Below are positions 1 through 64,000 of a stretch of DNA of 64,000 bases, piece by piece. The translations under genes and the position numbers were made by a program. Source of the DNA: an uncultured Prevotellaceae bacterium (GTDB lineage Bacteria; Bacteroidota; Bacteroidia; Bacteroidales; Bacteroidaceae); contig CACYQD010000005.1 of the NCBI GenBank assembly GCA_902776475.1, positions 1-64,000 on the forward strand, given 5' to 3'. The notes beneath the pieces are model-generated. The model was not told where the DNA came from and ran no database searches. It saw only the letters and a list, made by a program, of their open reading frames with translations. Positions within the stretch are counted from its first letter, which is position 1. Every line of letters starts with the position of its first letter.

Positions 1-1
1 A

Positions 2-451
2 CAGATTGAGACAATTGCAACAGGCAAGAATTTTAGCGCAGTGAGCGTGGGTAAGATGAACGAGATTATCGAGCATGTGCTGCCGATGGGTCCCGAAGTG
101 ACCATCCAGGGCAAGGTGTTCGCAGGGCAAGCCGTGGGTGCTACGGGTAGCGAGCTGTCGTTCCAGACACTGGTTCCCGGACAGGACAGCGGTTTCCTGC
201 ACACCCACAAGACCCACGAGGAACTGTATATCATCCTCAAAGGTGAGGGACAGTATCAGGTGGACGGCGAGATCTTCCCCGTCAGCGAGGGTACCATCGT
301 CCGCGTGGCTCCCGACGGCAAGCGTGCGCTGAAGAACACCGGCACTGAGAACATGACGATGCTCTGCATCCAGTACAGGGCCAACGCCTTCACCGAGGCC
401 GACAGCCCCATGACCGACGGCACGATCCTCCAGGATGAACTGAAATGGTAA
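2..451 (+). CDS. Cupin domain protein (5' end outside window)
   Basis: A small single-domain cupin. The first cupin motif is clear (HTHKTHEELYIILKGEG, with an HxH, a Glu and the closing Gly), and a second strand pair follows (GTIVRVAPDG). In the second motif the usual metal-ligand His after PxG is an Ala, so the metal site may use three ligands or be altered. A GTG at 41 is possible, but the frame stays open to the left edge and the residues before it (TGKNFSAV) look like cupin N-terminal sequence, so I treat the gene as cut by the window. Its end overlaps the next gene by 7 bases, so it is translationally coupled to the macrodomain/sirtuin pair. The substrate is unknown. Confidence 0.85.
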   Translation, partial: QIETIATGKNFSAVSVGKMNEIIEHVLPMGPEVTIQGKVFAGQAVGATGSELSFQTLVPGQDSGFLHTHKTHEELYIILKGEGQYQVDGEIFPVSEGTIVRVAPDGKRALKNTGTENMTMLCIQYRANAFTEADSPMTDGTILQDELKW

Positions 452-1191
452 CGGACCGGCTGGAGAATCTCAAAGGCATCATTCAGTATCTGATGGCTGA
501 TTTGGATATCAGCCATCAGATTCCCCATACGTTGGAAGAGCGGCGGACGATGATGCGGGCTTTGATGAATGTATGGATTCCCAAGGCGATCGATACTACT
601 TTCTTATCGGCACAGGATGCCGAGTTGCAGATGCAACGCGAGGAAAAAGGCGTGGTGACTCCTACCGGCGAAGGGTTGCTGCTTTGGCAAGGAGACATCA
701 CACGCCTAAAAGTGGATGCCATCGTGAACGCCGCCAACGCACAGGCATTGGGCTGCTGGTCGCCCTTGCACAACTGCATCGACAACTGCATCCACTCTGC
801 TGCGGGTATCCAACTGCGCAAGGAGTGTGCCGACATCATGCAGGGTCGTCTTTTGGATACATGCGATGCCATCATCACACAGGGCTACAACCTGCCTGCC
901 AAGCACGTCATCCACACCGTCGGACCGATCATCGAGAGCGGATGGCCTACCGAACATCAAAAGCAACAGCTGGCCCAATGCTACCGCAGTTGTCTTGACC
1001 TGGCCGAAAAGCACCACCTGCAAAGCATCGCTTTCTGCTGCATCTCGACGGGTGTGTTCCATTTCCCCAATGAACTTGCGGCGGAGATTGCCGTCAAAAC
1101 CATAAAAGAGTATCCTCTTCATTCACTCAAAACCATTGTATTCAATGTTTTCCTCGACAAAGACCGTGACATCTACCAGCGACTGGTATGA
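445..1191 (+). CDS. Zinc-type macrodomain protein-ADP-ribose hydrolase
   Basis: Predicted to remove ADP-ribose from modified proteins. A helical N-terminal extension of about 75 residues precedes a macrodomain with the VNAANAQALGC motif. Cys104, His109 and Cys111 (GCWSPLHNC) match the zinc ligands of the macrodomain subclass that is encoded beside class M sirtuins in Staphylococcus and Streptococcus. The helical extension and the length (248 residues) also match that subclass. It starts inside the end of the cupin gene, and the sirtuin gene starts inside its own end, which supports one transcript and a paired writer/eraser function. The biochemical role is inferred from the family. Confidence 0.92.
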   Translation: MVTDRLENLKGIIQYLMADLDISHQIPHTLEERRTMMRALMNVWIPKAIDTTFLSAQDAELQMQREEKGVVTPTGEGLLLWQGDITRLKVDAIVNAANAQALGCWSPLHNCIDNCIHSAAGIQLRKECADIMQGRLLDTCDAIITQGYNLPAKHVIHTVGPIIESGWPTEHQKQQLAQCYRSCLDLAEKHHLQSIAFCCISTGVFHFPNELAAEIAVKTIKEYPLHSLKTIVFNVFLDKDRDIYQRLV

Positions 1192-2017
1192 ACGCATCGC
1201 CAAGACATGTCAACTGATTGCCGAAGCCGACCATATCATCATCGGGGCGGGGGCAGGACTGTCGGCTGCCGCAGGACTGGAGTATTCAGGAGAGGCGTTC
1301 GAACATGTATTCCGCCAATGGATTCTCCGATACGGCATCACCGACCTCTACAGCTCATCGTTCTATCCCTTCGAGACCGAGGAGGAGCGTTGGGCGTATT
1401 GGGCCAAGCACATCTGGTTTGCCCGCTATAGGCCGGAAGCGCAACCGCTCTACAGACAACTGCTGTCGCTCGTCAAGGACAAGGATTACTTCGTCATCAC
1501 CACCAACGTGGACGGTCAGTTCGAGAAGGCGGGGTTCGACCCTCAGCGCATCTTCGCCACACAGGGCGACTATGCCTTTTTCCAACCCGCTGACGGCTCG
1601 CCCAAAGAACTGTATCCCAACCGCCAATGGGTGGAACAGGCGCTGCCAGCCATCCATGACTGCCGCATCCCCACAGAACTGATACCGCATACGCCAGACG
1701 GCAAGCCCGTCGCCATGAACCTTAGATGCGATGACACTTTCGTGGAGGACGAGCATTGGCATGAGCAAGCCGACCGCTACAGCCAGTTTATCGAGAAGTC
1801 ATACGACAAACGGCTGCTGCTCCTGGAGTTCGGAGTGGGTTTCAACACGCCCGTCATCATCCGCTTCCCCTTCGAGCGCATGGCAGCACAGTTCCCCCAA
1901 ACCTCGCTGGTGCGCTTCAACCGCGACTATCCACAGTTGATGACGGCTTCCGCAGCCAACCACTTCACGGCGTTCACGGAAGATGTGACGACAATTCTAC
2001 GCAACATCCAATCATAA
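1136..2017 (+). CDS. Class M sirtuin (SirTM), probable protein ADP-ribosyltransferase
   Basis: Sir2-fold NAD-dependent enzyme. GAGAGLSAAAGLEYSG (residues 37-52) is the NAD-binding motif in its SirTM form rather than the GAGxSxxSGIPDFR form of deacylases. Asn124 (TTNVDG) and Gln143 (ATQGDY) are 19 residues apart, the same spacing as the catalytic Asn118/Gln137 pair reported for the streptococcal SirTM; the deacylase His is thus replaced by Gln. No paired CxxC zinc ribbon is visible. The gene overlaps the macrodomain gene by about 50 bases; a Met three codons in (1145) is an equally possible start. The GcvH-like target and lipoate ligase found with SirTM elsewhere are not seen in this window. 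Confidence 0.9.
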   Translation: MYSMFSSTKTVTSTSDWYERIAKTCQLIAEADHIIIGAGAGLSAAAGLEYSGEAFEHVFRQWILRYGITDLYSSSFYPFETEEERWAYWAKHIWFARYRPEAQPLYRQLLSLVKDKDYFVITTNVDGQFEKAGFDPQRIFATQGDYAFFQPADGSPKELYPNRQWVEQALPAIHDCRIPTELIPHTPDGKPVAMNLRCDDTFVEDEHWHEQADRYSQFIEKSYDKRLLLLEFGVGFNTPVIIRFPFERMAAQFPQTSLVRFNRDYPQLMTASAANHFTAFTEDVTTILRNIQS

Positions 2018-2092
2018 ACTCAGGAATGATACTGAACACAGGGGGACGGACAGGCAAATGCGCATTTTTCACATTGTTATCGCACACAACTA

Positions 2093-2106
2093 TTGATTTA
2101 AATCAA
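2093..2106. promoter_or_regulatory. FNR/CRP-like palindrome
   Basis: TTGATTTAAATCAA is a perfect 14-base palindrome that fits the FNR consensus TTGAT-N4-ATCAA exactly. It is centred about 80 bases upstream of the predicted start of the non-coding RNA at 2180. Regulation by a CRP/FNR-family protein is inferred from the motif only. Confidence 0.5.
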
Positions 2107-2143
2107 AAAAAGGGCTATTTTTTGGATTCTGTATTTATAAAAG

Positions 2144-2174
2144 TTGCGAAGCGACGGATTTGTTATTACCTTTG
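2144..2174 (+). promoter_or_regulatory. Bacteroidetes-type promoter of the orphan RNA
   Basis: A GTTG element near -33 (TTG at 2144-2146) is followed after 20 bases by TACCTTTG at 2167-2174, which matches the TAnnTTTG -7 consensus. No gene start lies downstream on this strand, only the RNA candidate. Confidence 0.65.
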
Positions 2175-2179
2175 CAGTG

Positions 2180-2363
2180 TCAATGATTGAGACATCAATC
2201 ATAAAGGTTAATAGATTGTTTAGGTTAGTAGTAATAGATTTAGGTTTTTAGTTATTAGGTTTAAGGTATTAAAGTAGATTGTTTAATTGGACAACAAAGG
2301 TATTTTTAGTTAAACATAGGCTTGTACGCTGCGGCTCGTTGAGAGTTGCAGCGTACTTTTTTT
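2180..2363 (+). ncRNA. Orphan structured RNA candidate, about 184 nt
   Basis: A transcription unit without an ORF: a good promoter just upstream, a rho-independent terminator at its end, and an AT-rich body unlike the GC-rich neighbouring genes. Visible structure: a perfect 8-bp hairpin right at the predicted 5' end (ATGATTGA at 2183-2190, GACA loop, TCAATCAT at 2195-2202), a central stretch with repeated TTAGGTT-like words, a possible pairing of GTTTAA (2281-2286) with TTAAAC (2310-2315), and the terminator hairpin. Size and stand-alone status are compatible with a 6S-type regulator or another housekeeping RNA, but I cannot identify the family. It does not look like a leader of ispF, which lies on the opposite strand. 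Confidence 0.6.
2324..2363 (+). terminator. Intrinsic terminator of the orphan RNA
   Basis: Perfect 9-bp stem GTACGCTGC (2324-2332) with GCAGCGTAC (2348-2356) and an extra inner CTC/GAG pairing, followed by seven T on the plus strand. There is no T-run on the other strand, so it serves plus-strand transcripts only. Confidence 0.85.
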
Positions 2364-2375
2364 ATTTCCCTGGTG

Positions 2376-2858
2376 TTATTCGGTTTTCTCGATCAATACG
2401 GTAGCGTAGGCGGAGATGCCTTCCTCACGGCCGGTGAAACCGAGGCGCTCGGTCGTGGTGGCCTTGATGGAGACGTCGTCGATGTCGCATCCGATAATCT
2501 GTGCCATGCACTGCTGCATGGCCGGGATGTGGGGATTGAGTTTGGGGCGTTCCGCACACACCGTGGCATCAATATTGCCCACCCGGTAGCCTTTGGTGGC
2601 GATGAGCGCCACCACGTCGCGCAGAATCACTTTGCTGTCCATGTCAAGGGTGTCGTCCGAGGTATCTGGGAAATGGAAACCGATGTCACGCATGTTGGCA
2701 GCGCCCAGGATGGCATCAGCCACAGCATGAATCAGCACATCGGCGTCGCTGTGCCCCAGGAGACCAAGACGATGGTCGATCTTGATGCCGCCGAGCCACA
2801 GGTCACGCCCCTCGGTCAGTTGGTGAACGTCATATCCGAATCCGACTCTGATTTTCAT
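2376..2858 (-). CDS. ispF: 2-C-methyl-D-erythritol 2,4-cyclodiphosphate synthase
   Basis: Cyclises CDP-methylerythritol 2-phosphate in the non-mevalonate isoprenoid pathway, as a cytosolic trimer. Full length at 160 residues. Asp10, His12 (FGYDVHQ) and His44 (VLIHAVADAILGA) are the metal ligands; LGHSDAD and the C-terminal KATTTERLGFTGREEG stretch are conserved. It is the last gene of a minus-strand run FAH-porU-porV-ispF, 11 bases after porV, so it probably shares their transcript although the functions are unrelated. Confidence 0.97.
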   Translation of the reverse strand: MKIRVGFGYDVHQLTEGRDLWLGGIKIDHRLGLLGHSDADVLIHAVADAILGAANMRDIGFHFPDTSDDTLDMDSKVILRDVVALIATKGYRVGNIDATVCAERPKLNPHIPAMQQCMAQIIGCDIDDVSIKATTTERLGFTGREEGISAYATVLIEKTE

Positions 2859-2869
2859 ACTCCCCTCTT

Positions 2870-4054
2870 CTATCTTCTCTTGAACAAGTCCTTAATGCCG
2901 TCCATGTCGAACGACAACGTAAAGCGGAGCGTCTGGTCGAGCGGATTGCTCTTGGCCGTGGCGATGACATAGCCGGCGTCGAGTGAGAAGACGCTCATCC
3001 GGAATCCCGCACCCACCGTGAAATACTTACGGTTACCCTTGTTCTCGCTCTCATGGTGATAACCGGCCCTGAGTGAGAACTGGTCGTGATAGTTGTATTC
3101 GGCACCCACACTCCACTGGATCTCCTGCAGTTCCTCGGAGAAGCCGTTGGGGGCATCGCTGAAGCTCTTGAACATACCGCTGATACTGGAGACATCGAAG
3201 TACTCTTTCTCCAAACGGTCCATGTACTCCTGTGAGGTTTCCTCCTCCTTCTGCTTGGGATAGGTCGGAACAAGGAGTTTGTTGGCGTCGGCGGCTATGG
3301 TGAAACGGTTGTACTCATCAATAGGAACCATGAGCGAAGCACCGAGACGCATGTTGGTCGGGATAAACTCGCTGTGCTCGTCGCCACCGAAGGAGATCTT
3401 ACTACCAATGTTGCTGACATTGAAACCCAGGCCCAACTGGCACTCACGGGCGCCGATGTTGAGATAGTTCTGGTAATAGCAGGAGACGTCGGCAGCAAAA
3501 GCCGATCCAGGACTGGTATCCTCGGAGTAGTCGTAGGTGAGGTCGGAGTAGATCCACCTGACGGCGGCAGCGATGGAGAACTGCTCGCTGAGCATCAGGG
3601 AGTAGCCGACATCAAGCGACATCTCATAGGGATTGATGGTCATGTCGTTGGATCCGTCGAGAGAACTGTTGGTGATGACCTCGCCGAGGGAGAAATACCT
3701 CAGGGAGCCCGACACCGCACTGTAGTCGCCGATGCGGTAGTAGCCCACCAGATAGGCCAGGTCCATATCATTGACGAGTTGGCGCAGCCATGGCGTGTAG
3801 TTGAGCGCCACGCCGGCCCTGGAGATGGTGAAGGGATACTTGGCGGGGTTCCAGTATTGTGAGACCACGTCGGGGTCGGTGGCCGCACCCACGTCGCCCA
3901 TACCCGCCGAGCGGGCGTCAGGGGCGATGGTCTGCGAGGTAACCGACGTATTGACGGGGTTGAACATGTCCTCCTTTTGTGCCATCATCATGGCAGGCTG
4001 AAGAAAGAGTGCAGCCAAGAAGGCTGTCCGGAGCAGTTTTTTGGTGATATGCAT
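2870..4054 (-). CDS. porV: PorV, outer-membrane beta-barrel of the type IX secretion system
   Basis: FadL-type outer-membrane protein that receives T9SS cargo from the translocon and works with the sortase PorU. An N-terminal signal peptide ends at AQ (about residue 26). The following segment SQTIAPDARSAGMGDVGAATDPDV is the conserved PorV start, and the rest is rich in alternating amphipathic strands, ending in the barrel-typical RFTLSFDMDG segment. At 394 residues the length is usual. It lies 48 bases downstream of porU, a common Bacteroidetes pairing. Confidence 0.95.
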   Translation of the reverse strand: MHITKKLLRTAFLAALFLQPAMMMAQKEDMFNPVNTSVTSQTIAPDARSAGMGDVGAATDPDVVSQYWNPAKYPFTISRAGVALNYTPWLRQLVNDMDLAYLVGYYRIGDYSAVSGSLRYFSLGEVITNSSLDGSNDMTINPYEMSLDVGYSLMLSEQFSIAAAVRWIYSDLTYDYSEDTSPGSAFAADVSCYYQNYLNIGARECQLGLGFNVSNIGSKISFGGDEHSEFIPTNMRLGASLMVPIDEYNRFTIAADANKLLVPTYPKQKEEETSQEYMDRLEKEYFDVSSISGMFKSFSDAPNGFSEELQEIQWSVGAEYNYHDQFSLRAGYHHESENKGNRKYFTVGAGFRMSVFSLDAGYVIATAKSNPLDQTLRFTLSFDMDGIKDLFKRR

Positions 4055-4102
4055 CGCTGATCGGTTTCAGGAGTTAAACACTTATGTAAACGTGATGTAG
4101 GC

Positions 4103-7100
4103 TCAATTATTGTCTATCACGATGAGTTTCTTGGATTTCGAGACGGTCTGGCTGCCGTCGCAGGCGATGCGGGCACGGTAGAGATAGACTCCCGTCTGCA
4201 GTTTTCTGCCCCCATCGATGGTCAGGTCCCAGTCGATGGTATAGGCGCCGTCGGTGGAGACGCCGCTCTCGGCATATTTCCACAGTTGCCTGCCGCTGAC
4301 GTCAAACACGTCGAGTTCGACATCCATCACGCTGCCCGTCCTGTCGTGGTTGATGATGAAGGTGGTGGATGTGGTGGCCGGGTTGCGGGTGCAACTGACG
4401 CTGTGCAGGGTCGGTTTGAGTCCTGCCACGACCTGGAATGACAACTGGGCCGTCGAGGAGTTGTTGAGGATGTCCCATGCCCTGAATTTCAGGTTGTGCA
4501 TGCCCGGAGAGAGTTCCGGGATGCTGTAGAAGGTGGTGCCGCTGGTATAGCTGCCGAAATCGAACGAGAAATTGCTGTTGAGCACGTAGGTTTTCGACAT
4601 CTCATCATCGATGATGAGTTCCAGGTCATGTCCGATGCCGGTGCCAGCGGCGTTGATACCGTCCTTGTCGGTGATCTGCGCCACGAAATAGGGCGTCGTG
4701 TTCACCGTCCCTCCGTTGGTGAACGAGGGTGAATTGAGATAGCAGTAGATCGACGGTCCGATGGAGTCGTTGCCGGCCACGTCGGTGCCACCCACGGTGA
4801 ATCTCGAGCACTGTCCGTTGGCCTCAAGGATATGGCTGTCATCGATGGCGTAGAGATTGATGAGTCCTCTGCCGTCGGAGTAGTTGATGTCCATCGGTAC
4901 GGCGAAGGAGAAGGCAAACGAACCGTTGCGCACGCTGTCCGAACCATTGAAGAGGACATTGGGACGGTCGTAGTACTCAAATTTCGTACGACTGTCCTCT
5001 GCCTGTCCTCTGCAGACCACCTTCTCCTGCGAGTCGCGCACGGTGGCGGTGACCAGACCGTTGAAAGACTCTATCCGGCTGCCATCTTGTTCGATATGGC
5101 CTTTCACACTGACGATGCTGCCGGCATGAATGGCGATCTCGTCGGAGGAGTCTGGGGCTAGTCCGTTGATGCTGTCAATCACCGCTTTCAAGACCGGCAC
5201 ATGAAGGCACAGGGCGGGGTCGCCGAGCAGTGAGAAGCGCAGTTTGTTGCTCGAGAGATCCTGCTGCGAGGTGATCATCTCGTTCTTGGCCCTCCGCTGG
5301 GCCTCGCCGATGGAAGTCCGCTTCCCGTCATTGACGCTGAGCACGTGTTTCACATACGCCCGGTTGATGTAGGCGTTGTAGCTTTGGTAAACCGTACGGG
5401 TCGTGCCGAAGAAAGCCATCGACCCGCCCTTTTTGTTGAGCAGGCAGGCCACGCCGATGTTGTCCTCCGCCATATCGAAGGGCATGATGTCGCACGACGC
5501 TGTAATCCACAGCGGCATGTGGGTATTGGAGAAATTGTGGAAGTCCTGGAGGATGAGCACACGCTCATGGGAGATGCTGTTGGCCGACCCGTGTCCGGAG
5601 TAGTCGATGATCAGGGCACCGGTCTCCTGCAGCGTCTTGACATCCCTCGTACAGTCGGGGTAGGTGTTTCCTGTAGCCGAAGTGACCCTGGTGTAAGCGT
5701 CCCACATCACCTTCCTGATCTGCAGTCCCGGAGAAATGGAACCGATCATATCGGCGAGGTCGTCGGCATCTTTCATGTGGGAGTTGCTGTTGCCGTCATC
5801 GCCGAGCACGGCCACGCGGTTCTGCCAGTCGCCGGCATCCTTGTTGAGGATATAGTTGATGGTCTTGTCGGTGAGGGTCTTGGCATCCTCCGCAGTGTGC
5901 ACGGGGAAGCGTCCCACCGCCACATCAAGTTTGTCGGATGTCTCGGGATTGCCGCCCTCTCCGTCGTCGAGCAGTGAGATGAAGCCGTCATCGACGAGGC
6001 AGTAAATCTCGTTGAATGACTCCTCGCTCTCATGGCAGAGCAGGAAGTCATCGGGGGAATAGTTGCGGCAGTCGCTGGTGAGCATGCGGTTGTCCCAGTA
6101 GCCGTCGCCGAAGAGGAGCACATACTTGGGCATGTCGGCCTCGCTCTCTGCCCGGTCGTAGAGCATTTTGAGATATCTCCTGTAAGCATTCATGTCGGGT
6201 GTGCCGCTGGCGAACTCGTTGAAGAGTTCATCGGCGGGCACGATGCGCACTCTCATGGAGTCGCGCTCTTCATGGATGGCAGCGATTCTTCTGGCCTGTT
6301 CGAGGAGTTTCTGCGAGGTTGGGATGATGATCACCATGTCGGCAGGTCCGTCTCCATGGAGGTCCTGGTTGGTGATGTTGTGCACATATTCCGGTGCGGG
6401 AATGCCCGAGTAAGTGAGGGCGGTCATTTTCCGGGGAGTGGCCGTATAGATGTCGATATAATCGAGCCGCGCCGGTCCGCCCGAGAGCGTACTGATGGTG
6501 ACGCTGTCGGTGGCGCTGAGGTTGTTCACATCAAAGACCATGGTGGCGTCCTTTCCCTTGTCGTAACTGCCCGGAGAGATGAACAGCGTTCCGAGCACGG
6601 AGTCGTTGAGGGTCACCTGCACTTTGGTAGCCGTTCCGGCCGACACGTTGATGGCCATTTTCCCCTGCTTGTCGGCACTGGGATTGGTGAGGGTGTAGAG
6701 CTGTGAGCTTCCGGCACTGACGGGGGTGTTCTCAAACAAGTTGCGCCCGCCCATGAACCACGAGAAGTTGTCTACCTCGTGCAAGGCATGGTAATGCTCA
6801 GGCCTGGGATAGTAGTTGCTGACGAAGGCCGCACTGTCGATGCTCAGGGGCGCCTCCTCCGACTGCGTCAGGAAATAGTAGCCATAGTTGGAGTAGTAGT
6901 TGCGTGTGCGCCTCATGGTGGAAGGCTTTTCCCAAGTGACCGGTCCCTGCGCATAGAAGAGCCTCCTGCCGCCCACCGTGCAGGTGGGCACCTCCATGAG
7001 GTCATCGGTGGCAGCCAGTTCTTCGGGAACGAGCGTCTCGTTCTGCAATGCCCCGCCATAGCCGTATATCCTGACCTTGCTCAGGTCGCTGAATCCAGCC

Positions 7101-7648
7101 TGTTTGACCAGGGCATCGGTGAGCTGGTAGATGCCTGAGGAAGGTACGCGGATCTTCGCCCATCTCCCCGTGGCGAGCACCGAATGGTCGGCATAGCGCT
7201 TGTCAGTGGCCTTCGGTGCACGGAGCACTGCCGCCGCATGACGGGGCTGGGCCTCCACCTGGAGCATGAAACTCACCAGCATGAGGTTTTTATCCTCGCG
7301 CCTGACCAGTGGGACGAACAGCACTTCGAGGCTGGCCTTCCGCCGCTCCACCACGATGCGCGACTCCACCTCCGGCATTTCCGGCAGCGGCTGGCTGGTG
7401 AGCCTCATGAGTCTGCGCTCGCTGTAGGGAGTCATCGGCACGAATTCAGGATAGAGGATCCGGACGGTATAGACCGAGTCGGCATACTGTCCCTGCAAGG
7501 GTATCGAACAGGTGAAGCGGGGCAGCACGGAGTCTATCCTCACCTCGTCGGCGGTGAGGTTGTAAAACTGTTGTGCCACGGCTGTCAGGCAGTTCACAAG
7601 CAGTATCACGACAATGGCAAAGAGCCTTATGTTTCGTCTATTTGACAT
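4103..7648 (-). CDS. porU: PorU, gingipain-like T9SS sortase
   Basis: Cell-surface C25-family cysteine peptidase that cleaves the C-terminal signal of T9SS cargo and attaches it to lipopolysaccharide. About 1181 residues. The start is the ATG at 7648 (MSNRRN), which gives a proper signal peptide ending near VAQQ; an in-frame extension upstream is antisense to the FAH gene and is rejected. Catalytic His686 (YSGHGS) and Cys719 (TASCD) are 33 residues apart, the same spacing as in gingipain R. The C-terminus is a T9SS-type sorting domain (FDVSGRQ, GVYLYRA, KKLIVI). The start overlaps the end of the FAH gene by 11 bases. Confidence 0.95.
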   Translation of the reverse strand: MSNRRNIRLFAIVVILLVNCLTAVAQQFYNLTADEVRIDSVLPRFTCSIPLQGQYADSVYTVRILYPEFVPMTPYSERRLMRLTSQPLPEMPEVESRIVVERRKASLEVLFVPLVRREDKNLMLVSFMLQVEAQPRHAAAVLRAPKATDKRYADHSVLATGRWAKIRVPSSGIYQLTDALVKQAGFSDLSKVRIYGYGGALQNETLVPEELAATDDLMEVPTCTVGGRRLFYAQGPVTWEKPSTMRRTRNYYSNYGYYFLTQSEEAPLSIDSAAFVSNYYPRPEHYHALHEVDNFSWFMGGRNLFENTPVSAGSSQLYTLTNPSADKQGKMAINVSAGTATKVQVTLNDSVLGTLFISPGSYDKGKDATMVFDVNNLSATDSVTISTLSGGPARLDYIDIYTATPRKMTALTYSGIPAPEYVHNITNQDLHGDGPADMVIIIPTSQKLLEQARRIAAIHEERDSMRVRIVPADELFNEFASGTPDMNAYRRYLKMLYDRAESEADMPKYVLLFGDGYWDNRMLTSDCRNYSPDDFLLCHESEESFNEIYCLVDDGFISLLDDGEGGNPETSDKLDVAVGRFPVHTAEDAKTLTDKTINYILNKDAGDWQNRVAVLGDDGNSNSHMKDADDLADMIGSISPGLQIRKVMWDAYTRVTSATGNTYPDCTRDVKTLQETGALIIDYSGHGSANSISHERVLILQDFHNFSNTHMPLWITASCDIMPFDMAEDNIGVACLLNKKGGSMAFFGTTRTVYQSYNAYINRAYVKHVLSVNDGKRTSIGEAQRRAKNEMITSQQDLSSNKLRFSLLGDPALCLHVPVLKAVIDSINGLAPDSSDEIAIHAGSIVSVKGHIEQDGSRIESFNGLVTATVRDSQEKVVCRGQAEDSRTKFEYYDRPNVLFNGSDSVRNGSFAFSFAVPMDINYSDGRGLINLYAIDDSHILEANGQCSRFTVGGTDVAGNDSIGPSIYCYLNSPSFTNGGTVNTTPYFVAQITDKDGINAAGTGIGHDLELIIDDEMSKTYVLNSNFSFDFGSYTSGTTFYSIPELSPGMHNLKFRAWDILNNSSTAQLSFQVVAGLKPTLHSVSCTRNPATTSTTFIINHDRTGSVMDVELDVFDVSGRQLWKYAESGVSTDGAYTIDWDLTIDGGRKLQTGVYLYRARIACDGSQTVSKSKKLIVIDNN

Positions 7649-8255
7649 TGAATTCCAAAACTTTCCGGTCATTGACAAATCCCGTGATGTGATCATTCTC
7701 ATGCACGGGTCCTGTCGGGGAAGGGGTGCCGGTGAAGATGATGTCGCCCGTCCGCAGGGTGAAGAGTCTGCTGACCGATGCGATGATGGCATCCACCGTC
7801 CAGAGCATATCGCCCGAATAGCCCGTCTGGACATTGCGGCCATTGACATCCAGACTGAAGCGGATGTCCAGGATGGCACTCAGCTCCTCCATGGGCACCC
7901 ACTCGCCGATAGCCGCGGCGCCGTCGAAACTCTTGCAGACGTCCCAGGGCAGACTTTGCTTCCTGAGCTGCTGCTGCAGGTCGCGCGCGGTGAAGTCCAC
8001 GCCGCAGGTCACAGCATCGTAATAACGGTGGGCGAAGCGCTGCGGGATGCCCTTGCCGAGCCTGCATACCCTCACCACCAGTTCCGCCTCGTAATCGATG
8101 CGCCCGAGCGTGTCGGGCAGGAACATCGGTCTGCCGCCCTTGAGCAGCGACGAGTCGGCCTTGGTGAAGATGACGGGCTCTTCCCCAAGATATAACGGAG
8201 AACCGGCCGTTTTATTGTACTCCGCGTAATTGTATGCTACGGCGAAAATCTTCAT
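7638..8255 (-). CDS. Fumarylacetoacetate hydrolase family protein
   Basis: A 205-residue FAH-superfamily enzyme, comparable with the small hydrolase/decarboxylase members acting on 2-oxo acids (FAHD1-type). The IDYEAELVV metal-ligand strand, GVDFTARDLQ, the KSFDGAAAIGEW stretch and the DIIFTGTPSPTGPV loop are all present. It is the first gene of the unit that continues into porU. The true substrate cannot be read from the sequence. Confidence 0.88.
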   Translation of the reverse strand: MKIFAVAYNYAEYNKTAGSPLYLGEEPVIFTKADSSLLKGGRPMFLPDTLGRIDYEAELVVRVCRLGKGIPQRFAHRYYDAVTCGVDFTARDLQQQLRKQSLPWDVCKSFDGAAAIGEWVPMEELSAILDIRFSLDVNGRNVQTGYSGDMLWTVDAIIASVSRLFTLRTGDIIFTGTPSPTGPVHENDHITGFVNDRKVLEFNVK

Positions 8256-8271
8256 CGATGGAGTCGGTGTA

Positions 8272-8314
8272 AAGAAAAAGCCAGGGTGAGGGAGTTGAAT
8301 CCCAGACCCCGGCC
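8272..8314 (-). terminator. Terminator after tsf
   Basis: On the minus strand an imperfect GC-rich stem (8280-8313: GGC/GCC and two GGG/CCC blocks with small internal loops) is followed by a T-rich tract. It separates the ribosomal operon from the FAH-porU unit. Confidence 0.65.
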
Positions 8315-8342
8315 AGATAATTATGAAAGAATGTACTTTTGG

Positions 8343-9344
8343 TTAGTCTGCACGAAGTGTGAAGCGCTTGAATGCCACCACCTTGAGCTCCTTGTCGGCA
8401 GCCTTCAGGTAAGCAGCCACATTCTCCTTGTTCTCAGCCTTGATGTACTCCTGGTTGACCAGGCAGTTCTCCTTGAAGAACTTGGCCATACGGCCGCGGG
8501 CGATGTTCTGAATCATCTGCTCGGGCAGGTTGGCAGCCTTCTCAGCGGCAACAGTAACCTTGATCTCACGAGCCTTTGCAGCCTCCTCCTCGGTGAGCCA
8601 GTTCTTGGCGATGTTGGAGCTGATGTGATCTTCGCTGTCCACGAGGTTGGGGTTGATGCCAGCCTTCTTGAGTGCAGCCTCCACAGCCTTCTCGATCTGC
8701 TCTTCCTTGGTCTTCTGGATAGCGACCTGCAGCTCATTGTCCTTGACAGACTGGGGCACGCTCTCCTCGTCGAGTGCGACGGGGTTCATCGAAGCCACCT
8801 GCAGGGTGATGTTGTGTCCCTGCTCCTCAAAGTCCTTGTTGAGCTGTACGAGGGTGCAGAGCATGTTCTTGCCCTGGTGGTTGTAGCTGTAGATATTCTC
8901 TCCCTCGAGATAGTTGTAGCCGTCGAGCTCCATCTTCTCACCAGTGATGCCGGAACGCTGTGTCACGGCGTCAGCCACCTTCTGTCCGTCGGCGAGGGTC
9001 AGTGCGCCAACCTCTTCGAGGGTCTTGCACTTGTTGGCCACGGCGGCGTCGAGGATGCTCTGAGTGAGAGCGATGAAGTCAGCACCGTTGGCGACGAAGT
9101 CGGTCTCGCACTTCAGGGCGATGATGGCGGCGAAGCCGTTGTCGACCTTCACGAGCACGCAACCGTTGGATGTCTCGCGGTCGCTGCGCTTGGCGGCGAT
9201 GGCCAGTCCACGCTCACGGAGCAGGTCTTTGGCCTTGTCGAAGTCTCCCTCAGCCTCTGTGAGCGCCTTCTTGACGTCAGCCAGGCCTGCACCGGTCATG
9301 GTGCGGAGCTTCTTGATATCTTCCATATTGGGTTTGTAAGCCAT
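8343..9344 (-). CDS. tsf: Translation elongation factor Ts
   Basis: Guanine-nucleotide exchange factor for EF-Tu. The N-terminal UBA-like domain (LRTMTGAGLADVKKAL, residues 13-28) is followed by the TDFVAN motif at 81-86 that contacts EF-Tu. At 333 residues it has the longer form usual in Bacteroidetes. It is the last gene of the rplM-rpsI-rpsB-tsf run and is followed by a terminator. Confidence 0.98.
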   Translation of the reverse strand: MAYKPNMEDIKKLRTMTGAGLADVKKALTEAEGDFDKAKDLLRERGLAIAAKRSDRETSNGCVLVKVDNGFAAIIALKCETDFVANGADFIALTQSILDAAVANKCKTLEEVGALTLADGQKVADAVTQRSGITGEKMELDGYNYLEGENIYSYNHQGKNMLCTLVQLNKDFEEQGHNITLQVASMNPVALDEESVPQSVKDNELQVAIQKTKEEQIEKAVEAALKKAGINPNLVDSEDHISSNIAKNWLTEEEAAKAREIKVTVAAEKAANLPEQMIQNIARGRMAKFFKENCLVNQEYIKAENKENVAAYLKAADKELKVVAFKRFTLRAD

Positions 9345-9381
9345 GATTCTTTTCTTTTAATAAGTTGTTGTGGAAATGGGT

Positions 9382-10257
9382 TTACTCTGCTTCGGGAGCC
9401 TCTTCTGCCTCAGGAGCCTCTTCTGCTGCGGGAGCTTCCTCTGCCTCAGGAGCGGCAGCGTTCTCCTCTGCGGGAGCGGCATCCTTGCGAGCTCTGCGCT
9501 GGCGCTTGGGTTTGGCGTCGGCAGCCTCTTCGCTCTGCTCAGCGGCGGCTTTCTCATCAGCCTTCTCAGCCTTGCGCTCCTCGAGGCCCTCTGCGATAGC
9601 TGCGCAGCAAGCGGTGAGGATCACGTCGATGCTGTCCTTGGCGTCATCATTGGCGGGGATGACGAAGTCGATGTCATCGGGGTTGGAGTTGGTGTCCACG
9701 ATACCGAAGACGGGGATGCCGAGGCGGATGGCCTCTTTCACGGCGATGTTCTCCTTCATCACGTCAACGACGAAGAGTGCGGAGGGCAGACGGGTGAGGT
9801 CAACGATGGAACCGAGGTTCTTCTCGAGCTTGGCGCGCTGGCGCTGCACCTGCAGGAGCTCTCTCTTGGAGAGGTTGGAGAAAGTACCATCAGCGATCAA
9901 CTTGTCGATAGTGGCCATTTTCTTCACGGCCTTGCGGATGGTGGGGAAGTTGGTGAGCATACCGCCCGGCCAACGCTCGATCACGTAAGGCATGTTTACG
10001 CTTGCAGCCTTCTCGGCCACAATGCTCTTAGCTTGTTTTTTAGTAGCTACGAAGAGTACTTTCTTACCAGACTTTGCGATTTGCTTGAGGGCCTCAGCAG
10101 CCTCGTCGATCTTGGCGACGGTCTTGTGGAGGTCGATGATGTGGATGCCATTGCGCTCCATGAAGATGTAGGGAGCCATGGCGGGGTTCCATTTGCGGCG
10201 GAGGTGACCGAAGTGGCAGCCTGCCTCCAGCAACATATCAAAATTTGTTCTTGACAT
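9382..10257 (-). CDS. rpsB: 30S ribosomal protein S2
   Basis: Small-subunit protein with the conserved start MSRTNFDMLLEAGCHFGHLRRKWNP and the RWPGGMLTNFPTI and NSNPDDIDFVIPANDDA blocks. It carries a 50-60 residue C-terminal tail, first Arg/Lys-rich and then an almost pure Ala/Glu/Pro repeat (EAEEAPAAEEAPEAEE), absent from E. coli S2; the repeat DNA is made of near-identical 15-base units. It is 37 bases upstream of tsf. Confidence 0.98.
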   Translation of the reverse strand: MSRTNFDMLLEAGCHFGHLRRKWNPAMAPYIFMERNGIHIIDLHKTVAKIDEAAEALKQIAKSGKKVLFVATKKQAKSIVAEKAASVNMPYVIERWPGGMLTNFPTIRKAVKKMATIDKLIADGTFSNLSKRELLQVQRQRAKLEKNLGSIVDLTRLPSALFVVDVMKENIAVKEAIRLGIPVFGIVDTNSNPDDIDFVIPANDDAKDSIDVILTACCAAIAEGLEERKAEKADEKAAAEQSEEAADAKPKRQRRARKDAAPAEENAAAPEAEEAPAAEEAPEAEEAPEAE

Positions 10258-10391
10258 TGTGTTTGTTATTGAATTTGTTTACTTTCCTTTTAGTTGTCTC
10301 TAACCAGCCAGCGGGTAATCATCCCCACGGCTATGCTGCCATGCGGTGAGTCTCGCCGGTTTGGATGCTAAACATGGGGTATGGGCGCAGA
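10258..10391 (-). other. rpsI-rpsB spacer, 134 bases
   Basis: Longer than the other gaps in this ribosomal operon. It holds GC-rich pairing segments (ACCGGCGAGACTCACCGC near 10346-10365) and an AT-rich stretch before rpsB, so it could be an S2 leader with a regulatory fold. I see no ORF and no convincing promoter. Confidence 0.3.
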
Positions 10392-10778
10392 TTAACGCTT
10401 GCTGAACTGGAAGCGTGCGCGTGCCTTGGGACGACCCGGCTTTTTGCGCTCCACAGCACGTGAGTCGCGTGTGAGGAAGCCTTGGTCCTTGAGGGCTTTC
10501 TTGTCCTCAGCATTGATTTTCACAAGTGCGCGGGAGATGGCGAGGCGGAGAGCCTGGCTCTGACCGGTGAAACCACCACCGTCGAGGTTGACTTTCACGT
10601 CATACTTGTCAGCTACGTTGAGCAGGTTGAGCGGCTGCTTAACCACATACTGCAGGATGGCTGAGGGGAAATACTCGGTGAGGTCCTTCTTGTTGATGGT
10701 GATCTTGCCTGAACCCTCACTGACATAAACGCGTGCCACGGCACTCTTGCGACGGCCTATTGCATTAATATATTCCAT
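10392..10778 (-). CDS. rpsI: 30S ribosomal protein S9
   Basis: Complete at 128 residues: starts MEYINAIGRRKSAVARV and ends in the KKPGRPKARARFQFSKR tail that reaches the P-site tRNA. The GGGFTGQSQALRLAISRAL block is conserved. It follows rplM by 8 bases, the universal L13-S9 pair. Confidence 0.98.
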   Translation of the reverse strand: MEYINAIGRRKSAVARVYVSEGSGKITINKKDLTEYFPSAILQYVVKQPLNLLNVADKYDVKVNLDGGGFTGQSQALRLAISRALVKINAEDKKALKDQGFLTRDSRAVERKKPGRPKARARFQFSKR

Positions 10779-10786
10779 TCTTGTGC

Positions 10787-11248
10787 TTATTTATACTGGT
10801 TAATGTCAATTGCTTTGGGCTTCTGAGCCTCATGCTTGTGCTCGGTTCCCTCATAGATATAAAGGTTGTCCATCAGGCTTCTTCCAAGAGGGCCTTTGGG
10901 GAGCATACCCTTTACGGCATGGCGGATGATCCGCTCGGCGCCATCTTTCTTCAGACGGAGCTTGGCGGGCGTGTCAAAGCGCTGGCCACCGGGATAGCCA
11001 GTATAACGGGTGTAGAGTTTTTCAGTCTCTTTCTTGCCTGTGAAGATCACCTTTTTGGCATTGATGATGATCACGTTGTCTCCACAGTCAACATGGGGAG
11101 TGAAGGTGGGTTTGTATTTTCCGCGGAGCAGTTTAGCTACCTTGGAGCAGAGGCGGCCTACAACCTGGTCGCTTGCATCGATGACCACCCACTCTTTCTT
11201 GACGGTCTCCTTGTTCATGGAAACAGTCTTGTAACTTAAAGTGTTCAT
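10787..11248 (-). CDS. rplM: 50S ribosomal protein L13
   Basis: Early-assembly large-subunit protein. MNTLSYKTVSMNKETVKKEWVVIDASDQ is the usual Bacteroidales N-terminus, and the HVDCGDNVIIINA, YTRYTGYPGG and AVKGMLPKGPLGR blocks are intact. First gene of the rplM-rpsI-rpsB-tsf operon, preceded by a leader of about 140 bases. Confidence 0.98.
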   Translation of the reverse strand: MNTLSYKTVSMNKETVKKEWVVIDASDQVVGRLCSKVAKLLRGKYKPTFTPHVDCGDNVIIINAKKVIFTGKKETEKLYTRYTGYPGGQRFDTPAKLRLKKDGAERIIRHAVKGMLPKGPLGRSLMDNLYIYEGTEHKHEAQKPKAIDINQYK

Positions 11249-11400
11249 TTCAATTTTTAAATTTACTACTAAAAAACAATTTTTACGTTTCTCGTGGAAT
11301 GACGATTCACTAACCGCTGTGCCTGGCCAAAAGCACCGCTATTAACACGCCTTTCCTGGGGTTCTAAGTGTATCCCCGTAATAATCGGACTGCAAAGGTA
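11249..11400 (-). promoter_or_regulatory. rplM operon promoter and leader
   Basis: TACCTTTG on the minus strand (11393-11400) matches the -7 consensus; the -33 part is weak. The resulting leader of roughly 140 nt has GC-rich segments in an AT-rich setting, including the GTGCTTTTGGCCAGGCAC stem-loop near 11317-11334. Ribosomal protein leaders that bind L13 are known in other bacteria; autoregulation here is inference. Confidence 0.5.
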
Positions 11401-11439
11401 CAAATTTTATAAGGATTGCGAGATGCCCAAAACCACAAA

Positions 11440-11531
11440 TTATAAAACATTAACATTTTTAATGTTTTTTATATCTCTGTCACAGCCACACCAAATCCCG
11501 GAGGACAGCAGCAATGCCATCACTCCGGGAT
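11440..11531. terminator. Hairpins between the GntR and rplM units
   Basis: Downstream of the GntR gene on the minus strand is a perfect 9-bp stem, ATCCCGGAG (11495-11503) with CTCCGGGAT (11523-11531), and further on an AT hairpin (AAAACATT/AATGTTTT near 11446-11470) flanked by A and T runs in both directions. Together they probably end the ABC-GntR transcript. Confidence 0.5.
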
Positions 11532-11554
11532 AACAGAGAGTTTATGCAATGTTA

Positions 11555-11908
11555 TCAGGTGGTTTTCCAAGCCTTCATCACATCTTCGATGTCAATGCCC
11601 AACAGCCGCATGTTGCGGAAGAGTTCCGGGAGTTTCTGCTCCATGAACTCCTTGCGGCGGGCATCCATGATTTTCTGCTTGGCCCCGGCCATGACGAAGT
11701 AGCCAAGTCCGCGTTTGTTGTAGATGATCTCGTCGCGGGCCAGTTGGTCATAGGCTTTCATGGCCGTGTTGGTATTCACCTGCAGCAGTACGGCGTATTC
11801 ACGCACGCTGGGGATACGACCATCCTCCTGGTATTGACCGGAGATGATCTCATCGCAGAGGCGGTCGGCCATCTGGATGTATATGGCTTTGTCGTTGCTG
11901 AATGTCAT
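11555..11908 (-). CDS. YtrA-type GntR transcriptional regulator
   Basis: A 117-residue regulator: N-terminal winged helix (IYIQMADRLCDEIISGQY, IPSVREYAVLLQVNTNTAMKAYDQLARDEIIYNKRG) and a short C-terminal dimerisation part, the layout of the YtrA subfamily that controls ABC transporter operons. The start MTFSND at 11908 gives an ATGA overlap with the upstream membrane gene; an upstream Met at 11920 is the alternative. It is last in its operon, whereas the Bacillus ytr operon begins with its regulator. A fitting inverted repeat sits at the operon promoter (14957-14980), so autorepression is likely. Confidence 0.9.
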   Translation of the reverse strand: MTFSNDKAIYIQMADRLCDEIISGQYQEDGRIPSVREYAVLLQVNTNTAMKAYDQLARDEIIYNKRGLGYFVMAGAKQKIMDARRKEFMEQKLPELFRNMRLLGIDIEDVMKAWKTT

Positions 11909-12729
11909 ACGTTGGTCCATTTAGAGGTGATAAGCTGGAAACGGGTGAAAATGCGGTAGCTGAGCCAGAAGTGGAAGACAGCGAGGGCAGTCACGACCAC
12001 CAACAGGCTATAGGCGATATAATCTTCCTGTCCTTTGGACACGCCATCGACGAGAAAAGTAAGGATCTCGCTCTTGAAAACGTTGGCAAGATAGCCCAGC
12101 AGCGTGGTTAAGGCGATCAGGAAGGTGGAGACGTAGACAAACGCTCCTTTTCTGAACCATGTACCACCGAGGACGTAGAGAGAGAGGACCCATAGCCAGA
12201 TGGCACCTTTGAACAGGTAGCCAAAGAGGCTGCGCTTTGATACCGTTGCTATTCTCTCCATGAAGGTGTCTACGCCAAACAGCCACTCCTTGCCTTGGAC
12301 ACAGAAGACGATGTTGCGCAGCACGTCGCCCAACACATAAGCCAGGACGACACATACCGGCATGAAGACAACGGCGAAGAGGACGGCGGTGGCCCAGCGC
12401 TCCAGGTTGGTGGCCGGGAGGGTAAGGAAGGCGATGCGCTTCTGCTTGTTCTTCAGCATGGCAAACACGTTGGTGCAGACCACGAGGAGGGAGATGAACA
12501 CCAGAAGGATGCACATGGAGTTGGCAAGTGCGACCGCTATCGTATATGGACTGACCGGTTGCTGGTTTTCAACGGTCGCAACGTTGTGCATGGCCATAAT
12601 GATCAGTCCCATCTGAATCAGGGTGGTTGCCAGCATGATGCCCAATAACCATTTCAGGCAATAACCGCGGTTCTCGCAGAAAAACCATTTGAAGGTGTTG
12701 CAGAATCTCTTGATATTGAATTTTTCCAT
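11905..12729 (-). CDS. ABC transporter membrane subunit (second of pair)
   Basis: A 274-residue integral membrane protein with about six hydrophobic segments (around residues 25-47, 70-92, 110-135, 170-190, 200-220 and 240-260) separated by short loops. The cytosolic stretch LKNKQKRIAFLTLPATNLERW resembles its neighbour at 12742-13524 (DGIRELILLPASRLEKFV), so the two are probably diverged paralogues forming the permease of the ABC ATPase upstream. The transported substrate is unknown; related YtrA-controlled systems respond to cell-envelope stress. Confidence 0.75.
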   Translation of the reverse strand: MEKFNIKRFCNTFKWFFCENRGYCLKWLLGIMLATTLIQMGLIIMAMHNVATVENQQPVSPYTIAVALANSMCILLVFISLLVVCTNVFAMLKNKQKRIAFLTLPATNLERWATAVLFAVVFMPVCVVLAYVLGDVLRNIVFCVQGKEWLFGVDTFMERIATVSKRSLFGYLFKGAIWLWVLSLYVLGGTWFRKGAFVYVSTFLIALTTLLGYLANVFKSEILTFLVDGVSKGQEDYIAYSLLVVVTALAVFHFWLSYRIFTRFQLITSKWTNV

Positions 12730-12741
12730 TTTTTGCTGGAT

Positions 12742-13524
12742 TTAGAGTTTGTTGATGAACTTGCCAATCAATGGTCTGAGACTGAACAGGCGGAAAGCGA
12801 GCCAGAAATTGAGTATGGTGAGTGCGATCAGCACGATGCTCAGGAGGATGCCCTGATGATGGACAAACTGCCAGCCGTTGGATATCAACATCATGGCGGC
12901 AATGTAGATGGCCAGGAGCACCACAGTGGTGAACACGAAGTTGAACTTGATATTGCGAACCAGATTGGCACCGAGCAGGTACATGGAGTTTACCCAGAAG
13001 GCCAAAATGATCAGCACGAAGAGTTCCAGGCCACTGAGGTTGCTAAAGAACGATGACACAGAGTTGAAAACATCGGGGAGCACCCATCTGAGCGGTTCAC
13101 GGTTGATGATGAATCCCACGAAGTGCTGCAGGAAATCAGCCACGAGCGCACCGACAGCGAAGATCACCAGTTGGACAAAAATCGGGAGGAGAAAGCGGAC
13201 GACGAATTTCTCAAGTCTGGAGGCCGGCAGCAGGATCAGTTCCCGGATGCCATCTTTCCACATGTAGTAGGAATAGAAGAAATAGGACCCTCCGGCGGCA
13301 GGAAGTGAGAAAAGCCAGGCAAGAACGCATACACGCGCCATCTGAACCCCATTTTGGCCATGACCGAGAAAATAATCGAGGTTGATGATCTGGAAGAAAA
13401 TGCACTCCATTATCACAACCATACCGAAGGATTTGACGTTGTAGGGACGGTCGGTGGCCATTGACCAGCGCACCAGTTGTCCTATTCGGTGTAGATTGAA
13501 AGACTGACTCATGATTGTTGTCAT
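12742..13524 (-). CDS. ABC transporter membrane subunit (first of pair)
   Basis: A 260-residue membrane protein with about six hydrophobic segments and the ILLPASRLEKFVVRF motif shared with the following gene. Its start codon follows the stop of the ABC ATPase gene without a gap. A Met four codons in (MSQSFN, 13512) could also start it. It was recognised by context and topology, not by a named family. Confidence 0.75.
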   Translation of the reverse strand: MTTIMSQSFNLHRIGQLVRWSMATDRPYNVKSFGMVVIMECIFFQIINLDYFLGHGQNGVQMARVCVLAWLFSLPAAGGSYFFYSYYMWKDGIRELILLPASRLEKFVVRFLLPIFVQLVIFAVGALVADFLQHFVGFIINREPLRWVLPDVFNSVSSFFSNLSGLELFVLIILAFWVNSMYLLGANLVRNIKFNFVFTTVVLLAIYIAAMMLISNGWQFVHHQGILLSIVLIALTILNFWLAFRLFSLRPLIGKFINKL

Positions 13525-14373
13525 TTAACGGTTGGAGGATTCGTGGGCATCAATTTTCACCTTGTCCAGGATCACGGCATTGAAGAGCAGTTCCAGGTTG
13601 AGCGGTGTCTCGGGCATGTCGGGTGTGCGCGGAGAGATGACGGCATTGCCTTGCACGGAGGGCTCGCTGTAGAGCACATCATCGGTGGCGGTGCCGGGAG
13701 TGCGGTATTCGAAGCTGTAACGCTCGCAGATGTCACCTACCGAGGCATCGAGCAGGAGCCGCTTCTGGTTGAGGATGAGGATATGGTCGAGCAGCGACTC
13801 CACATCGTGCACCTGATGGGTGGAGATGATGAGCGTGCGGTCGTCGGTCATGTTGTTGGCCACCACGCGGCGGAACTGCACCTTCGAGGGGATGTCGAGG
13901 CCGTTGGTCGGCTCGTCCATCAGCAGCAGACGTGTGCCGGCAGCCAGGGCGAAACTCATGAACACCTTCTTTTTCTGTCCCATGGAGAGTTCCTGCAGGG
14001 AGATGGAGGAAGGCAATTCGAAGTCGCTGAGGCAGCTCTCCAGCACCTCGCGGTTGAAATGGGGATAGAAAGGCTGGTTGATGCTGACATATTTGTCGAG
14101 AGTCATCGAGGGAAGGTCAAACTCCTCGGGCACGATGAACAATTCCTCATACATCTCGGGGCGGCGGTCAATGGACTTCATGCCATCGACCATCACTGTT
14201 CCTTTGCTGGGGCGCAGCAGACCGGAGATGAGATAGAGCAGTGTGCTCTTGCCCGTGCCGTTCTTACCCAGCAGACCGTAGATGTTGTTCTCTTTCAACT
14301 GCAGGCTGAAGTCAGAGAAGATCTGGTTTTTTGAACCTGCGTATCTGAAACTGATGTTTTTGATGTCTATCAT
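13525..14373 (-). CDS. ABC transporter ATP-binding protein
   Basis: Cytosolic ATPase of the transporter encoded by the next two genes. Walker A GLLGKNGTGKST (about residues 35-46), signature LQELSMGQKKKVFMS, Walker B RLLLMDEPTNGLD and the switch His in ISTHQVHD are intact. About 70 residues after the ATPase core have no recognised domain. The closest architecture I know is the GntR-controlled Ytr-type transporter. Confidence 0.93.
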   Translation of the reverse strand: MIDIKNISFRYAGSKNQIFSDFSLQLKENNIYGLLGKNGTGKSTLLYLISGLLRPSKGTVMVDGMKSIDRRPEMYEELFIVPEEFDLPSMTLDKYVSINQPFYPHFNREVLESCLSDFELPSSISLQELSMGQKKKVFMSFALAAGTRLLLMDEPTNGLDIPSKVQFRRVVANNMTDDRTLIISTHQVHDVESLLDHILILNQKRLLLDASVGDICERYSFEYRTPGTATDDVLYSEPSVQGNAVISPRTPDMPETPLNLELLFNAVILDKVKIDAHESSNR

Positions 14374-14431
14374 TGTTGTATGTATTTATGGATTTGCATC
14401 TGTTTATATTCACTCGTTGTAGTAGGCCGGC

Positions 14432-14917
14432 TTATTTCAGGGCGTCGGCCAGCAGCAGTCCTTCGTAAGGATCCAGCACGCGCAGGTGGTCAACCGAATG
14501 GTAGGCGCCATCCTTGTCCAGACGGAGGAAGTTGACAGACTGGAGTTTGCCGTTGATACTTTGGTAAATGACTTTCTCATCAAAGGGCTTCCAGTTTTCG
14601 TTCCTGGTGCTCCACTCGCAGCGGGCCAGCTCATAGCAATCATCATTGTAGGTCAGCCTCAGTTTGTAGTCGGGAACATATTGTCTGGTGTAGGGCTCCC
14701 AGCGGCAAACGGTTTTCTCGGTCAGGCGACCTTGCTCGTCGTAGTCATAGTGGCAAGCCAACTTCTCCTGAAGACCTGCACCATTTTGGTTGAAGACGTA
14801 GATGGTCTCCACGACACCATCGTTGATGTCGGCATTGTAAAAATACTTGCTCTCGGCGTTCGTAATGACGTTCATGTACATGCTCAGTACAGTGAAAATG
14901 GTGATGATCGTTTCCAT
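14432..14917 (-). CDS. Exported DUF3836-like protein
   Basis: Small predicted secreted protein, 161 residues from the start METIITIF at 14917, which gives a signal peptide ending near TNAES; a longer frame starts at 14956 but overlaps the operator. The body has YDYDEQGRLTEKTV and LRLTYNDDC segments like the YD-type repeats of Bacteroides DUF3836 proteins. It is the first gene of the operon, 58 bases before the ABC ATPase, so it may be the exported partner or sensor of the transporter. No function is known to me. Confidence 0.7.
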   Translation of the reverse strand: METIITIFTVLSMYMNVITNAESKYFYNADINDGVVETIYVFNQNGAGLQEKLACHYDYDEQGRLTEKTVCRWEPYTRQYVPDYKLRLTYNDDCYELARCEWSTRNENWKPFDEKVIYQSINGKLQSVNFLRLDKDGAYHSVDHLRVLDPYEGLLLADALK

Positions 14918-14956
14918 ATCGATGCGGTTTAGAATGGTTATTAATTCGAGTATCAT

Positions 14957-14989
14957 AGTGTACTACCTTAATAGTACACTGCAAAAGTA
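14957..14989 (-). promoter_or_regulatory. Promoter with YtrA-type operator
   Basis: TACTTTTG on the minus strand (14982-14989) is a -7 element. Immediately downstream, on the expected start site, lies a perfect inverted repeat, AGTGTACTA (14957-14965) and TAGTACACT (14972-14980), with a 6-base centre. Its outer AGTGTA...TACACT words are 12 bases apart and resemble the operator I recall for Bacillus YtrA (AGTGTA and TACACT with about 13 bases between). A repressor bound here would block initiation. Confidence 0.75.
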
Positions 14990-15128
14990 TATCAAATATC
15001 GATACCCTCCAAATTTTTGAGCAATTATTTTTCAGGAGACATCAAGATTTAACATTTGTTTACATATCAGTCGAGGATTGGGTGGGCAAAAAGAATCGTT
15101 TTTATGAGGAGCATTCGATTATTTGCAC

Positions 15129-15136
15129 TACCTTTG
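15129..15136 (+). promoter_or_regulatory. Promoter -7 element of the threonine aldolase gene
   Basis: TACCTTTG matches the TAnnTTTG consensus, about 105 bases before the ATG. The -33 part is poor. The leader between has no ORF and ends in an AAGGAG stretch before the ATG. Confidence 0.5.
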
Positions 15137-15239
15137 TTGGCTGTTCAGAGGCGAGCCATATCGTGTGTCCAGAAACGAGCCATATAAGTTATATCGGGCC
15201 TGCCATACAGACTATATATATATAATAAGGAGAACAACC

Positions 15240-16265
15240 ATGATATCATTTGAATGCGACTACAACAACGGGGCACACCCTGAAGTGCTGCGCCACCTGG
15301 TGGAAACCAACGACGAAGAAACCCTCACCTACGGTTTCGACCGCTATACCGAACAAGCCAAGGAGAAAATCAAGGCGGCCTGCGAGGCCCCCGATGCCGA
15401 AGTGTTTCTCCTCACGGGAGGCACCCAGACCAATGCCACGGTCATCGACGGCATGCTCCGCTCTTATGAGGCCGTGGTCTGTGCAGAGACAGGGCACATC
15501 AACGTGCATGAGGCAGGAGCCATAGAGGCCAGCGGCCATAAAGTGATCGGACTGCCGCAAAAAGACGGGAAACTGGAAGCCGCCACCCTCGAGCGGTTTA
15601 TGGAAGTCTTCGAAAACGATGAGAGCCGCGACCATGTGGCCCAACCAGGAATGGTCTATATCAGTTTCCCCACCGAGATGGGCTCACTCTATACGGCAGA
15701 CGAACTGCTCCGTCTCGAAGACATCTGCCACCGCCACGGCCTGCATCTCTTCGTCGATGGCGCACGCCTGGGCTATGGACTGATGGCTGAAGGCAACGAC
15801 ATCACCCTACCCTTTCTCGCCGCCCACTGCGACGCCTTCTACATCGGAGGCACGAAAGTGGGAGCCCTGTGCGGTGAGGCCGTGGTCTTCACCCACAACA
15901 ATACGCCACGCTGCTTCTTCAGCATGATCAAGCGCCACGGAGCGCTGCTGGCCAAAGGCCGGCTGACCGGCGTGCAGTTTGACGCCCTGTTCACCGATGA
16001 CCTGTATTTCCGCATCTCGCGCCACGCCATCGAGATGGCAGCCGCATTGAGGGACGTGCTCCGGGAAGCCGGACTGGCCTTCTACGTCGAGTCGCCCACC
16101 AACCAGCAGTTTGTCATCCTGCCCAACAAAAAAATGCACCTGCTGGAGCAGCAGGTGCTATTCACTCATTGGATGCCCTACGACGATGACAGCACCGTGT
16201 GCCGCTTCGTCACCAGTTGGGCTACGAAGCCAGAAGACATCCAACGCCTAAGACAACTTATTTGA
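15240..16265 (+). CDS. ltaE: Low-specificity threonine aldolase
   Basis: PLP enzyme splitting threonine (and allo-threonine) into glycine and acetaldehyde. Starts MISFECDYNNGAHPEVL at 15240 behind an AAGGAG stretch; a longer upstream frame is not homologous-looking. Lys206 in YIGGTKVGAL is the PLP lysine, and FVDGARLGYGLM holds the conserved Asp/Arg. 341 residues is usual for the family. The gene ends tail to tail with kbl, overlapping it by 8 bases. Confidence 0.93.
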   Translation: MISFECDYNNGAHPEVLRHLVETNDEETLTYGFDRYTEQAKEKIKAACEAPDAEVFLLTGGTQTNATVIDGMLRSYEAVVCAETGHINVHEAGAIEASGHKVIGLPQKDGKLEAATLERFMEVFENDESRDHVAQPGMVYISFPTEMGSLYTADELLRLEDICHRHGLHLFVDGARLGYGLMAEGNDITLPFLAAHCDAFYIGGTKVGALCGEAVVFTHNNTPRCFFSMIKRHGALLAKGRLTGVQFDALFTDDLYFRISRHAIEMAAALRDVLREAGLAFYVESPTNQQFVILPNKKMHLLEQQVLFTHWMPYDDDSTVCRFVTSWATKPEDIQRLRQLI

Positions 16266-17445
16266 GCACGCCCAGTTCGCGGCCGATCTTGACGAAGGCC
16301 TCGATGCAACGGTCGAGCTGTTCGCGATGATGCCCGGCTGATATCTGCACGCGGATGCGAGCCTGTCCCTTGGGCACCACAGGATAATAGAAGCCAGTGA
16401 CGTAGATGCCCTCGTCGAGCAGACGGTTGGCATACACCTGCGAGAGTTTGGCATCATAGAGCATCACCGCGCAGATGGCACTCTGCGTGGGTTTGATGTC
16501 AAAGCCCGCAGCCATCATTTTGTCACGGAAATAGTTCACGTTCTCCACCAACCGGTCGTGGATCTCATTGCTCTCCTTCAGCATGCGGAAGACCTCCAGG
16601 CTCGCTCCGATGATGCACGGCGCCAGCGAATTGGAGAAGAGATAGGGACGGCTGCGCTGCCGCAGCATCTCGATGATCTCCTTGCGTCCGGTGGTGAAGC
16701 CACCCAGTGCACCGCCGAACGACTTGCCCAGTGTGCCCGTATAGATATCGACACGTCCGTAAGTGCCGCACAACTCACTCACCCCATGGCCTGTGGCGCC
16801 CACCACACCGGCGGAATGCGACTCATCGACCATGACAAGGGCGTCATACTGCTCCGCCAGATCACAGATCTTGTCCATCGGAGCCACATTGCCGTCCATG
16901 GAGAACACGCCGTCGGTCACGATGATGCGGAAACGCTGAGCCTGCGCCTCTTTCAAGCACCGCTCCAGGTCGGCCATGTCGGCATTGGCATAACGGTAGC
17001 GCTTGGCCTTGCAAAGGCGCACGCCATCGATGATCGACGCATGGTTGAGCGCATCGGAGATGATGGCATCCTCCTCGGTGAACAACGGTTCGAAGACGCC
17101 GCCGTTGGCATCGAAGCAGGCTGCATAGAGAATGGTGTCCTCGGTCTTGAAATAGTCGGAGATGGCAGCCTCCAGTTCCTTGTGGATATCCTGCGTACCG
17201 CAGATGAAGCGCACGGACGACATGCCGAAGCCTCTCTTGTCCATCATGCGCTTCGCCCCCTCGACAAGACGGGGATGGTCAGACAACCCCAGATAGTTGT
17301 TGGCACAGAAATTGAGCACTTCCTTTCCTTTCACCTGGATGGCGGCCCGCTGAGGACTCTCGATGATGCGCTCCTCCTTGTAGAGGCCAGCCTCCCGTAT
17401 TCCTGCGATCTCCTCACTGAGATACGCTTGCATTTTTCCAAACAT
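16258..17445 (-). CDS. kbl: Glycine C-acetyltransferase (2-amino-3-ketobutyrate CoA ligase)
   Basis: Converts 2-amino-3-ketobutyrate and CoA to glycine and acetyl-CoA. 395 residues, PLP-dependent alpha-oxoamine synthase family: FCANNYLGLSDHP near 46-58, MVDESHSAGVVGATGHG near 205-221 and the PLP Lys241 in TGTLGKSFGGALGG. It is divergent from the threonine dehydrogenase gene that makes its substrate, and the two promoters lie in the shared gap. Confidence 0.96.
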   Translation of the reverse strand: MFGKMQAYLSEEIAGIREAGLYKEERIIESPQRAAIQVKGKEVLNFCANNYLGLSDHPRLVEGAKRMMDKRGFGMSSVRFICGTQDIHKELEAAISDYFKTEDTILYAACFDANGGVFEPLFTEEDAIISDALNHASIIDGVRLCKAKRYRYANADMADLERCLKEAQAQRFRIIVTDGVFSMDGNVAPMDKICDLAEQYDALVMVDESHSAGVVGATGHGVSELCGTYGRVDIYTGTLGKSFGGALGGFTTGRKEIIEMLRQRSRPYLFSNSLAPCIIGASLEVFRMLKESNEIHDRLVENVNYFRDKMMAAGFDIKPTQSAICAVMLYDAKLSQVYANRLLDEGIYVTGFYYPVVPKGQARIRVQISAGHHREQLDRCIEAFVKIGRELGVLK

Positions 17446-17508
17446 AACATTAGATTTTAGGTGGGTCGTAACAACTCACACGGGTTATTTTATATGTGTT
17501 CTGTCCTG

Positions 17509-17541
17509 CAAATTTAACGAAAAAAGAAGTCAAGACAAAAC
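17509..17541 (-). promoter_or_regulatory. kbl promoter
   Basis: On the minus strand TTTTG (ending the 17537-17541 block) is followed after 20 bases by TAAATTTG (17509-17516), an almost ideal Bacteroidetes promoter. The predicted leader is about 55 nt. Confidence 0.75.
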
Positions 17542-17650
17542 ATTTTTGACCCTTTGTGATAAAATATGCGATTTTCATCCACGAAAAAGCACGTTGTTTA
17601 GAAAAAATTTATTTATTTTGCCCCTTGAAAGACAACACAATCTCTTGCGT

Positions 17651-18616
17651 ATGAAAAACATATTGATTATCGGGTCAACCGGACAGATAGGATCGGAACT
17701 CACCATGGCATTGAGGAAACGCTATGGCAACGAACATGTCGTGGCAGGATACATCCAGGGAGCGGAACCCAAAGGCGAACTGCTGGAGTCAGGACCGTCG
17801 GCCATGGCCGACGTGACCGACGGAGAGATGATCTCTGAAGTGGTCAGGAAATACGATATCGACGCCATCTACAACCTTGCGGCGCTGCTCTCCGTCGTGG
17901 CAGAGCACAAACCTCGGCTGGCCTGGCGCATCGGCATCGACGGACTGTGGAACATCCTTGAGGTGGCCCGTCTCCGCCACTGTTCGGTGTTCACCCCCAG
18001 CAGCATCGGTTCGTTTGGTCTCAGCACGCCCCATGTCAGGACGCCGCAGGACACCATCCAGCGCCCCCGGACCATCTATGGTGTCTCGAAAGTCACCACC
18101 GAACTCCTGAGCGACTACTTTTTCCACAAATATGGTGTCGATACCCGCAGCGTGAGGTTCCCGGGCATCATCTCCTACATCACGCCCCCGGGCGGCGGCA
18201 CGACCGACTATGCCGTGGACATCTTCTACTCGGCCGTCAAGGGAGAGAAGTTCATCTGCCCGATCAAGAAAGGCACACTGATGGACATGATGTACATGCC
18301 CGACGCCCTCAAAGCCGCCATCACCCTGATGGAGGCCAACCCGGAGCGGCTCGTCCACCACAATGGTTTCAACGTGGCCTCCATGAGTTTCGCACCGGAG
18401 ACCATTTATGCGGAAATCAAGAAGCACATCCCCGGTTTTGAGATGGAATACGACGTCGATCCGCTCAAGCAGAGCATCGCTGAAAGCTGGCCCGACAAGA
18501 TGGACGACACCTGCGCCCGCCGCGAGTGGGGCTGGGCACCCAACTTCGACATCCGGTCGATGACCACGGACATGATTGAAAAACTAAGGGAAAAACTGGC
18601 AGTAAAGGAATCCTAA
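17651..18616 (+). CDS. L-threonine 3-dehydrogenase, extended SDR type
   Basis: Oxidises threonine to 2-amino-3-ketobutyrate with NAD. The ATG at 17651 starts MKNILIIGSTGQIGSEL, the Rossmann motif; YNLAALLS and TPSSIGSFG follow, and the YxxxK pair is Tyr143/Lys147 (IYGVSK). This is the short-chain (epimerase-like) TDH known from Bacteroidetes, not the zinc MDR enzyme of E. coli. 321 residues. It is divergent from kbl, which uses its product. The last 17 coding bases are repeated just after the stop codon. Confidence 0.92.
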   Translation: MKNILIIGSTGQIGSELTMALRKRYGNEHVVAGYIQGAEPKGELLESGPSAMADVTDGEMISEVVRKYDIDAIYNLAALLSVVAEHKPRLAWRIGIDGLWNILEVARLRHCSVFTPSSIGSFGLSTPHVRTPQDTIQRPRTIYGVSKVTTELLSDYFFHKYGVDTRSVRFPGIISYITPPGGGTTDYAVDIFYSAVKGEKFICPIKKGTLMDMMYMPDALKAAITLMEANPERLVHHNGFNVASMSFAPETIYAEIKKHIPGFEMEYDVDPLKQSIAESWPDKMDDTCARREWGWAPNFDIRSMTTDMIEKLREKLAVKES

Positions 18617-18637
18617 AAAGCTGGCAGTAAAGGAATC
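18596..18637 (+). repeat. Tandem duplication of the 3' end of the threonine dehydrogenase gene
   Basis: CTGGCAGTAAAGGAATC occurs at 18596-18612, where it encodes the C-terminus, and again at 18621-18637 after the stop, a 25-base period. The second copy would again read LAVKES followed by a stop. Confidence 0.85.
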
Positions 18638-18652
18638 GTAGATTGCCCTTGC

Positions 18653-19339
18653 CTACTTGACGAACGTCCTGATGACTTCGCCATTGTAGGTGTTGGCCCT
18701 CAACTGCACCTCATCACCCTTTGCCACATCCTCCAAGGGGATACTGGCATAGAGACGGGTGGAATAGTTCTCGGGCACACCGTTCTGGTCGTGGAGAAGC
18801 CGCAGGAAATGCATTTTCGAACCGTCAGGGCGCTCCTTGATGCTGTCACAGGCAATGCCCAGCAACTGTTTGAGGTTCTGGTCGTCGTCCTTTCCTATCT
18901 TGACGAAAAGTCCCAGGTTGAGATACCTTGAATCGTCACCGACCCATGCACTCTCAAACACGACAGGGTCGGTGACGTTATTGATTTTCCTGGCCGTGTC
19001 GGGAAGGACGCGCATCACCAGCACCTGGTGGGCAGCGATACACTCCACGACAGGAAGTGCAGCCTCCTTGCGGCTGTAATAGACCAAGGCACGATAGGTG
19101 GTATCCGGCTTCGACATCCATTTGCATGCAAAGACCGGTTGGAAGACCAGCGAGTCGCCGCCGTCGGTCACCGCATACTTCATCATGCCGCCCTCACCGC
19201 TGCGGGCATCAGCAAACTCCGCACACAGATAGGAATAATCGCCGTCACCCGTCTCATAGTCGTCCATGGAACAGGAGGCGGTGGCCAGCAGCATCATGAT
19301 GGCAGCCCAGAAACCGAATATACGCCCGACCTTTCTCAT
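18653..19339 (-). CDS. NigD-like lipoprotein
   Basis: Predicted lipoprotein with a lipobox ending at LLATASC (Cys23) followed by the acidic SMDDYETGDGDY. The pattern of two beta domains, with YLNLGLFVKIGKDDDQN and a C-terminal YSTRLYASIPL segment, fits the Bacteroidetes NigD-like family, whose role is unknown. It is the last gene of the PASTA-rluD-ddl-acyltransferase run; its start overlaps the acyltransferase stop (ATGA). Confidence 0.75.
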   Translation of the reverse strand: MRKVGRIFGFWAAIMMLLATASCSMDDYETGDGDYSYLCAEFADARSGEGGMMKYAVTDGGDSLVFQPVFACKWMSKPDTTYRALVYYSRKEAALPVVECIAAHQVLVMRVLPDTARKINNVTDPVVFESAWVGDDSRYLNLGLFVKIGKDDDQNLKQLLGIACDSIKERPDGSKMHFLRLLHDQNGVPENYSTRLYASIPLEDVAKGDEVQLRANTYNGEVIRTFVK

Positions 19340-20478
19340 TGTGCTGACAGAAGGTTTTTGGCCGGATTGGCATACATCGTCAGCATCCGTTCACGCAGGA
19401 ATTCCCTGTCGGGATGCTCCAAGTCGATCTTGGCCAGTTGACCTTCGAGGTAACGGAGGAAGAAAACCTTGTCCTCTTCTGTATATTCACCTGAGTGGCA
19501 AGTTCCCTCAAGCAGGTCGAGAGCCACATAATTGGACGGATAGAGCCGGTAGTGGCGATGGATCTCACGGTCGATGTGACGGGCGACGACATCAAACAGC
19601 TCACCCTTGGGCACGTCGGCCAACGTATCGAGGAAACCGTCGATACAGGATGCGCAGTGGTAATGGATGCGCCCCTTGTAGCCCATGATACCCGTGCGCA
19701 TGCTCAGCACATCGTCGCCGGGAGCCTTCTGGAAATGCTCCGTGTCGCGCCGCTGCTGAAGTTCCTTGGCCTTGAGGTAGTCGCAGGGGTCAAACTCATA
19801 AGAGATGCTCAGCGGCACGATGTGCAACTGCCGGAGCCTGTCGACGGGCGACCCTTCACCACCCATGGCCATCATCTTGAGAATGGCCGGTTGGGTGCGG
19901 TCGTCGGAGTCCTTGGCCCTTCCCTCCCGCTGCGCGATCCATATATTCTCCTGCTTTTCGGCGATGGCATAGTGCATATACTCCGAAAGGCGCTTGCTGG
20001 CCAGCAGCATCTGCCGTGGCGGGAGACTGCGCTCCACGATGAACGACTTATTGACCCTGACCAGGTCTCTCACCCAGGGGAGAGAGAGCAGGTTGTCACC
20101 GATGGCGATCTCACAAGTGGTCGTAAAGTCGCAGTCGATGAGCAGTTTGTCGAGCAGCGCTGAGTCGAGCACGATGTCGCGGTGGTTGCTCACGAAAGTA
20201 TAGCGGCGGCTCACGTCGATGGCGCTCACGTCCATGTCGCAGCCCTTGCTCGCCTTGGACAACAGGTTTTCCAGAAAACCATAGCAGAAAGCCTTCTGGA
20301 AGTCGAGGTTGGTGGCACACTGCCGCATCTTGGCAGCAATGGCCTCTGTCGGCACCTGCGGATAGAGGTAGGCCAGGACAGCCTTGAAGCCCTCGTCGGC
20401 GAGGAGCCTGTCATAGACGGCAGGCAGTTCTTCCGGTTCAAACGGGCGGATGGGGTCAAAAATCTCAGGTGTTCTCAT
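19336..20478 (-). CDS. Glycerolipid-type acyltransferase
   Basis: 380 residues, a family common in Bacteroides and annotated as glycerol or 1-acylglycerol-phosphate acyltransferase. The active-site region reads VSNHRDIVLDSALL (His99 to Asp105), an H-x5-D spacing rather than the classic H-x4-D, although Asp101 is also near. IAIGDNLLSLPWVRDLVRVNKSFIVER and a WIAQREGRAKD substrate loop (the EGTR-like block) follow. No membrane helix is obvious. It is downstream of ddl, so a role in envelope lipids is plausible but unproven. Confidence 0.75.
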   Translation of the reverse strand: MRTPEIFDPIRPFEPEELPAVYDRLLADEGFKAVLAYLYPQVPTEAIAAKMRQCATNLDFQKAFCYGFLENLLSKASKGCDMDVSAIDVSRRYTFVSNHRDIVLDSALLDKLLIDCDFTTTCEIAIGDNLLSLPWVRDLVRVNKSFIVERSLPPRQMLLASKRLSEYMHYAIAEKQENIWIAQREGRAKDSDDRTQPAILKMMAMGGEGSPVDRLRQLHIVPLSISYEFDPCDYLKAKELQQRRDTEHFQKAPGDDVLSMRTGIMGYKGRIHYHCASCIDGFLDTLADVPKGELFDVVARHIDREIHRHYRLYPSNYVALDLLEGTCHSGEYTEEDKVFFLRYLEGQLAKIDLEHPDREFLRERMLTMYANPAKNLLSAQ

Positions 20479-20489
20479 GGTGTTGGTAT

Positions 20490-21491
20490 TCAGAATTGGT
20501 TTTCGACGATCTCGGTGAGCACGTCGGTGATGTTGAGTCCGGCGGCCCTCACCTGCTGAGGTATGAAACTGGTAGGAGTCATGCCCGGCGTGGTGTTCAC
20601 CTCAAGCATGTTGATTTTCAGTCCACCCTCCTCATTCTTGGTGAGGATATAGTCGATGCGGATGATGCCATTGCAATGCAGGATGTCATAGATGGCACTG
20701 GTGATTTCGGAAGCCCGGCGTGCTACATCGTCGGAGATGCGCGCCGGTGTGATTTCCTCCACCTGGCCATTATACTTGGCATCATAGTCGAAGAACTCGT
20801 TGTGGGTCACCACCTCGGTGATGGGGAAGACGACCGACTTCTCCCGCGTCTTGTAACAGCCCACGGTGATTTCCACACCGTCGAGAAACTGTTCCACCAT
20901 CACCTCGTCGCTCTCCATCATCGCCTTGCGGACGGCGGGAGCCAGCTGGTCGATGTTCTTCACCTTCGACACGCCGAAACTGCTGCCGTCGTTGGCCGGT
21001 TTCACAAAGCAGGGCATTCCGACGCGCGACATGATGTCATCGTCGCTCACCAGATGCTCATAGCCTCTGCGGATGAGGAGGCTCTCAGCCACGCTCACAC
21101 CGTAACTGCGCAGATACTGGTTGAGCACGAACTTGTCGAAAGTCATCGCCTCGACGAGTACGCCGCTGGTGCTGTAAGGCAGGTCGATGAGTTCGAAATA
21201 GCCCTGGAGGATACCGTTTTCCCCCGGTGTGCCATGGATGGTGATGTAGGCATAATCGAAAATCACTTTCTTACCGTTCTCGAAGAAGGAGAAATCGTTG
21301 CGGTCAATCTTAGCCGTAGTGCCATCGGGGAGGTTCACATGCCAGTCCTGTCCTTTGATATCGACGACATAGACGTTGTAGCGCACTTTGTCGAAGAAGG
21401 AATAGAGGCCCTGGGCCGACCGGAGCGACACATCATGCTCCGAGGAGTCGCCTCCACATACGATGGCTATGGTTCTTTTGTTTTGATTCAT
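20490..21491 (-). CDS. ddl: D-alanine--D-alanine ligase
   Basis: Makes the D-Ala-D-Ala dipeptide of peptidoglycan. ATP-grasp enzyme of 333 residues: IAIVCGGDSSEHDVSLRSAQGL at the N-terminus, HGTPGENGILQGYFELIDLPYSTSG for substrate binding, KPANDGSSFGVSKV, and the metal-binding RIDYILTKNE and MLEVNTTPGMTPTS at the end. It sits between rluD and the acyltransferase gene. Confidence 0.97.
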   Translation of the reverse strand: MNQNKRTIAIVCGGDSSEHDVSLRSAQGLYSFFDKVRYNVYVVDIKGQDWHVNLPDGTTAKIDRNDFSFFENGKKVIFDYAYITIHGTPGENGILQGYFELIDLPYSTSGVLVEAMTFDKFVLNQYLRSYGVSVAESLLIRRGYEHLVSDDDIMSRVGMPCFVKPANDGSSFGVSKVKNIDQLAPAVRKAMMESDEVMVEQFLDGVEITVGCYKTREKSVVFPITEVVTHNEFFDYDAKYNGQVEEITPARISDDVARRASEITSAIYDILHCNGIIRIDYILTKNEEGGLKINMLEVNTTPGMTPTSFIPQQVRAAGLNITDVLTEIVENQF

Positions 21492-21518
21492 CTTTATAAT
21501 ATATATAATGTATTGAGT

Positions 21519-22571
21519 TTACTTGTATTCGTTTCCCTTCATCCTCACATGCCACTTCTCAATCAGTTGGGCAAGGTCGTCGGGCATCGGTGAGGAGAAG
21601 TCCATCTGCTTTCCTGTCCGGGGGTGCACAAAGCCCAGGGTCTGTGCATGCAGGGCCTGCCGCGGACAGATCTTGAAGCAGTTGTTGATGAACGCCTTGT
21701 AGGAAGCGCTCCTCTCCCCTCTCAGGATCTCGGTGCCCCCATAGCGCTCATCGCTGAAGAGCGGATGGCCGATATGCCGCATGTGGGCGCGGATCTGGTG
21801 GGTACGCCCGGTCTCGAGCACACACTCCACCAGGGTGACATAGCCCAACCGCTCGATCACCTTGTAATGGGTAACGGCCGGTTTGCCCACTTCGGAGTCA
21901 GGTGGCATCACCGTCATGCGGAGTCTGTCGCGGGGATCGCGGGCGATATTGCCCTCGATGCGGCCCGTATCCTCGGTGAGGTTTCCCCACACCACGGCCA
22001 CATAACTGCGGTGGGTGGTTTTGTTGAAAAACTGCAGGCCGAGGGCGCGCTTGGCCTCGGGAGTCTTGGCTGCCACGAGGAGCCCTGTCGTATCCTTGTC
22101 GATGCGGTGGACAAGGCCCACCTCCGGGTCGTTGGGGTCGTAGTTCTTGTCATCGCGCAGATGCCAGGCGATGGCATTGACCAGCGTGCCGCTGAAATTG
22201 CCGCATCCCGGATGCACCACCATCCCGGCGGGCTTGTCGATGACCATCACGTCGGCATCCTCATAGACGATGTCGAGGGGGATGTCCTCCGGTTCGATGG
22301 TCGTCTCGAAATGGGGCCGGTCGAGCATGAGGGTGACCACATCGCCGGGGCGCACCTTGTAGTTGCTTTTCACCGGACGCTCGTTGACATGCACGAAACC
22401 AGCCTCCGCAGCTTTCTGGATGCGGTTGCGGCTGGAATGTTGCATTTTCTCGAACATGAACTTGTCGATGCGCACAGGCACCTGCCCTTTATCCACTACG
22501 AAACGGTAGTGCTCATAAAGTTGCGGGGACTCGTCGTCAAGTTCTTCGGTGTCGAAAGGGGTCTCAACCAT
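21519..22571 (-). CDS. rluD: 23S rRNA pseudouridine synthase, RluD type
   Basis: An N-terminal S4 RNA-binding domain (about residues 33-90, with the RIDKFMFEKMQHSSRNRIQKA pattern) precedes the RluA catalytic domain. The catalytic Asp is in VHRIDKDTTGLLV; GRTHQIRAHMRHIGHPLFSDERYGG is the conserved C-terminal block. 350 residues. The neighbourhood with a PASTA protein and ddl is the usual Bacteroidales order. Confidence 0.94.
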   Translation of the reverse strand: MVETPFDTEELDDESPQLYEHYRFVVDKGQVPVRIDKFMFEKMQHSSRNRIQKAAEAGFVHVNERPVKSNYKVRPGDVVTLMLDRPHFETTIEPEDIPLDIVYEDADVMVIDKPAGMVVHPGCGNFSGTLVNAIAWHLRDDKNYDPNDPEVGLVHRIDKDTTGLLVAAKTPEAKRALGLQFFNKTTHRSYVAVVWGNLTEDTGRIEGNIARDPRDRLRMTVMPPDSEVGKPAVTHYKVIERLGYVTLVECVLETGRTHQIRAHMRHIGHPLFSDERYGGTEILRGERSASYKAFINNCFKICPRQALHAQTLGFVHPRTGKQMDFSSPMPDDLAQLIEKWHVRMKGNEYK

Positions 22572-22599
22572 AGTCTCTCGTTTTCGGCGTGTTGTTGGA

Positions 22600-23412
22600 C
22601 TATTCTGCCTTCACGGGAGCCGGAGCCTGTCCTGAAGGGATGGACGGTGAGGCGGACACACTGGGGATGTCGAGCGGCTTCACCACGGTGGAGACGTTGG
22701 TCGGAGAAGAAGCATCGGATGACTCGGAGTGCGTCTCACGGGTCTCGGTCTGCCTCTTGTAGTGGGGTCTTGACTTGGTGGTCGTTTCCTCCTCGTCCTC
22801 CTCCTCACCGAAATAGTAGGAATTGGCATCGACGAAGGAAACCGTCTGACTCATGTCACGGCGTCCGTCACCCACCTGGATGATGAGCTGGTCCTCAATA
22901 GATACCCGGTCGCCGGTGGAGAGCTGCTTGCCCTGGCACTTGATGCCATAGACCCACTCGCGCTCGCCGGGGATGTACTCCGGGTCGCCCAACAGGAATC
23001 CCATGGCCAGCAATTTCGACTGCGCGTCACGGAGCGAACTATTGTCAATCACGTCGGGCAACGGACGGCGGGGTGTCTGCGAAGCGTTGATCTTCACATA
23101 GACGATGCGCCCCGGCTTCACGATATCACCTGGTGTGGGCGACTGTTCCAGCACGCAGTCTGGCGGAAGGGTTTTCACGTAATCGGTGTCGCTCACCACA
23201 ATCTGCAGGTGGACCTGATCGAGCATATCCTCTGCCTCATTGTAGGTCTTGTGAAGAATCGTGGGGACCTCCACGGTCTGTCCATGGTGAGTATACAAAT
23301 CGAGGCCATACCTCAAGCCAAGGCTCAGAAGCACCACGATGACCGCCATGGCCACGAGGTTGAGCCAGAGATATGGACTGATGATCTTACGGATGAAATT
23401 CTTAGCAGTCAT
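22600..23412 (-). CDS. Membrane-anchored PASTA domain protein
   Basis: A 270-residue protein with one N-terminal membrane helix (LWLNLVAMAVIVVLLSLGL, about 14-32) and an exported part holding about two to three PASTA repeats (VEVPTILHKTYNEAEDMLDQ, RRPLPDVIDNSSLRDAQSKL and the following block), then a low-complexity tail rich in Glu, Thr, Ser and Pro. PASTA repeats bind peptidoglycan precursors or muropeptides. There is no kinase domain, so it is a stand-alone sensor or scaffold. First gene of the rluD-ddl operon. Confidence 0.88.
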   Translation of the reverse strand: MTAKNFIRKIISPYLWLNLVAMAVIVVLLSLGLRYGLDLYTHHGQTVEVPTILHKTYNEAEDMLDQVHLQIVVSDTDYVKTLPPDCVLEQSPTPGDIVKPGRIVYVKINASQTPRRPLPDVIDNSSLRDAQSKLLAMGFLLGDPEYIPGEREWVYGIKCQGKQLSTGDRVSIEDQLIIQVGDGRRDMSQTVSFVDANSYYFGEEEDEEETTTKSRPHYKRQTETRETHSESSDASSPTNVSTVVKPLDIPSVSASPSIPSGQAPAPVKAE

Positions 23413-23505
23413 TCACTCATTATTTATGCTGAGATGCAGTCTCAGACAGCGCTGCGGTGCAGCCATTGTTTGCGCTGAGATGCAGCATATCATTGCTTTG
23501 GGAAG

Positions 23506-23536
23506 CAAAGATAATGCAAAACCACCTAATTACAAA
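23506..23536 (-). promoter_or_regulatory. Promoter of the PASTA-rluD-ddl operon
   Basis: On the minus strand TTTG (23533-23536) is followed after 19 bases by TATCTTTG (23506-23513), a full Bacteroidetes consensus. The leader of about 90 nt contains two copies of GCTGAGATGCAG (near 23429 and 23474). Confidence 0.75.
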
Positions 23537-23656
23537 ACAAAATCCACTATTTTTGGATTTGAAGGTCGGGTAGCGACGAAAACGAGCCAGAAATGGGCCA
23601 AAAAAAACAGGAAAAAGCCTGGCCCCTTCCTGTCCTTCGTCACATAGGATCAGCAA

Positions 23657-23812
23657 TTACTTTCCGTGATGCTCATCCGAAACCGTCAGCTTCTTGCGGC
23701 CCTTGGCACGACGGGAAGCCAGCACGCGGCGGCCATTCTTAGAGGCCATCCTCTCACGGAAACCATGCTTGTTTGCTCTCCTGCGATTGTGGGGCTGGAA
23801 TGTTCTTTTCAT
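23657..23812 (-). CDS. rpmH: 50S ribosomal protein L34
   Basis: A 51-residue gene, [20 protein letters not shown] at the start, then [30 protein letters not shown]. This is the conserved arginine-rich L34 (FQPHNRRR, HGFRxRMxxxxGRxVLxxRRAKGRxxL). It stands alone between the PASTA operon and the repeat region, with its own promoter at 23855. Confidence 0.96.
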
Positions 23813-23854
23813 CTTTTTTGCTATTTATCTGTTATTATTTCTCACTTTGGGCTG

Positions 23855-23862
23855 CAAAGGTA
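23855..23862 (-). promoter_or_regulatory. rpmH promoter -7 element
   Basis: TACCTTTG on the minus strand, about 43 bases before the rpmH ATG, followed by the CAG start region seen at many promoters in this window. The -33 part is not clear. Confidence 0.6.
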
Positions 23863-23955
23863 CTTATTTCTTTTTATTCCACCAAAATTTTGTGCGAATT
23901 TTCGTTTCAAAGCTATTGTTTTTCTTGTTCTGAGCATTGGATTTTGGAGTTTTTG

Positions 23956-24047
23956 CGGCGGGAAGCGGTGGTTTTTGACGGCGGGGAGCGGTGGTTTTTG
24001 ACGGCGGGGAGCGGTGGTTTTTGGCGGCGGAGGCGGTGGTTTTTTTT
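23956..24047. repeat. Four tandem 23-bp GC-rich units
   Basis: Four consecutive units of exactly 23 bases (starting 23956, 23979, 24002, 24025) built on CGGCGGGGAGCGGTGGTTTT; units 1-3 differ by one or two bases and unit 4 is degenerate and ends in a T-run. The array lies between rpmH and the efp promoter repeats, in an otherwise AT-rich gap. No ORF. Confidence 0.85.
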
Positions 24048-24093
24048 GCAGCGGACCTTCTTGGGCAGAGTCTCTTTAGCTATGTTACTCTGC

Positions 24094-24116
24094 GAGACGT
24101 CACATTGTGGCGTCTC
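24094..24116. repeat. Dispersed 23-bp palindrome, copy 1
   Basis: A near-perfect palindrome with arms GAGACGTCACA and TGTGGCGTCTC (one mismatched pair). The same sequence in the opposite orientation occurs at 45224-45246 and 45408-45430, so it is a dispersed intergenic element. Confidence 0.75.
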
Positions 24117-24135
24117 CTTATTTGCGCAGAGCATA

Positions 24136-24384
24136 GTTACCGCTACTCGGCATAAAAAACAAACAAGTTTCTTTTGTTCTGCACTCGTTTTTTCGTAACT
24201 TTGCGATTTCATCGCGAAGTTACTGCTACTCGGCATAAAAAACAAACAAGTTTCTTTTGTTCTGCACTCGTTTTTTCGTAACTTTGCGACTTCGTCGCGA
24301 AGTTACTGCCACTCGGCATAAAAAACAAACAAGTTTCTTTTGTTCTGCACTCGTTTTTTCGTAACTTTGCACACAAATTGAGAA
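24136..24384 (+). repeat. Triplicated 83-bp promoter cassette upstream of efp
   Basis: Three head-to-tail copies with a period of exactly 83 bases (starting 24136, 24219, 24302); the third loses similarity after about 70 bases, just past its promoter. Each copy contains TTTG (24173, 24256, 24339), a 19-base spacer and TAACTTTG (24196-24203, 24279-24286, 24362-24369), an ideal Bacteroidetes promoter. Between copies the initially transcribed sequence is an 8-bp hairpin, TTTGCGAT/ATCGCGAA after copy 1 and TTTGCGAC/GTCGCGAA after copy 2, which keeps pairing through a compensatory change. All three promoters point at efp. Confidence 0.9.
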
Positions 24385-24415
24385 ATATATTTCCAACAAT
24401 AAGAAAAATAACACA

Positions 24416-24982
24416 ATGATCAAATCACAAGACATCAAGAAAGGTACTTGCATCCGCATGGACGGCAAGCTGTATTTTTGCATCGATTTTCTCCATGTAA
24501 AGCCAGGTAAAGGCAACACCATCATGCGCACCACCCTGAAAGACGTGGTGAGCGGACGCGTATTGGAGAAGCGCTTCAACATCGGTGAGGCTCTCGAGGA
24601 TGTGCGCGTGGAGCGCCGCCCCTATCAATACCTCTATCTCGAGGGAGAAGACTACATCTTCATGAACCAGGAAACCTATGACCAGATTCCCATCGCCCGT
24701 GACCTCATCACCGGCGTCGATTTCATGAAAGAGAGCGACATCGTGGAAGTGGTGAGCGATGCAGACACCAACACCATCCTGTATGCTGAGATGCCCGTGA
24801 AGACCGTGCTCCGCATCACCCATTCCGAGCCAGGCATCAAGGGCGACACCGCCACCAACGCCACCAAGCCCGCTACTCTGGAGACCGGCGTGGAAGTACG
24901 CGTGCCCCTGTTCGTCGATGAGGGCGACCTCATTCAGGTCGACACCCGCGACGGAAGCTATCTGCAGCGTATCAAGGAATAA
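24416..24982 (+). CDS. efp: Translation elongation factor P
   Basis: Relieves ribosome stalling at polyproline stretches. 188 residues in three domains: KOW-like N-terminus with the exposed loop HVKPGKGN (Lys32 at the tip, the position that is modified in many bacteria), then the two OB domains (YLYLEGEDYIFMNQETYDQI and the C-terminal GVEVRVPLFVDEGDLIQVDTRDGSYL). The most downstream of three tandem promoters starts about 40 bases before the ATG. No modification enzyme gene is visible in the window. Confidence 0.97.
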   Translation: MIKSQDIKKGTCIRMDGKLYFCIDFLHVKPGKGNTIMRTTLKDVVSGRVLEKRFNIGEALEDVRVERRPYQYLYLEGEDYIFMNQETYDQIPIARDLITGVDFMKESDIVEVVSDADTNTILYAEMPVKTVLRITHSEPGIKGDTATNATKPATLETGVEVRVPLFVDEGDLIQVDTRDGSYLQRIKE

Positions 24983-25017
24983 GACTTACCCTATTGTGGC
25001 ATGGAGGCCACGCACCC

Positions 25018-26061
25018 ATGAGATACACCGTCATCGTGCCTGTGTATAATCGTCCCGACGAGGTGGACGAATTGCTTCAGAGCCTTGCCGCCCAGACCGA
25101 GCATGACTTCGAGGTCGTCGTGGTGGAAGACGGCTCGCAGCGCCCTTGCAAGGACATCTGCGAGAAGTATGACGGTGTGCTCGACCTCCATTACCACGCC
25201 AAGAATAACTCTGGTCCCGGTCAAAGCAGGAACTATGGTGCGGAGCGCGCCAAAGGCGAATACCTGATTGTGCTCGACTCCGACGTGGTGCTTCCCCCCG
25301 ACTACCTCGCCCATGTGAGTGAGGAACTGGCATCGACCCATGCCGATGCCTTCGGCGGACCTGACCGGGCCCATGAGTCATTCACCGATGTGCAGAAAGC
25401 CATCAGCTACTCCATGACCTCGTTTTTCACCACCGGCGGTATCCGCGGCGGCAAGCAGAAGCTCGACAAGTTTTACCCGCGCTCATTCAACATGGGCATA
25501 CGCCGCGACATCTACCTGAAACTGGGAGGTTTCTCCAAGATGCGCTTCGGCGAGGACATCGACTTCTCCTACCGCATCGTGGAAGCCGGCTACAAACCGC
25601 GCCTGTTTGCCAGCGCATGGGTATGGCACAAGCGGCGCACCGATTTCCGCAAATTTTTCCGCCAGGTCTTCAACAGCGGCATCGCCCGCATCAACCTGGC
25701 CAAGCGGCATCCCGGCACCCTGAAACTGGTGCATCTCCTGCCCATGGTTTTCACCGTCGGCGTCATCCTGCTCATCCTCATCTCCGCTTTCGGCAGGGCG
25801 ATGATGTATTATGACGCCGCCAGCTGGCGTTTTTGGTATAAGGTGTGCGCCATCCCATGGATCCCCATCCTGCTCTACAGCCTCATCATCCTGCTCGACT
25901 CCACCATCAAGAACAAAAGTCTGAAAGTGGGTCTGCTCTCCGTCCCCGCCGCTTTCGTTCAACTCATGGGCTATGGTTTCGGTTTTCTCGAGTCGTGGTG
26001 GAAGCGCTGCGTGCTGAAACAAGACGAGTTTACGGCATTTGAAAAAAACTTCTATGGCTAA
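25018..26061 (+). CDS. Family 2 glycosyltransferase, membrane-anchored
   Basis: GT-A fold transferase of 347 residues. N-terminal YTVIVPVYNRPDEVDELLQSL, the VVEDGS nucleotide-binding segment, the metal-binding LDSDVVLPPDYL, and the FGEDIDFSYRIVEAGY acceptor/catalytic region with the ED pair. The C-terminal third has about three membrane helices (LLPMVFTVGVILLILISAF and two more). The ATG at 25018 follows an ATGGAGG stretch and is preferred to an upstream TTG. The acceptor is unknown; envelope or surface polysaccharide is likely. Its end overlaps the radC start by 8 bases. Confidence 0.88.
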   Translation: MRYTVIVPVYNRPDEVDELLQSLAAQTEHDFEVVVVEDGSQRPCKDICEKYDGVLDLHYHAKNNSGPGQSRNYGAERAKGEYLIVLDSDVVLPPDYLAHVSEELASTHADAFGGPDRAHESFTDVQKAISYSMTSFFTTGGIRGGKQKLDKFYPRSFNMGIRRDIYLKLGGFSKMRFGEDIDFSYRIVEAGYKPRLFASAWVWHKRRTDFRKFFRQVFNSGIARINLAKRHPGTLKLVHLLPMVFTVGVILLILISAFGRAMMYYDAASWRFWYKVCAIPWIPILLYSLIILLDSTIKNKSLKVGLLSVPAAFVQLMGYGFGFLESWWKRCVLKQDEFTAFEKNFYG

Positions 26062-26758
26062 GGACGAAGAACGATCCAAACTCAACATCAACCAATGGGC
26101 TGAGGAAGACCGTCCGAGGGAGAGATTCATGCGGTTGGGAGCCAGTTCGCTCTCAAAAGCCGAGTTGCTGGCCATCCTCATCGGATCGGGGTCGTCCAAG
26201 GAGAGTGCCGTTGACCTGATGAAGCGTATTCTCAACGACTGCCAGGACAACCTCAACACCCTGGGCAAGAAGAGCCTGCAGGAACTGATGAACTACAACG
26301 GCATCGGCGAGGCCAAGGCCATCACCATCCTCGCCGCCTGCGAACTGGGCAAGCGGCGCCAGGAGGAGAAAGCAATGGAACGCCAGCAGGTGACCTCCGC
26401 CAACGACATCTACGCCATCATGCACCCCAAGATGCAGGACCTCGCCACCGAACAGGCGTGGGTGCTGCTGCTCAACCAGAACTTCAAGCTCATCAAGACA
26501 GAGCAGTTGTCTTCAGGAGGCATCAGCGAGACCGCGGTGGATGTGCGCCAGATCATGAAACTCGCCGTGCTCAACAACGCCACCGTCCTGGCCCTCACCC
26601 ACAACCATCCCAGCAACAACCCCACTCCGAGTTCGGATGACGACCGCATCACCCAGCGGGTGAAAAAAGCCTGTGAGATCATGCGCATCCATTTCCTTGA
26701 CCACGTCATCGTGACCGACGGCAGATTCTACTCCTATCACGAACAAGGAAGGCTGTAA
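26054..26758 (+). CDS. radC: RadC/DUF2466 JAB-domain protein
   Basis: A 234-residue protein with an N-terminal helix-hairpin-helix part (LMNYNGIGEAKAITILAACELGKRR) and a JAB/MPN metalloprotein domain whose metal motif THNHPSNNPTPSSDD is intact, as is the LSSGGISETAVDVRQI stretch. Despite its name, the family has no settled role in DNA repair. The start at 26054 lies within the end of the glycosyltransferase gene. Confidence 0.93.
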   Translation: MAKDEERSKLNINQWAEEDRPRERFMRLGASSLSKAELLAILIGSGSSKESAVDLMKRILNDCQDNLNTLGKKSLQELMNYNGIGEAKAITILAACELGKRRQEEKAMERQQVTSANDIYAIMHPKMQDLATEQAWVLLLNQNFKLIKTEQLSSGGISETAVDVRQIMKLAVLNNATVLALTHNHPSNNPTPSSDDDRITQRVKKACEIMRIHFLDHVIVTDGRFYSYHEQGRL

Positions 26759-26822
26759 GCCCTTTTACACCCGGCGGAGCATCTTTCTACAGTTTTTTCT
26801 TGCATTTCAGAAAGAAATGTCT

Positions 26823-26830
26823 TATATTTG
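26823..26830 (+). promoter_or_regulatory. Promoter of the phosphoribosyltransferase gene
   Basis: TATATTTG preceded after 20 bases by a TTG in a T-rich context, about 43 bases before the ATG at 26873. Confidence 0.6.
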
Positions 26831-26872
26831 CATCTGACGTGACGAGCATCACGTCATCAAACCTCATCCATC

Positions 26873-27508
26873 ATGAACGAGACAACACTTCCCAACGACA
26901 CGCAGAAAAGCCAACTGCAGGCATGTGTGGCCGAATGGCCGCAACTCAAGAGCGGTGTGCGCTACCATCATCTGGTGGACTACCATTCCTACCATGCCTT
27001 CGGCACCTACAACCTCTCCCCAGACGAGTGGGACATCCGCGAGATGATCTACAATTTCAAGAACAACTCCGAACTGACAGATCCCATCTCCCACCGCCAA
27101 GCCATGCAAAAAGCCATCGGACTGCTCGTTCCGATGCTCGAAAAGACCTTCGGCCAACTCCTGCCGCAGTTGACGCTGGTGTGCATCCCCGCCTCCTCGG
27201 CAGAGAAGACGGCAGCCCGTTTTGAGGAGTTCTCCAGTCTGGTCACCGAACAGACTGGGATGGAAAATGGCTACCCGCACGTCAACGTGGCCGTCGATGG
27301 AGAGTCGAAACATCTCGACACCCATCAGCCGCAATATGCACTCGACGAGGACTATTTCAAAGGCCGCCAGGTGCTGCTCTTCGACGACATCATGGCCACG
27401 GGCAACAGCGTGATACGCTTCGCCGCGCAGATGGCAGACAGCGGAGCGGAAGTCGTGGGCGCCGTCGTATTGGGCAAGACCGTTGCCAACAAATATGACA
27501 AGGAATGA
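26873..27508 (+). CDS. Phosphoribosyltransferase family protein
   Basis: A 211-residue type I PRTase-like protein. The PRPP-binding motif VLLFDDIMATGNS (about residues 163-175) is intact, and LTLVCIPASSAEKTAARFEEF resembles the PPi loop and helix. The N-terminal 80 residues (HHLVDYHSYHAFGTYNLSP) are not from the ComF zinc domain. The substrate cannot be named. It has its own promoter and is followed by the DUF59 gene. Confidence 0.8.
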   Translation: MNETTLPNDTQKSQLQACVAEWPQLKSGVRYHHLVDYHSYHAFGTYNLSPDEWDIREMIYNFKNNSELTDPISHRQAMQKAIGLLVPMLEKTFGQLLPQLTLVCIPASSAEKTAARFEEFSSLVTEQTGMENGYPHVNVAVDGESKHLDTHQPQYALDEDYFKGRQVLLFDDIMATGNSVIRFAAQMADSGAEVVGAVVLGKTVANKYDKE

Positions 27509-27581
27509 CGAGAGAAGAGAAGTTATAACAAAAAGACAAGTTATAACAAGAAATGACAAGGACATCCTATCCAACCAAAGC

Positions 27582-27902
27582 ATGACACCCGAAAACAAAG
27601 CAGAAATAGAAAGCAGGATCGTCGATGTGCTGCGCACAGTCTTCGACCCCGAGATACCCGTCAACATCTATGACCTGGGACTAATCTACCGCATCGAACT
27701 CGACGATGAGGGCGTCCTCGACATCGACATGACCTTCACCGCCCCCTCCTGTCCGATGGCCGAATACATCCTGGAGGATGTCAGGACAAAGACAGAGTCG
27801 GTGCCGGGCGTGAGTACAGCCAACGTCCATCTCGTCTTTGAGCCGGAATGGAACCAGAGCATGATGAGCGAGGAAGCACGTATAGAACTGGGATTTGACT
27901 AA
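27582..27902 (+). CDS. DUF59 metal-sulfur cluster assembly protein
   Basis: A 106-residue MIP18/SufT-type protein: VLRTVFDPEIPVNIYDLGLIYRI with the conserved DPEIP and NIYDLGLIY, then MTFTAPSCPMAEYI with the reactive Cys, and VHLVFEPEWNQSMMS. The family assists Fe-S cluster maturation. The ATG at 27582 fits the family start; an upstream in-frame extension is low complexity (ATAACAAAAAGACAAG-like repeats) and is not included. Confidence 0.92.
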   Translation: MTPENKAEIESRIVDVLRTVFDPEIPVNIYDLGLIYRIELDDEGVLDIDMTFTAPSCPMAEYILEDVRTKTESVPGVSTANVHLVFEPEWNQSMMSEEARIELGFD

Positions 27903-27905
27903 GCC

Positions 27906-28673
27906 ATGAAGAAGAACGTCTATTTCCTCTCCGATGCCCACCTGGGTTCGCTCGCCATCGAGCATGCGCGCACTCAGGAGCGACGGCTCGTGCGCTTCCT
28001 CGACAGCATCAAGGACAAGGCAGCCGCCATCTACCTGCTCGGCGACATGTTTGATTTCTGGGACGAATACCGCTACGTGGTGCCGAAGGGATTCACCCGT
28101 TTCCTGGGTAAGATCTCCGAACTCACCGACATGGGCGTGGAGGTGCATTTCTTCACCGGCAACCATGACCTCTGGACCTATGGTTATCTGGAACAGGAAT
28201 GCGGCATGATCATCCACCGCAAGCCCCTGACCACGGAGATATATGACAAGGTGTTCTACCTGGCCCACGGCGACGGCCTCGGCGACCCCGACGCCAAATT
28301 CAAGTTCCTGCGCAAGATGTTCCACAACCGCACCTGCCAGGTGCTGCTCAATGCCATCCATCCCCGTTGGGGCATGTCGCTCGGCATGCATTGGGCGAAG
28401 AAGAGCCGGCTGAAGCGCGCCGACGGCAAGGAACCTCCCTATATGGGCGAGAACCGTGAGCATCTGGTGCTTTACACCAAGGAATACATGAAGAGCCACG
28501 CCGACATCGACTATTTCATCTATGGGCACCGTCACATCGAACTTGACCTGATGCTCTCGAAGAAAAGCCGCATGATGATCATTGGCGACTGGATATGGCA
28601 GTTCACCTACGTCGTGTATGACGGCGACCACATCTTCATTGAGGAATATGTAGAGGGAGAGAGCAAACCATAG
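27906..28673 (+). CDS. lpxH: LpxH-like UDP-2,3-diacylglucosamine diphosphatase
   Basis: Metallophosphoesterase of 255 residues that cleaves UDP-diacylglucosamine in lipid A synthesis. The dimetal motifs are in order: FLSDAHLGS, LLGDMFDFWDEY, FTGNHDLW, LAHGDGLG and YGHRHIELD. Bacteroidetes enzymes of this form are annotated LpxH although they diverge from the E. coli protein. It starts 3 bases after the DUF59 stop. Confidence 0.85.
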   Translation: MKKNVYFLSDAHLGSLAIEHARTQERRLVRFLDSIKDKAAAIYLLGDMFDFWDEYRYVVPKGFTRFLGKISELTDMGVEVHFFTGNHDLWTYGYLEQECGMIIHRKPLTTEIYDKVFYLAHGDGLGDPDAKFKFLRKMFHNRTCQVLLNAIHPRWGMSLGMHWAKKSRLKRADGKEPPYMGENREHLVLYTKEYMKSHADIDYFIYGHRHIELDLMLSKKSRMMIIGDWIWQFTYVVYDGDHIFIEEYVEGESKP

Positions 28674-28707
28674 CTCCTAAGCCCTCAACTATATTTCATG
28701 TTTGAGA

Positions 28708-28738
28708 CCCTCACCTAACCTCTCCCCTTGGGAGAGGG
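28708..28738. repeat. CCCTCACC/GGGAGAGGG dispersed repeat, copy 1
   Basis: CCCTCACCTAACCTCTCCC followed by CTT and GGGAGAGGG, making a short hairpin. Related copies lie at 45274-45306, 45354-45386 and 60977-61007, all between genes. Confidence 0.75.
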
Positions 28739-28781
28739 ATTTTATGTATAAGGCTAAAGGGAGCGAGGAATAGAGAAAAAA

Positions 28782-28820
28782 CCTCCCCGGCATGTGGTGC
28801 CGGGGAGGTTTTTATTTGTG
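28782..28820. terminator. Bidirectional terminator, lpxH/ackA
   Basis: Perfect 10-bp stem CCTCCCCGGC (28782-28791) and GCCGGGGAGG (28799-28808), with an A-run before and TTTTTATTT after. Placed between convergent genes, it can end both ackA and lpxH transcripts. Confidence 0.9.
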
Positions 28821-28833
28821 ATAAAGCGAATGC

Positions 28834-30024
28834 TTAGACCAATGCTGCCGTGTCGGAAGCAATCATCAGTTCCTCATCGGTCGGGATGACGCAGACGGTC
28901 ACCTTGGAGTCATCGGTGGAGATGATAGCCTCTTCTCCACGCGTCTTGTTGCGCTCGGTATCAAACTTCACGCCAAGGAACTCCAGACCCTTGCACACTT
29001 CCTCACGCATGTCCATCTGGTTCTCGCCCACTCCGGCTGTGAACACGATGATATCGACACCGCCCATGGCGGCAGCGTAGGCACCGATATATTTCTTGAT
29101 GCGGTAGAAATACATGTCGAGGGCGAGCCGTGCACGCTCGTTACCTTCCTTGGCAGCGCTCTCCACGTCGCGCATGTCGCTGCTCTCCTCGGTGATACCC
29201 AGCACACCACTCTGCTTGTTGAGCAGGTTGGACATGCCGTCAGCATCCAGGTCAAGTTTCTTGGCCAGATAAGTGATGGCGCCACCGTCGATGTCGCCGC
29301 TTCGTGTACCCATCATCAGTCCCTCCAGCGGAGTCAGACCCATAGAGGTATCCACGCACTGTCCGTCTTTCACGGCAGCAATCGAACCACCGTTGCCGAT
29401 ATGGCAGGTGATGATGCGCTTGCCCTTCGGGTTGACATCCAGGAACTCGCATACCCGTTGTGAGACATAGCGGTGGCTGGTGCCATGGAAACCATAGCGG
29501 CGCACGCCGAACTGCTTGTAGAGACGGTAAGGGATGGCATACATATAAGCTTTCTTGGGCATGGTCTGGTGGAAAGCGGTGTCGAAGACACCCACCTGCG
29601 GCAGGCCCGGCATCAGTTCACTGACGGCCCTCACACCCTTGAGGTTGGCGGGGTTGTGGAGCGGAGCGAGGTCGATGCACTTCTCGAAGGCATCGAGCAC
29701 CTCTTCGGTGAGCAGGACGCTCTTGTTGAACTGCTCTCCTCCATGCACCATGCGGTGACCCACGGCGTCAATTTCCTTGAGGTCCTTGATAGCGCCGATT
29801 TCCGGGTCGGTCAGCAGCGAGAAGATGAACTTCACGCCCTCGGTGTGCTCAGGGATCTCATGCATGATGGTCTTTTTCTCGCCATTGGGCAACTTCACTT
29901 TCACGAATGCGCCGTCGAGACCCACGCGCTCAGCGCCACCCGAAGCCATCACCTCCTTGGTGTCCATATCATAAAGTGCGTACTTGATGGAGGAGGAACC
30001 ACAGTTTAATACTAAAATTTTCAT
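28834..30024 (-). CDS. ackA: Acetate kinase
   Basis: Acetyl phosphate + ADP to acetate + ATP. 396 residues; MKILVLNCGSSSIKYALYDM at the start, VGHRMVHGGEQF, VFDTAFHQTMP, RRYGFHGTSHRYV, HIGNGGSIAAVKDGQCVDTSMGLTPLEGLMMGTR and FTAGVGENQ are the ASKHA-fold motifs. It follows pta by 58 bases, the standard acetate fermentation pair. Confidence 0.98.
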   Translation of the reverse strand: MKILVLNCGSSSIKYALYDMDTKEVMASGGAERVGLDGAFVKVKLPNGEKKTIMHEIPEHTEGVKFIFSLLTDPEIGAIKDLKEIDAVGHRMVHGGEQFNKSVLLTEEVLDAFEKCIDLAPLHNPANLKGVRAVSELMPGLPQVGVFDTAFHQTMPKKAYMYAIPYRLYKQFGVRRYGFHGTSHRYVSQRVCEFLDVNPKGKRIITCHIGNGGSIAAVKDGQCVDTSMGLTPLEGLMMGTRSGDIDGGAITYLAKKLDLDADGMSNLLNKQSGVLGITEESSDMRDVESAAKEGNERARLALDMYFYRIKKYIGAYAAAMGGVDIIVFTAGVGENQMDMREEVCKGLEFLGVKFDTERNKTRGEEAIISTDDSKVTVCVIPTDEELMIASDTAALV

Positions 30025-30082
30025 TTTTCCTTTTTATATAATATTTAGGTTGGTTGTTTCAGAGGATCATCACCTCAATAGA

Positions 30083-31090
30083 TTACTTGGCGTCCATGGC
30101 CTGGCAAGCCGTGATGGCCACCATCTTGTAGATATCGTCTACGGAACAGCCGCGGCTGAGGTCGTTGACGGGACGTGCGATACCCTGGAGGATCGGGCCG
30201 AGAGCCTCGGCGTCGCCCAGGCGCTGCACCATCTTATAGCCGATGTTGCCCACCTCAAGGTTGGGGAAGACGAGCACGTTGGCCTTGCCGGCGATCTCGC
30301 TTCCGGGAGCCTTTTTGGCACCAACGGAGGGCACGAGAGCTGCATCAGCCTGCAGTTCACCATCCACTTTCAGGTTCGGGTCGAGTTCCTTGGCCAGTCT
30401 GGTAGCCTCGATGACCTTGTCCACCACCTCATGGCTGGCACTTCCCTTGGTGGAGAAACTCAGCATGGCCACACGCGGATCTTCGAATCCAGCCACGCTC
30501 TTGGCGGTCTGAGCGGTGCAGACGGCGATCTGGGAGAGTTGTGCGGCGTCAGGCATCGGGGTGACAGCCACGTCACCTACCACGAGGATACCGTTCTCGC
30601 CATATTGCGGTTGCTTGGTGATGAGCAGCATGGCGCCGCTGACGCAGGTGATGCCCGGAGAGCATTTGATGATCTGCAGTGCCGGGCGGAGCGTGTCGCC
30701 CGTGGTGCTCAGCGCACCCGAGATCTGTCCGTCAGCGCCTTCGGTCTTGATGATCATACACCCCAGGTAGAGCGGATTTTTCACCAGTTCACGGGCTTTC
30801 TCGATGGTCATGCCCTTTTTCTTGCGGAGTTCAGTGAGCAATTCAGCATATTCCTCGCTTTTGGGATTGTTTTCCGGGTCGATGAGAGTGGCCTTGTCGA
30901 TATGCTCCAGTCCCCACTGCTTGGCCAAAGCGTGGATTTCGTCAGGGTTGCCGATCAGGATGAGATCAGCGATGTCCTCGGCAAGCACTCTGTCGGCTGC
31001 CCTCAATGTACGCTCCTCAGTAGCCTCGGGGAGAACGATGCGCTGCTTGTTGCTTTTTGCGCGCTCAATGATTTGTTGTACTAAATCCAT
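30083..31090 (-). CDS. pta: Phosphate acetyltransferase
   Basis: Acetyl-CoA + phosphate to acetyl phosphate. 335 residues, the short single-domain form. The TEGADGQISGALSTTGDTLRPALQIIK and GILVVGDVAVTPMPDAAQLS blocks and the C-terminal RPVNDLSRGCSVDDIYKMVAITACQA are conserved. First gene of the pta-ackA operon. Confidence 0.97.
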   Translation of the reverse strand: MDLVQQIIERAKSNKQRIVLPEATEERTLRAADRVLAEDIADLILIGNPDEIHALAKQWGLEHIDKATLIDPENNPKSEEYAELLTELRKKKGMTIEKARELVKNPLYLGCMIIKTEGADGQISGALSTTGDTLRPALQIIKCSPGITCVSGAMLLITKQPQYGENGILVVGDVAVTPMPDAAQLSQIAVCTAQTAKSVAGFEDPRVAMLSFSTKGSASHEVVDKVIEATRLAKELDPNLKVDGELQADAALVPSVGAKKAPGSEIAGKANVLVFPNLEVGNIGYKMVQRLGDAEALGPILQGIARPVNDLSRGCSVDDIYKMVAITACQAMDAK

Positions 31091-31140
31091 AGTCGTTTTT
31101 TGAAATATTTTGTGTTTTTGATAGAAATGTATTTTCGTAG

Positions 31141-31148
31141 CAAAGATA
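31141..31148 (-). promoter_or_regulatory. pta-ackA promoter -7 element
   Basis: TATCTTTG on the minus strand, about 50 bases before the pta ATG and just after the end of cdaA. The -33 element is weak. Confidence 0.6.
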
Positions 31149-31187
31149 ATGCAAAAAATTGGATTATCAGCGAAAAAGGCGAAAAAC

Positions 31188-31955
31188 TTACCCCATTTCC
31201 TTGGTCAGGATGCTCTCGAGGTCCTCGAACGACAGGCGGAGCTTGAACTCGCCGTTGACCGCCACGCTGACACGTCCCGTTTCTTCCGAGACGATGATGG
31301 CCACGGCATCGCTCTCCTCAGAGATACCCATGCCCGCACGGTGGCGTAGACCCAGTTCCTTGGGAATCTCATTGCTGTGCGACACAGGCAGCACACATCC
31401 CGCAGCGCGGATGCGCTTCTTGGAGATGATCATCGCCCCGTCGTGGAGGGGAGCGCCCTTGTAGAAGATATTCTCAATCAACCGCTGGTTGATGCTGGCG
31501 TCGATGAGTTCGCCGGCCGTCTGCATGAGGTCGTCGAGCGGGATGCCCCTCTCAATCACGATCAGTGCCCCCACCTTGTCGCGGGCCATGCTCATGCAGG
31601 CAGCCACGATGGGCATGATGGCTTTGCGGTCAACCTCATCCTTTCTTCTGGCCCCGAACAGCCTCATCAGCGGTTCCATCCGCTGGTGCGCGCCCAGGGT
31701 ATAGAGGAATTTGCGGATCTCACTTTGAAACAAGACGATGACTCCGATCACACCCACGCTCACCAACTTGTCGAGGATGCTGCCCAGCAGGCGCATCTCC
31801 AGCACCTGACTGACGATAAGCCATATCAGGATGAAGACCAGGATACCGATGAACACATTGATCGACCTCGACTCCTTCATCAGACGGTAGAAATAATAAA
31901 TAATCACCGTCACCAGAAATATATCCAACAGGTCTTTCAAGCCAAATTCTATCAT
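31188..31955 (-). CDS. cdaA: Diadenylate cyclase CdaA
   Basis: Makes the second messenger c-di-AMP from two ATP. Three N-terminal membrane helices (about residues 10-75, LLDIFLVTVIIYYFYRLM, NVFIGILVFILIWLIV, LVSVGVIGVIVLF) precede the DAC domain with the catalytic HDGAM (in APLHDGAMIIS) and RHRAG motifs. 255 residues. It follows folP by 22 bases. No CdaR regulator gene accompanies it here. Confidence 0.95.
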   Translation of the reverse strand: MIEFGLKDLLDIFLVTVIIYYFYRLMKESRSINVFIGILVFILIWLIVSQVLEMRLLGSILDKLVSVGVIGVIVLFQSEIRKFLYTLGAHQRMEPLMRLFGARRKDEVDRKAIMPIVAACMSMARDKVGALIVIERGIPLDDLMQTAGELIDASINQRLIENIFYKGAPLHDGAMIISKKRIRAAGCVLPVSHSNEIPKELGLRHRAGMGISEESDAVAIIVSEETGRVSVAVNGEFKLRLSFEDLESILTKEMG

Positions 31956-31977
31956 AACATCGTCGTTTTGTCAGGAT

Positions 31978-32865
31978 TCAGTTTTCATTCACGCAGAAAC
32001 GGGTGATCTGCGGGCCATTGCCGGGCGCACACTCACGAAGCCGCCCCACGATACGGCAAGCCTCGACAGCCTCCCTCACATCATGCACACGGAGCACGTG
32101 GGCACCCTGCATCAAAGCCACGGCATGCAAGGCTGTCGTCGCATTGAGCGCCTCAGCCGGTCCGCCGCCAAGCACACGGGTGATCATCGACTTGCGGGAG
32201 ACGCCCACCAATATGGGAAGCCGCAGGGCATGGAGGTCGGACAACCTCGCCATCACGGCATAATTCTGATCAAGGTCCTTGCCGAAACCGAAACCAGGAT
32301 CGAGGATGATGTCATTCACGCCCAAAGTCCTCAACTGGCCCACCTCACGGGCAAAGGCCAACAGCATCTCTTCCACCGTGGCACGGACCGACATGAGCAC
32401 ATAGGGCACCTGAAGCCTCGCCACCATCTGAAACATCGGAGGCACTTCAGCGCCAGGGATGAAAGAAGCCCGAAGGGCGCCGTCAGCTCCCCCACCCTCA
32501 GAAACGTCGTTGATGATGGCGGCGCCGAATTCCTCGACCGCCATCCGCGCCACATCAGGGCGGAACGTGTCCACACTCACCACAGCATCAGGCTGTTGGC
32601 GGCGCACGATTGACAAGGCATGGCGGAGCCTCACCATCTCCTCTTCCTCGCAGACCTCAGCGGCACCAGGCCGTGTGGAGAAAGCCCCCACGTCGATGAT
32701 CGCGCCGCCCTGGGCGATGATCTCATCCGCCCGCCGCGCGATCTCATGCTCCGTCTGCACCCTGCTACCAGAGAAGAAGGAGTCGGGTGTGGCATTGAGA
32801 ATGCCCATGACAACCGGTGACGACAAATCCAAAAGCCGTCCGTTGACATTGACCGTATGGTGCAT
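31978..32865 (-). CDS. folP: Dihydropteroate synthase
   Basis: Joins p-aminobenzoate to the pterin in folate synthesis. The ATG at 32865 (MHHTVNVNGRLLDL) is chosen because the upstream extension overlaps the divergent promoter. GILNATPDSFFSGSR, DVGAFSTRPGA, SVDTFRPDVA and ILDPGFGFGKD are the family motifs. 295 residues. Divergent from murF, and upstream of cdaA in one unit. Confidence 0.96.
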   Translation of the reverse strand: MHHTVNVNGRLLDLSSPVVMGILNATPDSFFSGSRVQTEHEIARRADEIIAQGGAIIDVGAFSTRPGAAEVCEEEEMVRLRHALSIVRRQQPDAVVSVDTFRPDVARMAVEEFGAAIINDVSEGGGADGALRASFIPGAEVPPMFQMVARLQVPYVLMSVRATVEEMLLAFAREVGQLRTLGVNDIILDPGFGFGKDLDQNYAVMARLSDLHALRLPILVGVSRKSMITRVLGGGPAEALNATTALHAVALMQGAHVLRVHDVREAVEACRIVGRLRECAPGNGPQITRFCVNEN

Positions 32866-32882
32866 CAGAAATTCCACTGATG

Positions 32883-32951
32883 CAAAATTAGGAAAAATAA
32901 TCTGTATTTTCCCCCTATCATGACAAAAAACAAAAAAAATGCCTAATTTTG
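32883..32951. promoter_or_regulatory. Divergent folP and murF -7 elements
   Basis: TAATTTTG occurs on the minus strand at 32883-32890 (toward folP, about 18 bases before its ATG) and on the plus strand at 32944-32951 (toward murF). Neither has a clear -33 TTTG. Confidence 0.55.
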
Positions 32952-32976
32952 CAAGTGAAACATAAAAAGAAAGACC

Positions 32977-34326
32977 ATGGATATCCAACAGCTTTACCAA
33001 TTATACCAGCAGCATCCCGTCATCACCACCGACTCCCGTCAGTGTCCTGAGGGCAGTATCTTCTTCGCCCTGAAAGGCGAATCCTTCGACGGCAACCAGT
33101 TTGCTGTGAAGGCATTGGAACAAGGATGCTCCCATGCCGTGATCGACGACCCACAGGTGGCCGCAAACCAACCCGAACTGACCCGCAACGGCAGACTGAT
33201 CCTTGTCGGGAATGTCCTTCAAACCTTCAAGGACCTCGCCCGCGAGCACCGGAGGCAGTTTGACATCCCTGTCATCGGCATCACCGGCACCAACGGCAAG
33301 ACCACGACCAAGGAACTTGTCGCCGCAGTCCTCAGCGAACAGTACAACGTGCTCTATACGCAAGGCAATTTCAACAACGACGTCGGCGTGCCCAAGACCC
33401 TCTTCAGACTGGGCAAGGAGCACGAGATCGCCGTCATCGAGATGGGCGCCAGCCATCCCGGCGACATCAAGACACTTGTGGAGACCGCAGAACCCACCTG
33501 CGGACTGATCACCAACGTGGGCAAGGCCCATCTCCAGGGCTTCGGATCACTTGAGGGCGTGCTGAAGACCAAAGGCGAACTGTATGATTTCCTGGCTCAG
33601 GAAGAAGGACGGGTGATCTTCATCAATGCCAACAACGAACTGCTGGTCAGCATCCTGCCCGACAATGCCTGGGTGACACCCTACAGCAGCAATCCCGATG
33701 ACACGGAAGGCTGCGTGTGCGGCGAGGTCATCTCCTGCGCCCCCTTCCTGAAATTCCGCTGGCGCGAGTCCGACATCGACCTGGAGGAGCGGGGAGCCGC
33801 CGTCGAGTGGCATGAGGTACAGACACAACTCATCGGGGCCTACAACATGGACAATGCCCTGGCCGCCATCACCGTGGGACTGCATTTCGCCGTGTCGCCC
33901 GAGAAGATCTGCCATGCGCTGGAAAACTATGCACCGAGCAACAACCGCTCACAACTCACCGAGACATCCCACAACCACCTCGTCGTCGATGCCTACAATG
34001 CCAACCCCACCTCGATGGAAGCGGCTATTCAGAATTTCAGAATGATGGAAGTGGGGCCAAAGATGGCCATTATCGGAGAGATGCGCGAACTGGGTGAGAG
34101 CAGCCGGGAAGAGCACATCAACGTTGTCGCTCAACTTTCAGCATCCCAACTCGAACAGGTTTGGCTCGTAGGTGAAGAATTTGCCTCCATCGAATGCGGC
34201 TTCCGCAAGTTCCATGATGTGGAGGAGGTCAAAGAGGCCATATCCAACTGTCTCCCAGAGGGTTACTACATTCTCATCAAAGGCAGCAACGGCAACCGCC
34301 TGTTTGAATTGCCTGCACTTTTATGA
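32977..34326 (+). CDS. murF: UDP-N-acetylmuramoyl-tripeptide--D-alanyl-D-alanine ligase
   Basis: Adds D-Ala-D-Ala to the UDP-MurNAc-tripeptide in the cytosol. 449 residues: an N-terminal substrate domain (TTDSRQCPEGSIFFALKG), the ATP loop GITGTNGKTTTKEL, NFNNDVGVPKTLF, the EMGASHPGDI block, TNVGKAHLQGFGS and the C-terminal VVDAYNANPTSMEAAI. It uses the product of ddl, which is elsewhere in this window. Confidence 0.97.
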   Translation: MDIQQLYQLYQQHPVITTDSRQCPEGSIFFALKGESFDGNQFAVKALEQGCSHAVIDDPQVAANQPELTRNGRLILVGNVLQTFKDLAREHRRQFDIPVIGITGTNGKTTTKELVAAVLSEQYNVLYTQGNFNNDVGVPKTLFRLGKEHEIAVIEMGASHPGDIKTLVETAEPTCGLITNVGKAHLQGFGSLEGVLKTKGELYDFLAQEEGRVIFINANNELLVSILPDNAWVTPYSSNPDDTEGCVCGEVISCAPFLKFRWRESDIDLEERGAAVEWHEVQTQLIGAYNMDNALAAITVGLHFAVSPEKICHALENYAPSNNRSQLTETSHNHLVVDAYNANPTSMEAAIQNFRMMEVGPKMAIIGEMRELGESSREEHINVVAQLSASQLEQVWLVGEEFASIECGFRKFHDVEEVKEAISNCLPEGYYILIKGSNGNRLFELPALL

Positions 34327-34388
34327 CCCTTTGACAACCCTGTCATGGGCCCTCATTGCGGATGAAAGCAAAGAAAAACGGAGAAAAA

Positions 34389-34420
34389 TTTGTCTGTATG
34401 ACAAAAAACATCTATCTTTG
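34389..34420 (+). promoter_or_regulatory. tRNA-Pro promoter
   Basis: TTTG (34389-34392), 20 bases, TATCTTTG (34413-34420): a full consensus promoter ending 11 bases before the tRNA. Confidence 0.8.
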
Positions 34421-34431
34421 CACCGCAAAAT

Positions 34432-34504
34432 CGGGATGTAGCGCAGTTGGTAGCGCACTACGTTCGGGACGTAGGGGTCGGGCGTTCGAGTCGCCTCATC
34501 CCGA
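34432..34504 (+). tRNA. tRNA-Pro (anticodon CGG)
   Basis: A complete cloverleaf: acceptor CGGGATG/CATCCCG, D arm GCGC/GCGC, anticodon stem CTACG/CGTAG with loop TTCGGGA (anticodon CGG), and T arm GGGCG-TTCGAGT-CGCCT. The discriminator base is A; CCA is not encoded. Its 3' end is repeated at 34573-34589. Confidence 0.95.
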
Positions 34505-34516
34505 CTGGGAAAAAAA

Positions 34517-34541
34517 CCGCTGAGTAATCGGCGGCTTTTTT
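34517..34541 (+). terminator. Terminator after tRNA-Pro
   Basis: CCGCTGA (34517-34523) pairs with TCGGCGG (34528-34534) with one G-T pair, followed by a C and six T. Confidence 0.75.
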
Positions 34542-34572
34542 GTTTTATGGCTAGTAGGGTTCTGAGCCAAAG

Positions 34573-34589
34573 GTCGCCTCATCCCGACT
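34573..34589 (+). repeat. Duplicated tRNA-Pro 3' end (att-like)
   Basis: GTCGCCTCATCCCGACT repeats bases 34490-34506 of the tRNA exactly. Duplications of a tRNA 3' end are left by tyrosine integrases; with the integrase relic at 34731 this looks like an attachment-site scar. Confidence 0.8.
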
Positions 34590-34640
34590 TTTTAAAGGCT
34601 AAGTATCTGTTACGGATGCTTAGCCTTTTGTTAGGAGTAT
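34590..34640. terminator. Hairpin beside the att-like repeat
   Basis: AAGGCTAAG and CTTAGCCTT pair over a loop of about 15 bases, with T or A runs on both sides, so it could act in either direction. Confidence 0.55.
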
Positions 34641-34730
34641 CTTGCACAACCATTTGCACAACGAAAACACTGTTTTTGGGACAAATGTATGTTTTTAGTC
34701 CCAGTCTATGATGACCGATTGTTCCAATAC

Positions 34731-34808
34731 TTATTCCAACATATCGACCATGCTTTTCATCATCTCGTCATCGATGGTACGATAGCGTGCAAATGCTTTT
34801 GATATTGC
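34731..34808 (-). pseudogene. Decayed tyrosine integrase C-terminus
   Basis: The minus strand reads AISKAFARYRTIDDEMM followed by KSMVDMLE and a stop. This resembles the C-terminal tail of Bacteroidetes tyrosine recombinases. An in-frame stop precedes it directly, and the frame further upstream is also broken, so only about 25 codons remain. Its position after a tRNA with a duplicated 3' end supports an integrase origin. Confidence 0.6.
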
Positions 34809-35049
34809 TCAGACGAAGTTCCAATATCATTTTAACTGCAATTTTTGTAATTCTTTTGCAAATATAGACAATAAATCGCAAATAGAATGCGATTTGTGGG
34901 ATTTTATCATTTCCGACATTAAAATATCCAAAAGTAGGGGCAAAAATTATAAGAAAATATCCAAAATACTACCCAAAACCAAAAATCGGGGCGAAATTAG
35001 AGGCTTTTTCACCAAAAATCGGGTCATATTGAAGGATGCTGAGCCTCAC
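34809..35049. other. AT-rich gap after the integrase relic
   Basis: No gene seen. Contains two AAAAATCGGG words near 34980 and 35020 and repeated AAAATATCCAAAA stretches. Probably remains of the lost element and the 3' region of the glycerate kinase gene. Confidence 0.4.
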
Positions 35050-36135
35050 CTACGTCGAAGCCGGGTATGGTGCAGAGAAGCCCTTTTCGCCTATCCTGCG
35101 GATGGTATTTCTGATGTTTTCCTGTGCCACCTCTTTTCGGAGAGCCTCTTCGAGGGAGAGGCCTTCGGGATTGATGCATTCCACACAGGCGAAACCAGCC
35201 TGGAGGAGACAATCCCGGTCATCAATCCGGCCTGCGATGAGACAGACGGGGATATCGCCAGCCTGTTCCAAGATGCCCATCGGTAGTTTGCCCATCAATG
35301 TCTGCCTGTCGGCAGCACCCTCACCCGTAATGATGAGGCTGGCACCGCGGATGACATCCTCGAAACGGATGGTTTCGAGCAGCAACTTGATACCAGACCT
35401 GCAGTCAGCGTCAAGATATTGCAGAAAGGCATAGCCAAGGCCGCCTGCCGCACCGGCGCCTTCCATTTCAGAACGGTCAAAACCGAAATGACGGGCCGAA
35501 GTGTCGGCAAACAAGCGTGCCCTCCTGTCCAGTTGGATGACCATTTCATCTGTCGCACCCTTTTGCGGTGCGAAGACATGGGCAGCGCCGTTTTCACCAC
35601 ACAAGGGATTTTTCACATCGGAAGCGATGGTGAAATGCACCTTTTTCAAAACCGTTATGTCATCCCATTTCCCGTGGTTGGCAAAAGCATCCATGAGCGC
35701 TTTCAACATCCCTATTCCAGCATCGCTGGTGGCGCTGCCGCCCAAACCGACAATGATGTCCTCCGCACCCTTTCGGACAGCGTCAGCCACCATCTGACCT
35801 GTTCCATAAGTTGTGGCGACCATCGGGTTGCGCTCATCCTTTGTCAACAGAGTCAGGCCAGAGGCTTGAGCTATCTCGATCACCGCCAGGCGGTCCTTGA
35901 GCAGGTATTTCGCCTTGACAGGACGCATGAGCGGGTCTTTCACCCACAGTTCAATGAGTTGGCCGCCGACACCGGCGTGGAATGCATCCAAAAAGCCCTC
36001 CCCGCCATCACTGACAGGCACCTGTATGACCTCAGCACCATCGCAGACGCTTCTGATGCCATCAGCCACGACTTGGTTTGCCTCAATGGAAGTCAGGCAT
36101 CCCTTGAAAGAATCAACAGCCGCTATTACTTTCAT
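35050..36135 (-). CDS. glxK: Glycerate kinase, GlxK family
   Basis: Phosphorylates glycerate using ATP. The ATG at 36135 starts MKVIAAVDSFKGCLTSIEAN, the exact family N-terminus; the longer frame upstream runs into a terminator hairpin. VPVSDGGEGFLDAF, GLGGSATSDAGIGML, EGAGAAGGLGYAFL and ITGEGAADRQTLMGKLP are conserved. 361 residues. Confidence 0.94.
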   Translation of the reverse strand: MKVIAAVDSFKGCLTSIEANQVVADGIRSVCDGAEVIQVPVSDGGEGFLDAFHAGVGGQLIELWVKDPLMRPVKAKYLLKDRLAVIEIAQASGLTLLTKDERNPMVATTYGTGQMVADAVRKGAEDIIVGLGGSATSDAGIGMLKALMDAFANHGKWDDITVLKKVHFTIASDVKNPLCGENGAAHVFAPQKGATDEMVIQLDRRARLFADTSARHFGFDRSEMEGAGAAGGLGYAFLQYLDADCRSGIKLLLETIRFEDVIRGASLIITGEGAADRQTLMGKLPMGILEQAGDIPVCLIAGRIDDRDCLLQAGFACVECINPEGLSLEEALRKEVAQENIRNTIRRIGEKGFSAPYPAST

Positions 36136-36175
36136 CCCTTGTCTCCTTTCCTTGACAGACTTGTTCCCTTTCCGA

Positions 36176-36223
36176 TCAAAAAACCCTTCGGGCCGCACGG
36201 AAAGGCTGTACCGGCCCGAAGGG
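36176..36223 (-). terminator. Terminator after the aldose epimerase-like gene
   Basis: A perfect 12-bp stem, CCCTTCGGGCCG (36184-36195) with CGGCCCGAAGGG (36212-36223), followed by six T on the minus strand. It separates the epimerase-like gene from glxK. Confidence 0.9.
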
Positions 36224-36233
36224 AAGATTGGGT

Positions 36234-37106
36234 TTACTCACCGATGGTGATGACGTACTCACTCATGAACGAGGCGCCTGGCATCAGATGGTTGATGACG
36301 GGCTTGTCCTTGAACTCACCCTGGTAGCCGCGGGGGTCTCCCACACCATACCATGGTTCCAGGCAGACGAAGGGAGCGTTTTTCTGATAGGGGCTCCAGA
36401 AAGCGATGATAGGACACTTATAGCTCAGTTTCACAGCCACGCTGCCGTCGGGATTAAGCAGTTCGACGCAGCCCGTCTGGCTTTTGTGCAACTTCACCGA
36501 GTCGTGGGCGAAGAACTCATCGTCAAAGCAGATCAGGCCGTCCTGAGAAGCGATTTCGATCTCCTCCATCTCCACCGAACCGTCGATATGGCTTTTCAAG
36601 CCCTTCAGTGCCCCCCTGTTGTCAACACGGAGCACTCCTTTCAGCGGTTGTCCGGCCTCGCAGCCCGGCGCATTGAAAGCAGGGTGGCCACCAATCTGGA
36701 AGTGCATCTCTTTCTTGCCCGTATTCTCCACGTGCCAGACGACATGGATTTTGTTGCCTTCGAGCCTATAGCTCACGGCGAGGTTGAAGGGGAAGGGGAA
36801 CACCTTCAGCGTATCCTCATTCTCATGGAGGGCGAAGACCACCTTGTTGTCAGACTGAGCCACGAGGGTGAACTCCGTATCCCGGGCGAAGCCGTGACGA
36901 GGAAGGTGATATTCCTGTCCTTCGACGGTATAGGTGTCGTTTTCCACGCTGCACACGATGGGGAAAAGGATGGGCGAATGACGTGGCCAATACTGCGGAT
37001 CGGCCTGCCAAAGATACTCACGCCCGTCGCTGTCGATAATACTCTGGAGTTCGGCTCCCATTTCTGCGACCTTGATGGTCAGTTGTTCATTTTTCAGTTC
37101 AATCAT
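36234..37106 (-). CDS. Aldose 1-epimerase family protein (LacX-like)
   Basis: A 290-residue galactose mutarotase-fold protein. LPRHGFARDTEF and IGGHPAFNAP hold the His residues and LEPWYG the region of the catalytic Glu. No signal peptide, so cytosolic. The LacX-like branch acts on unknown sugars or sugar phosphates. It lies 44 bases downstream of the GH30 gene and is probably in its transcript. Confidence 0.88.
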   Translation of the reverse strand: MIELKNEQLTIKVAEMGAELQSIIDSDGREYLWQADPQYWPRHSPILFPIVCSVENDTYTVEGQEYHLPRHGFARDTEFTLVAQSDNKVVFALHENEDTLKVFPFPFNLAVSYRLEGNKIHVVWHVENTGKKEMHFQIGGHPAFNAPGCEAGQPLKGVLRVDNRGALKGLKSHIDGSVEMEEIEIASQDGLICFDDEFFAHDSVKLHKSQTGCVELLNPDGSVAVKLSYKCPIIAFWSPYQKNAPFVCLEPWYGVGDPRGYQGEFKDKPVINHLMPGASFMSEYVITIGE

Positions 37107-37150
37107 AACGATGTCTGTTTTTCATCTGTGAATAAAAATAGTTTGTTTTG

Positions 37151-39703
37151 TTATTGGATCAGGGCCTTGCGGACCTTGCCATTCGATGAGCGGATGATGA
37201 CGATGCCCCTGCTGTTGGCAGCATTGTCTATCCTGCGGCCCTGCAGGTCATAGCAGGTTTCGGAAGAGCCGGAGGCGTCATACAGCGGTGCACCCACGCC
37301 CATGCCCGTCATGTCGAAGGCGATGAAATCCTCCTGGGAGGCGGAAGTGGCATAGACATCAAAAGGCTGCAATGTGGCCGCCTCACTGAGACGGACGAGT
37401 CCCCACTGGCCGTCGCGCTGTCCAAGGACATAGTCGCCCTTGTAGAGAGGGCATTGGATATAACTGCCCCTCATGGACGCATCCAAGGCACTGGTGTTGA
37501 AGGCCACCTCACATCCGCTGCCCGTGAAGGTCACGTCGCCGTTGGCCTCAATCACCACGGGGGTGTGTGCCGGAATGGAGCGCATCTGCTGCAGGGCCAG
37601 GTCCTCGCCGAGGGTATAAGCCTTGGCACCCTCTGGGATGGTGGCATTGAAAGGCAGCATCAGCAAGCGGAGGCCCTCCACATGACAGGAGAACGCCACC
37701 TGGTCGGCCATGAAGTTGCGTGCCGGACGGAAATCGCCGCCATCAGCAGACAAGCGCAACTGTCCGCAGGCGCCATCCTTCACGATGTTGGCATCCGCCA
37801 CTGACGCGTCAGCACCAGTATAGTACACCCTGTTGCTGCCCGTATTCCAAGGCAGAGACGAAGGCAGTTGGGTGACCCCCGTGAGGTCGATGCTCGTGCA
37901 GGCGCCATCCTCCGTGAAATCGAGCAAATAGCCGTCGTCGGCTACGAATTCACCCTGAAGGGCCGCCGCATAGTTGGTGCCCAGATAGACATCGCCGAAA
38001 GTGACGGTGAGCACCGACGACCAGTTGCCGTTGGTCAGGCTGATGAGTCCCCGGCAACCATCGGTGAGCGTTGCGGGAGAGAGGTCGAACACGATGTTGA
38101 AATTCTGCCTGCGGCTCCAGTCCACTTCACCGTAGTTATGAGAGGCCACCTGCCCCTTGCCATTGATGTAGTACAACGTGTTGTTCGAGGAGGTGTAGTT
38201 CAATGTCGAGGATACCTGTTTCACCTCCAGGACCAGTTGCGAGAAACGGTCGGAGAGTGCCAGGTAGCCGTTGGAGTTGTCGGTGCGGGCAGAGATGAGC
38301 GGATTGTTGTGGTCAAAGGTCTTGGTCTTGCCGCTCAGCTTATACGAAGTACCGAAGTTGCTGCGCGTGGGCGTCATGTCATCGATGCGGTCGAAGCGCG
38401 AGACGCTGGCGGTCATGTCAGAATGCTGGCGGTCGCGGGAGCGGACGAAGAGCACCGTGGCCACGCTCTGTGGGGCGATGTTCACCTTGGGACGGCACGT
38501 CTCATCAGTCATCGCGATTGACTCCTCTGCGAAGTTCTTCGTCCGGGTGGTCGTGCAGACCTTGCCCGACACGGTATAGAAAGGCAGGTCGAACGTCACG
38601 TTGAAAGCCTCCTTGCTCTCATTGGCCACGACCACCACTGCGGTGTCGCCCGACTGCGAGAGATAGGCGGAGCCTTCGATGGAGGATCCGGAGAAAGTGG
38701 CGTCGATGCGTGTCATGCCCTTGATGAAGCGGGCGAAATGCGCCATGACATAGCCCCGCTTGGTGACCACGCTGCTGCTGGTGCCACACTGTCCATCGCC
38801 CAGCATCGCATAGTAGCGCTTGGCAGCATAGTGAATCCAGGCGTTGAAGTCGCCCAGCATACAGGTGTTGATGGCCCGGAAGAAATTGAACACATCCTTC
38901 TCGTAATCGAAATTGCGGTTGGAGGGGGAATTCTCGTTCCAGTTGATGAGATACTCCGTCATCCACAGTTCCTTGCCCTTCTCAGCCAGTTTTTTGTATC
39001 CCGACTGTATACCGCCGTACTGGTGACCGCCGTAGATGTCGAAAGCAGGCAGCACGTCATCCTTCTTCAACTCGTTCACGTAGCCGTCGCTCACACCGAT
39101 GGTCTCCGGAGTCATCACCTTGCAACTGATCGACTGTCCGTAGGTCCTCACAAACTCCGCCATCTCCTGTGCCGACCAGAGGCATCCCGCATACTCCGCG
39201 GGCCAATCCGGCTCGTTCTGAATGGAAATGGCATCCAGTTCCACCCCATTCTGGCGGAGATACTGCACATAGTCCTCCAGATACTGCGCATAATCGGGCC
39301 AGTTCTCGCGCTTCAGCTTGCCCGTGGTGCCGTCGCTGTTCTTGCCGTTGATGGTGCCGTTGGTCTTCCACTCCGCCGGTTGTCCCCAGGGAGAGGCGAA
39401 GACGATCAGTCCCAACTGCTTGGCCGTCTTGGCCGTCTGCAGAGACTGGCTCCAGGCGTTTCTGCCGATGGGGATGTAGAGGCGCATGATGTTGCAGCCC
39501 ACCGTACTGCCTGAGCCCCAGACCTTCTTGATGTCAGACGTTGACATGTGGTTGTAGCCAAACTGCGGAGAGCAGACGAAACCTCCAAAGCCCGTGATGT
39601 TCTGATGCCGCACGGTGGCATCGAGCCGCACGGTCTGCGCGGAAGCCTCTCCACACAGCAACTGTGTGGAGATCAGAAAAAGAGCAATGAAAAGTTGTTT
39701 CAT
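37151..39703 (-). CDS. Secreted GH30 family glycoside hydrolase, multidomain
   Basis: 850 residues. A signal peptide ends near EASAQ (about 23). The catalytic (beta/alpha)8 barrel contains the acid/base Glu164 (SIQNEPDWPAEY) and the nucleophile Glu250 (ELWMTEYLIN), a pattern like GH30 xylanases of subfamily 8. Residues 350-430 form the side beta domain. The remaining 400 residues hold beta-rich domains and end in YDLQGRRIDN...RKALIQ, a short T9SS-style tail, so export by the PorU/PorV system is plausible. Substrate (xylan) is inferred. Confidence 0.85.
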   Translation of the reverse strand: MKQLFIALFLISTQLLCGEASAQTVRLDATVRHQNITGFGGFVCSPQFGYNHMSTSDIKKVWGSGSTVGCNIMRLYIPIGRNAWSQSLQTAKTAKQLGLIVFASPWGQPAEWKTNGTINGKNSDGTTGKLKRENWPDYAQYLEDYVQYLRQNGVELDAISIQNEPDWPAEYAGCLWSAQEMAEFVRTYGQSISCKVMTPETIGVSDGYVNELKKDDVLPAFDIYGGHQYGGIQSGYKKLAEKGKELWMTEYLINWNENSPSNRNFDYEKDVFNFFRAINTCMLGDFNAWIHYAAKRYYAMLGDGQCGTSSSVVTKRGYVMAHFARFIKGMTRIDATFSGSSIEGSAYLSQSGDTAVVVVANESKEAFNVTFDLPFYTVSGKVCTTTRTKNFAEESIAMTDETCRPKVNIAPQSVATVLFVRSRDRQHSDMTASVSRFDRIDDMTPTRSNFGTSYKLSGKTKTFDHNNPLISARTDNSNGYLALSDRFSQLVLEVKQVSSTLNYTSSNNTLYYINGKGQVASHNYGEVDWSRRQNFNIVFDLSPATLTDGCRGLISLTNGNWSSVLTVTFGDVYLGTNYAAALQGEFVADDGYLLDFTEDGACTSIDLTGVTQLPSSLPWNTGSNRVYYTGADASVADANIVKDGACGQLRLSADGGDFRPARNFMADQVAFSCHVEGLRLLMLPFNATIPEGAKAYTLGEDLALQQMRSIPAHTPVVIEANGDVTFTGSGCEVAFNTSALDASMRGSYIQCPLYKGDYVLGQRDGQWGLVRLSEAATLQPFDVYATSASQEDFIAFDMTGMGVGAPLYDASGSSETCYDLQGRRIDNAANSRGIVIIRSSNGKVRKALIQ

Positions 39704-39723
39704 GATGATTTGTTTTGATTCTG

Positions 39724-39731
39724 CAAAAATA
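39724..39731 (-). promoter_or_regulatory. GH30 promoter -7 element
   Basis: TATTTTTG on the minus strand, about 20 bases before the ATG at 39703, so the leader would be very short. Confidence 0.55.
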
Positions 39732-39840
39732 CCATTTTCTTTTCCTCAAAGCATAAAAAAACAAAAAAAAGTGGGGCTTTTTTTGAATTTTTTCTGGTTT
39801 GTAACTATATATATGTATGAACGATTCAAAACGAGGAAAA

Positions 39841-41505
39841 ATGGAAAAGAAGACTACAACGAGAAAAAACACCCAGAAGGAACAAACACTCACACTGCTG
39901 CAAGCCATCGAGCGCGTGGTGGAACTGTCGAAGGACTCGAAGATGAGCGCCATCTTCATGCGCAAGGCCAAGCAGGAGATCTCTTTTCTCGCCAACAGCT
40001 ACGGCATCACCGAGCGCCAGGCCGTGCTCTTCTGCATCTGCATGGAGAGAGGGCCACACCGCGTGGACTACGACGACCTGGCCTCATATCTCGATATCAA
40101 CAAGATCAGCGCGCTCGCATTTGCCTCCGACATCGACGCCCTGGTGCGCCGCCGCCTGCTCCGCTTCCGCGACGTGAAGGACGAGGACGACTTCGACGTT
40201 CCCACCGCCGTCATCCGCTGCCTGAAGCACAACGAGGTGTATGAACTCCCCCAGCGCACGGGCCTCGACTGCGCCGGCATGTTTGAGTTGCTCAACCTGT
40301 GGTTTGAGGACCTCAGCGACGATGCCATCTCAGCCCAGGAACTGAGTGAGGAACTGCAGACGCTCTACAACGACAATCCCCAAGTGGGCTTCGTGCGCCA
40401 TCTCAAGGAATACCACCTCGGCGAGGAAAACATGCTGCTGGTGACCCTGTTCTGTCATCTGCTCATCAACCGCGACGATGACGACATCCGCTTCAGCCAG
40501 TTGGAGGACGCCTTCGACAGCGACAGGACGTTTTTCAATGCCAAGGCCGAACTGCGAAGCGGCGAGCACTGGCTGATGAGACGCAACATCATCGAGCACC
40601 GCTGTGAGGACGGCATTGCCGACAGCACCCGTTACAAACTAACGGAAGATGCCAAGAGGGCGCTCCTGAGCGAACTGAGAATCACCACGACGGAAGAGAA
40701 AATCGCCGATGTGGTGGAGACCGGCCAACTGACGGAGAAAAAGCTCTTCTTCTCAGAAAGTATCGGCCGGCAGGTGAGCGAGCTGAACTCCTTCCTGCAG
40801 CCAGATAACTTCAAGAAGGTGCAGCAGCGCATGAGAGACAAGGGGTTCCGCAACGGTTTCGCCTGCCTGTTCTACGGCGGTCCCGGCACGGGAAAGACGG
40901 AGACGGTGTATCAGCTGGCCCGCGAGACCGGCCGCAACATCATGGTGGTCGATGTGCCCCAGATCAAGAGCAAGTGGGTGGGTGAATCGGAGAAAAACAT
41001 CAAGGCACTCTTCGACCGCTACCGCGAGTTGGTGAAGACCGCCAAGCAGACCCCCATCCTGCTTTTCAACGAGGCCGACGCCATCATCGGCATCCGCAAG
41101 AACGGAGCTCAGAGTGCCGTCGATAAGATGGAGAACTCCATCCAAAACATCATCCTGCAGGAGATGGAGACCCTCGACGGCATCATGCTCGCCACCACCA
41201 ACCTGGAGCAGAACCTCGACAAGGCCTTTGAGCGCCGCTTCCTCTACAAAATCAAGTTTGAGAAACCCGACGCCTCCGTCCGTCGCCAGATCTGGATGCA
41301 GATGATCCCCGAACTCACGGAAGAAGAAGCCACCATCCTGTCGGACGCCTTCGATTTCAGCGGCGGACAGATTGAGAACATCGCCCGCAAGAACACCATC
41401 AACAGCATCCTTCATGGTGAATCCACCCACCAGCTCACCACGCTGCAAGACTATTGCCGGGCTGAGAAACTCGATGCTCAAACCGACAGGAAAATCGGAT
41501 TCTGA
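39841..41505 (+). CDS. Stand-alone AAA ATPase with N-terminal helical/winged-helix region
   Basis: 554 residues from 39841, where GAGGAAAA precedes the ATG; an ATG eight codons earlier (39817) is possible. Residue numbers count from that earlier ATG. The first 330 residues are helical with winged-helix-like parts. The AAA domain has Walker A GGPGTGKT (354-361), Walker B ILLFNEAD (414-421, Asn where Asp is usual), sensor 1 ATTN (459-462) and arginines in FERRFLYKI. It resembles AAA proteins found alone in gut and environmental bacteria. No protease or nuclease domain is visible and no partner gene is adjacent, so its job is unknown. Confidence 0.88.
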   Translation: MEKKTTTRKNTQKEQTLTLLQAIERVVELSKDSKMSAIFMRKAKQEISFLANSYGITERQAVLFCICMERGPHRVDYDDLASYLDINKISALAFASDIDALVRRRLLRFRDVKDEDDFDVPTAVIRCLKHNEVYELPQRTGLDCAGMFELLNLWFEDLSDDAISAQELSEELQTLYNDNPQVGFVRHLKEYHLGEENMLLVTLFCHLLINRDDDDIRFSQLEDAFDSDRTFFNAKAELRSGEHWLMRRNIIEHRCEDGIADSTRYKLTEDAKRALLSELRITTTEEKIADVVETGQLTEKKLFFSESIGRQVSELNSFLQPDNFKKVQQRMRDKGFRNGFACLFYGGPGTGKTETVYQLARETGRNIMVVDVPQIKSKWVGESEKNIKALFDRYRELVKTAKQTPILLFNEADAIIGIRKNGAQSAVDKMENSIQNIILQEMETLDGIMLATTNLEQNLDKAFERRFLYKIKFEKPDASVRRQIWMQMIPELTEEEATILSDAFDFSGGQIENIARKNTINSILHGESTHQLTTLQDYCRAEKLDAQTDRKIGF

Positions 41506-41591
41506 CCAGGAGATGACCAGCAATTAAGGCTTATCCTTGTAGATACCGGTTCACATTCTGATTTATTTTAGAGGATTCTATTTTCGACGAG

Positions 41592-41635
41592 AAATCAGCC
41601 ATTTCCAGAAAAAATCTTGAAAATGGCTGATTTTC
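41592..41635 (+). terminator. Terminator after the AAA ATPase gene
   Basis: A perfect 13-bp stem, AAATCAGCCATTT (41592-41604) with AAATGGCTGATTT (41621-41633), running into TTTTC. Confidence 0.75.
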
Positions 41636-41656
41636 TGCTTTAGCTCCCTATCACCA

Positions 41657-41788
41657 CTATCCTCTGCCTGTCTCCAACCACAATTGGAAGAAACGGTCGT
41701 AGATGCAGTAAACATTGTCGTTCCTGGTGATGATATCCTTTTCCAAAAGTCCTTTGACGGCAGAAACCACGGAACTGAGTGAAGAAAA
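41657..41788 (-). pseudogene. C-terminal relic of a Bacteroidetes ATP-binding protein
   Basis: The minus strand reads 43 residues ending SAVKGLLEKDIITRNDNVYC, then IYDRFFQLWLETGRG and a stop. This is like the C-terminal winged helix of the large ATP-binding protein family of Bacteroidetes and archaea (PF01637 type). It begins at an in-frame stop inside an 11-bp inverted repeat (41783-41825), so all of the ATPase domain has been lost. Confidence 0.6.
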
Positions 41789-41825
41789 TTATCAAAAAAT
41801 AATTATCAAAAAATGATAATTTTCT
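41783..41825. repeat. AT-rich inverted repeat at the relic border
   Basis: AGAAAATTATC (41783-41793) and GATAATTTTCT (41815-41825) are perfect 11-bp arms over a loop that contains AATTATCAAAAAAT, a further copy of the same words. The ATPase relic breaks off at this point. Confidence 0.65.
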
Positions 41826-42164
41826 ACGCAACCATATTTTTAAGTTTATTTTAGGAGATAATTATCACGGATAATACCTCCGTAACTATCTAAAATATTA
41901 TATTTTAGGAGTAAGCATCATGCATTTTGGCGCATCACAGAACTCACAACACATCTGGCTCTTGCTGAAAAACCAATATGACCATTATCAAGGAAAAAGT
42001 GCAACTCAGGTGCGGAAACTGACATTTTTTACCATGTTTCCGCACCTGAGTTTGATATACAAGAAAATTATATACATCAAACAAAATCAACATCGTCTTA
42101 TTGGGTTCTTTCATTTCCATTCACCTTTTTTCCCAAAAAGACCATGTGTGTCGTTTTTTATGAT
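41826..42164. other. AT-rich gap with a 17-bp inverted repeat
   Basis: No convincing gene: one short frame (41920-42180) has no family features and crosses the hairpin. The main feature is a perfect inverted repeat, AACTCAGGTGCGGAAAC (42003-42019) and GTTTCCGCACCTGAGTT (42036-42052), around a 16-base loop. Other ATTATC-type repeats lie at 41857-41880. Confidence 0.6.
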
Positions 42165-42172
42165 TATTTTTG
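42165..42172 (+). promoter_or_regulatory. Promoter -7 element of the second GH30 gene
   Basis: TATTTTTG, followed by CATCC, 130 bases upstream of the ATG at 42303. The -33 part is weak. Confidence 0.5.
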
Positions 42173-42302
42173 CATCCTAACACATTCCTGAAAGCACCGT
42201 TATCGTATCATGATACACGAAATGGATCATATAACAGATCAAAAGCCAAAGACATCCAAGAATGGGAGCCATGAAATCCAAAACACCAAAAACACGCTAT
42301 CG

Positions 42303-43823
42303 ATGAAAAAAATCCTAATTTCCGTACTCCTGTCCCTTTCCGTGGTCTGCCAGGCGGCAGACTATACGATTGATGTGAGACAACCGCGCCAGACCATCCG
42401 GCATTTCGGTGCGTCGGACGCCTGGTCAATGCAGTTTATCGGACTATGGGAGAATGAGGCTGAACAGGAGAAAATCGCCGACTGGCTCTTCTCCACCCGT
42501 TGCGATGAACAGGGTAAACCGCTCGGCATCGGACTCTCCGTATGGCGCTTCAACCTCGGGGCGGGGAGCGCCGAACAAGGGCGCAATGCGCAGATCAATT
42601 TCTCGACGCGGACGGAATGTTTCCTCACCGAGAACGGCACCTACGACTGGACGAAACAGGCCGGACAACGGAAATTCCTAAGAATGGCCAAAGAGCGCGG
42701 CGTCCCCCATTTTTTGGCCTTCCTCAACTCCGCCCCAGTCTATTTCACACAGAACGGACTCGCCACCAACACCGGCCGCGGAGGGACCATCAACCTGAAG
42801 GAGGACTGCTACGACGATTTCGCCCGGTTTATGGCGACTGCCGTGAAGGGAATAGAGGAGCATGACGGCATCCACTTCGACTACATCTGTCCGGTCAACG
42901 AACCCGACGGGCACTGGAACTGGCTTGGACCCAAACAAGAGGGGTCGCCCGCCACCAACCGTGAGATAGCCCGGCTCGTGAGGGAGACCGGCAAGGAATT
43001 CAAGCGACAAGGACTGACGACCCAGATCATCGTCGATGAGTCGAGCGACCTGCGCTGTTTGCTCGACACCCACCAGACCAACTGGGAGCGCGGATACCAG
43101 ATACGTACCTTCTTCTCGAAAGACAGTACGGCCACCTATCTCGGCGAGGTGCCCAACGTGCCTCGGCTGATGGTGGGACACAGTTACTGGACAAACACCC
43201 CCGTCCCCTACATGAGGGAGATACGGGAACAGCTGCGCGACACCATTGCCAAATACGGACTGAAATTCTGGCAGACAGAACTGTGCATCATGAGCAACGA
43301 CGAGGAGATCGGCGGTGGCGGCGGTTATGATTTCTCGATGAAGACGGCCCTCTATGTGGCCCGTGTCATCCACCATGACCTGGTGTTTGCCGACGCGGAG
43401 AGCTGGTCGTGGTGGCGGGCTGTGGGCGGCGACTACAAAGACGGACTCATCCGCGTCTATTCCGACCGGCGGATGAGCAGCGGCTATGCCGTCGATTCAC
43501 GTCTGATGTGGGCCTTGGGCAACTACAGCCGTTTCGTGAGGCCAGGGGCCATCCGCCATGAGGTATCCTCTTCTGAGAAATTCAATCCCTACGGCGTGAT
43601 GTGCTCCGCCTACCGCAACACCGACGGGCGATGGGTGGCGGTCGTGATCAACTACAGCCAGACGGTGCAGGATTTCTCCCTCCGGCTCTCCGAGGGCAAT
43701 GTCAGTCAGTGGCAGATGTACCGCACCTCCGACGTGTCGGGCGAGACCCTGAAACCCGTCGGCCAGACGCAGGGACAGGTGACCTTGCCTCCGCGCAGCA
43801 TCACCACGTTCGTCGCCGACTAA
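42303..43823 (+). CDS. Secreted GH30 family glycoside hydrolase (beta-1,6-galactanase-like)
   Basis: 506 residues from the ATG at 42303, which gives a clean signal peptide (MKKILISVLLSLSVVCQA). The barrel begins TIRHFGASDAWSMQ; acid/base Glu200 is in CPVNEPDGHWNW and nucleophile Glu326 in FWQTELCIM, followed by YVARVIHHDLVFADAESWSWW and the side beta domain. The GASDAW start and WQTE motif fit the GH30 branch with endo-beta-1,6-galactanases rather than the xylanase branch of the first GH30 gene. No C-terminal T9SS tail. Confidence 0.85.
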   Translation: MKKILISVLLSLSVVCQAADYTIDVRQPRQTIRHFGASDAWSMQFIGLWENEAEQEKIADWLFSTRCDEQGKPLGIGLSVWRFNLGAGSAEQGRNAQINFSTRTECFLTENGTYDWTKQAGQRKFLRMAKERGVPHFLAFLNSAPVYFTQNGLATNTGRGGTINLKEDCYDDFARFMATAVKGIEEHDGIHFDYICPVNEPDGHWNWLGPKQEGSPATNREIARLVRETGKEFKRQGLTTQIIVDESSDLRCLLDTHQTNWERGYQIRTFFSKDSTATYLGEVPNVPRLMVGHSYWTNTPVPYMREIREQLRDTIAKYGLKFWQTELCIMSNDEEIGGGGGYDFSMKTALYVARVIHHDLVFADAESWSWWRAVGGDYKDGLIRVYSDRRMSSGYAVDSRLMWALGNYSRFVRPGAIRHEVSSSEKFNPYGVMCSAYRNTDGRWVAVVINYSQTVQDFSLRLSEGNVSQWQMYRTSDVSGETLKPVGQTQGQVTLPPRSITTFVAD

Positions 43824-43858
43824 ACCCTTTTCAGACCCATCTTTCAAACCGATAGATT

Positions 43859-44302
43859 ATGAGAAAAATCTTGATGACCGGGATGCTTTCCCTGACACTT
43901 TGTTCCTGCAGCAACATCACCAAAGAAGAAAACCTCTGGTGCCTCATCATGTGCGCTCTGCTGCTGTGCCACTACCTGGGTGATTTCTGTCTGACGACAA
44001 AAGCCATCATCAGAGCCAAGTCAAACGGAAGCGAACTGCAATACATCCTGCTGCATGCCATCATCCATGCCGCACTCATGACATTCGCGCTCTACTTGTT
44101 TAAAGTGCCCCTCGGAGGATGTCTGGCTGCTTTCTTCATCCAGTTTTGCACCCACTTCTTCATCGACACCGGCAAGAGCATCCTCACTGCGAATGTGGAG
44201 AAACTGAAAGACACCACCAGCAAGGCCTACTGGGCCGTGTTCGGTTTCGACCAGTTTCTGCACCTCCTCGTCATCGTGTTCCTCTCCTACTGCTATAGTT
44301 GA
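43859..44302 (+). CDS. DUF3307 membrane protein
   Basis: A 147-residue protein with about four hydrophobic segments. LLLCHYLGDFCLTTKAI and FGFDQFLHLLVIVFLSY are the two conserved DUF3307 blocks (H..GDF and DQ.LH). The N-terminal LTLCSCS could be read as a lipobox, but the following membrane segments make that doubtful. DUF3307 proteins are frequent in phages and mobile elements. The gene overlaps the convergent amidase gene by 10 bases at its end. Confidence 0.75.
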   Translation: MRKILMTGMLSLTLCSCSNITKEENLWCLIMCALLLCHYLGDFCLTTKAIIRAKSNGSELQYILLHAIIHAALMTFALYLFKVPLGGCLAAFFIQFCTHFFIDTGKSILTANVEKLKDTTSKAYWAVFGFDQFLHLLVIVFLSYCYS

Positions 44303-44901
44303 GCCCCAGCCGTCTGGTGGCGTACAAACGACAGGATTCCATCCACATGGGTGCGGATGATGCGCTCACGGCCCTCGGGGGATAGCAGGAAGGCCACATC
44401 GTCGCGGTTGTCCTGAAACAGATTCTCAGTGAGGACGGCAGGACAACGGGTGTGGCGGAGGATATAGAAGCCGGATTCCCAGTCGGGGTCGCCATCGCTG
44501 TAGTCGGTGCGGAGCTGATGGCCCTTGAGATGGACGGCGGCCGCCGCATACAGGCAGTCGGCCAAACGGTCAGCCTCCGTCCGTCCACGTGAGGTGAAGG
44601 CCGACCATCCCCGGGCATGGAGCCACTGGCCATTGCCTGCCGCATTGACATGGATGGAGACCAACAGGACTTGGTTGGAACCATATTCCCTACATACTTT
44701 GTTGACACGCTGGCAGCGCACCGGCAAGGAGATGTCCATCTCCTCGGTGACGATGCGCCGCGCATCCATGCCCAGTACCTTCAAGCGGCGCACCACCTCG
44801 GCGGCGATCTCACGTGTGTATGCCCATTCTCTCAAGCGACCGTCGGGACTGCGCTTTCCGGCGGTATCCGAACCATGGCCATTGTCAATCAACAGGATCA
44901 T
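44293..44901 (-). CDS. N-acetylmuramoyl-L-alanine amidase, endolysin-like
   Basis: Amidase_3 zinc enzyme of 202 residues. Zinc ligands His9 (DNGHGSDT), Glu25 (LREWAY) and His84 (VSIHVNA), and the catalytic Glu159 (VLTENLF), are all present. It has no signal peptide and no extra wall-binding domain, so it would need a holin or another route to reach the wall, as phage endolysins do. It overlaps the small membrane gene upstream by 17 bases. Confidence 0.9.
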   Translation of the reverse strand: MILLIDNGHGSDTAGKRSPDGRLREWAYTREIAAEVVRRLKVLGMDARRIVTEEMDISLPVRCQRVNKVCREYGSNQVLLVSIHVNAAGNGQWLHARGWSAFTSRGRTEADRLADCLYAAAAVHLKGHQLRTDYSDGDPDWESGFYILRHTRCPAVLTENLFQDNRDDVAFLLSPEGRERIIRTHVDGILSFVRHQTAGAQL

Positions 44902-45127
44902 GGTCTTTCAGCCTTTCGTCAATATAGTTCTTGATTTCACCGCTCTTGGTGCGGATCAACATCGCTACGCCGAAGACACTGCCGGCGTAGACCATGGTCT
45001 GACCGGCATACCACAACACCCCGTCGAGGATGTCACCCTTCATGAAGAAGGAGCAGAAAGAGAGCACGAGGCCGGACAACAACATCATCACGGCAGTGCC
45101 ATACTGTATTTTATCTTTGCTGTTCAT
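44885..45127 (-). CDS. Small two-helix membrane protein, holin-like
   Basis: 80 residues with two hydrophobic segments (GTAVMMLLSGLVLSFCSFF, about 9-27, and MVYAGSVFGVAMLI, about 45-58) and a charged C-terminus (KNYIDERLKDHD). The size, topology and overlap with an amidase gene are those of a holin/endolysin pair. I recognise no named holin family, so the function is inferred from context. Confidence 0.6.
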   Translation of the reverse strand: MNSKDKIQYGTAVMMLLSGLVLSFCSFFMKGDILDGVLWYAGQTMVYAGSVFGVAMLIRTKSGEIKNYIDERLKDHDPVD

Positions 45128-45223
45128 GGTGGAAATTGGAGTTTATGGGTGCAAAGATAAGGGAGGAAGAGGGAAAGGGCGTGGCATTTTAGGATGGGCG
45201 AGGGTGGTGGTTGCTTGGTGAGG

Positions 45224-45246
45224 GAGACGCCACAATGTGACGTCTC
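45224..45246. repeat. Dispersed 23-bp palindrome, copy 2
   Basis: GAGACGCCACA...TGTGACGTCTC, the reverse complement of the copy at 24094-24116. Confidence 0.75.
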
Positions 45247-45273
45247 TACTTTTGCACTCATCCTGACCAATGG

Positions 45274-45306
45274 CCCCTCTCCCTTCGGGAGAGGATGGGT
45301 GAGGGG
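45274..45306. repeat. CCCTCACC/GGGAGAGGG dispersed repeat, copy 2
   Basis: Inverted relative to copy 1: CCCCTCTCCCTTCGGGAGAGG followed by ATGGGTGAGGGG. The CTCTCCC/GGGAGAG part is a tight hairpin. Confidence 0.7.
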
Positions 45307-45353
45307 GCATATTATATGTGTAGAGACGCTACAATGGGGAGGATATTGATTTG

Positions 45354-45386
45354 CCCTCACCTAACCTCTCCCAGAGGGAGAGGGAT
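45354..45386. repeat. CCCTCACC/GGGAGAGGG dispersed repeat, copy 3
   Basis: Same orientation as copy 1 and nearly identical to it (CCCTCACCTAACCTCTCCC, then AGA and GGGAGAGGGAT in overlap). Confidence 0.7.
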
Positions 45387-45407
45387 AAGTTTGCTATTTC
45401 TCTTTGG

Positions 45408-45430
45408 GAGACGCCACAATGTGACGTCTC
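45408..45430. repeat. Dispersed 23-bp palindrome, copy 3
   Basis: Identical to copy 2, same orientation, 184 bases away; the following CTAC is also shared. Confidence 0.75.
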
Positions 45431-45486
45431 TACAGCGTGCTTGGTGGAGGCATTGTTATTAAAGAATGATGACAGCAGGAATTAAC

Positions 45487-45632
45487 GGGTGATGACATGA
45501 GCTGTGTCAGAACTCCACGTAGGGCGAGGCGGGTGATGACATGAACTGTGTCAGGACTCCACGAAGGGGGCGAGGCGGGTGATGACATGAGCTGTGTCAG
45601 AACTCCACGTAGGGGGCGAGGCGGGTGATGAC
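45487..45632 (-). repeat. Tandem duplication of the 3' end of the ComEA-like gene
   Basis: Units begin at 45487, 45531, 45577 and 45623 (44, 46 and 46 bases apart). The unit bordering the gene encodes VITRLAPYVEF and its stop; the two downstream copies repeat the same sequence with a few changes (one keeps RLAPFVES) beyond the stop codon. Confidence 0.85.
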
Positions 45633-46586
45633 CTCGGGAGGAAAGTCCGGGAGGAGGGACAGTTGGTTGAGGGAAGTGAGGGGACCTTTCAGGCGGCGGT
45701 AGTCAGTGATGGCCTTGGCCTGATAGAAATTGATGTAGGGGTGCTTGCGCAACTGGGCAAGCGACAACTGATTGATTTTCAGACGATGGGTGATGCCCGT
45801 CGTCATGGTGAAGAAATCGACAGCATCCTCGGGGAAACCCTCGATCTCAAACAACTGGTCGGTGGAATAGAAACCACCAAGTTGTTGCCGGTAGGCCACC
45901 ACCTTGCGGGCATAATAGCTGCCGATGCCCGGCACACGTTTCAGGAGCGTTGTGTCAGCGCTGTTGAGGTCGATGTGCTCACCTGCCCTCAGTTTGACAG
46001 GATAGCGCAACGTGTCACGGGACGGAGTATGAGACGGTGATTCAGACAGTCCCCTTCCCTGCGGCACCTCATGAGACGGATACACACCTGTCGCAGAACC
46101 GGAATGGCTGATGTAGGCACGGAAGCCACGGTTGCGCTGGCCATAGACCTCCGCCGCCGGACGATAGTCGTCGGAGATGCGGATATATGGTTGCAGTTCC
46201 CGATATTGCTTCACCGTGAGTCCATTGACACGGGCGAAGTCGGAGGGTTGACGGAATACCCCGCCCTTGGCCCTGTAGCGGTAGATGCTGCGCACCTGCC
46301 ACGGTTGGAGTCCCAGTCCCAAAAGACAGGTGCTGTCGGCGGTGTTCGGATCAAAAGGCACCAGGTGGCGCGGCTGTTCCTCCACCGCATAATAGGAACC
46401 AGAAGCTGTTGCAGGCTCCTCCCCTGCCCCGCCCAAGGCGGTCGAGTCGGCTGTCTCCATCGGTGTGGTGCTGTTGCCGTTGCCCACCAGGTACACCACC
46501 CCAAGAGCTACGGCCATCACGCAGAAAGCCACCACAAGCACTTTGCGGTCGGATTTCTGGAAATAGAAAAACTCCCTGAGAGACAT
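45597..46586 (-). CDS. ComEA-like helix-hairpin-helix protein
   Basis: A 329-residue protein with one N-terminal membrane helix (VLVVAFCVMAVALGVVYLV, about 16-34) and at least two exported ComEA-type HhH regions: FDPNTADSTCLLGLGLQPWQVRSIYRYR and IDLNSADTTLLKRVPGIGSYYARKVVAYR, with a third similar part at the end. ComEA proteins bind DNA in the periplasm; a role in DNA uptake is possible but unproven in Bacteroidales. It follows the transporter gene by 13 bases. Its 3' end is tandemly repeated downstream. Confidence 0.85.
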   Translation of the reverse strand: MSLREFFYFQKSDRKVLVVAFCVMAVALGVVYLVGNGNSTTPMETADSTALGGAGEEPATASGSYYAVEEQPRHLVPFDPNTADSTCLLGLGLQPWQVRSIYRYRAKGGVFRQPSDFARVNGLTVKQYRELQPYIRISDDYRPAAEVYGQRNRGFRAYISHSGSATGVYPSHEVPQGRGLSESPSHTPSRDTLRYPVKLRAGEHIDLNSADTTLLKRVPGIGSYYARKVVAYRQQLGGFYSTDQLFEIEGFPEDAVDFFTMTTGITHRLKINQLSLAQLRKHPYINFYQAKAITDYRRLKGPLTSLNQLSLLPDFPPEVITRLAPYVEF

Positions 46587-46599
46587 ACGCCTATCGTGT

Positions 46600-47967
46600 T
46601 TAGATCAAATGGAACTGATGCAGGAAGATGGCTGCGATGCAGATGGGACAGACAAACCTGACGAAGAAAAGGAACACCCCAAGCAGACCACCGCCCAGCG
46701 TACCCCAGTTGGTGACCTGGTCATGCACCACCTTGCGCGGGATATACCAGCCCACAAACAAACAAGTGAGCAGCGAACCCAAGGGCAGGAGGACCTGCGC
46801 CGTAAGGGAATCGCAGAAATCGAGCATGCCCATGCCCAGCACCTTGAAATCAGACAAGACACCATTGGACAAGGAGCACAGGATGGCTATCAGACTGCAA
46901 ACGACGGTGACAACCCACGCCCCCTTGCCACGGGAAACATGCAGTTCCTCATGGAAGAAAGCCGTGCCGATCTCATGCATCGAGATGGTGGATGTCAGAG
47001 CGGCGAGAGCCAGGAGCGCATAAAACAGCACGGAGATCACGTAGCCAACCACCGGTACGGAGGCAAAAGCCTCATGGAAGACACTGGGCAACGTGATGAA
47101 TATCAAGGACGGTCCTGAGTCGGGGTTTACGCCCACCGAGAAAGCCGCCGGGAAAATCATCAGTCCGGCGAGCACCGCCACGAGCGTGTCGAGCAAGGCG
47201 ATCTGCACCGCCGACCGCATCAGATTGGTCTGCCGCGTGAAATACGACGCATAGGTGCAGAGACATGCCGTGCCGAGACTCAGGGAGAAGAACGCCTGTC
47301 CCAAGGCCTCCAGCAGGACGCTGTGGTTGAGTTTCGAGAAATCTGGCTTGAACAAGAACTCCACGCCCTTGCCCGCACCCGGCAACATGCACGACGCCAC
47401 AATCAAGACCACGAGGAGCACCAACAAGGTGGGCATCAGCAGTTTGGAAGCCCTCTCAATGCCGTTGCGCACGCCGCGCGCCACAACCAGGTGTGTCAGC
47501 ACGATGAAACCGACAGCCCACAAGACAGGTTTCCATGGATTGGATGAGAACTCCTGGAAATAGGCTGAGACATAGCCGGCATCGCCTGTGACATGGCCCA
47601 CGAACGATGCCAGGAGATACTGCAGGCACCATCCCGCCACCACCGAATAAAACCCGAGGATGATCATCGAGGTGATCACGCCGAGGTAGCCGATCACCCG
47701 CCATGGCGTCTTCCCGGCCAACTTGTTGTAGGCCCGCGCGGCATTCGACTCCGCGGAACGGCCCACCACAAACTCAGCCATCATGCCCGGAACACCCAGC
47801 ATCAGAACAAACAAGATGTAGAAAAGGATGAAAGCCGCTCCCCCGTTCATGCCCGTCATGTAGGGAAAGCGCCAGATGTTCCCCAGTCCCACCGCCGAAC
47901 CAGCCGTGGCGAGAACGATTCCCATCTTGGAACTGAAACCAGTCCTTTTCATCTCAGACATAGCCAC
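46600..47967 (-). CDS. Na+-dependent neurotransmitter-symporter family transporter 1
   Basis: SNF/NSS-family (LeuT fold) transporter of 455 residues, about 11-12 membrane helices. GIVLATAGSAVGLGNIWRFPYMTGMNGGAAF is the TM1 substrate and sodium site; SLSLGTACLCTYASY is the TM6 region. The substrate is probably an amino acid or related amine, not readable from sequence. It is a close paralogue of the next gene upstream, separated by 9 bases. Confidence 0.93.
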   Translation of the reverse strand: MAMSEMKRTGFSSKMGIVLATAGSAVGLGNIWRFPYMTGMNGGAAFILFYILFVLMLGVPGMMAEFVVGRSAESNAARAYNKLAGKTPWRVIGYLGVITSMIILGFYSVVAGWCLQYLLASFVGHVTGDAGYVSAYFQEFSSNPWKPVLWAVGFIVLTHLVVARGVRNGIERASKLLMPTLLVLLVVLIVASCMLPGAGKGVEFLFKPDFSKLNHSVLLEALGQAFFSLSLGTACLCTYASYFTRQTNLMRSAVQIALLDTLVAVLAGLMIFPAAFSVGVNPDSGPSLIFITLPSVFHEAFASVPVVGYVISVLFYALLALAALTSTISMHEIGTAFFHEELHVSRGKGAWVVTVVCSLIAILCSLSNGVLSDFKVLGMGMLDFCDSLTAQVLLPLGSLLTCLFVGWYIPRKVVHDQVTNWGTLGGGLLGVFLFFVRFVCPICIAAIFLHQFHLI

Positions 47968-47976
47968 ACCTTGAAT

Positions 47977-49341
47977 TTATAAGACCTTGAACTGATGAAG
48001 GAAGATCAGCAGGATGCACACCGGACACACATAGCGGACGCAGAAGCGATAGACCCCATAGAACGTGGAGCGCAGCGTGCCCCAGTTGGTGAACTCATCA
48101 TGCACCACATTGCGGGGAGCAAACCAACCCATGAAGATGCAGGTGAGCAAACCGCCCACAGGCAGGAAGATCTGTCCGGTGACATAATCAAAGAGTTCGA
48201 ACAAAGACAAGCCAAACAAGCTCAGGCCGTCCCAGGCACCAAAAGACAAGGAACAGAACACACCGATGACAGTACAAGTACAGGTGACCACAAGCGCCGC
48301 CTTTCCACGAGAGATACGCATCTCCTCCTGCAGGAAAGCCGTACTCACCTCATGCAGCGAAATCAGCGAGGTGAGCGCCGCCACCGCCAGGAGCAGGTAG
48401 AACAGGACGGAGATGACATAGCCGATGGCTGGTATGGAAGAGAATGCCTGATAGAACACGTTGGGCAGCGTGATGAACACCAGCGAGGCTCCGGAATCGG
48501 GATTGATGCCCACGGAGAAAGCCGCCGGGAAGATCATCAGTCCGGCGAGCACGGCCACCAGACAATCGACGATACTGATCTGGACCGCCGACTGAAGCAG
48601 GTTGGTGCTCCTCGAGTAATAAGAAGCGTAGGTGCAGATACATCCCATGGCGATGCTCAGCGAATAGAACGACTGTCCCAAGGCGTCGAGGAAGACATCC
48701 TTGTCGAGTTTGGCGAAATCGGGTTTGAACAGGAAAGAGACGCCTTTGCCGGCATCAGGCAACATGCACGACGCCACCACAATGACCAAGAGGAGGATGA
48801 AGAGTGTGGGCATCACCATCTTGGAGACCTTCTCGATGCCGTTGCGCACGCCCCTCACAATGACGAAGTGAGTGATAAACAAGAAGACGAACGTCCAGAT
48901 CACCGGTTTCAGCGGGTGGGAGGAGAATTCCTTGAAATAAGACTGCACATACTCCGCATCACCGTTGATGCCACCCACCGCGGCGCCATAGACATACTGC
49001 AGGCACCATCCCGACACCACGGCATAATAGCCCGTGATGAGGAAGCCCGTCAGCACACCCAGATAGCCCACATATTTCCAGGCGCTGCCACCAGCCATGC
49101 GGTCATAGGCGCGCGCCGTGTTGGACGCCCCATGCCTTCCGATGATGAACTCATTCACCATGCAGGGGATGCCTAGCAGGAGCACCGAGACCAAATAGAT
49201 GATGATGAAGGCCGCACCGCCGTTCTCGCCCGCCATGTAAGGAAAACGCCACACATTGCCCAGTCCCACCGCAGAACCCGCAGTGGCCAAGACCACACCC
49301 AACTTGCTGCCAAAGTTGGCTCTCTCCATATTATTCGACAT
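47977..49341 (-). CDS. Na+-dependent neurotransmitter-symporter family transporter 2
   Basis: A second NSS transporter, 454 residues from the start MSNNMERANFG at 49341 (the longer frame to 49383 adds a charged tail that fits the family poorly). VVLATAGSAVGLGNVWRFPYMAGENGGAAF and SLSIAMGCICTYASYYS match the paralogue, showing a tandem duplication with divergence of loops and of the TM6 site (SLSIAMGC versus SLSLGTAC), which suggests different substrates. Confidence 0.93.
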   Translation of the reverse strand: MSNNMERANFGSKLGVVLATAGSAVGLGNVWRFPYMAGENGGAAFIIIYLVSVLLLGIPCMVNEFIIGRHGASNTARAYDRMAGGSAWKYVGYLGVLTGFLITGYYAVVSGWCLQYVYGAAVGGINGDAEYVQSYFKEFSSHPLKPVIWTFVFLFITHFVIVRGVRNGIEKVSKMVMPTLFILLLVIVVASCMLPDAGKGVSFLFKPDFAKLDKDVFLDALGQSFYSLSIAMGCICTYASYYSRSTNLLQSAVQISIVDCLVAVLAGLMIFPAAFSVGINPDSGASLVFITLPNVFYQAFSSIPAIGYVISVLFYLLLAVAALTSLISLHEVSTAFLQEEMRISRGKAALVVTCTCTVIGVFCSLSFGAWDGLSLFGLSLFELFDYVTGQIFLPVGGLLTCIFMGWFAPRNVVHDEFTNWGTLRSTFYGVYRFCVRYVCPVCILLIFLHQFKVL

Positions 49342-49396
49342 GATCTGATAATATAACTCCGGAAAGTCCTGAGGGCTTTCCATACTGAATAATTTG

Positions 49397-49424
49397 CAAA
49401 ATTATAAATTATTCCCTAATTTTG
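49397..49424. promoter_or_regulatory. Divergent -7 elements, transporter and vanZ-like genes
   Basis: TAATTTTG on the minus strand (49397-49404) faces the transporters and TAATTTTG on the plus strand (49417-49424) faces the VanZ-like gene. The two nearly abut, so polymerases at both would collide, and expression may be mutually exclusive. Confidence 0.55.
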
Positions 49425-49443
49425 CACGGAAATATTGCAAAAT

Positions 49444-49836
49444 ATGAGATATTTATTACATCTGATAACCAGATATCCCTTTTCCTCTTTACTGATTGCT
49501 CTGATCTGGTATCTATGTTTCTTCACTCCTCCTGAGACAAAACTGGAGGATGTAAAAAACATAGACAAGTGGACCCATACAGCTATGTATCTGTTCACTT
49601 GTCTTGTCATTTGGGCAGAATACCTGCACAAGCATACCCATGTGGGATGGAACCGCGTCATCCTGCTGGCCTGGGCTGCGCCCGTCATCATGAGCGGTGT
49701 CATCGAAATCCTGCAGGCCCACTGCACAGGAGGCCGGAGAAGCGGAGAGTGGCTGGATTTCGCGGCCAACACCATCGGGGCGACGATAGCCTTGGCTATC
49801 GGTATTCTATGGGCAAGGTGCCACGCCAAAGAATAA
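49444..49836 (+). CDS. VanZ-like family membrane protein
   Basis: 130 residues, about four membrane helices, with the VanZ pattern NIDKWTHTAMYLFTCLVIW (D-K-x-x-H), VIMSGVIEILQAHCTGGRRSGEWLDFAANTIGATIA (E-x-x-Q and D-x-x-A-N-x-x-G). Proteins of this family affect teicoplanin resistance in enterococci, but most have no known role. The gene runs into the convergent CYTH gene, overlapping it by about 40 bases. Confidence 0.88.
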   Translation: MRYLLHLITRYPFSSLLIALIWYLCFFTPPETKLEDVKNIDKWTHTAMYLFTCLVIWAEYLHKHTHVGWNRVILLAWAAPVIMSGVIEILQAHCTGGRRSGEWLDFAANTIGATIALAIGILWARCHAKE

Positions 49837-50296
49837 AGGGGAACTGACGGAGCCGCTTGTTGTAGAAACGGCCATCGCCCGTCACCTCCATCCCGATGAA
49901 GTCGGGCGTCTCAAAAGCCTCATCCTCGCTGCCCAGTTCCACCTCAGCCATCACAAGACCCTCGTTGTCGCCATAGAACTCGTCCACCTCAAAAGTGTGG
50001 TCGCCGCATTTCACGAGGTAGCGGGTCTTGTCGATGAGGGGCGGTTGGCACAAGGCCAACAGGTGTTCAGCCTCCTCCAGAGTGATCTCCTTCTCAAACT
50101 CATAGCGCCGGAGACCGCCATCGGTCGAAGGCGACTTGATGGTGAGGTAAGCCTGGGTATCGCGCACACGGACCCTCACCGTCGCGCCTTTCGCGGCGAT
50201 GTATCCCTGTTTGATACGACTGCTGGCATAAGCACGACTCTTGAAGTCCTTGTCCTTATGAACAAGGAATTTGCGCTCTATCTCAAAACCACTCAT
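49796..50296 (-). CDS. CYTH domain triphosphate tunnel protein
   Basis: 166 residues starting MSGFEIERKFLV at 50296, with the diagnostic ExExK motif in the first strand. Alternating charged strands follow (KQGYIAAKGATVRVRVRDTQAYLTIK, YEFEKEITLEEAEHLL, HTFEVDEFYGDNEGLVMAEVEL) and build the anion tunnel. Family members hydrolyse inorganic or thiamine triphosphate or cyclise ATP; short bacterial forms are often triphosphatases. The 3' end overlaps the VanZ-like gene. Confidence 0.9.
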   Translation of the reverse strand: MSGFEIERKFLVHKDKDFKSRAYASSRIKQGYIAAKGATVRVRVRDTQAYLTIKSPSTDGGLRRYEFEKEITLEEAEHLLALCQPPLIDKTRYLVKCGDHTFEVDEFYGDNEGLVMAEVELGSEDEAFETPDFIGMEVTGDGRFYNKRLRQFPFILWRGTLPIEYR

Positions 50297-50306
50297 CAGG
50301 GAATTC

Positions 50307-50450
50307 TTAAGTCCAGGCACTCATAGTGAAAGCCACATAAAGCACAGCCAGGGCGATGAGTCCGATGAAAATCCAACGCACCACGTTCTGTCCTTCCTTG
50401 GCCTGTTTCTCAGCGTAAGCCTTACGCTTGGCATTCATTTTCTTTGACAT
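50307..50450 (-). CDS. Conserved small membrane protein, 47 residues
   Basis: Encodes MSKKMNAKRKAYAEKQAKEG, then QNVVRWIFIGLIALAVLYVAFTMSAWT. A strongly basic amphipathic N-terminus is followed by one membrane helix (about residues 25-43). Good coding context: 31 bases after prfB and 10 bases before the CYTH gene, both on the same strand. Function unknown. Confidence 0.8.
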   Translation of the reverse strand: MSKKMNAKRKAYAEKQAKEGQNVVRWIFIGLIALAVLYVAFTMSAWT

Positions 50451-50481
50451 AATATCGATTTTTTATGGTTTAACGATTTCT

Positions 50482-51603
50482 TTACTGTTCGTCGTTGACA
50501 GGGAATTCCATCAGGTAAGCCTTGATGAAACCGTCGATCTTGCCGTCCATCACGCCATCCACATCTGTCGTCTGGTAATTGGTGCGGTGGTCCTTCACGC
50601 GGCGGTCATCGAAGACATAGCTGCGGATCTGGCTGCCCCACTCTATCTTCTTCTTGCCGGCCTCGATCTTGGCCTTCGCCTCCAACCGTTTTTTCATGGC
50701 GCGGTCGTAAAGCTGTGACTTGAGCAGGCGCATGGCATTGTTGCGGTTCTCCAGCTGCTTGCGGCTCTCCGTGTTCTCGATGAGGATTTCCTCCTCCTCA
50801 CCCGTATCCGGATCGACATACTGATAGCGCAGGCGGACACCCGTCTCCACTTTATTGACGTTCTGTCCACCAGCTCCACCGCTGCGGAAGAGGTCCCACG
50901 ACACTTTCGACGGATCGACATACACCTCGATAGTGTCATCCACCAGAGGGGAGACAAACACGCTGGCGAAACTCGTCATCCGCTTGCCCTGGGCATTGAA
51001 GGGAGATACCCTGACCAGACGGTGGACACCGCTCTCGCTCTTCAGGTAACCGTATGCACAGTCGCCGCCCTCGATTTCCATCGTGACGCTCTTAATGCCG
51101 GCCTCGTCGCCGTCCTGCAGGTTGCTCACCGTCACCTTATGGCCATGAGCCTCCGCCCAGCGCATATACATGCGCATGAGCATCTGCGCCCAGTCCTGGC
51201 TCTCCGTGCCCCCCGCGCCGCTGTTGATCTTGAGCACGCAGTCCATGGGGTCTTCCTTCTGCCGGAGCATGTTCTTGAGTTCAAGGTCCTCTATGGCCTT
51301 GATGGCCTGGCGATAGTCCTCATCGACCTCCTCTTCCGTCACCATCTCGTCGTGGTAGAAGTCGAAGGCGAGTTGCAGTTCATCTGCCTTGTCACGCACC
51401 TCCTTGTATCCGTCGAGCCATTTCTGGATGCCCTTCACCTTGATCATCTGTTCCTGGGCCCGCTTGGGATCATCCCAGAAATCCGGAGCCTGCGTACGCA
51501 GCTGCTCCTCCTCAAATTCTATTTTCTTCTTATCTATCTCGAGGTATCTGTGCAGGGCGTCAGCACGCTCCAGCACATCCTTCAACTGATCACTTGTAAT
51601 CAT
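50482..51603 (-). CDS. prfB: Peptide chain release factor 2
   Basis: Reads UGA and UAA stop codons. From MITSDQLKDVLERA (51603), 373 residues in a single frame, so the programmed frameshift at an early UGA seen in E. coli and many bacteria is absent. The tripeptide SPF (LVRVSPFNAQGKR) gives stop-codon specificity and SGGAGGQNVNKVE the catalytic GGQ. The ATG lies 1 base after the acyl-CoA synthetase stop codon, so translation is coupled. Confidence 0.96.
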   Translation of the reverse strand: MITSDQLKDVLERADALHRYLEIDKKKIEFEEEQLRTQAPDFWDDPKRAQEQMIKVKGIQKWLDGYKEVRDKADELQLAFDFYHDEMVTEEEVDEDYRQAIKAIEDLELKNMLRQKEDPMDCVLKINSGAGGTESQDWAQMLMRMYMRWAEAHGHKVTVSNLQDGDEAGIKSVTMEIEGGDCAYGYLKSESGVHRLVRVSPFNAQGKRMTSFASVFVSPLVDDTIEVYVDPSKVSWDLFRSGGAGGQNVNKVETGVRLRYQYVDPDTGEEEEILIENTESRKQLENRNNAMRLLKSQLYDRAMKKRLEAKAKIEAGKKKIEWGSQIRSYVFDDRRVKDHRTNYQTTDVDGVMDGKIDGFIKAYLMEFPVNDEQ

Positions 51604-51604
51604 A

Positions 51605-53413
51605 TTACTCCTTGTACATTTCGTCAATCTCCGCAGCGTAGTTCTTCACCAGCACGTTTCTTCTGATCTTCAAGGTATTGGTCAACTCACCCTTCTCCAT
51701 GCTGAACATATTGGGAAGGAGGACGAACTTCTTGATCCGCTCGTAACTGGCCAGGCCCTGCTGCAAGGTATCCATCCGCTCCTGCATCATCTTGATGATG
51801 CGCGGATGCTTGCACAGTTCCTCATTCGACCCGGCCTTGATGCCGTTGTCGGCGGCATATTCCTCGAGCATGGCGAAATTGGGCACGATAAGAGCGGAGA
51901 CAAACTTCCGCTGGTCGGCGATGACTGCAATCTGTTCGACAAACTTATCGACAAGCAGTTTCGACTCGATGAGTTGCGGGGCGATATACTTGCCGTTGGA
52001 CGTCTTGAAGAGGTCCTTGATGCGCTCCTTCAAGAACAGTTCCCCATTGCTCATGTATCCGGCGTCGCCGGTGCGGAAGAACCCCTCCTCGTCGAAGGAG
52101 GCCTTGGTGAGGGCCTCACGCTTGTAATAGCCGCGGGTGATGGTCGGTCCCTTGAGCAGGATCTCTTCATTCTCTCCGATCTTCACCTGGACGCTGAAGA
52201 TGGGACGGCCCACCGAACCGATCGTGTAAGGTTCGCCGAGATGGTCGTTAGACACCGTGGCCAGACTCTCCGTAAGTCCGTAGCCCACCATCATGTTGAT
52301 GCCGATGGAATGGATGAACTCCTCGACCTCAGGCGACACCGTGGCGCCTGCCGTGGGGAAGAAATGCGCATTCTCCAAGCCCAGTTGCTTACGGATCAGA
52401 CTGAAGACAGCCTTGTTGTAGAACGCATATTCCAACTGGAGGTGGATGGGCGGTCTTTTCCCGTGGCTGAGGTATTCGATATTGTGGCGGCGGCCCACGC
52501 TGAGCGCTTTCTTGAAGAGCGCGCGCTTCACACCGCTGGCATCATCGATCTTGGCTTTCACGCCGACATACACCTTTTCCCAGAAGCGGGGCACAGAACT
52601 CATGCAGGTGGGGTGGATTTGCCTCATGGTCTCCTGGATTTCCTTGGGATAGGTATTGATGACGAGATGCGCACCCTCCGTGAGACAGAGGATGGCCCAT
52701 CCGCGCTCGAAGACATGCGTGTAGGGGAGGAAATTCATCACCACGTCATCCTCACCGACGGGCACGCTGCGGTGGTTGGCCTCAAAAGCGGCATAATACT
52801 GGCTGTAGCTGAGGATCACGCCCTTGCTGTCGCCTGTGGTGCCACTGGTATAGAGGATGTTGCAGATATCATCAAACGAGGCGTCGGCATACCGTTTCTC
52901 GACCTCCGTCTGCCGGGGAAAATTCTCACCCAGTTTGAGGAAGTCGTCGAAATAGATGGCGTTGGCATCATTGGGATGGATGGTCACCCCCCTGTCATAG
53001 ATGATGATGCGCTCGAGAGTGGGGCATTGCGGAAACACCCTGTGTGCCTTGTCGTATTGCTCCTGTTCACCCACGAAAAGCAGGCGGACCTCCGCATCGG
53101 AGATCATGAACCGGATCTGTTCCTCGCTGCTGGTGGCATAGAAAGGCACGGTGACCGCTCTCACGCCGAAGGCACCGAAATCAGTGAACATGTATTGCAC
53201 TGCATTCTGGGAAAACACGCCAATGTTTTCCTGAACCCCCACTCCGACATTGAGCAAGGCATTGGAGACCTGCTTGACGATATGGGAGAACGTGTTCCAT
53301 GAAATCGATTTCCATTCCTTGCTTCCAAAATCGCGGTAAGTCAGCACGACTTTCTCGCCATATTTCTTGGCTTGTTCGTGCACCAGGACCGAAAGGTGAC
53401 AATTTGTCTGCAT
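51605..53413 (-). CDS. Long-chain acyl-CoA synthetase
   Basis: AMP-forming ligase of 602 residues that activates fatty acids. ILYTSGTTGDSKGVILSY is the P-loop, GYGLTESLATVSN the A5 motif, FRTGDAGYM the A7 motif and LKERIKDLFKTSNGKYIAPQLIE the hinge and C-terminal domain with its Lys. It resembles the FadD15-like long forms. No membrane anchor. First gene of a unit with prfB. Confidence 0.93.
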   Translation of the reverse strand: MQTNCHLSVLVHEQAKKYGEKVVLTYRDFGSKEWKSISWNTFSHIVKQVSNALLNVGVGVQENIGVFSQNAVQYMFTDFGAFGVRAVTVPFYATSSEEQIRFMISDAEVRLLFVGEQEQYDKAHRVFPQCPTLERIIIYDRGVTIHPNDANAIYFDDFLKLGENFPRQTEVEKRYADASFDDICNILYTSGTTGDSKGVILSYSQYYAAFEANHRSVPVGEDDVVMNFLPYTHVFERGWAILCLTEGAHLVINTYPKEIQETMRQIHPTCMSSVPRFWEKVYVGVKAKIDDASGVKRALFKKALSVGRRHNIEYLSHGKRPPIHLQLEYAFYNKAVFSLIRKQLGLENAHFFPTAGATVSPEVEEFIHSIGINMMVGYGLTESLATVSNDHLGEPYTIGSVGRPIFSVQVKIGENEEILLKGPTITRGYYKREALTKASFDEEGFFRTGDAGYMSNGELFLKERIKDLFKTSNGKYIAPQLIESKLLVDKFVEQIAVIADQRKFVSALIVPNFAMLEEYAADNGIKAGSNEELCKHPRIIKMMQERMDTLQQGLASYERIKKFVLLPNMFSMEKGELTNTLKIRRNVLVKNYAAEIDEMYKE

Positions 53414-53436
53414 AGTGGTATTTCTTAAGATATCTG

Positions 53437-53444
53437 CAAAAATA
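53437..53444 (-). promoter_or_regulatory. Promoter -7 element of the acyl-CoA synthetase gene
   Basis: TATTTTTG on the minus strand, 24 bases before the ATG at 53413, with CAG following. Confidence 0.55.
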
Positions 53445-53497
53445 ATGCAAATTCAATGAAAAACAAAAAAAAACGATGTTTTTTATTGATTATACTA

Positions 53498-53505
53498 TAT
53501 CTTTG
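53498..53505 (+). promoter_or_regulatory. Promoter -7 element of the M20 gene, leaderless position
   Basis: TATCTTTG ends only 8 bases before the ATG at 53514. The start site would fall at or within a few bases of the start codon, giving a leaderless or nearly leaderless mRNA. Confidence 0.6.
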
Positions 53506-53513
53506 CAGGCATC

Positions 53514-54572
53514 ATGACAAGAGAATACACCGACAATGCCGTGGAGTTGCTGCGGAAACTCATTGCCACTCCCCGTGTCAGCAGAGAGGAGCAGGCAGCC
53601 GCCGACATCCTGGAAGAAACCATGCGGAAAGACGGGCTTCATCCGCGACGCGAGGCCAACAACCTCTGGGTGACCGCCCCCGGTTTTGAAGCCTCCCGCC
53701 CCACCCTGCTGCTCAACGCCCATATCGACACCGTGCGGCCTGTGGCCTCATGGACCCGTGACCCCCATCACCCCGAGATGTCCGGCGACCGGCTCTACGG
53801 TATCGGCAGCAATGACTGCGGAGGAGGTCTGGTGGCTCTCTATCAGGTGTTCCGTCATCTCTCGGCTACACGTCAGTCCTACAACCTTATCTATTTGGCC
53901 TCTGCGGAGGAAGAAGTGTCGGGAAGCAACGGCATCAGCCGGGTGCTGCCCCTGTTGCCCCCCATCACCCTGGGACTGGTGGGCGAGCCCACCGGCATGC
54001 AGCCCGCCGTGGCGGAGAAGGGACTCATGGTGATCGACATGACCTCGCACGGGCGGTCGGGCCATGCAGCAAGGGGAGAGGGAGAGAACGCCCTCTACAA
54101 GATGCTCGACGACCTGGTCTGGCTCCGCGACTACCGTTTTGAGAAAGTCAGTCCGCTTCTGGGACCGACGCTCATGAACGTGACCGTGCTGCAGACCGGC
54201 ACCCAGCACAATGTCGTGCCCGACCTCTGCAAGGCCATCATCGACGTGCGCACCAATGAGTTTTACGACAACGAGGAAGTGTTTGGGTTCATCCGCTCTC
54301 ATGTGAGCAGCGAGGTGAAAGCACGCTCTTTCAGGTTGCGCTCCTCCCACATCGACATCGACCATCCCCTTGTGCAGCGCTGTCTGGCGGCAGGCATGCG
54401 CCCGTTTGGTTCACCGACCCTCAGCGACCAGGCGCTGATGCCGTTTCCGTCGCTCAAACTCGGTCCGGGCGAATCCGCCCGTTCCCACTCCGCCGACGAG
54501 TACATCTGTCTCACGGAAATCAAAAAAGCCATCGAGCAGTATGTCAGTCTGCTCGATGGCGTAACGATATAA
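53514..54572 (+). CDS. M20 family deacylase, ArgE-like
   Basis: 352-residue zinc amidohydrolase. Metal ligands and catalytic residues: His70 and Asp72 (LLNAHIDTVRP), Asp101 (GSNDCGGG), Glu132/Glu133 (ASAEEEVSG), Glu157 region (GLVGEPTGM) and the terminal His in SARSHSADEYI. Bacteroidetes make arginine by succinylated or acetylated intermediates and use such an enzyme for the deacylation step; that role is likely but DapE or a peptidase cannot be excluded. It stands alone between convergent and divergent neighbours. Confidence 0.88.
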   Translation: MTREYTDNAVELLRKLIATPRVSREEQAAADILEETMRKDGLHPRREANNLWVTAPGFEASRPTLLLNAHIDTVRPVASWTRDPHHPEMSGDRLYGIGSNDCGGGLVALYQVFRHLSATRQSYNLIYLASAEEEVSGSNGISRVLPLLPPITLGLVGEPTGMQPAVAEKGLMVIDMTSHGRSGHAARGEGENALYKMLDDLVWLRDYRFEKVSPLLGPTLMNVTVLQTGTQHNVVPDLCKAIIDVRTNEFYDNEEVFGFIRSHVSSEVKARSFRLRSSHIDIDHPLVQRCLAAGMRPFGSPTLSDQALMPFPSLKLGPGESARSHSADEYICLTEIKKAIEQYVSLLDGVTI

Positions 54573-54586
54573 TCTTTTTCCTATTC

Positions 54587-56377
54587 TCAGCGTCCCAGCC
54601 AGGACTCCGGATTGAGCTTGGAGGTTTCGCGGCGCAACTGGAACTGCAGGATATTGTCCTGTCCGATGGTGCCGAGCACCTGGCGCGTCGTCACCTTCTG
54701 GCCCTTGCGCACATGCACCGACTTCAGGTTGCAATAGACAGAGATGAAGTCGCCATGGCGCACCATGACCACCAGCTGTCCTGCCACACTGACCACGGCG
54801 CTGACCTCACCCTCGAAGATGGAGCGGGCGCTGGCACCGGGCTGGCAGAGGATATTGATACCCTTGTTGTCGAGTTTCACATTTCTCAGTCCCTCCACGT
54901 CGTATTGACCGAAGTGGCTCACAATCTTGTAGCTTCCAGTGACCGGCATGGGAAGACGTCCGCGGTTGCTCTCGAAACTGCCGCTGATCTGCCGGTCGAC
55001 AGCCGACATGGTTTCCATCTTCGTGGACTCCTTGGCCGCTTCCTCAGCCTCTTTCTCACGCCGTGCGGCATCTGCCACGGCCTTGCGCTCAGCAGCGAGC
55101 CTGGCCGACTCCGCCTCGCGGGCAGCCTGTTCGGCCCGTTCCTTCTCTGCGGCACTGCGGCGTGCAGCCTCCTCAGCGGCACGGGCCTCCTCGGCGGCGG
55201 CACGGGCGCGGGCAGCAGCCTCACGTCTTGATTTCGCCTCCTCCTCACGCTTCGACTTCGCCTCTGCCTCAGCGGCGGCGCGGGCGCGGGCCTCGGCAGC
55301 CGCCTTCTCTGCGGCCACCCTGCGCTCATGTTCGCGGGCGGCAGCCTCGGCAGCCGCTTTCAGTCGGGCCTCCTCAGCCTTGGCGGCGGCTATGCGCTTC
55401 TCCTCTTCCCGTTTGGCAGCCTCGGCGGCAGCCTTCTTCCGTGCCAGTTCCTCTGCCCGTTTCTTGGCGGCGGCGGCCTCAGCCTTGCGCTGAGCCTCAG
55501 CGGCGGCGCGGGCACGTGCTTTCTCCACCTCCACAGCCACGAGCCGGTCGATCTCGGCATTGATCTGAGCGTTTTTGCGCTCTTGGTCGGCGATGATCAC
55601 CTGGATGGTTTTCTGTTCATTCTGCAGGTCATTGACCACCTTCTGCTGTTCGCTATGCTTGTTTTGCAGGTCAGCCTGTGCGGCCTTTCCCTTGCTGAGC
55701 AGTTGGTTTTTCTGCGACCGTGCCACCTCGAGTTGTCGGTTCTTGAGGTTGATCTCCTCCTGCTTGGCCTTGATCTGTTCGCCCTGTGCTCTCTGGTAGG
55801 AAGCGTATTCCTGCACGAAGCGCATCCTTCGGTAGGCCTGTGTCAGGCTCTTGGCACTGAAGATGAACATCAGTTTGTCCTGGATGGAGCGGTTTTTGGC
55901 CATATAGCGCATCGACTTGATGTATTTCTCCTGCCGGTCTTTCAGTTGTCCCTGCAGGGTCGTCATCTGCGACTTGAGGATACCGATGTTGCCGTCGAGG
56001 TTTTTGATTTCCATCTCGAAGCCCTCGATATCTTTTTGTTTGGCATCGATCTCTCCGTTGAGGATCATCAGTTCATTGAGCCGGTTGGCCACATTCTCCT
56101 TGTTGGCTCTCAGTTTGTTTTGCTGGTCACGGATGTCCTTCTCGATCTGCTGGCGCTGGTTTTGCAGTCCGCGGATCTCCGAGGTGGTATAATTGGCCTT
56201 GCCTTTTTTGTTCTTCGTCGTGGTGGCCGGTTGCTGCCGGGTGGACCTCGACTTACTTTGCCGGGTGGTGGCTGTCGTCTGTGTGGTACGTCTGCCGCGG
56301 CTGTTCTTATGGCGTGTCTGCGCCATCTGCGGCAGGGTCATCATGACCATCAGGATCAATATGATAGTTCTTCTCAT
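54587..56377 (-). CDS. EnvC-like murein hydrolase activator (degenerate LytM)
   Basis: 596 residues. Signal peptide (to about residue 20), a basic Thr/Gln/Arg-rich linker, then a long coiled coil (about 65-470) whose second half is almost only Ala, Arg, Glu and Lys. The C-terminal LytM fold (about 475-596) has lost catalytic residues: GINI where a zinc-binding Asp is expected, VYCNL where HxH enzymes have VYAHL, and LQFQL for LHFEL. Such non-catalytic LytM proteins (EnvC, NlpD) activate amidases for cell separation. It is the third of four genes TPR-DUF4292-EnvC behind dut. Confidence 0.9.
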   Translation of the reverse strand: MRRTIILILMVMMTLPQMAQTRHKNSRGRRTTQTTATTRQSKSRSTRQQPATTTKNKKGKANYTTSEIRGLQNQRQQIEKDIRDQQNKLRANKENVANRLNELMILNGEIDAKQKDIEGFEMEIKNLDGNIGILKSQMTTLQGQLKDRQEKYIKSMRYMAKNRSIQDKLMFIFSAKSLTQAYRRMRFVQEYASYQRAQGEQIKAKQEEINLKNRQLEVARSQKNQLLSKGKAAQADLQNKHSEQQKVVNDLQNEQKTIQVIIADQERKNAQINAEIDRLVAVEVEKARARAAAEAQRKAEAAAAKKRAEELARKKAAAEAAKREEEKRIAAAKAEEARLKAAAEAAAREHERRVAAEKAAAEARARAAAEAEAKSKREEEAKSRREAAARARAAAEEARAAEEAARRSAAEKERAEQAAREAESARLAAERKAVADAARREKEAEEAAKESTKMETMSAVDRQISGSFESNRGRLPMPVTGSYKIVSHFGQYDVEGLRNVKLDNKGINILCQPGASARSIFEGEVSAVVSVAGQLVVMVRHGDFISVYCNLKSVHVRKGQKVTTRQVLGTIGQDNILQFQLRRETSKLNPESWLGR

Positions 56378-57273
56378 TGCAGTTTCAGGATTTGATTGAT
56401 CACATCTTTCAGTTCCACGGGTTTATATTTGGAGGAGACCTTCGTCGTGGTGTCCCAGCCCGTGTCATTCTTCATGTTCTTCAAGGAAAGGACCACCTCG
56501 ATGGTCTTGTTTTTTCCTGAGGCATCGGCGATGATTTTGATCTGATGCGTAGCAGGGAAGGCCTTGCCGCTGTAGGTCTTGAAGTTGTCGTAATTCCAAC
56601 TGAGTTGTGACGTGCCGTTTTTGGAACTGTTGTAGGTGGCGGTGGCCGAATTGACATGTTCCACCTTCGGGTCGGTCTCCCAAATATAGGTCATCTTGCC
56701 CTTGTTGAGCTTGATCTTATCACCGTCGATCTCATACTGCCGGATGGCTGCCGGGGTGAGTCCTTTCTCGCCCGGTACGAAGAGCTGGTTCCAGAACAGG
56801 GCTTGCAGCGACTGGAAATCGATGCCGTTGTTTCGGAGGAAGCTCACCTGGTCATAGCTGCTTTTGAGGTATTGTTTGTGGATCCTGTCGATGATGAGCA
56901 CGCTGTCTTTGGAAAATTCCATCCGTCCCACCTCCATCAGTCCCATGGGAGAGAGTTGGATTCTGATCACCTCGTCCTTTCTCATACTGAGTTTTCCATC
57001 GACGGAGATGTTTTTGCTGCCCGACTTGAGGTTGAAGTCGATGCTGGCCACGAGGTTCTTGACATTCTGGGCGTTGGCGGTCACCTTGCCCAGATAGGCC
57101 ACGTTGTCGATGCCATTGACCGACGGGGAGTTGGTCTCGGGTGTGTTGACGACGGTTGTCGTCACGTTCTTGCCCCCGTCATCCACCAGTTTTTTCTTGC
57201 TGCCGCAGGCTGTCATCGCAAATGGCAATGCGACGAGCATGAGCCTGAGGGCATTTTTGCTGAAGTTCATCAT
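56374..57273 (-). CDS. DUF4292 lipoprotein
   Basis: 299 residues with a lipobox at FAMTACGS (Cys22). The beta-rich body (VASIDFNLKSGSKNISVDGKLSMRKDEVIRIQLSPMGLMEVGRMEF) looks like a LolA/LppX-type half barrel, which is typical of DUF4292. The family sits between a TPR protein and an EnvC-like protein across Bacteroidetes; a role in envelope lipid or lipoprotein handling is inferred from the fold only. Overlaps both neighbours by 4 bases (ATGA-type). Confidence 0.85.
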   Translation of the reverse strand: MMNFSKNALRLMLVALPFAMTACGSKKKLVDDGGKNVTTTVVNTPETNSPSVNGIDNVAYLGKVTANAQNVKNLVASIDFNLKSGSKNISVDGKLSMRKDEVIRIQLSPMGLMEVGRMEFSKDSVLIIDRIHKQYLKSSYDQVSFLRNNGIDFQSLQALFWNQLFVPGEKGLTPAAIRQYEIDGDKIKLNKGKMTYIWETDPKVEHVNSATATYNSSKNGTSQLSWNYDNFKTYSGKAFPATHQIKIIADASGKNKTIEVVLSLKNMKNDTGWDTTTKVSSKYKPVELKDVINQILKLQ

Positions 57274-59057
57274 TGGGTTGTATGGTCTTCTATGTATTTC
57301 TTGAATTTGATTTTCTCTTGCAGGACGGCATTCTCGCCGTCGCCCTTCTCCAGGGCTTTCCGCCAGTAGTCGAGGGCCTTCTCCTTCTCACCGATCATCA
57401 TGTAGATGTCGCCGGCATGTTCGATGATGACGTCGCTCACCGTGGAGTCATTGGCCAGGGCCTGGTCGATATAGATGCGGGCCTCCTCGAACCGCTCCTG
57501 CCTGAAGAGGATCCAGGCATAGGTATCGAGGAAGGTCGAGTTGTTGGGTTCAGCCTTGACGGTGCGGTAACTCATCTGTTCCGCCTTCGAGAGGTCTTTG
57601 CCTTCCACACTGAGGAAGTAGGCGTAGTTGTTGAGGCATCCGATGTTGTCGGGTTTCCACTGCAGACAACTGTCATAGGCGGCGTAGGCCTCGTTGAGCA
57701 ATCCCTTTTCGTGGAGAAGGTCGCCCATGATGGAGTAGAAGTCCGACACGATGTCCTTGTTACTTTCCGCATTGACCTGGCCGACGCCCTTGCGGAAGGT
57801 GTTGAGCGCCTCGTCTTTCTCATCTTTCTGCGAGTAGGCCATGCCGAGGAAATAATAGAACCAGATGTTGTCGGGGTGGTATTCCACGCCTGGTTTCGAG
57901 AGGCTGACGACCCGGTCGAAATTCTGTTTTTTCCAAGCCGACTGCAACAGTTGGAGACGAGCTCCGGCGTTGTCGGGTTCGATGTCCAGCACTTTTTCCA
58001 AGGCGGCGTTGATGGAGTCTTCCGGCATCTTCTTCAGCGACATATAGGCCGCGCGGAGTTCCGCCATGGAGGAATTGGGCTGAGGCTGTTGGAGAATCTT
58101 GTCGAAGAGGGCCAGCACCTCGATGCTGTCGCCTCCGCTCTCCTCATTGTCCGTGATAAACTGTCTCATGAGCAGGATTTTGCTCTCCAGTTCGGTGTTT
58201 TTGGCCATGAGGAGGTTTTCCATTTGAGCCTTCGCCAAGGAGTCCTGTTTCTGCGACTTGTAGTAATCGAGCAGCGACATCTGCGCCATGATGTTGTCGG
58301 GTTCCTTCTTGAGCACGGCGTTGTATTCGGCGAGAGCGTCCTTTTCCTTGCCGTTCTGCAGGAGCCAGTTGCCCATCATCACCCTGTAGTTGAAGTCATT
58401 GGGGTGCTGCCGGGCCAGACTGCGCAGTTCGTTGTATTCCTTTTTCTTCTCCCCCTGCAGGGCATAGACCTGCATTTTGGAGAGCGTGATGTCTTCGCTG
58501 CTGCCCTCAATCATCTCCAGGCGGTCGAGCGTCTCGATGAGTTTGCCATAGTTCTGGTCGTGCTGATAGAGTTGCACGAGCATGGAGAGCACATCGCTAC
58601 GCCTGGGACTGTTGGCGGCCAGTTGCTCATAGACCTCCGTGGCCTTGGCATAGTCCTGGATCCGCAGGTAGGCCTGTCCCAGCCGTTCAAGATAGGTATA
58701 GTTGAGCGGACTGAGTTCGGCAGCCTTTTTCATCACGGCCAGCATGGCAGAGTCGTTGCGCATCTCCGAATAATAGGCAGAGAGCGAGAAATACGTCTCC
58801 GGCGACGAGGGGTTGATCTCCAGACAATGTCTGAAGAGGTCGAACGCCCCGGCATAATTGCCGAGGTGCTGCTGTCTCACCGCCTCGAGGAAGAAATAGT
58901 TGAAGCGCTTGGCATCGTTCTCGTTCAGGGAGACGGTCACCACGGGCTGGACCTTCCTTGGGCGAGGTTTCTTGCGGGCCGCTGCGGGCACAGACACCAA
59001 GACCATGAGCAGCAAGACCAGCATGAGGCGCAACCGCGACATCCACTCGTTTTTCAT
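57270..59057 (-). CDS. Exported TPR-repeat protein
   Basis: 595 residues from MKNEWMSRLRLM, with a signal peptide ending near PAAARKK. About a dozen TPR units run through the rest (for example NYAGAFDLFRHCLEINPSSPETYFSLSAYY, NYTYLERLGQAYLRIQDYAKATEVYEQL, NDFNYRVMMGNWLLQNGKEKDALAEYNAVL). It is a scaffold protein, probably periplasmic or on the outer membrane, in the usual Bacteroidetes order dut-TPR-DUF4292-EnvC. Partners are unknown. Confidence 0.9.
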   Translation of the reverse strand: MKNEWMSRLRLMLVLLLMVLVSVPAAARKKPRPRKVQPVVTVSLNENDAKRFNYFFLEAVRQQHLGNYAGAFDLFRHCLEINPSSPETYFSLSAYYSEMRNDSAMLAVMKKAAELSPLNYTYLERLGQAYLRIQDYAKATEVYEQLAANSPRRSDVLSMLVQLYQHDQNYGKLIETLDRLEMIEGSSEDITLSKMQVYALQGEKKKEYNELRSLARQHPNDFNYRVMMGNWLLQNGKEKDALAEYNAVLKKEPDNIMAQMSLLDYYKSQKQDSLAKAQMENLLMAKNTELESKILLMRQFITDNEESGGDSIEVLALFDKILQQPQPNSSMAELRAAYMSLKKMPEDSINAALEKVLDIEPDNAGARLQLLQSAWKKQNFDRVVSLSKPGVEYHPDNIWFYYFLGMAYSQKDEKDEALNTFRKGVGQVNAESNKDIVSDFYSIMGDLLHEKGLLNEAYAAYDSCLQWKPDNIGCLNNYAYFLSVEGKDLSKAEQMSYRTVKAEPNNSTFLDTYAWILFRQERFEEARIYIDQALANDSTVSDVIIEHAGDIYMMIGEKEKALDYWRKALEKGDGENAVLQEKIKFKKYIEDHTTQ

Positions 59058-59067
59058 CTTGATCACG

Positions 59068-59520
59068 TTATTTCACTCCAGTATGTCCGTATCCACCGGC
59101 GCCGCGGACCGTCTCATCGAGTTGGTCCGTTTCCTCCCATTCGACCTGTTCATGACGGGCGATGACCATCTGTGCGATGCGCTCCCCGTCGGCCACGACG
59201 AAATCCTCAGCCGAGAAATTCACCAACAGCACCATCACCTCTCCCCTGTAGTCGGCATCGATGGTGCCAGGGGTGTTGAGAACGGTGATGCCATGTTTCA
59301 GGGCCAGACCGCTGCGGGGCCTGATCTGTGCCTCGAATCCGGGAGGCAAAGCGATGAAGAGTCCGGTGGGAATGAGCCTGCGCTCCATGGGTTTCAGGGT
59401 CACAGGTTCCGGAATGTTGGCCCTCAGGTCCATGCCTGCGCTGAGTGCGGTGGCATATTGCGGCAGTGGATGATGGCTTTTGTTGATGACTTTTATCTGA
59501 ATCATTTCTTTGTCTGACAT
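59068..59520 (-). CDS. dut: dUTP diphosphatase
   Basis: Trimeric dUTPase, 150 residues, that keeps uracil out of DNA. All five motifs are readable: [36 protein letters not shown] and the C-terminal [10 protein letters not shown], in which Tyr and His replace the more common Phe and Ser. A start at MIQIKV (59505) is also possible. Promoter at 59534-59541. Confidence 0.97.
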
Positions 59521-59533
59521 TGGTAATGAACTG

Positions 59534-59613
59534 CAAAATTAACCATTTCTATCCACATATCGTTATTTTCCACCTGAAAAAGAATGAATTTAGATAATTT
59601 TAGATTACTTTTG
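59534..59613. promoter_or_regulatory. Divergent dut and dgt promoter elements
   Basis: TAATTTTG on the minus strand (59534-59541) serves dut, and TACTTTTG on the plus strand (59606-59613) serves the dGTPase gene, 15 bases before its ATG. Two nucleotide-pool enzymes thus share one divergent control region. Confidence 0.6.
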
Positions 59614-59627
59614 CAAAAACCCGAATT

Positions 59628-60965
59628 ATGAATTGGCAACAACTGATTTCCAACAAGCGCCTTGGGCAGGAAGACCGTCATCCGCAGCGTCACGACGACC
59701 GTTCTGAGTTCAAGCGCGACAGCGACCGGCTGATTTTCTCCGCTCCCTTCCGCCGCTTGCAGAACAAGACCCAGGTTTTCCCCTTGCCCGGCAGCATCTT
59801 CGTCCACAACCGTCTGACCCACAGCCTTGAGGTGTCGTCCGTAGGCATGTCGCTGGGCAACGATGTGGCCCGCCAACTTGTCCAGCGCCATCCCCATCTC
59901 CACGGGACGCTCTTCGAGGAGATCGGCACCATCGTCTCCTCCGCCTGTCTGGCGCACGACATGGGCAATCCCCCGTTCGGACATTCCGGTGAGCGTGCCA
60001 TCCAGGCCTATTTCACAGATGGGAAGGGTCAACGGCTCCGCGAACAGGTGAGTGCGTCGTTCTGGAGCGACATCACCCATTTTGAGGGCAATGCCAATGC
60101 CTTCCGGCTGTTGGCCCACCGGTTCAACGGTCGCCGCGAGGGCGGTTTTGTCCTCACCTACTCCACCCTGGCCTCTATCGTCAAGTATCCCTATTCCTCG
60201 ACGCAGGCCAGCAAGAAGGGGAAGTTTGGCTTTTTCAAGTCAGAGGAGGACATCTACCGCCGCATTGCCACCGAACTGGGCATCAAGCAGTTGGAGACCA
60301 CCGGCGAGGGAGTCAGATACGTCCGTCACCCCCTGGTCTATCTGGTGGAGGCCGCCGATGACATCTGCTATGAGATCATGGACATCGAGGATGCCCACAA
60401 ACTGAAGATCCTCTCTTTTGAAGAGACCAGGTCACTGCTCCTGGGCTTTTTCAGCGAGGAGGTCCAAGAGAAGATGAAGCAGCGGATTGTGGAGGAGCAC
60501 ATCACCGACCCCAACGAGAAAGTCGTCTATATGCGTGCCTCCGTCATCGGACTGTTGGAGAGGGAGTGCGCCGGAACCTTCGTCGATCATGAACAGGAGA
60601 TCCTCGAAGGGACCTTCGACGGATGCCTGCTCGACCATGTCAGCAGTCACACCCGCGAAGCCTATCGGCGCTGCACCAAGATTTCCCGAGAGCGGATTTA
60701 CAACAGCAAACCCGTACTCGACGTGGAACTGTCGGGTTATCAGATCATTGAGACGCTCATGGACAAGATGACCCAAGCCATCAGCCAGCCCGACCTGTAT
60801 TACTCACAGCAACTGATCAACAGGGTCAGCAGCCAGTATGACATCCGGTCAACCGACCTTGAGACCCGCATCATGGCCGTCATCGACTACATCAGCGGCA
60901 TGACGGATGTCTATGCGCTGGATGTCTATCAGAAAATCAACGGCATCTCCCTGCCCATTGTATAG
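59628..60965 (+). CDS. dgt: Deoxyguanosinetriphosphate triphosphohydrolase
   Basis: HD-domain enzyme of 445 residues that cleaves dNTPs to the nucleoside and triphosphate. RDDRSEFKRDSDRLIFSAPFRRLQNKTQVFPLP is the family N-terminus, and the metal site is NRLTHSLEVSSVG (His), LAHDMGNPPFGHSGE (His-Asp) and a later YLVEAADDICYEIMDIEDAH (Asp). Divergent from dut. Confidence 0.96.
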   Translation: MNWQQLISNKRLGQEDRHPQRHDDRSEFKRDSDRLIFSAPFRRLQNKTQVFPLPGSIFVHNRLTHSLEVSSVGMSLGNDVARQLVQRHPHLHGTLFEEIGTIVSSACLAHDMGNPPFGHSGERAIQAYFTDGKGQRLREQVSASFWSDITHFEGNANAFRLLAHRFNGRREGGFVLTYSTLASIVKYPYSSTQASKKGKFGFFKSEEDIYRRIATELGIKQLETTGEGVRYVRHPLVYLVEAADDICYEIMDIEDAHKLKILSFEETRSLLLGFFSEEVQEKMKQRIVEEHITDPNEKVVYMRASVIGLLERECAGTFVDHEQEILEGTFDGCLLDHVSSHTREAYRRCTKISRERIYNSKPVLDVELSGYQIIETLMDKMTQAISQPDLYYSQQLINRVSSQYDIRSTDLETRIMAVIDYISGMTDVYALDVYQKINGISLPIV

Positions 60966-60976
60966 AAAAATACATG

Positions 60977-61007
60977 CCCCTCTCCCAGGAAAGAGCTGGG
61001 TGAGGGG
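60977..61007. repeat. CCCTCACC/GGGAGAGGG dispersed repeat, copy 4
   Basis: A degenerate copy in the orientation of copy 2 (CCCCTCTCCCAGGAAAGAG, then CTGGGTGAGGGG), in the gap between two convergent genes, where it may act as terminator. Confidence 0.6.
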
Positions 61008-61026
61008 CAGTTTCCTACCCTATTCC

Positions 61027-63534
61027 TCATTCCCAAGTGGCTTGAACGCGGTGGAGCATCGTGGTGCTCTCGCCGCATGTCCCTGTGTGCTGCACACCAA
61101 GACCACCAAAATCATTCGGCGGAACCGTGGCCTGGAGGGACACCTTGGTCTGGAGGACAGGATCATCCGGGACAGACAAAGGCGTGTCGGTAGTCACCTC
61201 GGCGGACAAATGTCCTCCCGCATACCTTACCACGATATGGCAACCCGTGCGGTAACACACCGCACTGACCGGCGGGGTGAGGGCGGTTGTCTGGCCATGA
61301 TCATAACGCATCAGCATGAAATCGACAGCCTTGGCATATTTGGTTGTCCGGATGATGCGGAGCGCATAGCCGGTGAGCGACCGGGTGTCGAACTTCAAAC
61401 AAACATCCATATACTGTCCTGTGGCACTGCCGAATCCCTGTCCGGCAGTCTTTGTGGGATCCACGTCCCATCTCACCTCCATGTCGCCATAACTGGAGGC
61501 TGGCGGCGTGAACATGAGCCGGGCACCCCGCTGGGCCTGCAGCAGCCCCTTGCCGACGGCCCCGTTGAAGCCCTCGGCATATTCCCACATCGGACGGGAG
61601 GAATCAAAAGACCAGGAATAGGCTGCGGTATCCTCAGGTTTATATCCGTCAACGGTCCAGAACCCTTCTCTCACTTCCGGTTGCCATGCGCAGACGAAAT
61701 CATGGAAATCGGTCTCCAGGCATCGTGACGGTCCTGTCTGGCCAGACCGTATTTTCCTGTTGCAGACCACAAGGCACGTGTCTCCCATCGCGCTCCGCGC
61801 ATGAGCCGGCCGGATGGCCGCCATCAGGTATTTGCCCGCATCCCATCCTTTGATGTCATACGTCAGTTGGGGACCGTCATGGCTGGCGGCCACCGCCACC
61901 GCATTCTTCCCCTGCTTGTCGTCTGCCAGATACCAAGTGATGTCCGACTTGTCGGCATGGCCCTCCGGGAGAAGACGGTAGTCTACTTCAGCCACATGTC
62001 CGTGGACGACAATCCGTGGTTTACCGGCCAGTTGGGGAGCCGGCAATGGCTTTCCTTCGAGGTGGATGACAGCAGCCCCCTCCAGTCCGTCAGGAGTATG
62101 GGCAGTCACGACGATATCGACAGGCTCATCCTCATCATAAGTCGAGGAGACCATGCACCGGCCATCATCCAAGGGTTTGATTTGTATGAATTTTTCAAAT
62201 CCTTCTGCGATTTCCCATCTAAGAGATTCCCGGTTCAGCGACGCATAACCGGCATGGCGCCAGACTATCGCTTGAAGGGTCAAGGGGGCATCATCACCTC
62301 TGAGTCTCACCTCCTCGGGAACCACCTTGACCGCCGTGTTTTTCACCGGCCCGGAAAACGCCGGGGTGTCTCCCAAGGGTTTCCATCCGTCATCACCGGC
62401 GAGAAGGCCGTTCACATTATATCCGTCAGCCGTCTTGAAAGCCTCGAGCGCCTTTTTCTCATCCAGGCAAACAGACGTATGAGGATGGTCGGCCTCCACG
62501 ACATAAGGTTCCCCGTTCATCGTCAGGTGGCTGTAATAGCACCGCAGGGCAGGTGGCGGATAGGCCGTCCAGCCGACATACACCGCTTTGGAGGCATGGA
62601 AACGGCAGTCGACGAGCGTCAAAGCCCCTGGGGCCTTGCAGAAATAACTCTTGTCGTTTTCGCTCTTGAGATAGAAGTCACAATCCAGCATTACCGCACC
62701 AGTCTGTCGGGTGGTGTAAAAAGGCTTTTGTCCGTAAAATTCAAAATCACAACCCAAGTAAACGCCATTGCCCGTGAGGGCATCATCGGTACACTCCATG
62801 TGACAATGGTCGAAGAGGATGCGGCGTGCGCCATTGAGCGGATTCATATTGAGCCGGCTGATGAACCTCACGTTACTGGCCACCACGCGGTCGCCATGGC
62901 AGTAGGCCACATGCGCCTGAGTGATGGCCCCGCTGCGCTTTTTGCGGCCGAGGCTTGGCTGGAGGGGAAACTCCAGATCGACATTGCAGTAATTGCCCAT
63001 GGTGAGATGGCTGACATGGAGTCCGTCGCCATGGAAGTCAAACATGGTGAAATTGCCGTCGGCTCCCTGCGTCTGTCCCCTTTGCGAGGCGAGCACCACA
63101 TGCCGGGGGTCTTCCGTCAGTCCTACGAGGTGGAGGTTCTGACACCGGATGACCATCCCGAAGGGTTCGCTCCCGTCTTTCCCCACTTTCACCGTGGGGT
63201 CGTCGGGGTCATCGGCCCAATAGACTCCAGGAGCGATATATACGGTCATCGGCATCTCTTCAGACCCGTCCACCAGATGGTTCATCGCCTCGGAAAAGGA
63301 ATTGAACATGAAAGGCTGGTCGGAGACGAACATGTCAGGCAGAGTAGCATCGACCAGCAAGTGTCTGTCATCGAGGAGGAAGGTCGTACCGGCATAGAAG
63401 AATTGTCCGCCCTGTCTCACCTCCACGGGATGTGCGGTGTCGAGCGGTTTATTGACCAATGGTTTGACATCGGCAGCCTTCCCGGTTATTGCCACCATCA
63501 GCAAGCAGGGCAAGAACCAGAAAAAAAGTCTCAT
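61027..63534 (-). CDS. Large secreted right-handed beta-helix protein, pectinesterase-like
   Basis: 835 residues. A signal peptide ends near GKAADVK. Residues 70-340 read as a parallel beta-helix (NSFSEAMNHLV, MTVYIAPGVYWADDP, IRCQNLHLVGLTEDPRHVVLAS, then short repeats such as RRILFDHCHMECTDDALTGNGVYLGCDFEF), resembling pectinesterase or polysaccharide lyase folds. The rest looks like one or more beta-sandwich domains, including a concanavalin-like C-terminal part (YGDMEVRWDVDPTKTAGQGFG). I cannot assign an exact enzyme class. No T9SS tail. Confidence 0.75.
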   Translation of the reverse strand: MRLFFWFLPCLLMVAITGKAADVKPLVNKPLDTAHPVEVRQGGQFFYAGTTFLLDDRHLLVDATLPDMFVSDQPFMFNSFSEAMNHLVDGSEEMPMTVYIAPGVYWADDPDDPTVKVGKDGSEPFGMVIRCQNLHLVGLTEDPRHVVLASQRGQTQGADGNFTMFDFHGDGLHVSHLTMGNYCNVDLEFPLQPSLGRKKRSGAITQAHVAYCHGDRVVASNVRFISRLNMNPLNGARRILFDHCHMECTDDALTGNGVYLGCDFEFYGQKPFYTTRQTGAVMLDCDFYLKSENDKSYFCKAPGALTLVDCRFHASKAVYVGWTAYPPPALRCYYSHLTMNGEPYVVEADHPHTSVCLDEKKALEAFKTADGYNVNGLLAGDDGWKPLGDTPAFSGPVKNTAVKVVPEEVRLRGDDAPLTLQAIVWRHAGYASLNRESLRWEIAEGFEKFIQIKPLDDGRCMVSSTYDEDEPVDIVVTAHTPDGLEGAAVIHLEGKPLPAPQLAGKPRIVVHGHVAEVDYRLLPEGHADKSDITWYLADDKQGKNAVAVAASHDGPQLTYDIKGWDAGKYLMAAIRPAHARSAMGDTCLVVCNRKIRSGQTGPSRCLETDFHDFVCAWQPEVREGFWTVDGYKPEDTAAYSWSFDSSRPMWEYAEGFNGAVGKGLLQAQRGARLMFTPPASSYGDMEVRWDVDPTKTAGQGFGSATGQYMDVCLKFDTRSLTGYALRIIRTTKYAKAVDFMLMRYDHGQTTALTPPVSAVCYRTGCHIVVRYAGGHLSAEVTTDTPLSVPDDPVLQTKVSLQATVPPNDFGGLGVQHTGTCGESTTMLHRVQATWE

Positions 63535-63564
63535 GGTATCAGGTATTTGGGGTGAGCGTTGTTT

Positions 63565-64000
63565 TTATTCCGTCTTCTGATCAAGTTCCTGAGCGAGCAA
63601 CTTGCCCACATCGCCCGAGGGAAGTTGAATCGGATGTTCGCTGATGAAAGAGTCGATGTGGCGGATGCGCTTTTCCTCGAGGATCTCATCGACCGCAATG
63701 AGGATGCCCGTCTCCTCCACGTCGCCGAAGCCGTCGTTGATGGCGGTGCCGAACATCCTCATGGTGGGGCTCAGGCCCATGTAGGCGTTGACGAGCGGCG
63801 GGATGTTGATGCCGAGACTGCGGATCTGGGTATTGAGGATGCGATAGTCCTCCCTCAGGTCATCCTTGCACAGGATTTTCGCCAACTCATCGGGATCGGT
63901 CTCGATTTTCAGCGGGTGCATGGGGATGATCAGTTTGTCCTTGTCGCCGAAATGCTTGTTGAGGAAATAGAGGATCATGTCTCTGCCGCGCCTCACATAA
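63565..64000 (-). CDS. Acyltransferase, C-terminal part (cut by window end)
   Basis: The frame is open to the right edge, so about 144 residues of the C-terminus are seen. RILNTQIRSLGINIPPLVNAYMGLSPTMRMFGTAINDGFGDVEETGILIAVDEI matches the last part of GNAT-type N-acyltransferases (hemolysin/OlsB-like, the group that includes the glycine-lipid enzyme GlsB of Bacteroides). GRDMILYFLNKHFGDKDKLIIPMHPL comes before it. The exact product is uncertain without the N-terminus; a PlsC domain may lie upstream. Confidence 0.6.
   Translation of the reverse strand, partial: YVRRGRDMILYFLNKHFGDKDKLIIPMHPLKIETDPDELAKILCKDDLREDYRILNTQIRSLGINIPPLVNAYMGLSPTMRMFGTAINDGFGDVEETGILIAVDEILEEKRIRHIDSFISEHPIQLPSGDVGKLLAQELDQKTE

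Follow-up and report, generated by a model that had tools for sequence, protein, structure and literature searches.

The locus at the left end of the window, as we call the whole stretch of 64,000 nucleotides analyzed here, raises the question of which molecule a class M sirtuin (SirTM) and its zinc-type macrodomain (Zn-Macro) would act on when a cupin gene occupies the place of GcvH-L. The available part of PMC11490716 gives GcvH-L as the only known SirTM substrate, the targets of other SirTM/Zn-Macro systems being unknown. The reading that we favor, with some confidence, is that a GcvH-L-free SirTM/Zn-Macro pair became attached, at its 3′ end, to an HxlR-cupin unit that already existed, the pair being a portable ADP-ribosylation module in electrophile/redox-stress operons.

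The genes at the contig edge

Because the first base of the window is also that of contig C5, in an assembly of 3.64 Mb (55 contigs, 93.6% complete), the left side of the locus is unreadable in its own assembly. On the forward strand, the first frame (2..451) encodes a Cupin_2 protein (Pfam E 4.3e-14) and is open at the contig end, with about two first codons lying off the contig; the full length is 151 aa in the near relative L039 (uncultured Prevotellaceae RUG280). The stop of the cupin gene and the start of the macrodomain gene (445..1191, forward strand, 248 aa) share seven bases, ATGGTAA (445..451, forward strand), and the macrodomain and sirtuin genes overlap by about 47 bases. The sirtuin frame spans 1136..2017 on the same strand and would give 293 aa if TTG 1136 were the start, although ATG 1145 is the likelier one (1145..2017, 290 aa). 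These frames, together with the profile and structure matches, bear out the three overlapping genes, for cupin, macrodomain, and sirtuin, of the preliminary description.

The second protein corresponds to a zinc-type macrodomain (protein-ADP-ribose hydrolase). It matches Pfam Macro (E 3.9e-37), exceeds, with 300.3 bits, the cut-off (272) of NF003163, the NCBIfam model for this hydrolase, and, in the structure-match alignment, carries the motif C104-x4-H109-x-C111, with the three residues at the positions first read for them. Of 73 macrodomain stretches, that of the window among them, 71 retain the zinc motif GCx4HxC, and the two that lack it are one stop-bearing and one partial stretch.

No Pfam match is obtained for the third protein, and its NCBIfam matches are weak, of Sir2 type and far under cut-off; against the SirTM structure 5a3a, it gives a match with E 4.4e-45. 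Gln replaces the catalytic His (Q139, with N120 and R193, when numbered from the F at 1148), and counting from ATG 1145, these residues become N121, Q140, and R194, so that the Asn124 and Gln143 assigned at first would be right if TTG 1136 started the gene. The pyrophosphate motif GVGx[NT]TP is present as GVGFNTP (229-235), and the Asn/Gln/Arg catalytic markers and the GxGxNTP motif of SirTM are kept in 85 of 85 aligned rows. The sirtuin is also genetically linked to the macrodomain, since both genes overlap at the window and a macrodomain match is found at 72 of the best 80 of at least 561 related SirTM loci.

For the cupin, the AlphaFold model (pLDDT 84.6) has 3cew (cupin BF4112) as its top fold match and nearest solved cupin, followed by DddK and assorted small metal cupins. 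With no function assigned to 3cew, no specific reaction was inferred from the fold. Motif 1 (HxH...E) is present, H67, H69, E73, and E74 being invariant in 21 of 21 cupins, and no motif-2 His was seen by eye around P104-R108 among 46 aligned cupins. With two His and a Glu pair invariant and the motif-2 His missing, binding or catalysis through a three-ligand metal is plausible, as judged from the residues. The cupins also share invariant acidic residues and one invariant Cys (Cys122). In the 46-cupin alignment, which has 16 rows labeled operonic and 30 others, among them L140, which repeats the L025 locus, and L033, which has tandem sirtuins close by, operonic and standalone cupins have the same invariant residues, and no operon-specific residue is visible by eye. 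This likeness suggests that the conservation of the cupin is not owed to SirTM.

The region to the left of the cupin gene

The three proteins of L039 are 93% (cupin), 94% (macrodomain), and 89% (SirTM) identical to those of the window, and this relative carries 8.8 kb upstream, its cupin starting with MRQIETIATG, two codons left of window base 1. Upstream of this cupin lies a divergent gene for a 124-aa HxlR-family protein (Pfam HxlR 6.1e-31) and beyond it, as read by eye, a sigma factor, an rRNA methylase, Tex, L20, IF-3, and ThrRS; by the same reading, no GcvH-L, LplA2, OYE, or LLM gene is seen upstream in L039. In L038, another near relative, the contig breaks within the same cupin. HxlR has no match in the assembly of the window, whose contig ends where HxlR would be expected; a sole copy lying in the gap would account for this. 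Judging from L039 and other relatives, HxlR would be the regulator of the window operon.

Moreover, GcvH is found in none of the best 80 of at least 561 related SirTM loci within 4 kb upstream and 2 kb downstream, and the same query, as a positive control, recovers GcvH-L (4.2e-12) immediately ahead of the macrodomain in L173, a staphylococcal locus. In the assembly of the window, the single GcvH match lies on another contig, C8, beside frames read by eye as gcvT and gcvP. For PF03099 (BPL/LplA family), two matches are obtained, one on C1 and one on C8 about 2 kb from GcvH, and none on C5, the left side of which is unreadable. A GcvH-L/LplA2 pair just beyond the contig edge was therefore rejected, L039 having HxlR there, and the absence of GcvH-L from the locus, as proposed in the preliminary description, is upheld. 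On the other hand, the idea that the missing lipoyl partner sets the system apart as a new kind is not supported, because lone SirTM/Zn-Macro pairs (the 'minimal operon') are already described in the available parts of PMC4518038 and PMC11490716.

Regulators and exchanged partners beside related sirtuins

Named genomes were scanned with an alignment of eight SirTMs, and the best 80 of at least 561 confirmed places were kept; the counts over these loci describe relatives of the window SirTM rather than SirTMs in general, many of the loci are truncated at contig ends, and L027 and L041, as well as L030 and L060, are likely duplicate records. Genes were considered near when lying within 4 kb upstream or 2 kb downstream of the SirTM/Zn-Macro pair. 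Among these best 80 of at least 561 loci, HxlR is the most frequent neighbor (37/80), with a density of 95.7 per Mb near versus 5.4 per Mb far, a ratio that, like all those given here, is biased upward because the family models were built from genes near SirTM. Thirty of the 37 near HxlR genes are on the opposite strand, and in 36 of the 37 the encoded protein has a Cys preceding the KW motif. Quinones, aldehydes, and thiol stress are sensed by other HxlR proteins of this type, and it is by analogy with these that the present HxlR would respond to stress. Against the nearest NCBIfam models, those of the redox regulators RrpA and RrpB, HxlR scores 79 and 75 bits, far under the cut-offs of 185 and 175.

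When the 56 loci with at least 3 kb of upstream sequence are considered, HxlR is present in 34 and the cupin in 11, and 22 are without HxlR by the model used. Genome-wide, HxlR is rare, each of 22 genomes that contain a SirTM locus having between none and two matches. Twelve of the 14 genomes with a cupin near SirTM have exactly one HxlR match, which in one genome is marginal (7.4e-4), and an HxlR gene lies close by in 12 of these 14 cupin-SirTM loci. Also, an additional 12 Bacteroidales loci, obtained when the peptide-pattern step was omitted, contain HxlR in 8 cases, the cupin in 2, and GcvH in none, L163 being probably the same record as L050 and the HxlR of L165 lying about 5 kb away.

Besides HxlR, the best 80 of at least 561 loci contain PNPOx-like proteins, some with ferredoxin domains (22/80), an ACGX-type radical SAM protein (17/80) and matches to the ACGX peptide model (12/80), a 290-aa protein of unknown family with no Pfam match in the members scanned (16/80), a nitroreductase (15/80), DUF1848 (10/80), and a quinone-reductase-like protein (9/80), for which the nearest model, PIG3, remains under cut-off. 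Little or no enrichment is observed for AKR (7.8 per Mb near versus 14.4 far), SDR (7.8 versus 7.2), and FMN-reductase (12.9 versus 9.0). Of the 56 loci whose upstream sequence reaches 3 kb or more, 45 have at least one enriched partner family, and 50 do if the little-enriched families are also counted.

The first-upstream genes classified by Pfam (69 of the 80 loci) agree with the neighborhood models, being PNPOx_N in 10 cases, Cupin_2 in 8, ADH_zinc_N in 5, DUF1848 in 4, and Nitroreductase in 3, and so does a Pfam tally of 77 further neighbors; these tallies comprise the best 25 of 51 and the best 25 of 125 families, and lone GcvH-type genes could escape them. Annotated plasmids, independent of the neighborhood models, show the same modules: the order acgA-acgM-nitroreductase-4Fe4S protein-macrodomain-Sir2 is annotated on a Roseburia plasmid, and Rrf2 and SDR-macrodomain-Sir2-PNPOx family protein on a plasmid of Enterococcus casseliflavus.

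Cupins with and without SirTM

A cupin is near SirTM in 14 of the best 80 of at least 561 loci, in Bacteroidota, Bacillota, and Mycoplasmatota, and directly upstream (<100 bp) of the macrodomain or SirTM in 8 of the 80. The cupins of L073, L107, and L111 (Bacillota/Mycoplasmatota) belong to a shorter subtype, 34-40% identical to the window cupin. No cupin is found in the 0.55 Mb far flank of the same loci, which makes chance a poor explanation for the proximity, and its occurrence in three phyla indicates that the association is no accident; to this extent, the preliminary reading is right. When the presence of the cupin is mapped on the SirTM tree, at least 7 changes are required across the 66 rows whose state is known, of which 16 have the cupin. 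On a Lactiplantibacillus plasmid, there are tandem class-M-like sirtuins, the second of which is fused to a Cupin_5 domain, and nothing else points as strongly to a direct relation between cupin and sirtuin, although the domain is only distantly related.

Nonetheless, the cupin occurs in many more of the sampled family genomes than SirTM does: 85 of 301 encode it (E<=1e-10), whereas 15 of 301 give a SirTM-like match (E<=0.001). The SirTM match is close in 10 of these 15 genomes, and 6 of the 10 also encode the cupin, which lies together with SirTM in 2 of the 6 (G000 and G129, in the latter about 0.5 kb downstream of SirTM) and apart from it in the other 4 (G001, G023, G031, where the SirTM match is partial, and G192, where SirTM is broken by stops). 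In addition, among the 29 best cupin loci outside the window, 28 have no SirTM or macrodomain within short flanks, the exception, L140, being the SirTM locus of G129. HxlR adjoins the standalone cupin on the opposite strand in 24 of these 28 loci, a PNPOx-like gene comes next after the cupin in at least 9 of the 28, and the standalone cupins L119-L139 are 83-92% identical to that of L039. From these counts, the cupin was rejected as an obligate companion of SirTM.

A comparison of the junctions leads in the same direction. The overlap ATGGTAA joins the cupin to the macrodomain in the window, L038, and L039, to a PNPOx-like gene in L119, L121, L131, and L136, and to a second HxlR-like gene in L144, L146, and L147. 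The translational-type coupling of the cupin is thus not specific to the macrodomain, and the identical seven-base junction with different downstream genes makes the position after the cupin look like an exchange point. Of the earlier proposal that the cupin takes the role of the lipoyl partner, what stands is that it is a recurrent neighbor of SirTM; its part as a dedicated target is weakened, as the cupin is commoner than SirTM, is often apart from it, and shares its junction with unrelated genes.

Proposed role of the locus and alternative targets

In the explanation that we prefer, an HxlR-family regulator with a conserved N-terminal Cys, encoded divergently just left of the contig edge, would sense electrophilic or oxidative stress and would then release one mRNA for the cupin, the macrodomain, and the sirtuin. 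The cupin, a small barrel of metal-binding type, would act on or bind a small reactive molecule, SirTM would spend NAD+ to ADP-ribosylate one or a few stress-response proteins, and Zn-Macro would take the ADP-ribose mark off again. The pair would be portable, being joined elsewhere to other redox-type genes beside HxlR, Rrf2, or AraC-type regulators.

A bolder version takes SirTM/Zn-Macro as a write-and-erase module whose substrate would be whichever small redox or ligand-binding protein has been joined to it, namely GcvH-L in one branch, the cupin here, and in other loci the ACGX cysteine peptide or PNPOx-like ferredoxin proteins. On this view, the HxlR-cupin-Zn-Macro-SirTM cassette would represent a second, lipoate-independent substrate class, with the metal site or Cys122 of the cupin switched by ADP-ribosylation. 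We regard this version as rather unlikely.

Also unlikely is the narrower proposal that the cupin is the ADP-ribosylated substrate, standing in for GcvH-L, which is possible and not the one favored here. It would agree with the position of GcvH-L in L173, directly preceding the macrodomain as the cupin does in the window, with the recurrence of the cupin beside SirTM in three phyla, in both a long and a short subtype, with its invariant acidic residues and Cys, and with the plasmid fusion. However, the cupin is far more widespread than SirTM in the family and is mostly encoded in loci where neither SirTM nor a macrodomain is found in the short flanks, operonic and standalone cupins are indistinguishable by eye, and in other SirTM loci the neighbor at its place is swapped for unrelated proteins.

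The target could instead be a lipoylated protein encoded elsewhere, either the canonical GcvH or subunits of 2-oxoacid dehydrogenases, and the GcvH in the gcv-like cluster and the two BPL/LplA-family proteins of the same genome would be in line with this. Nonetheless, of 22 genomes that were searched and that all have a SirTM match, 11 give no match for GcvH, several of the assemblies being incomplete. Moreover, the closest solved structure of the window macrodomain is 8rsi, followed by 5kiv/8rsl and 8rsm, and 8rsi is presumably MorMacro, the macrodomain of a lone pair. According to the available part of PMC11490716, MorMacro did not demodify GcvH-L, and the GcvH-L-facing basic residues reported there correspond to Ile, Ser, and Gln in the window macrodomain, by an alignment to 8rsm in which the identity of this entry, probably SpyMacro, and the numbering offset are both deduced. 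A macrodomain without the basic residues for GcvH-L binding fits a target other than GcvH-L, and a lipoylated target seems quite improbable.

A still more doubtful alternative has SirTM acting on HxlR itself, on a small molecule, or on a peptide, so that ADP-ribosylation would tune the induction of its own operon. HxlR is the commonest neighbor, and in L053, L054, L057, L113, and L162 it even lies on the same strand between the cupin and the macrodomain or SirTM; yet it was not found in 22 of the 56 loci with enough upstream sequence, and neighboring regulators would be expected for any stress operon. Finally, an anti-phage or toxin-like NAD-consuming unit with the cupin as a mere neighbor is hardly credible, because the patchy spread (13 of 393 Bacteroidales genomes at E<=1e-40, that of the window included) and the carriage on plasmids (25 records, at least one of which, L174, is of the tandem-sirtuin type) are opposed by the absence of any PADLOC match at E<=0.001 for the cupin, the macrodomain, or SirTM, by the recurrence of redox-type partner genes near SirTM, and by the macrodomain match at most of the best 80 of at least 561 loci.

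Comparison with known SirTM systems

The lone pair is already known, and it is the linkage to HxlR and the cupin and the exchange of partners that were not found in print within the open PMC subset, where SirTM-cupin, HxlR-macrodomain, HxlR-cupin (Bacteroides), and HxlR-sirtuin linkages were searched for. The word "cupin" has no occurrence in the main text of PMC4518038 or PMC11490716. In the available part of PMC7586716, an HxlR-like gene and a Sir2 gene of Treponema are both up in one mutant and are not linked to each other.

With the pair taken, as preferred here, as a portable module in HxlR-associated stress operons, the neighborhoods offer candidate SirTM targets (the cupin, PNPOx/ferredoxin proteins, the quinone-reductase-like enzyme, the nitroreductase, the ACGX peptide, and HxlR) and suggest a likely class of inducers for lone pairs. 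The HxlR/cupin linkage and the partner exchange also make the question of the SirTM target directly testable, Segatella albensis DSM 11370 being a named strain with such a locus, in which the HxlR, cupin, PNPOx-like, macrodomain, and SirTM genes are found together.

The ACGX-repeat peptide/radical SAM system (TIGR04340/TIGR04341) is found near SirTM in relatives and on the Roseburia plasmid, whereas the window has none. The extended SirTM operon of Staphylococcus and Streptococcus, which comprises OYE, LLM, GcvH-L, Zn-Macro, SirTM, and LplA2, resembles the window in the order and overlap of Zn-Macro and SirTM and in the redox enzymes of the neighborhood; it differs in that the window has the cupin at the place of GcvH-L, with no GcvH near the best 80 of at least 561 related SirTMs. 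With the lone SirTM/Zn-Macro pairs, the window has in common the adjacent Zn-Macro and SirTM genes without GcvH-L/LplA and identical catalytic motifs, but in the window the macrodomain gene comes after a cupin gene with which it overlaps, and relatives add HxlR and exchangeable partners. Finally, the HxlR-cupin units of Bacteroidales have near-identical cupins, mostly divergent from the HxlR gene; in these units, a PNPOx-like gene often comes next, whereas at the window, the macrodomain and SirTM genes come next instead.

Gene content around SirTM in related loci

The contigs of the window (at position 2) and of its nearest relative L038 both start inside the cupin gene, their breaks being a few bases apart, perhaps because the assembly was confused by near-identical HxlR-cupin units from other strains. 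Downstream of SirTM in L038, by 1.4-4.2 kb, are two ADP-ribosylglycohydrolase genes (PF03747; L038:3427-6168). Also, in G192, a sampled genome from the window's genus, the macrodomain frame is kept (59% identical) and is followed by a sirtuin frame interrupted by several stops (L036:9007-10066).

Among the best 80 of at least 561 SirTM loci found in named genomes, the macrodomain query gave no match in eight, one of which (L055) is truncated by a contig end. At L047:9538-10795, SirTM is directly preceded by a cupin, no macrodomain match being found between the two genes. Tandem sirtuins are observed without a macrodomain match at L031:10032-11619, L032:1978-3554, L033:5274-7541, L034:9086-10562, and L037:9031-10618. 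In the two pairs read (L031 and L033), the first sirtuin carries TTN, QG, and GVGMMTP, and the second presents TSN, EG, and a GIG variant. The tandem is followed by a Fic gene in L031 and L034 and by MBL-fold and cupin genes in L033. A similar tandem pair is also found on a Lactiplantibacillus pentosus plasmid (L174:5010-7182), its second sirtuin having a Cupin_5 domain (PF06172, 2.2e-6) as a C-terminal fusion.

Finally, ACGX-type loci occur near Zn-Macro and SirTM, for example, at L062:6823-8218, L176:1728-5924, and in L100 and L102. Within the same best 80 loci, the ACGX-repeat peptide is present near both genes in 12 and its radical SAM enzyme in 17. An ADP-ribosyltransferase and a Zn-Macro adjoined by a cysteine-rich ACGX peptide constitute a pairing that deserves separate attention.
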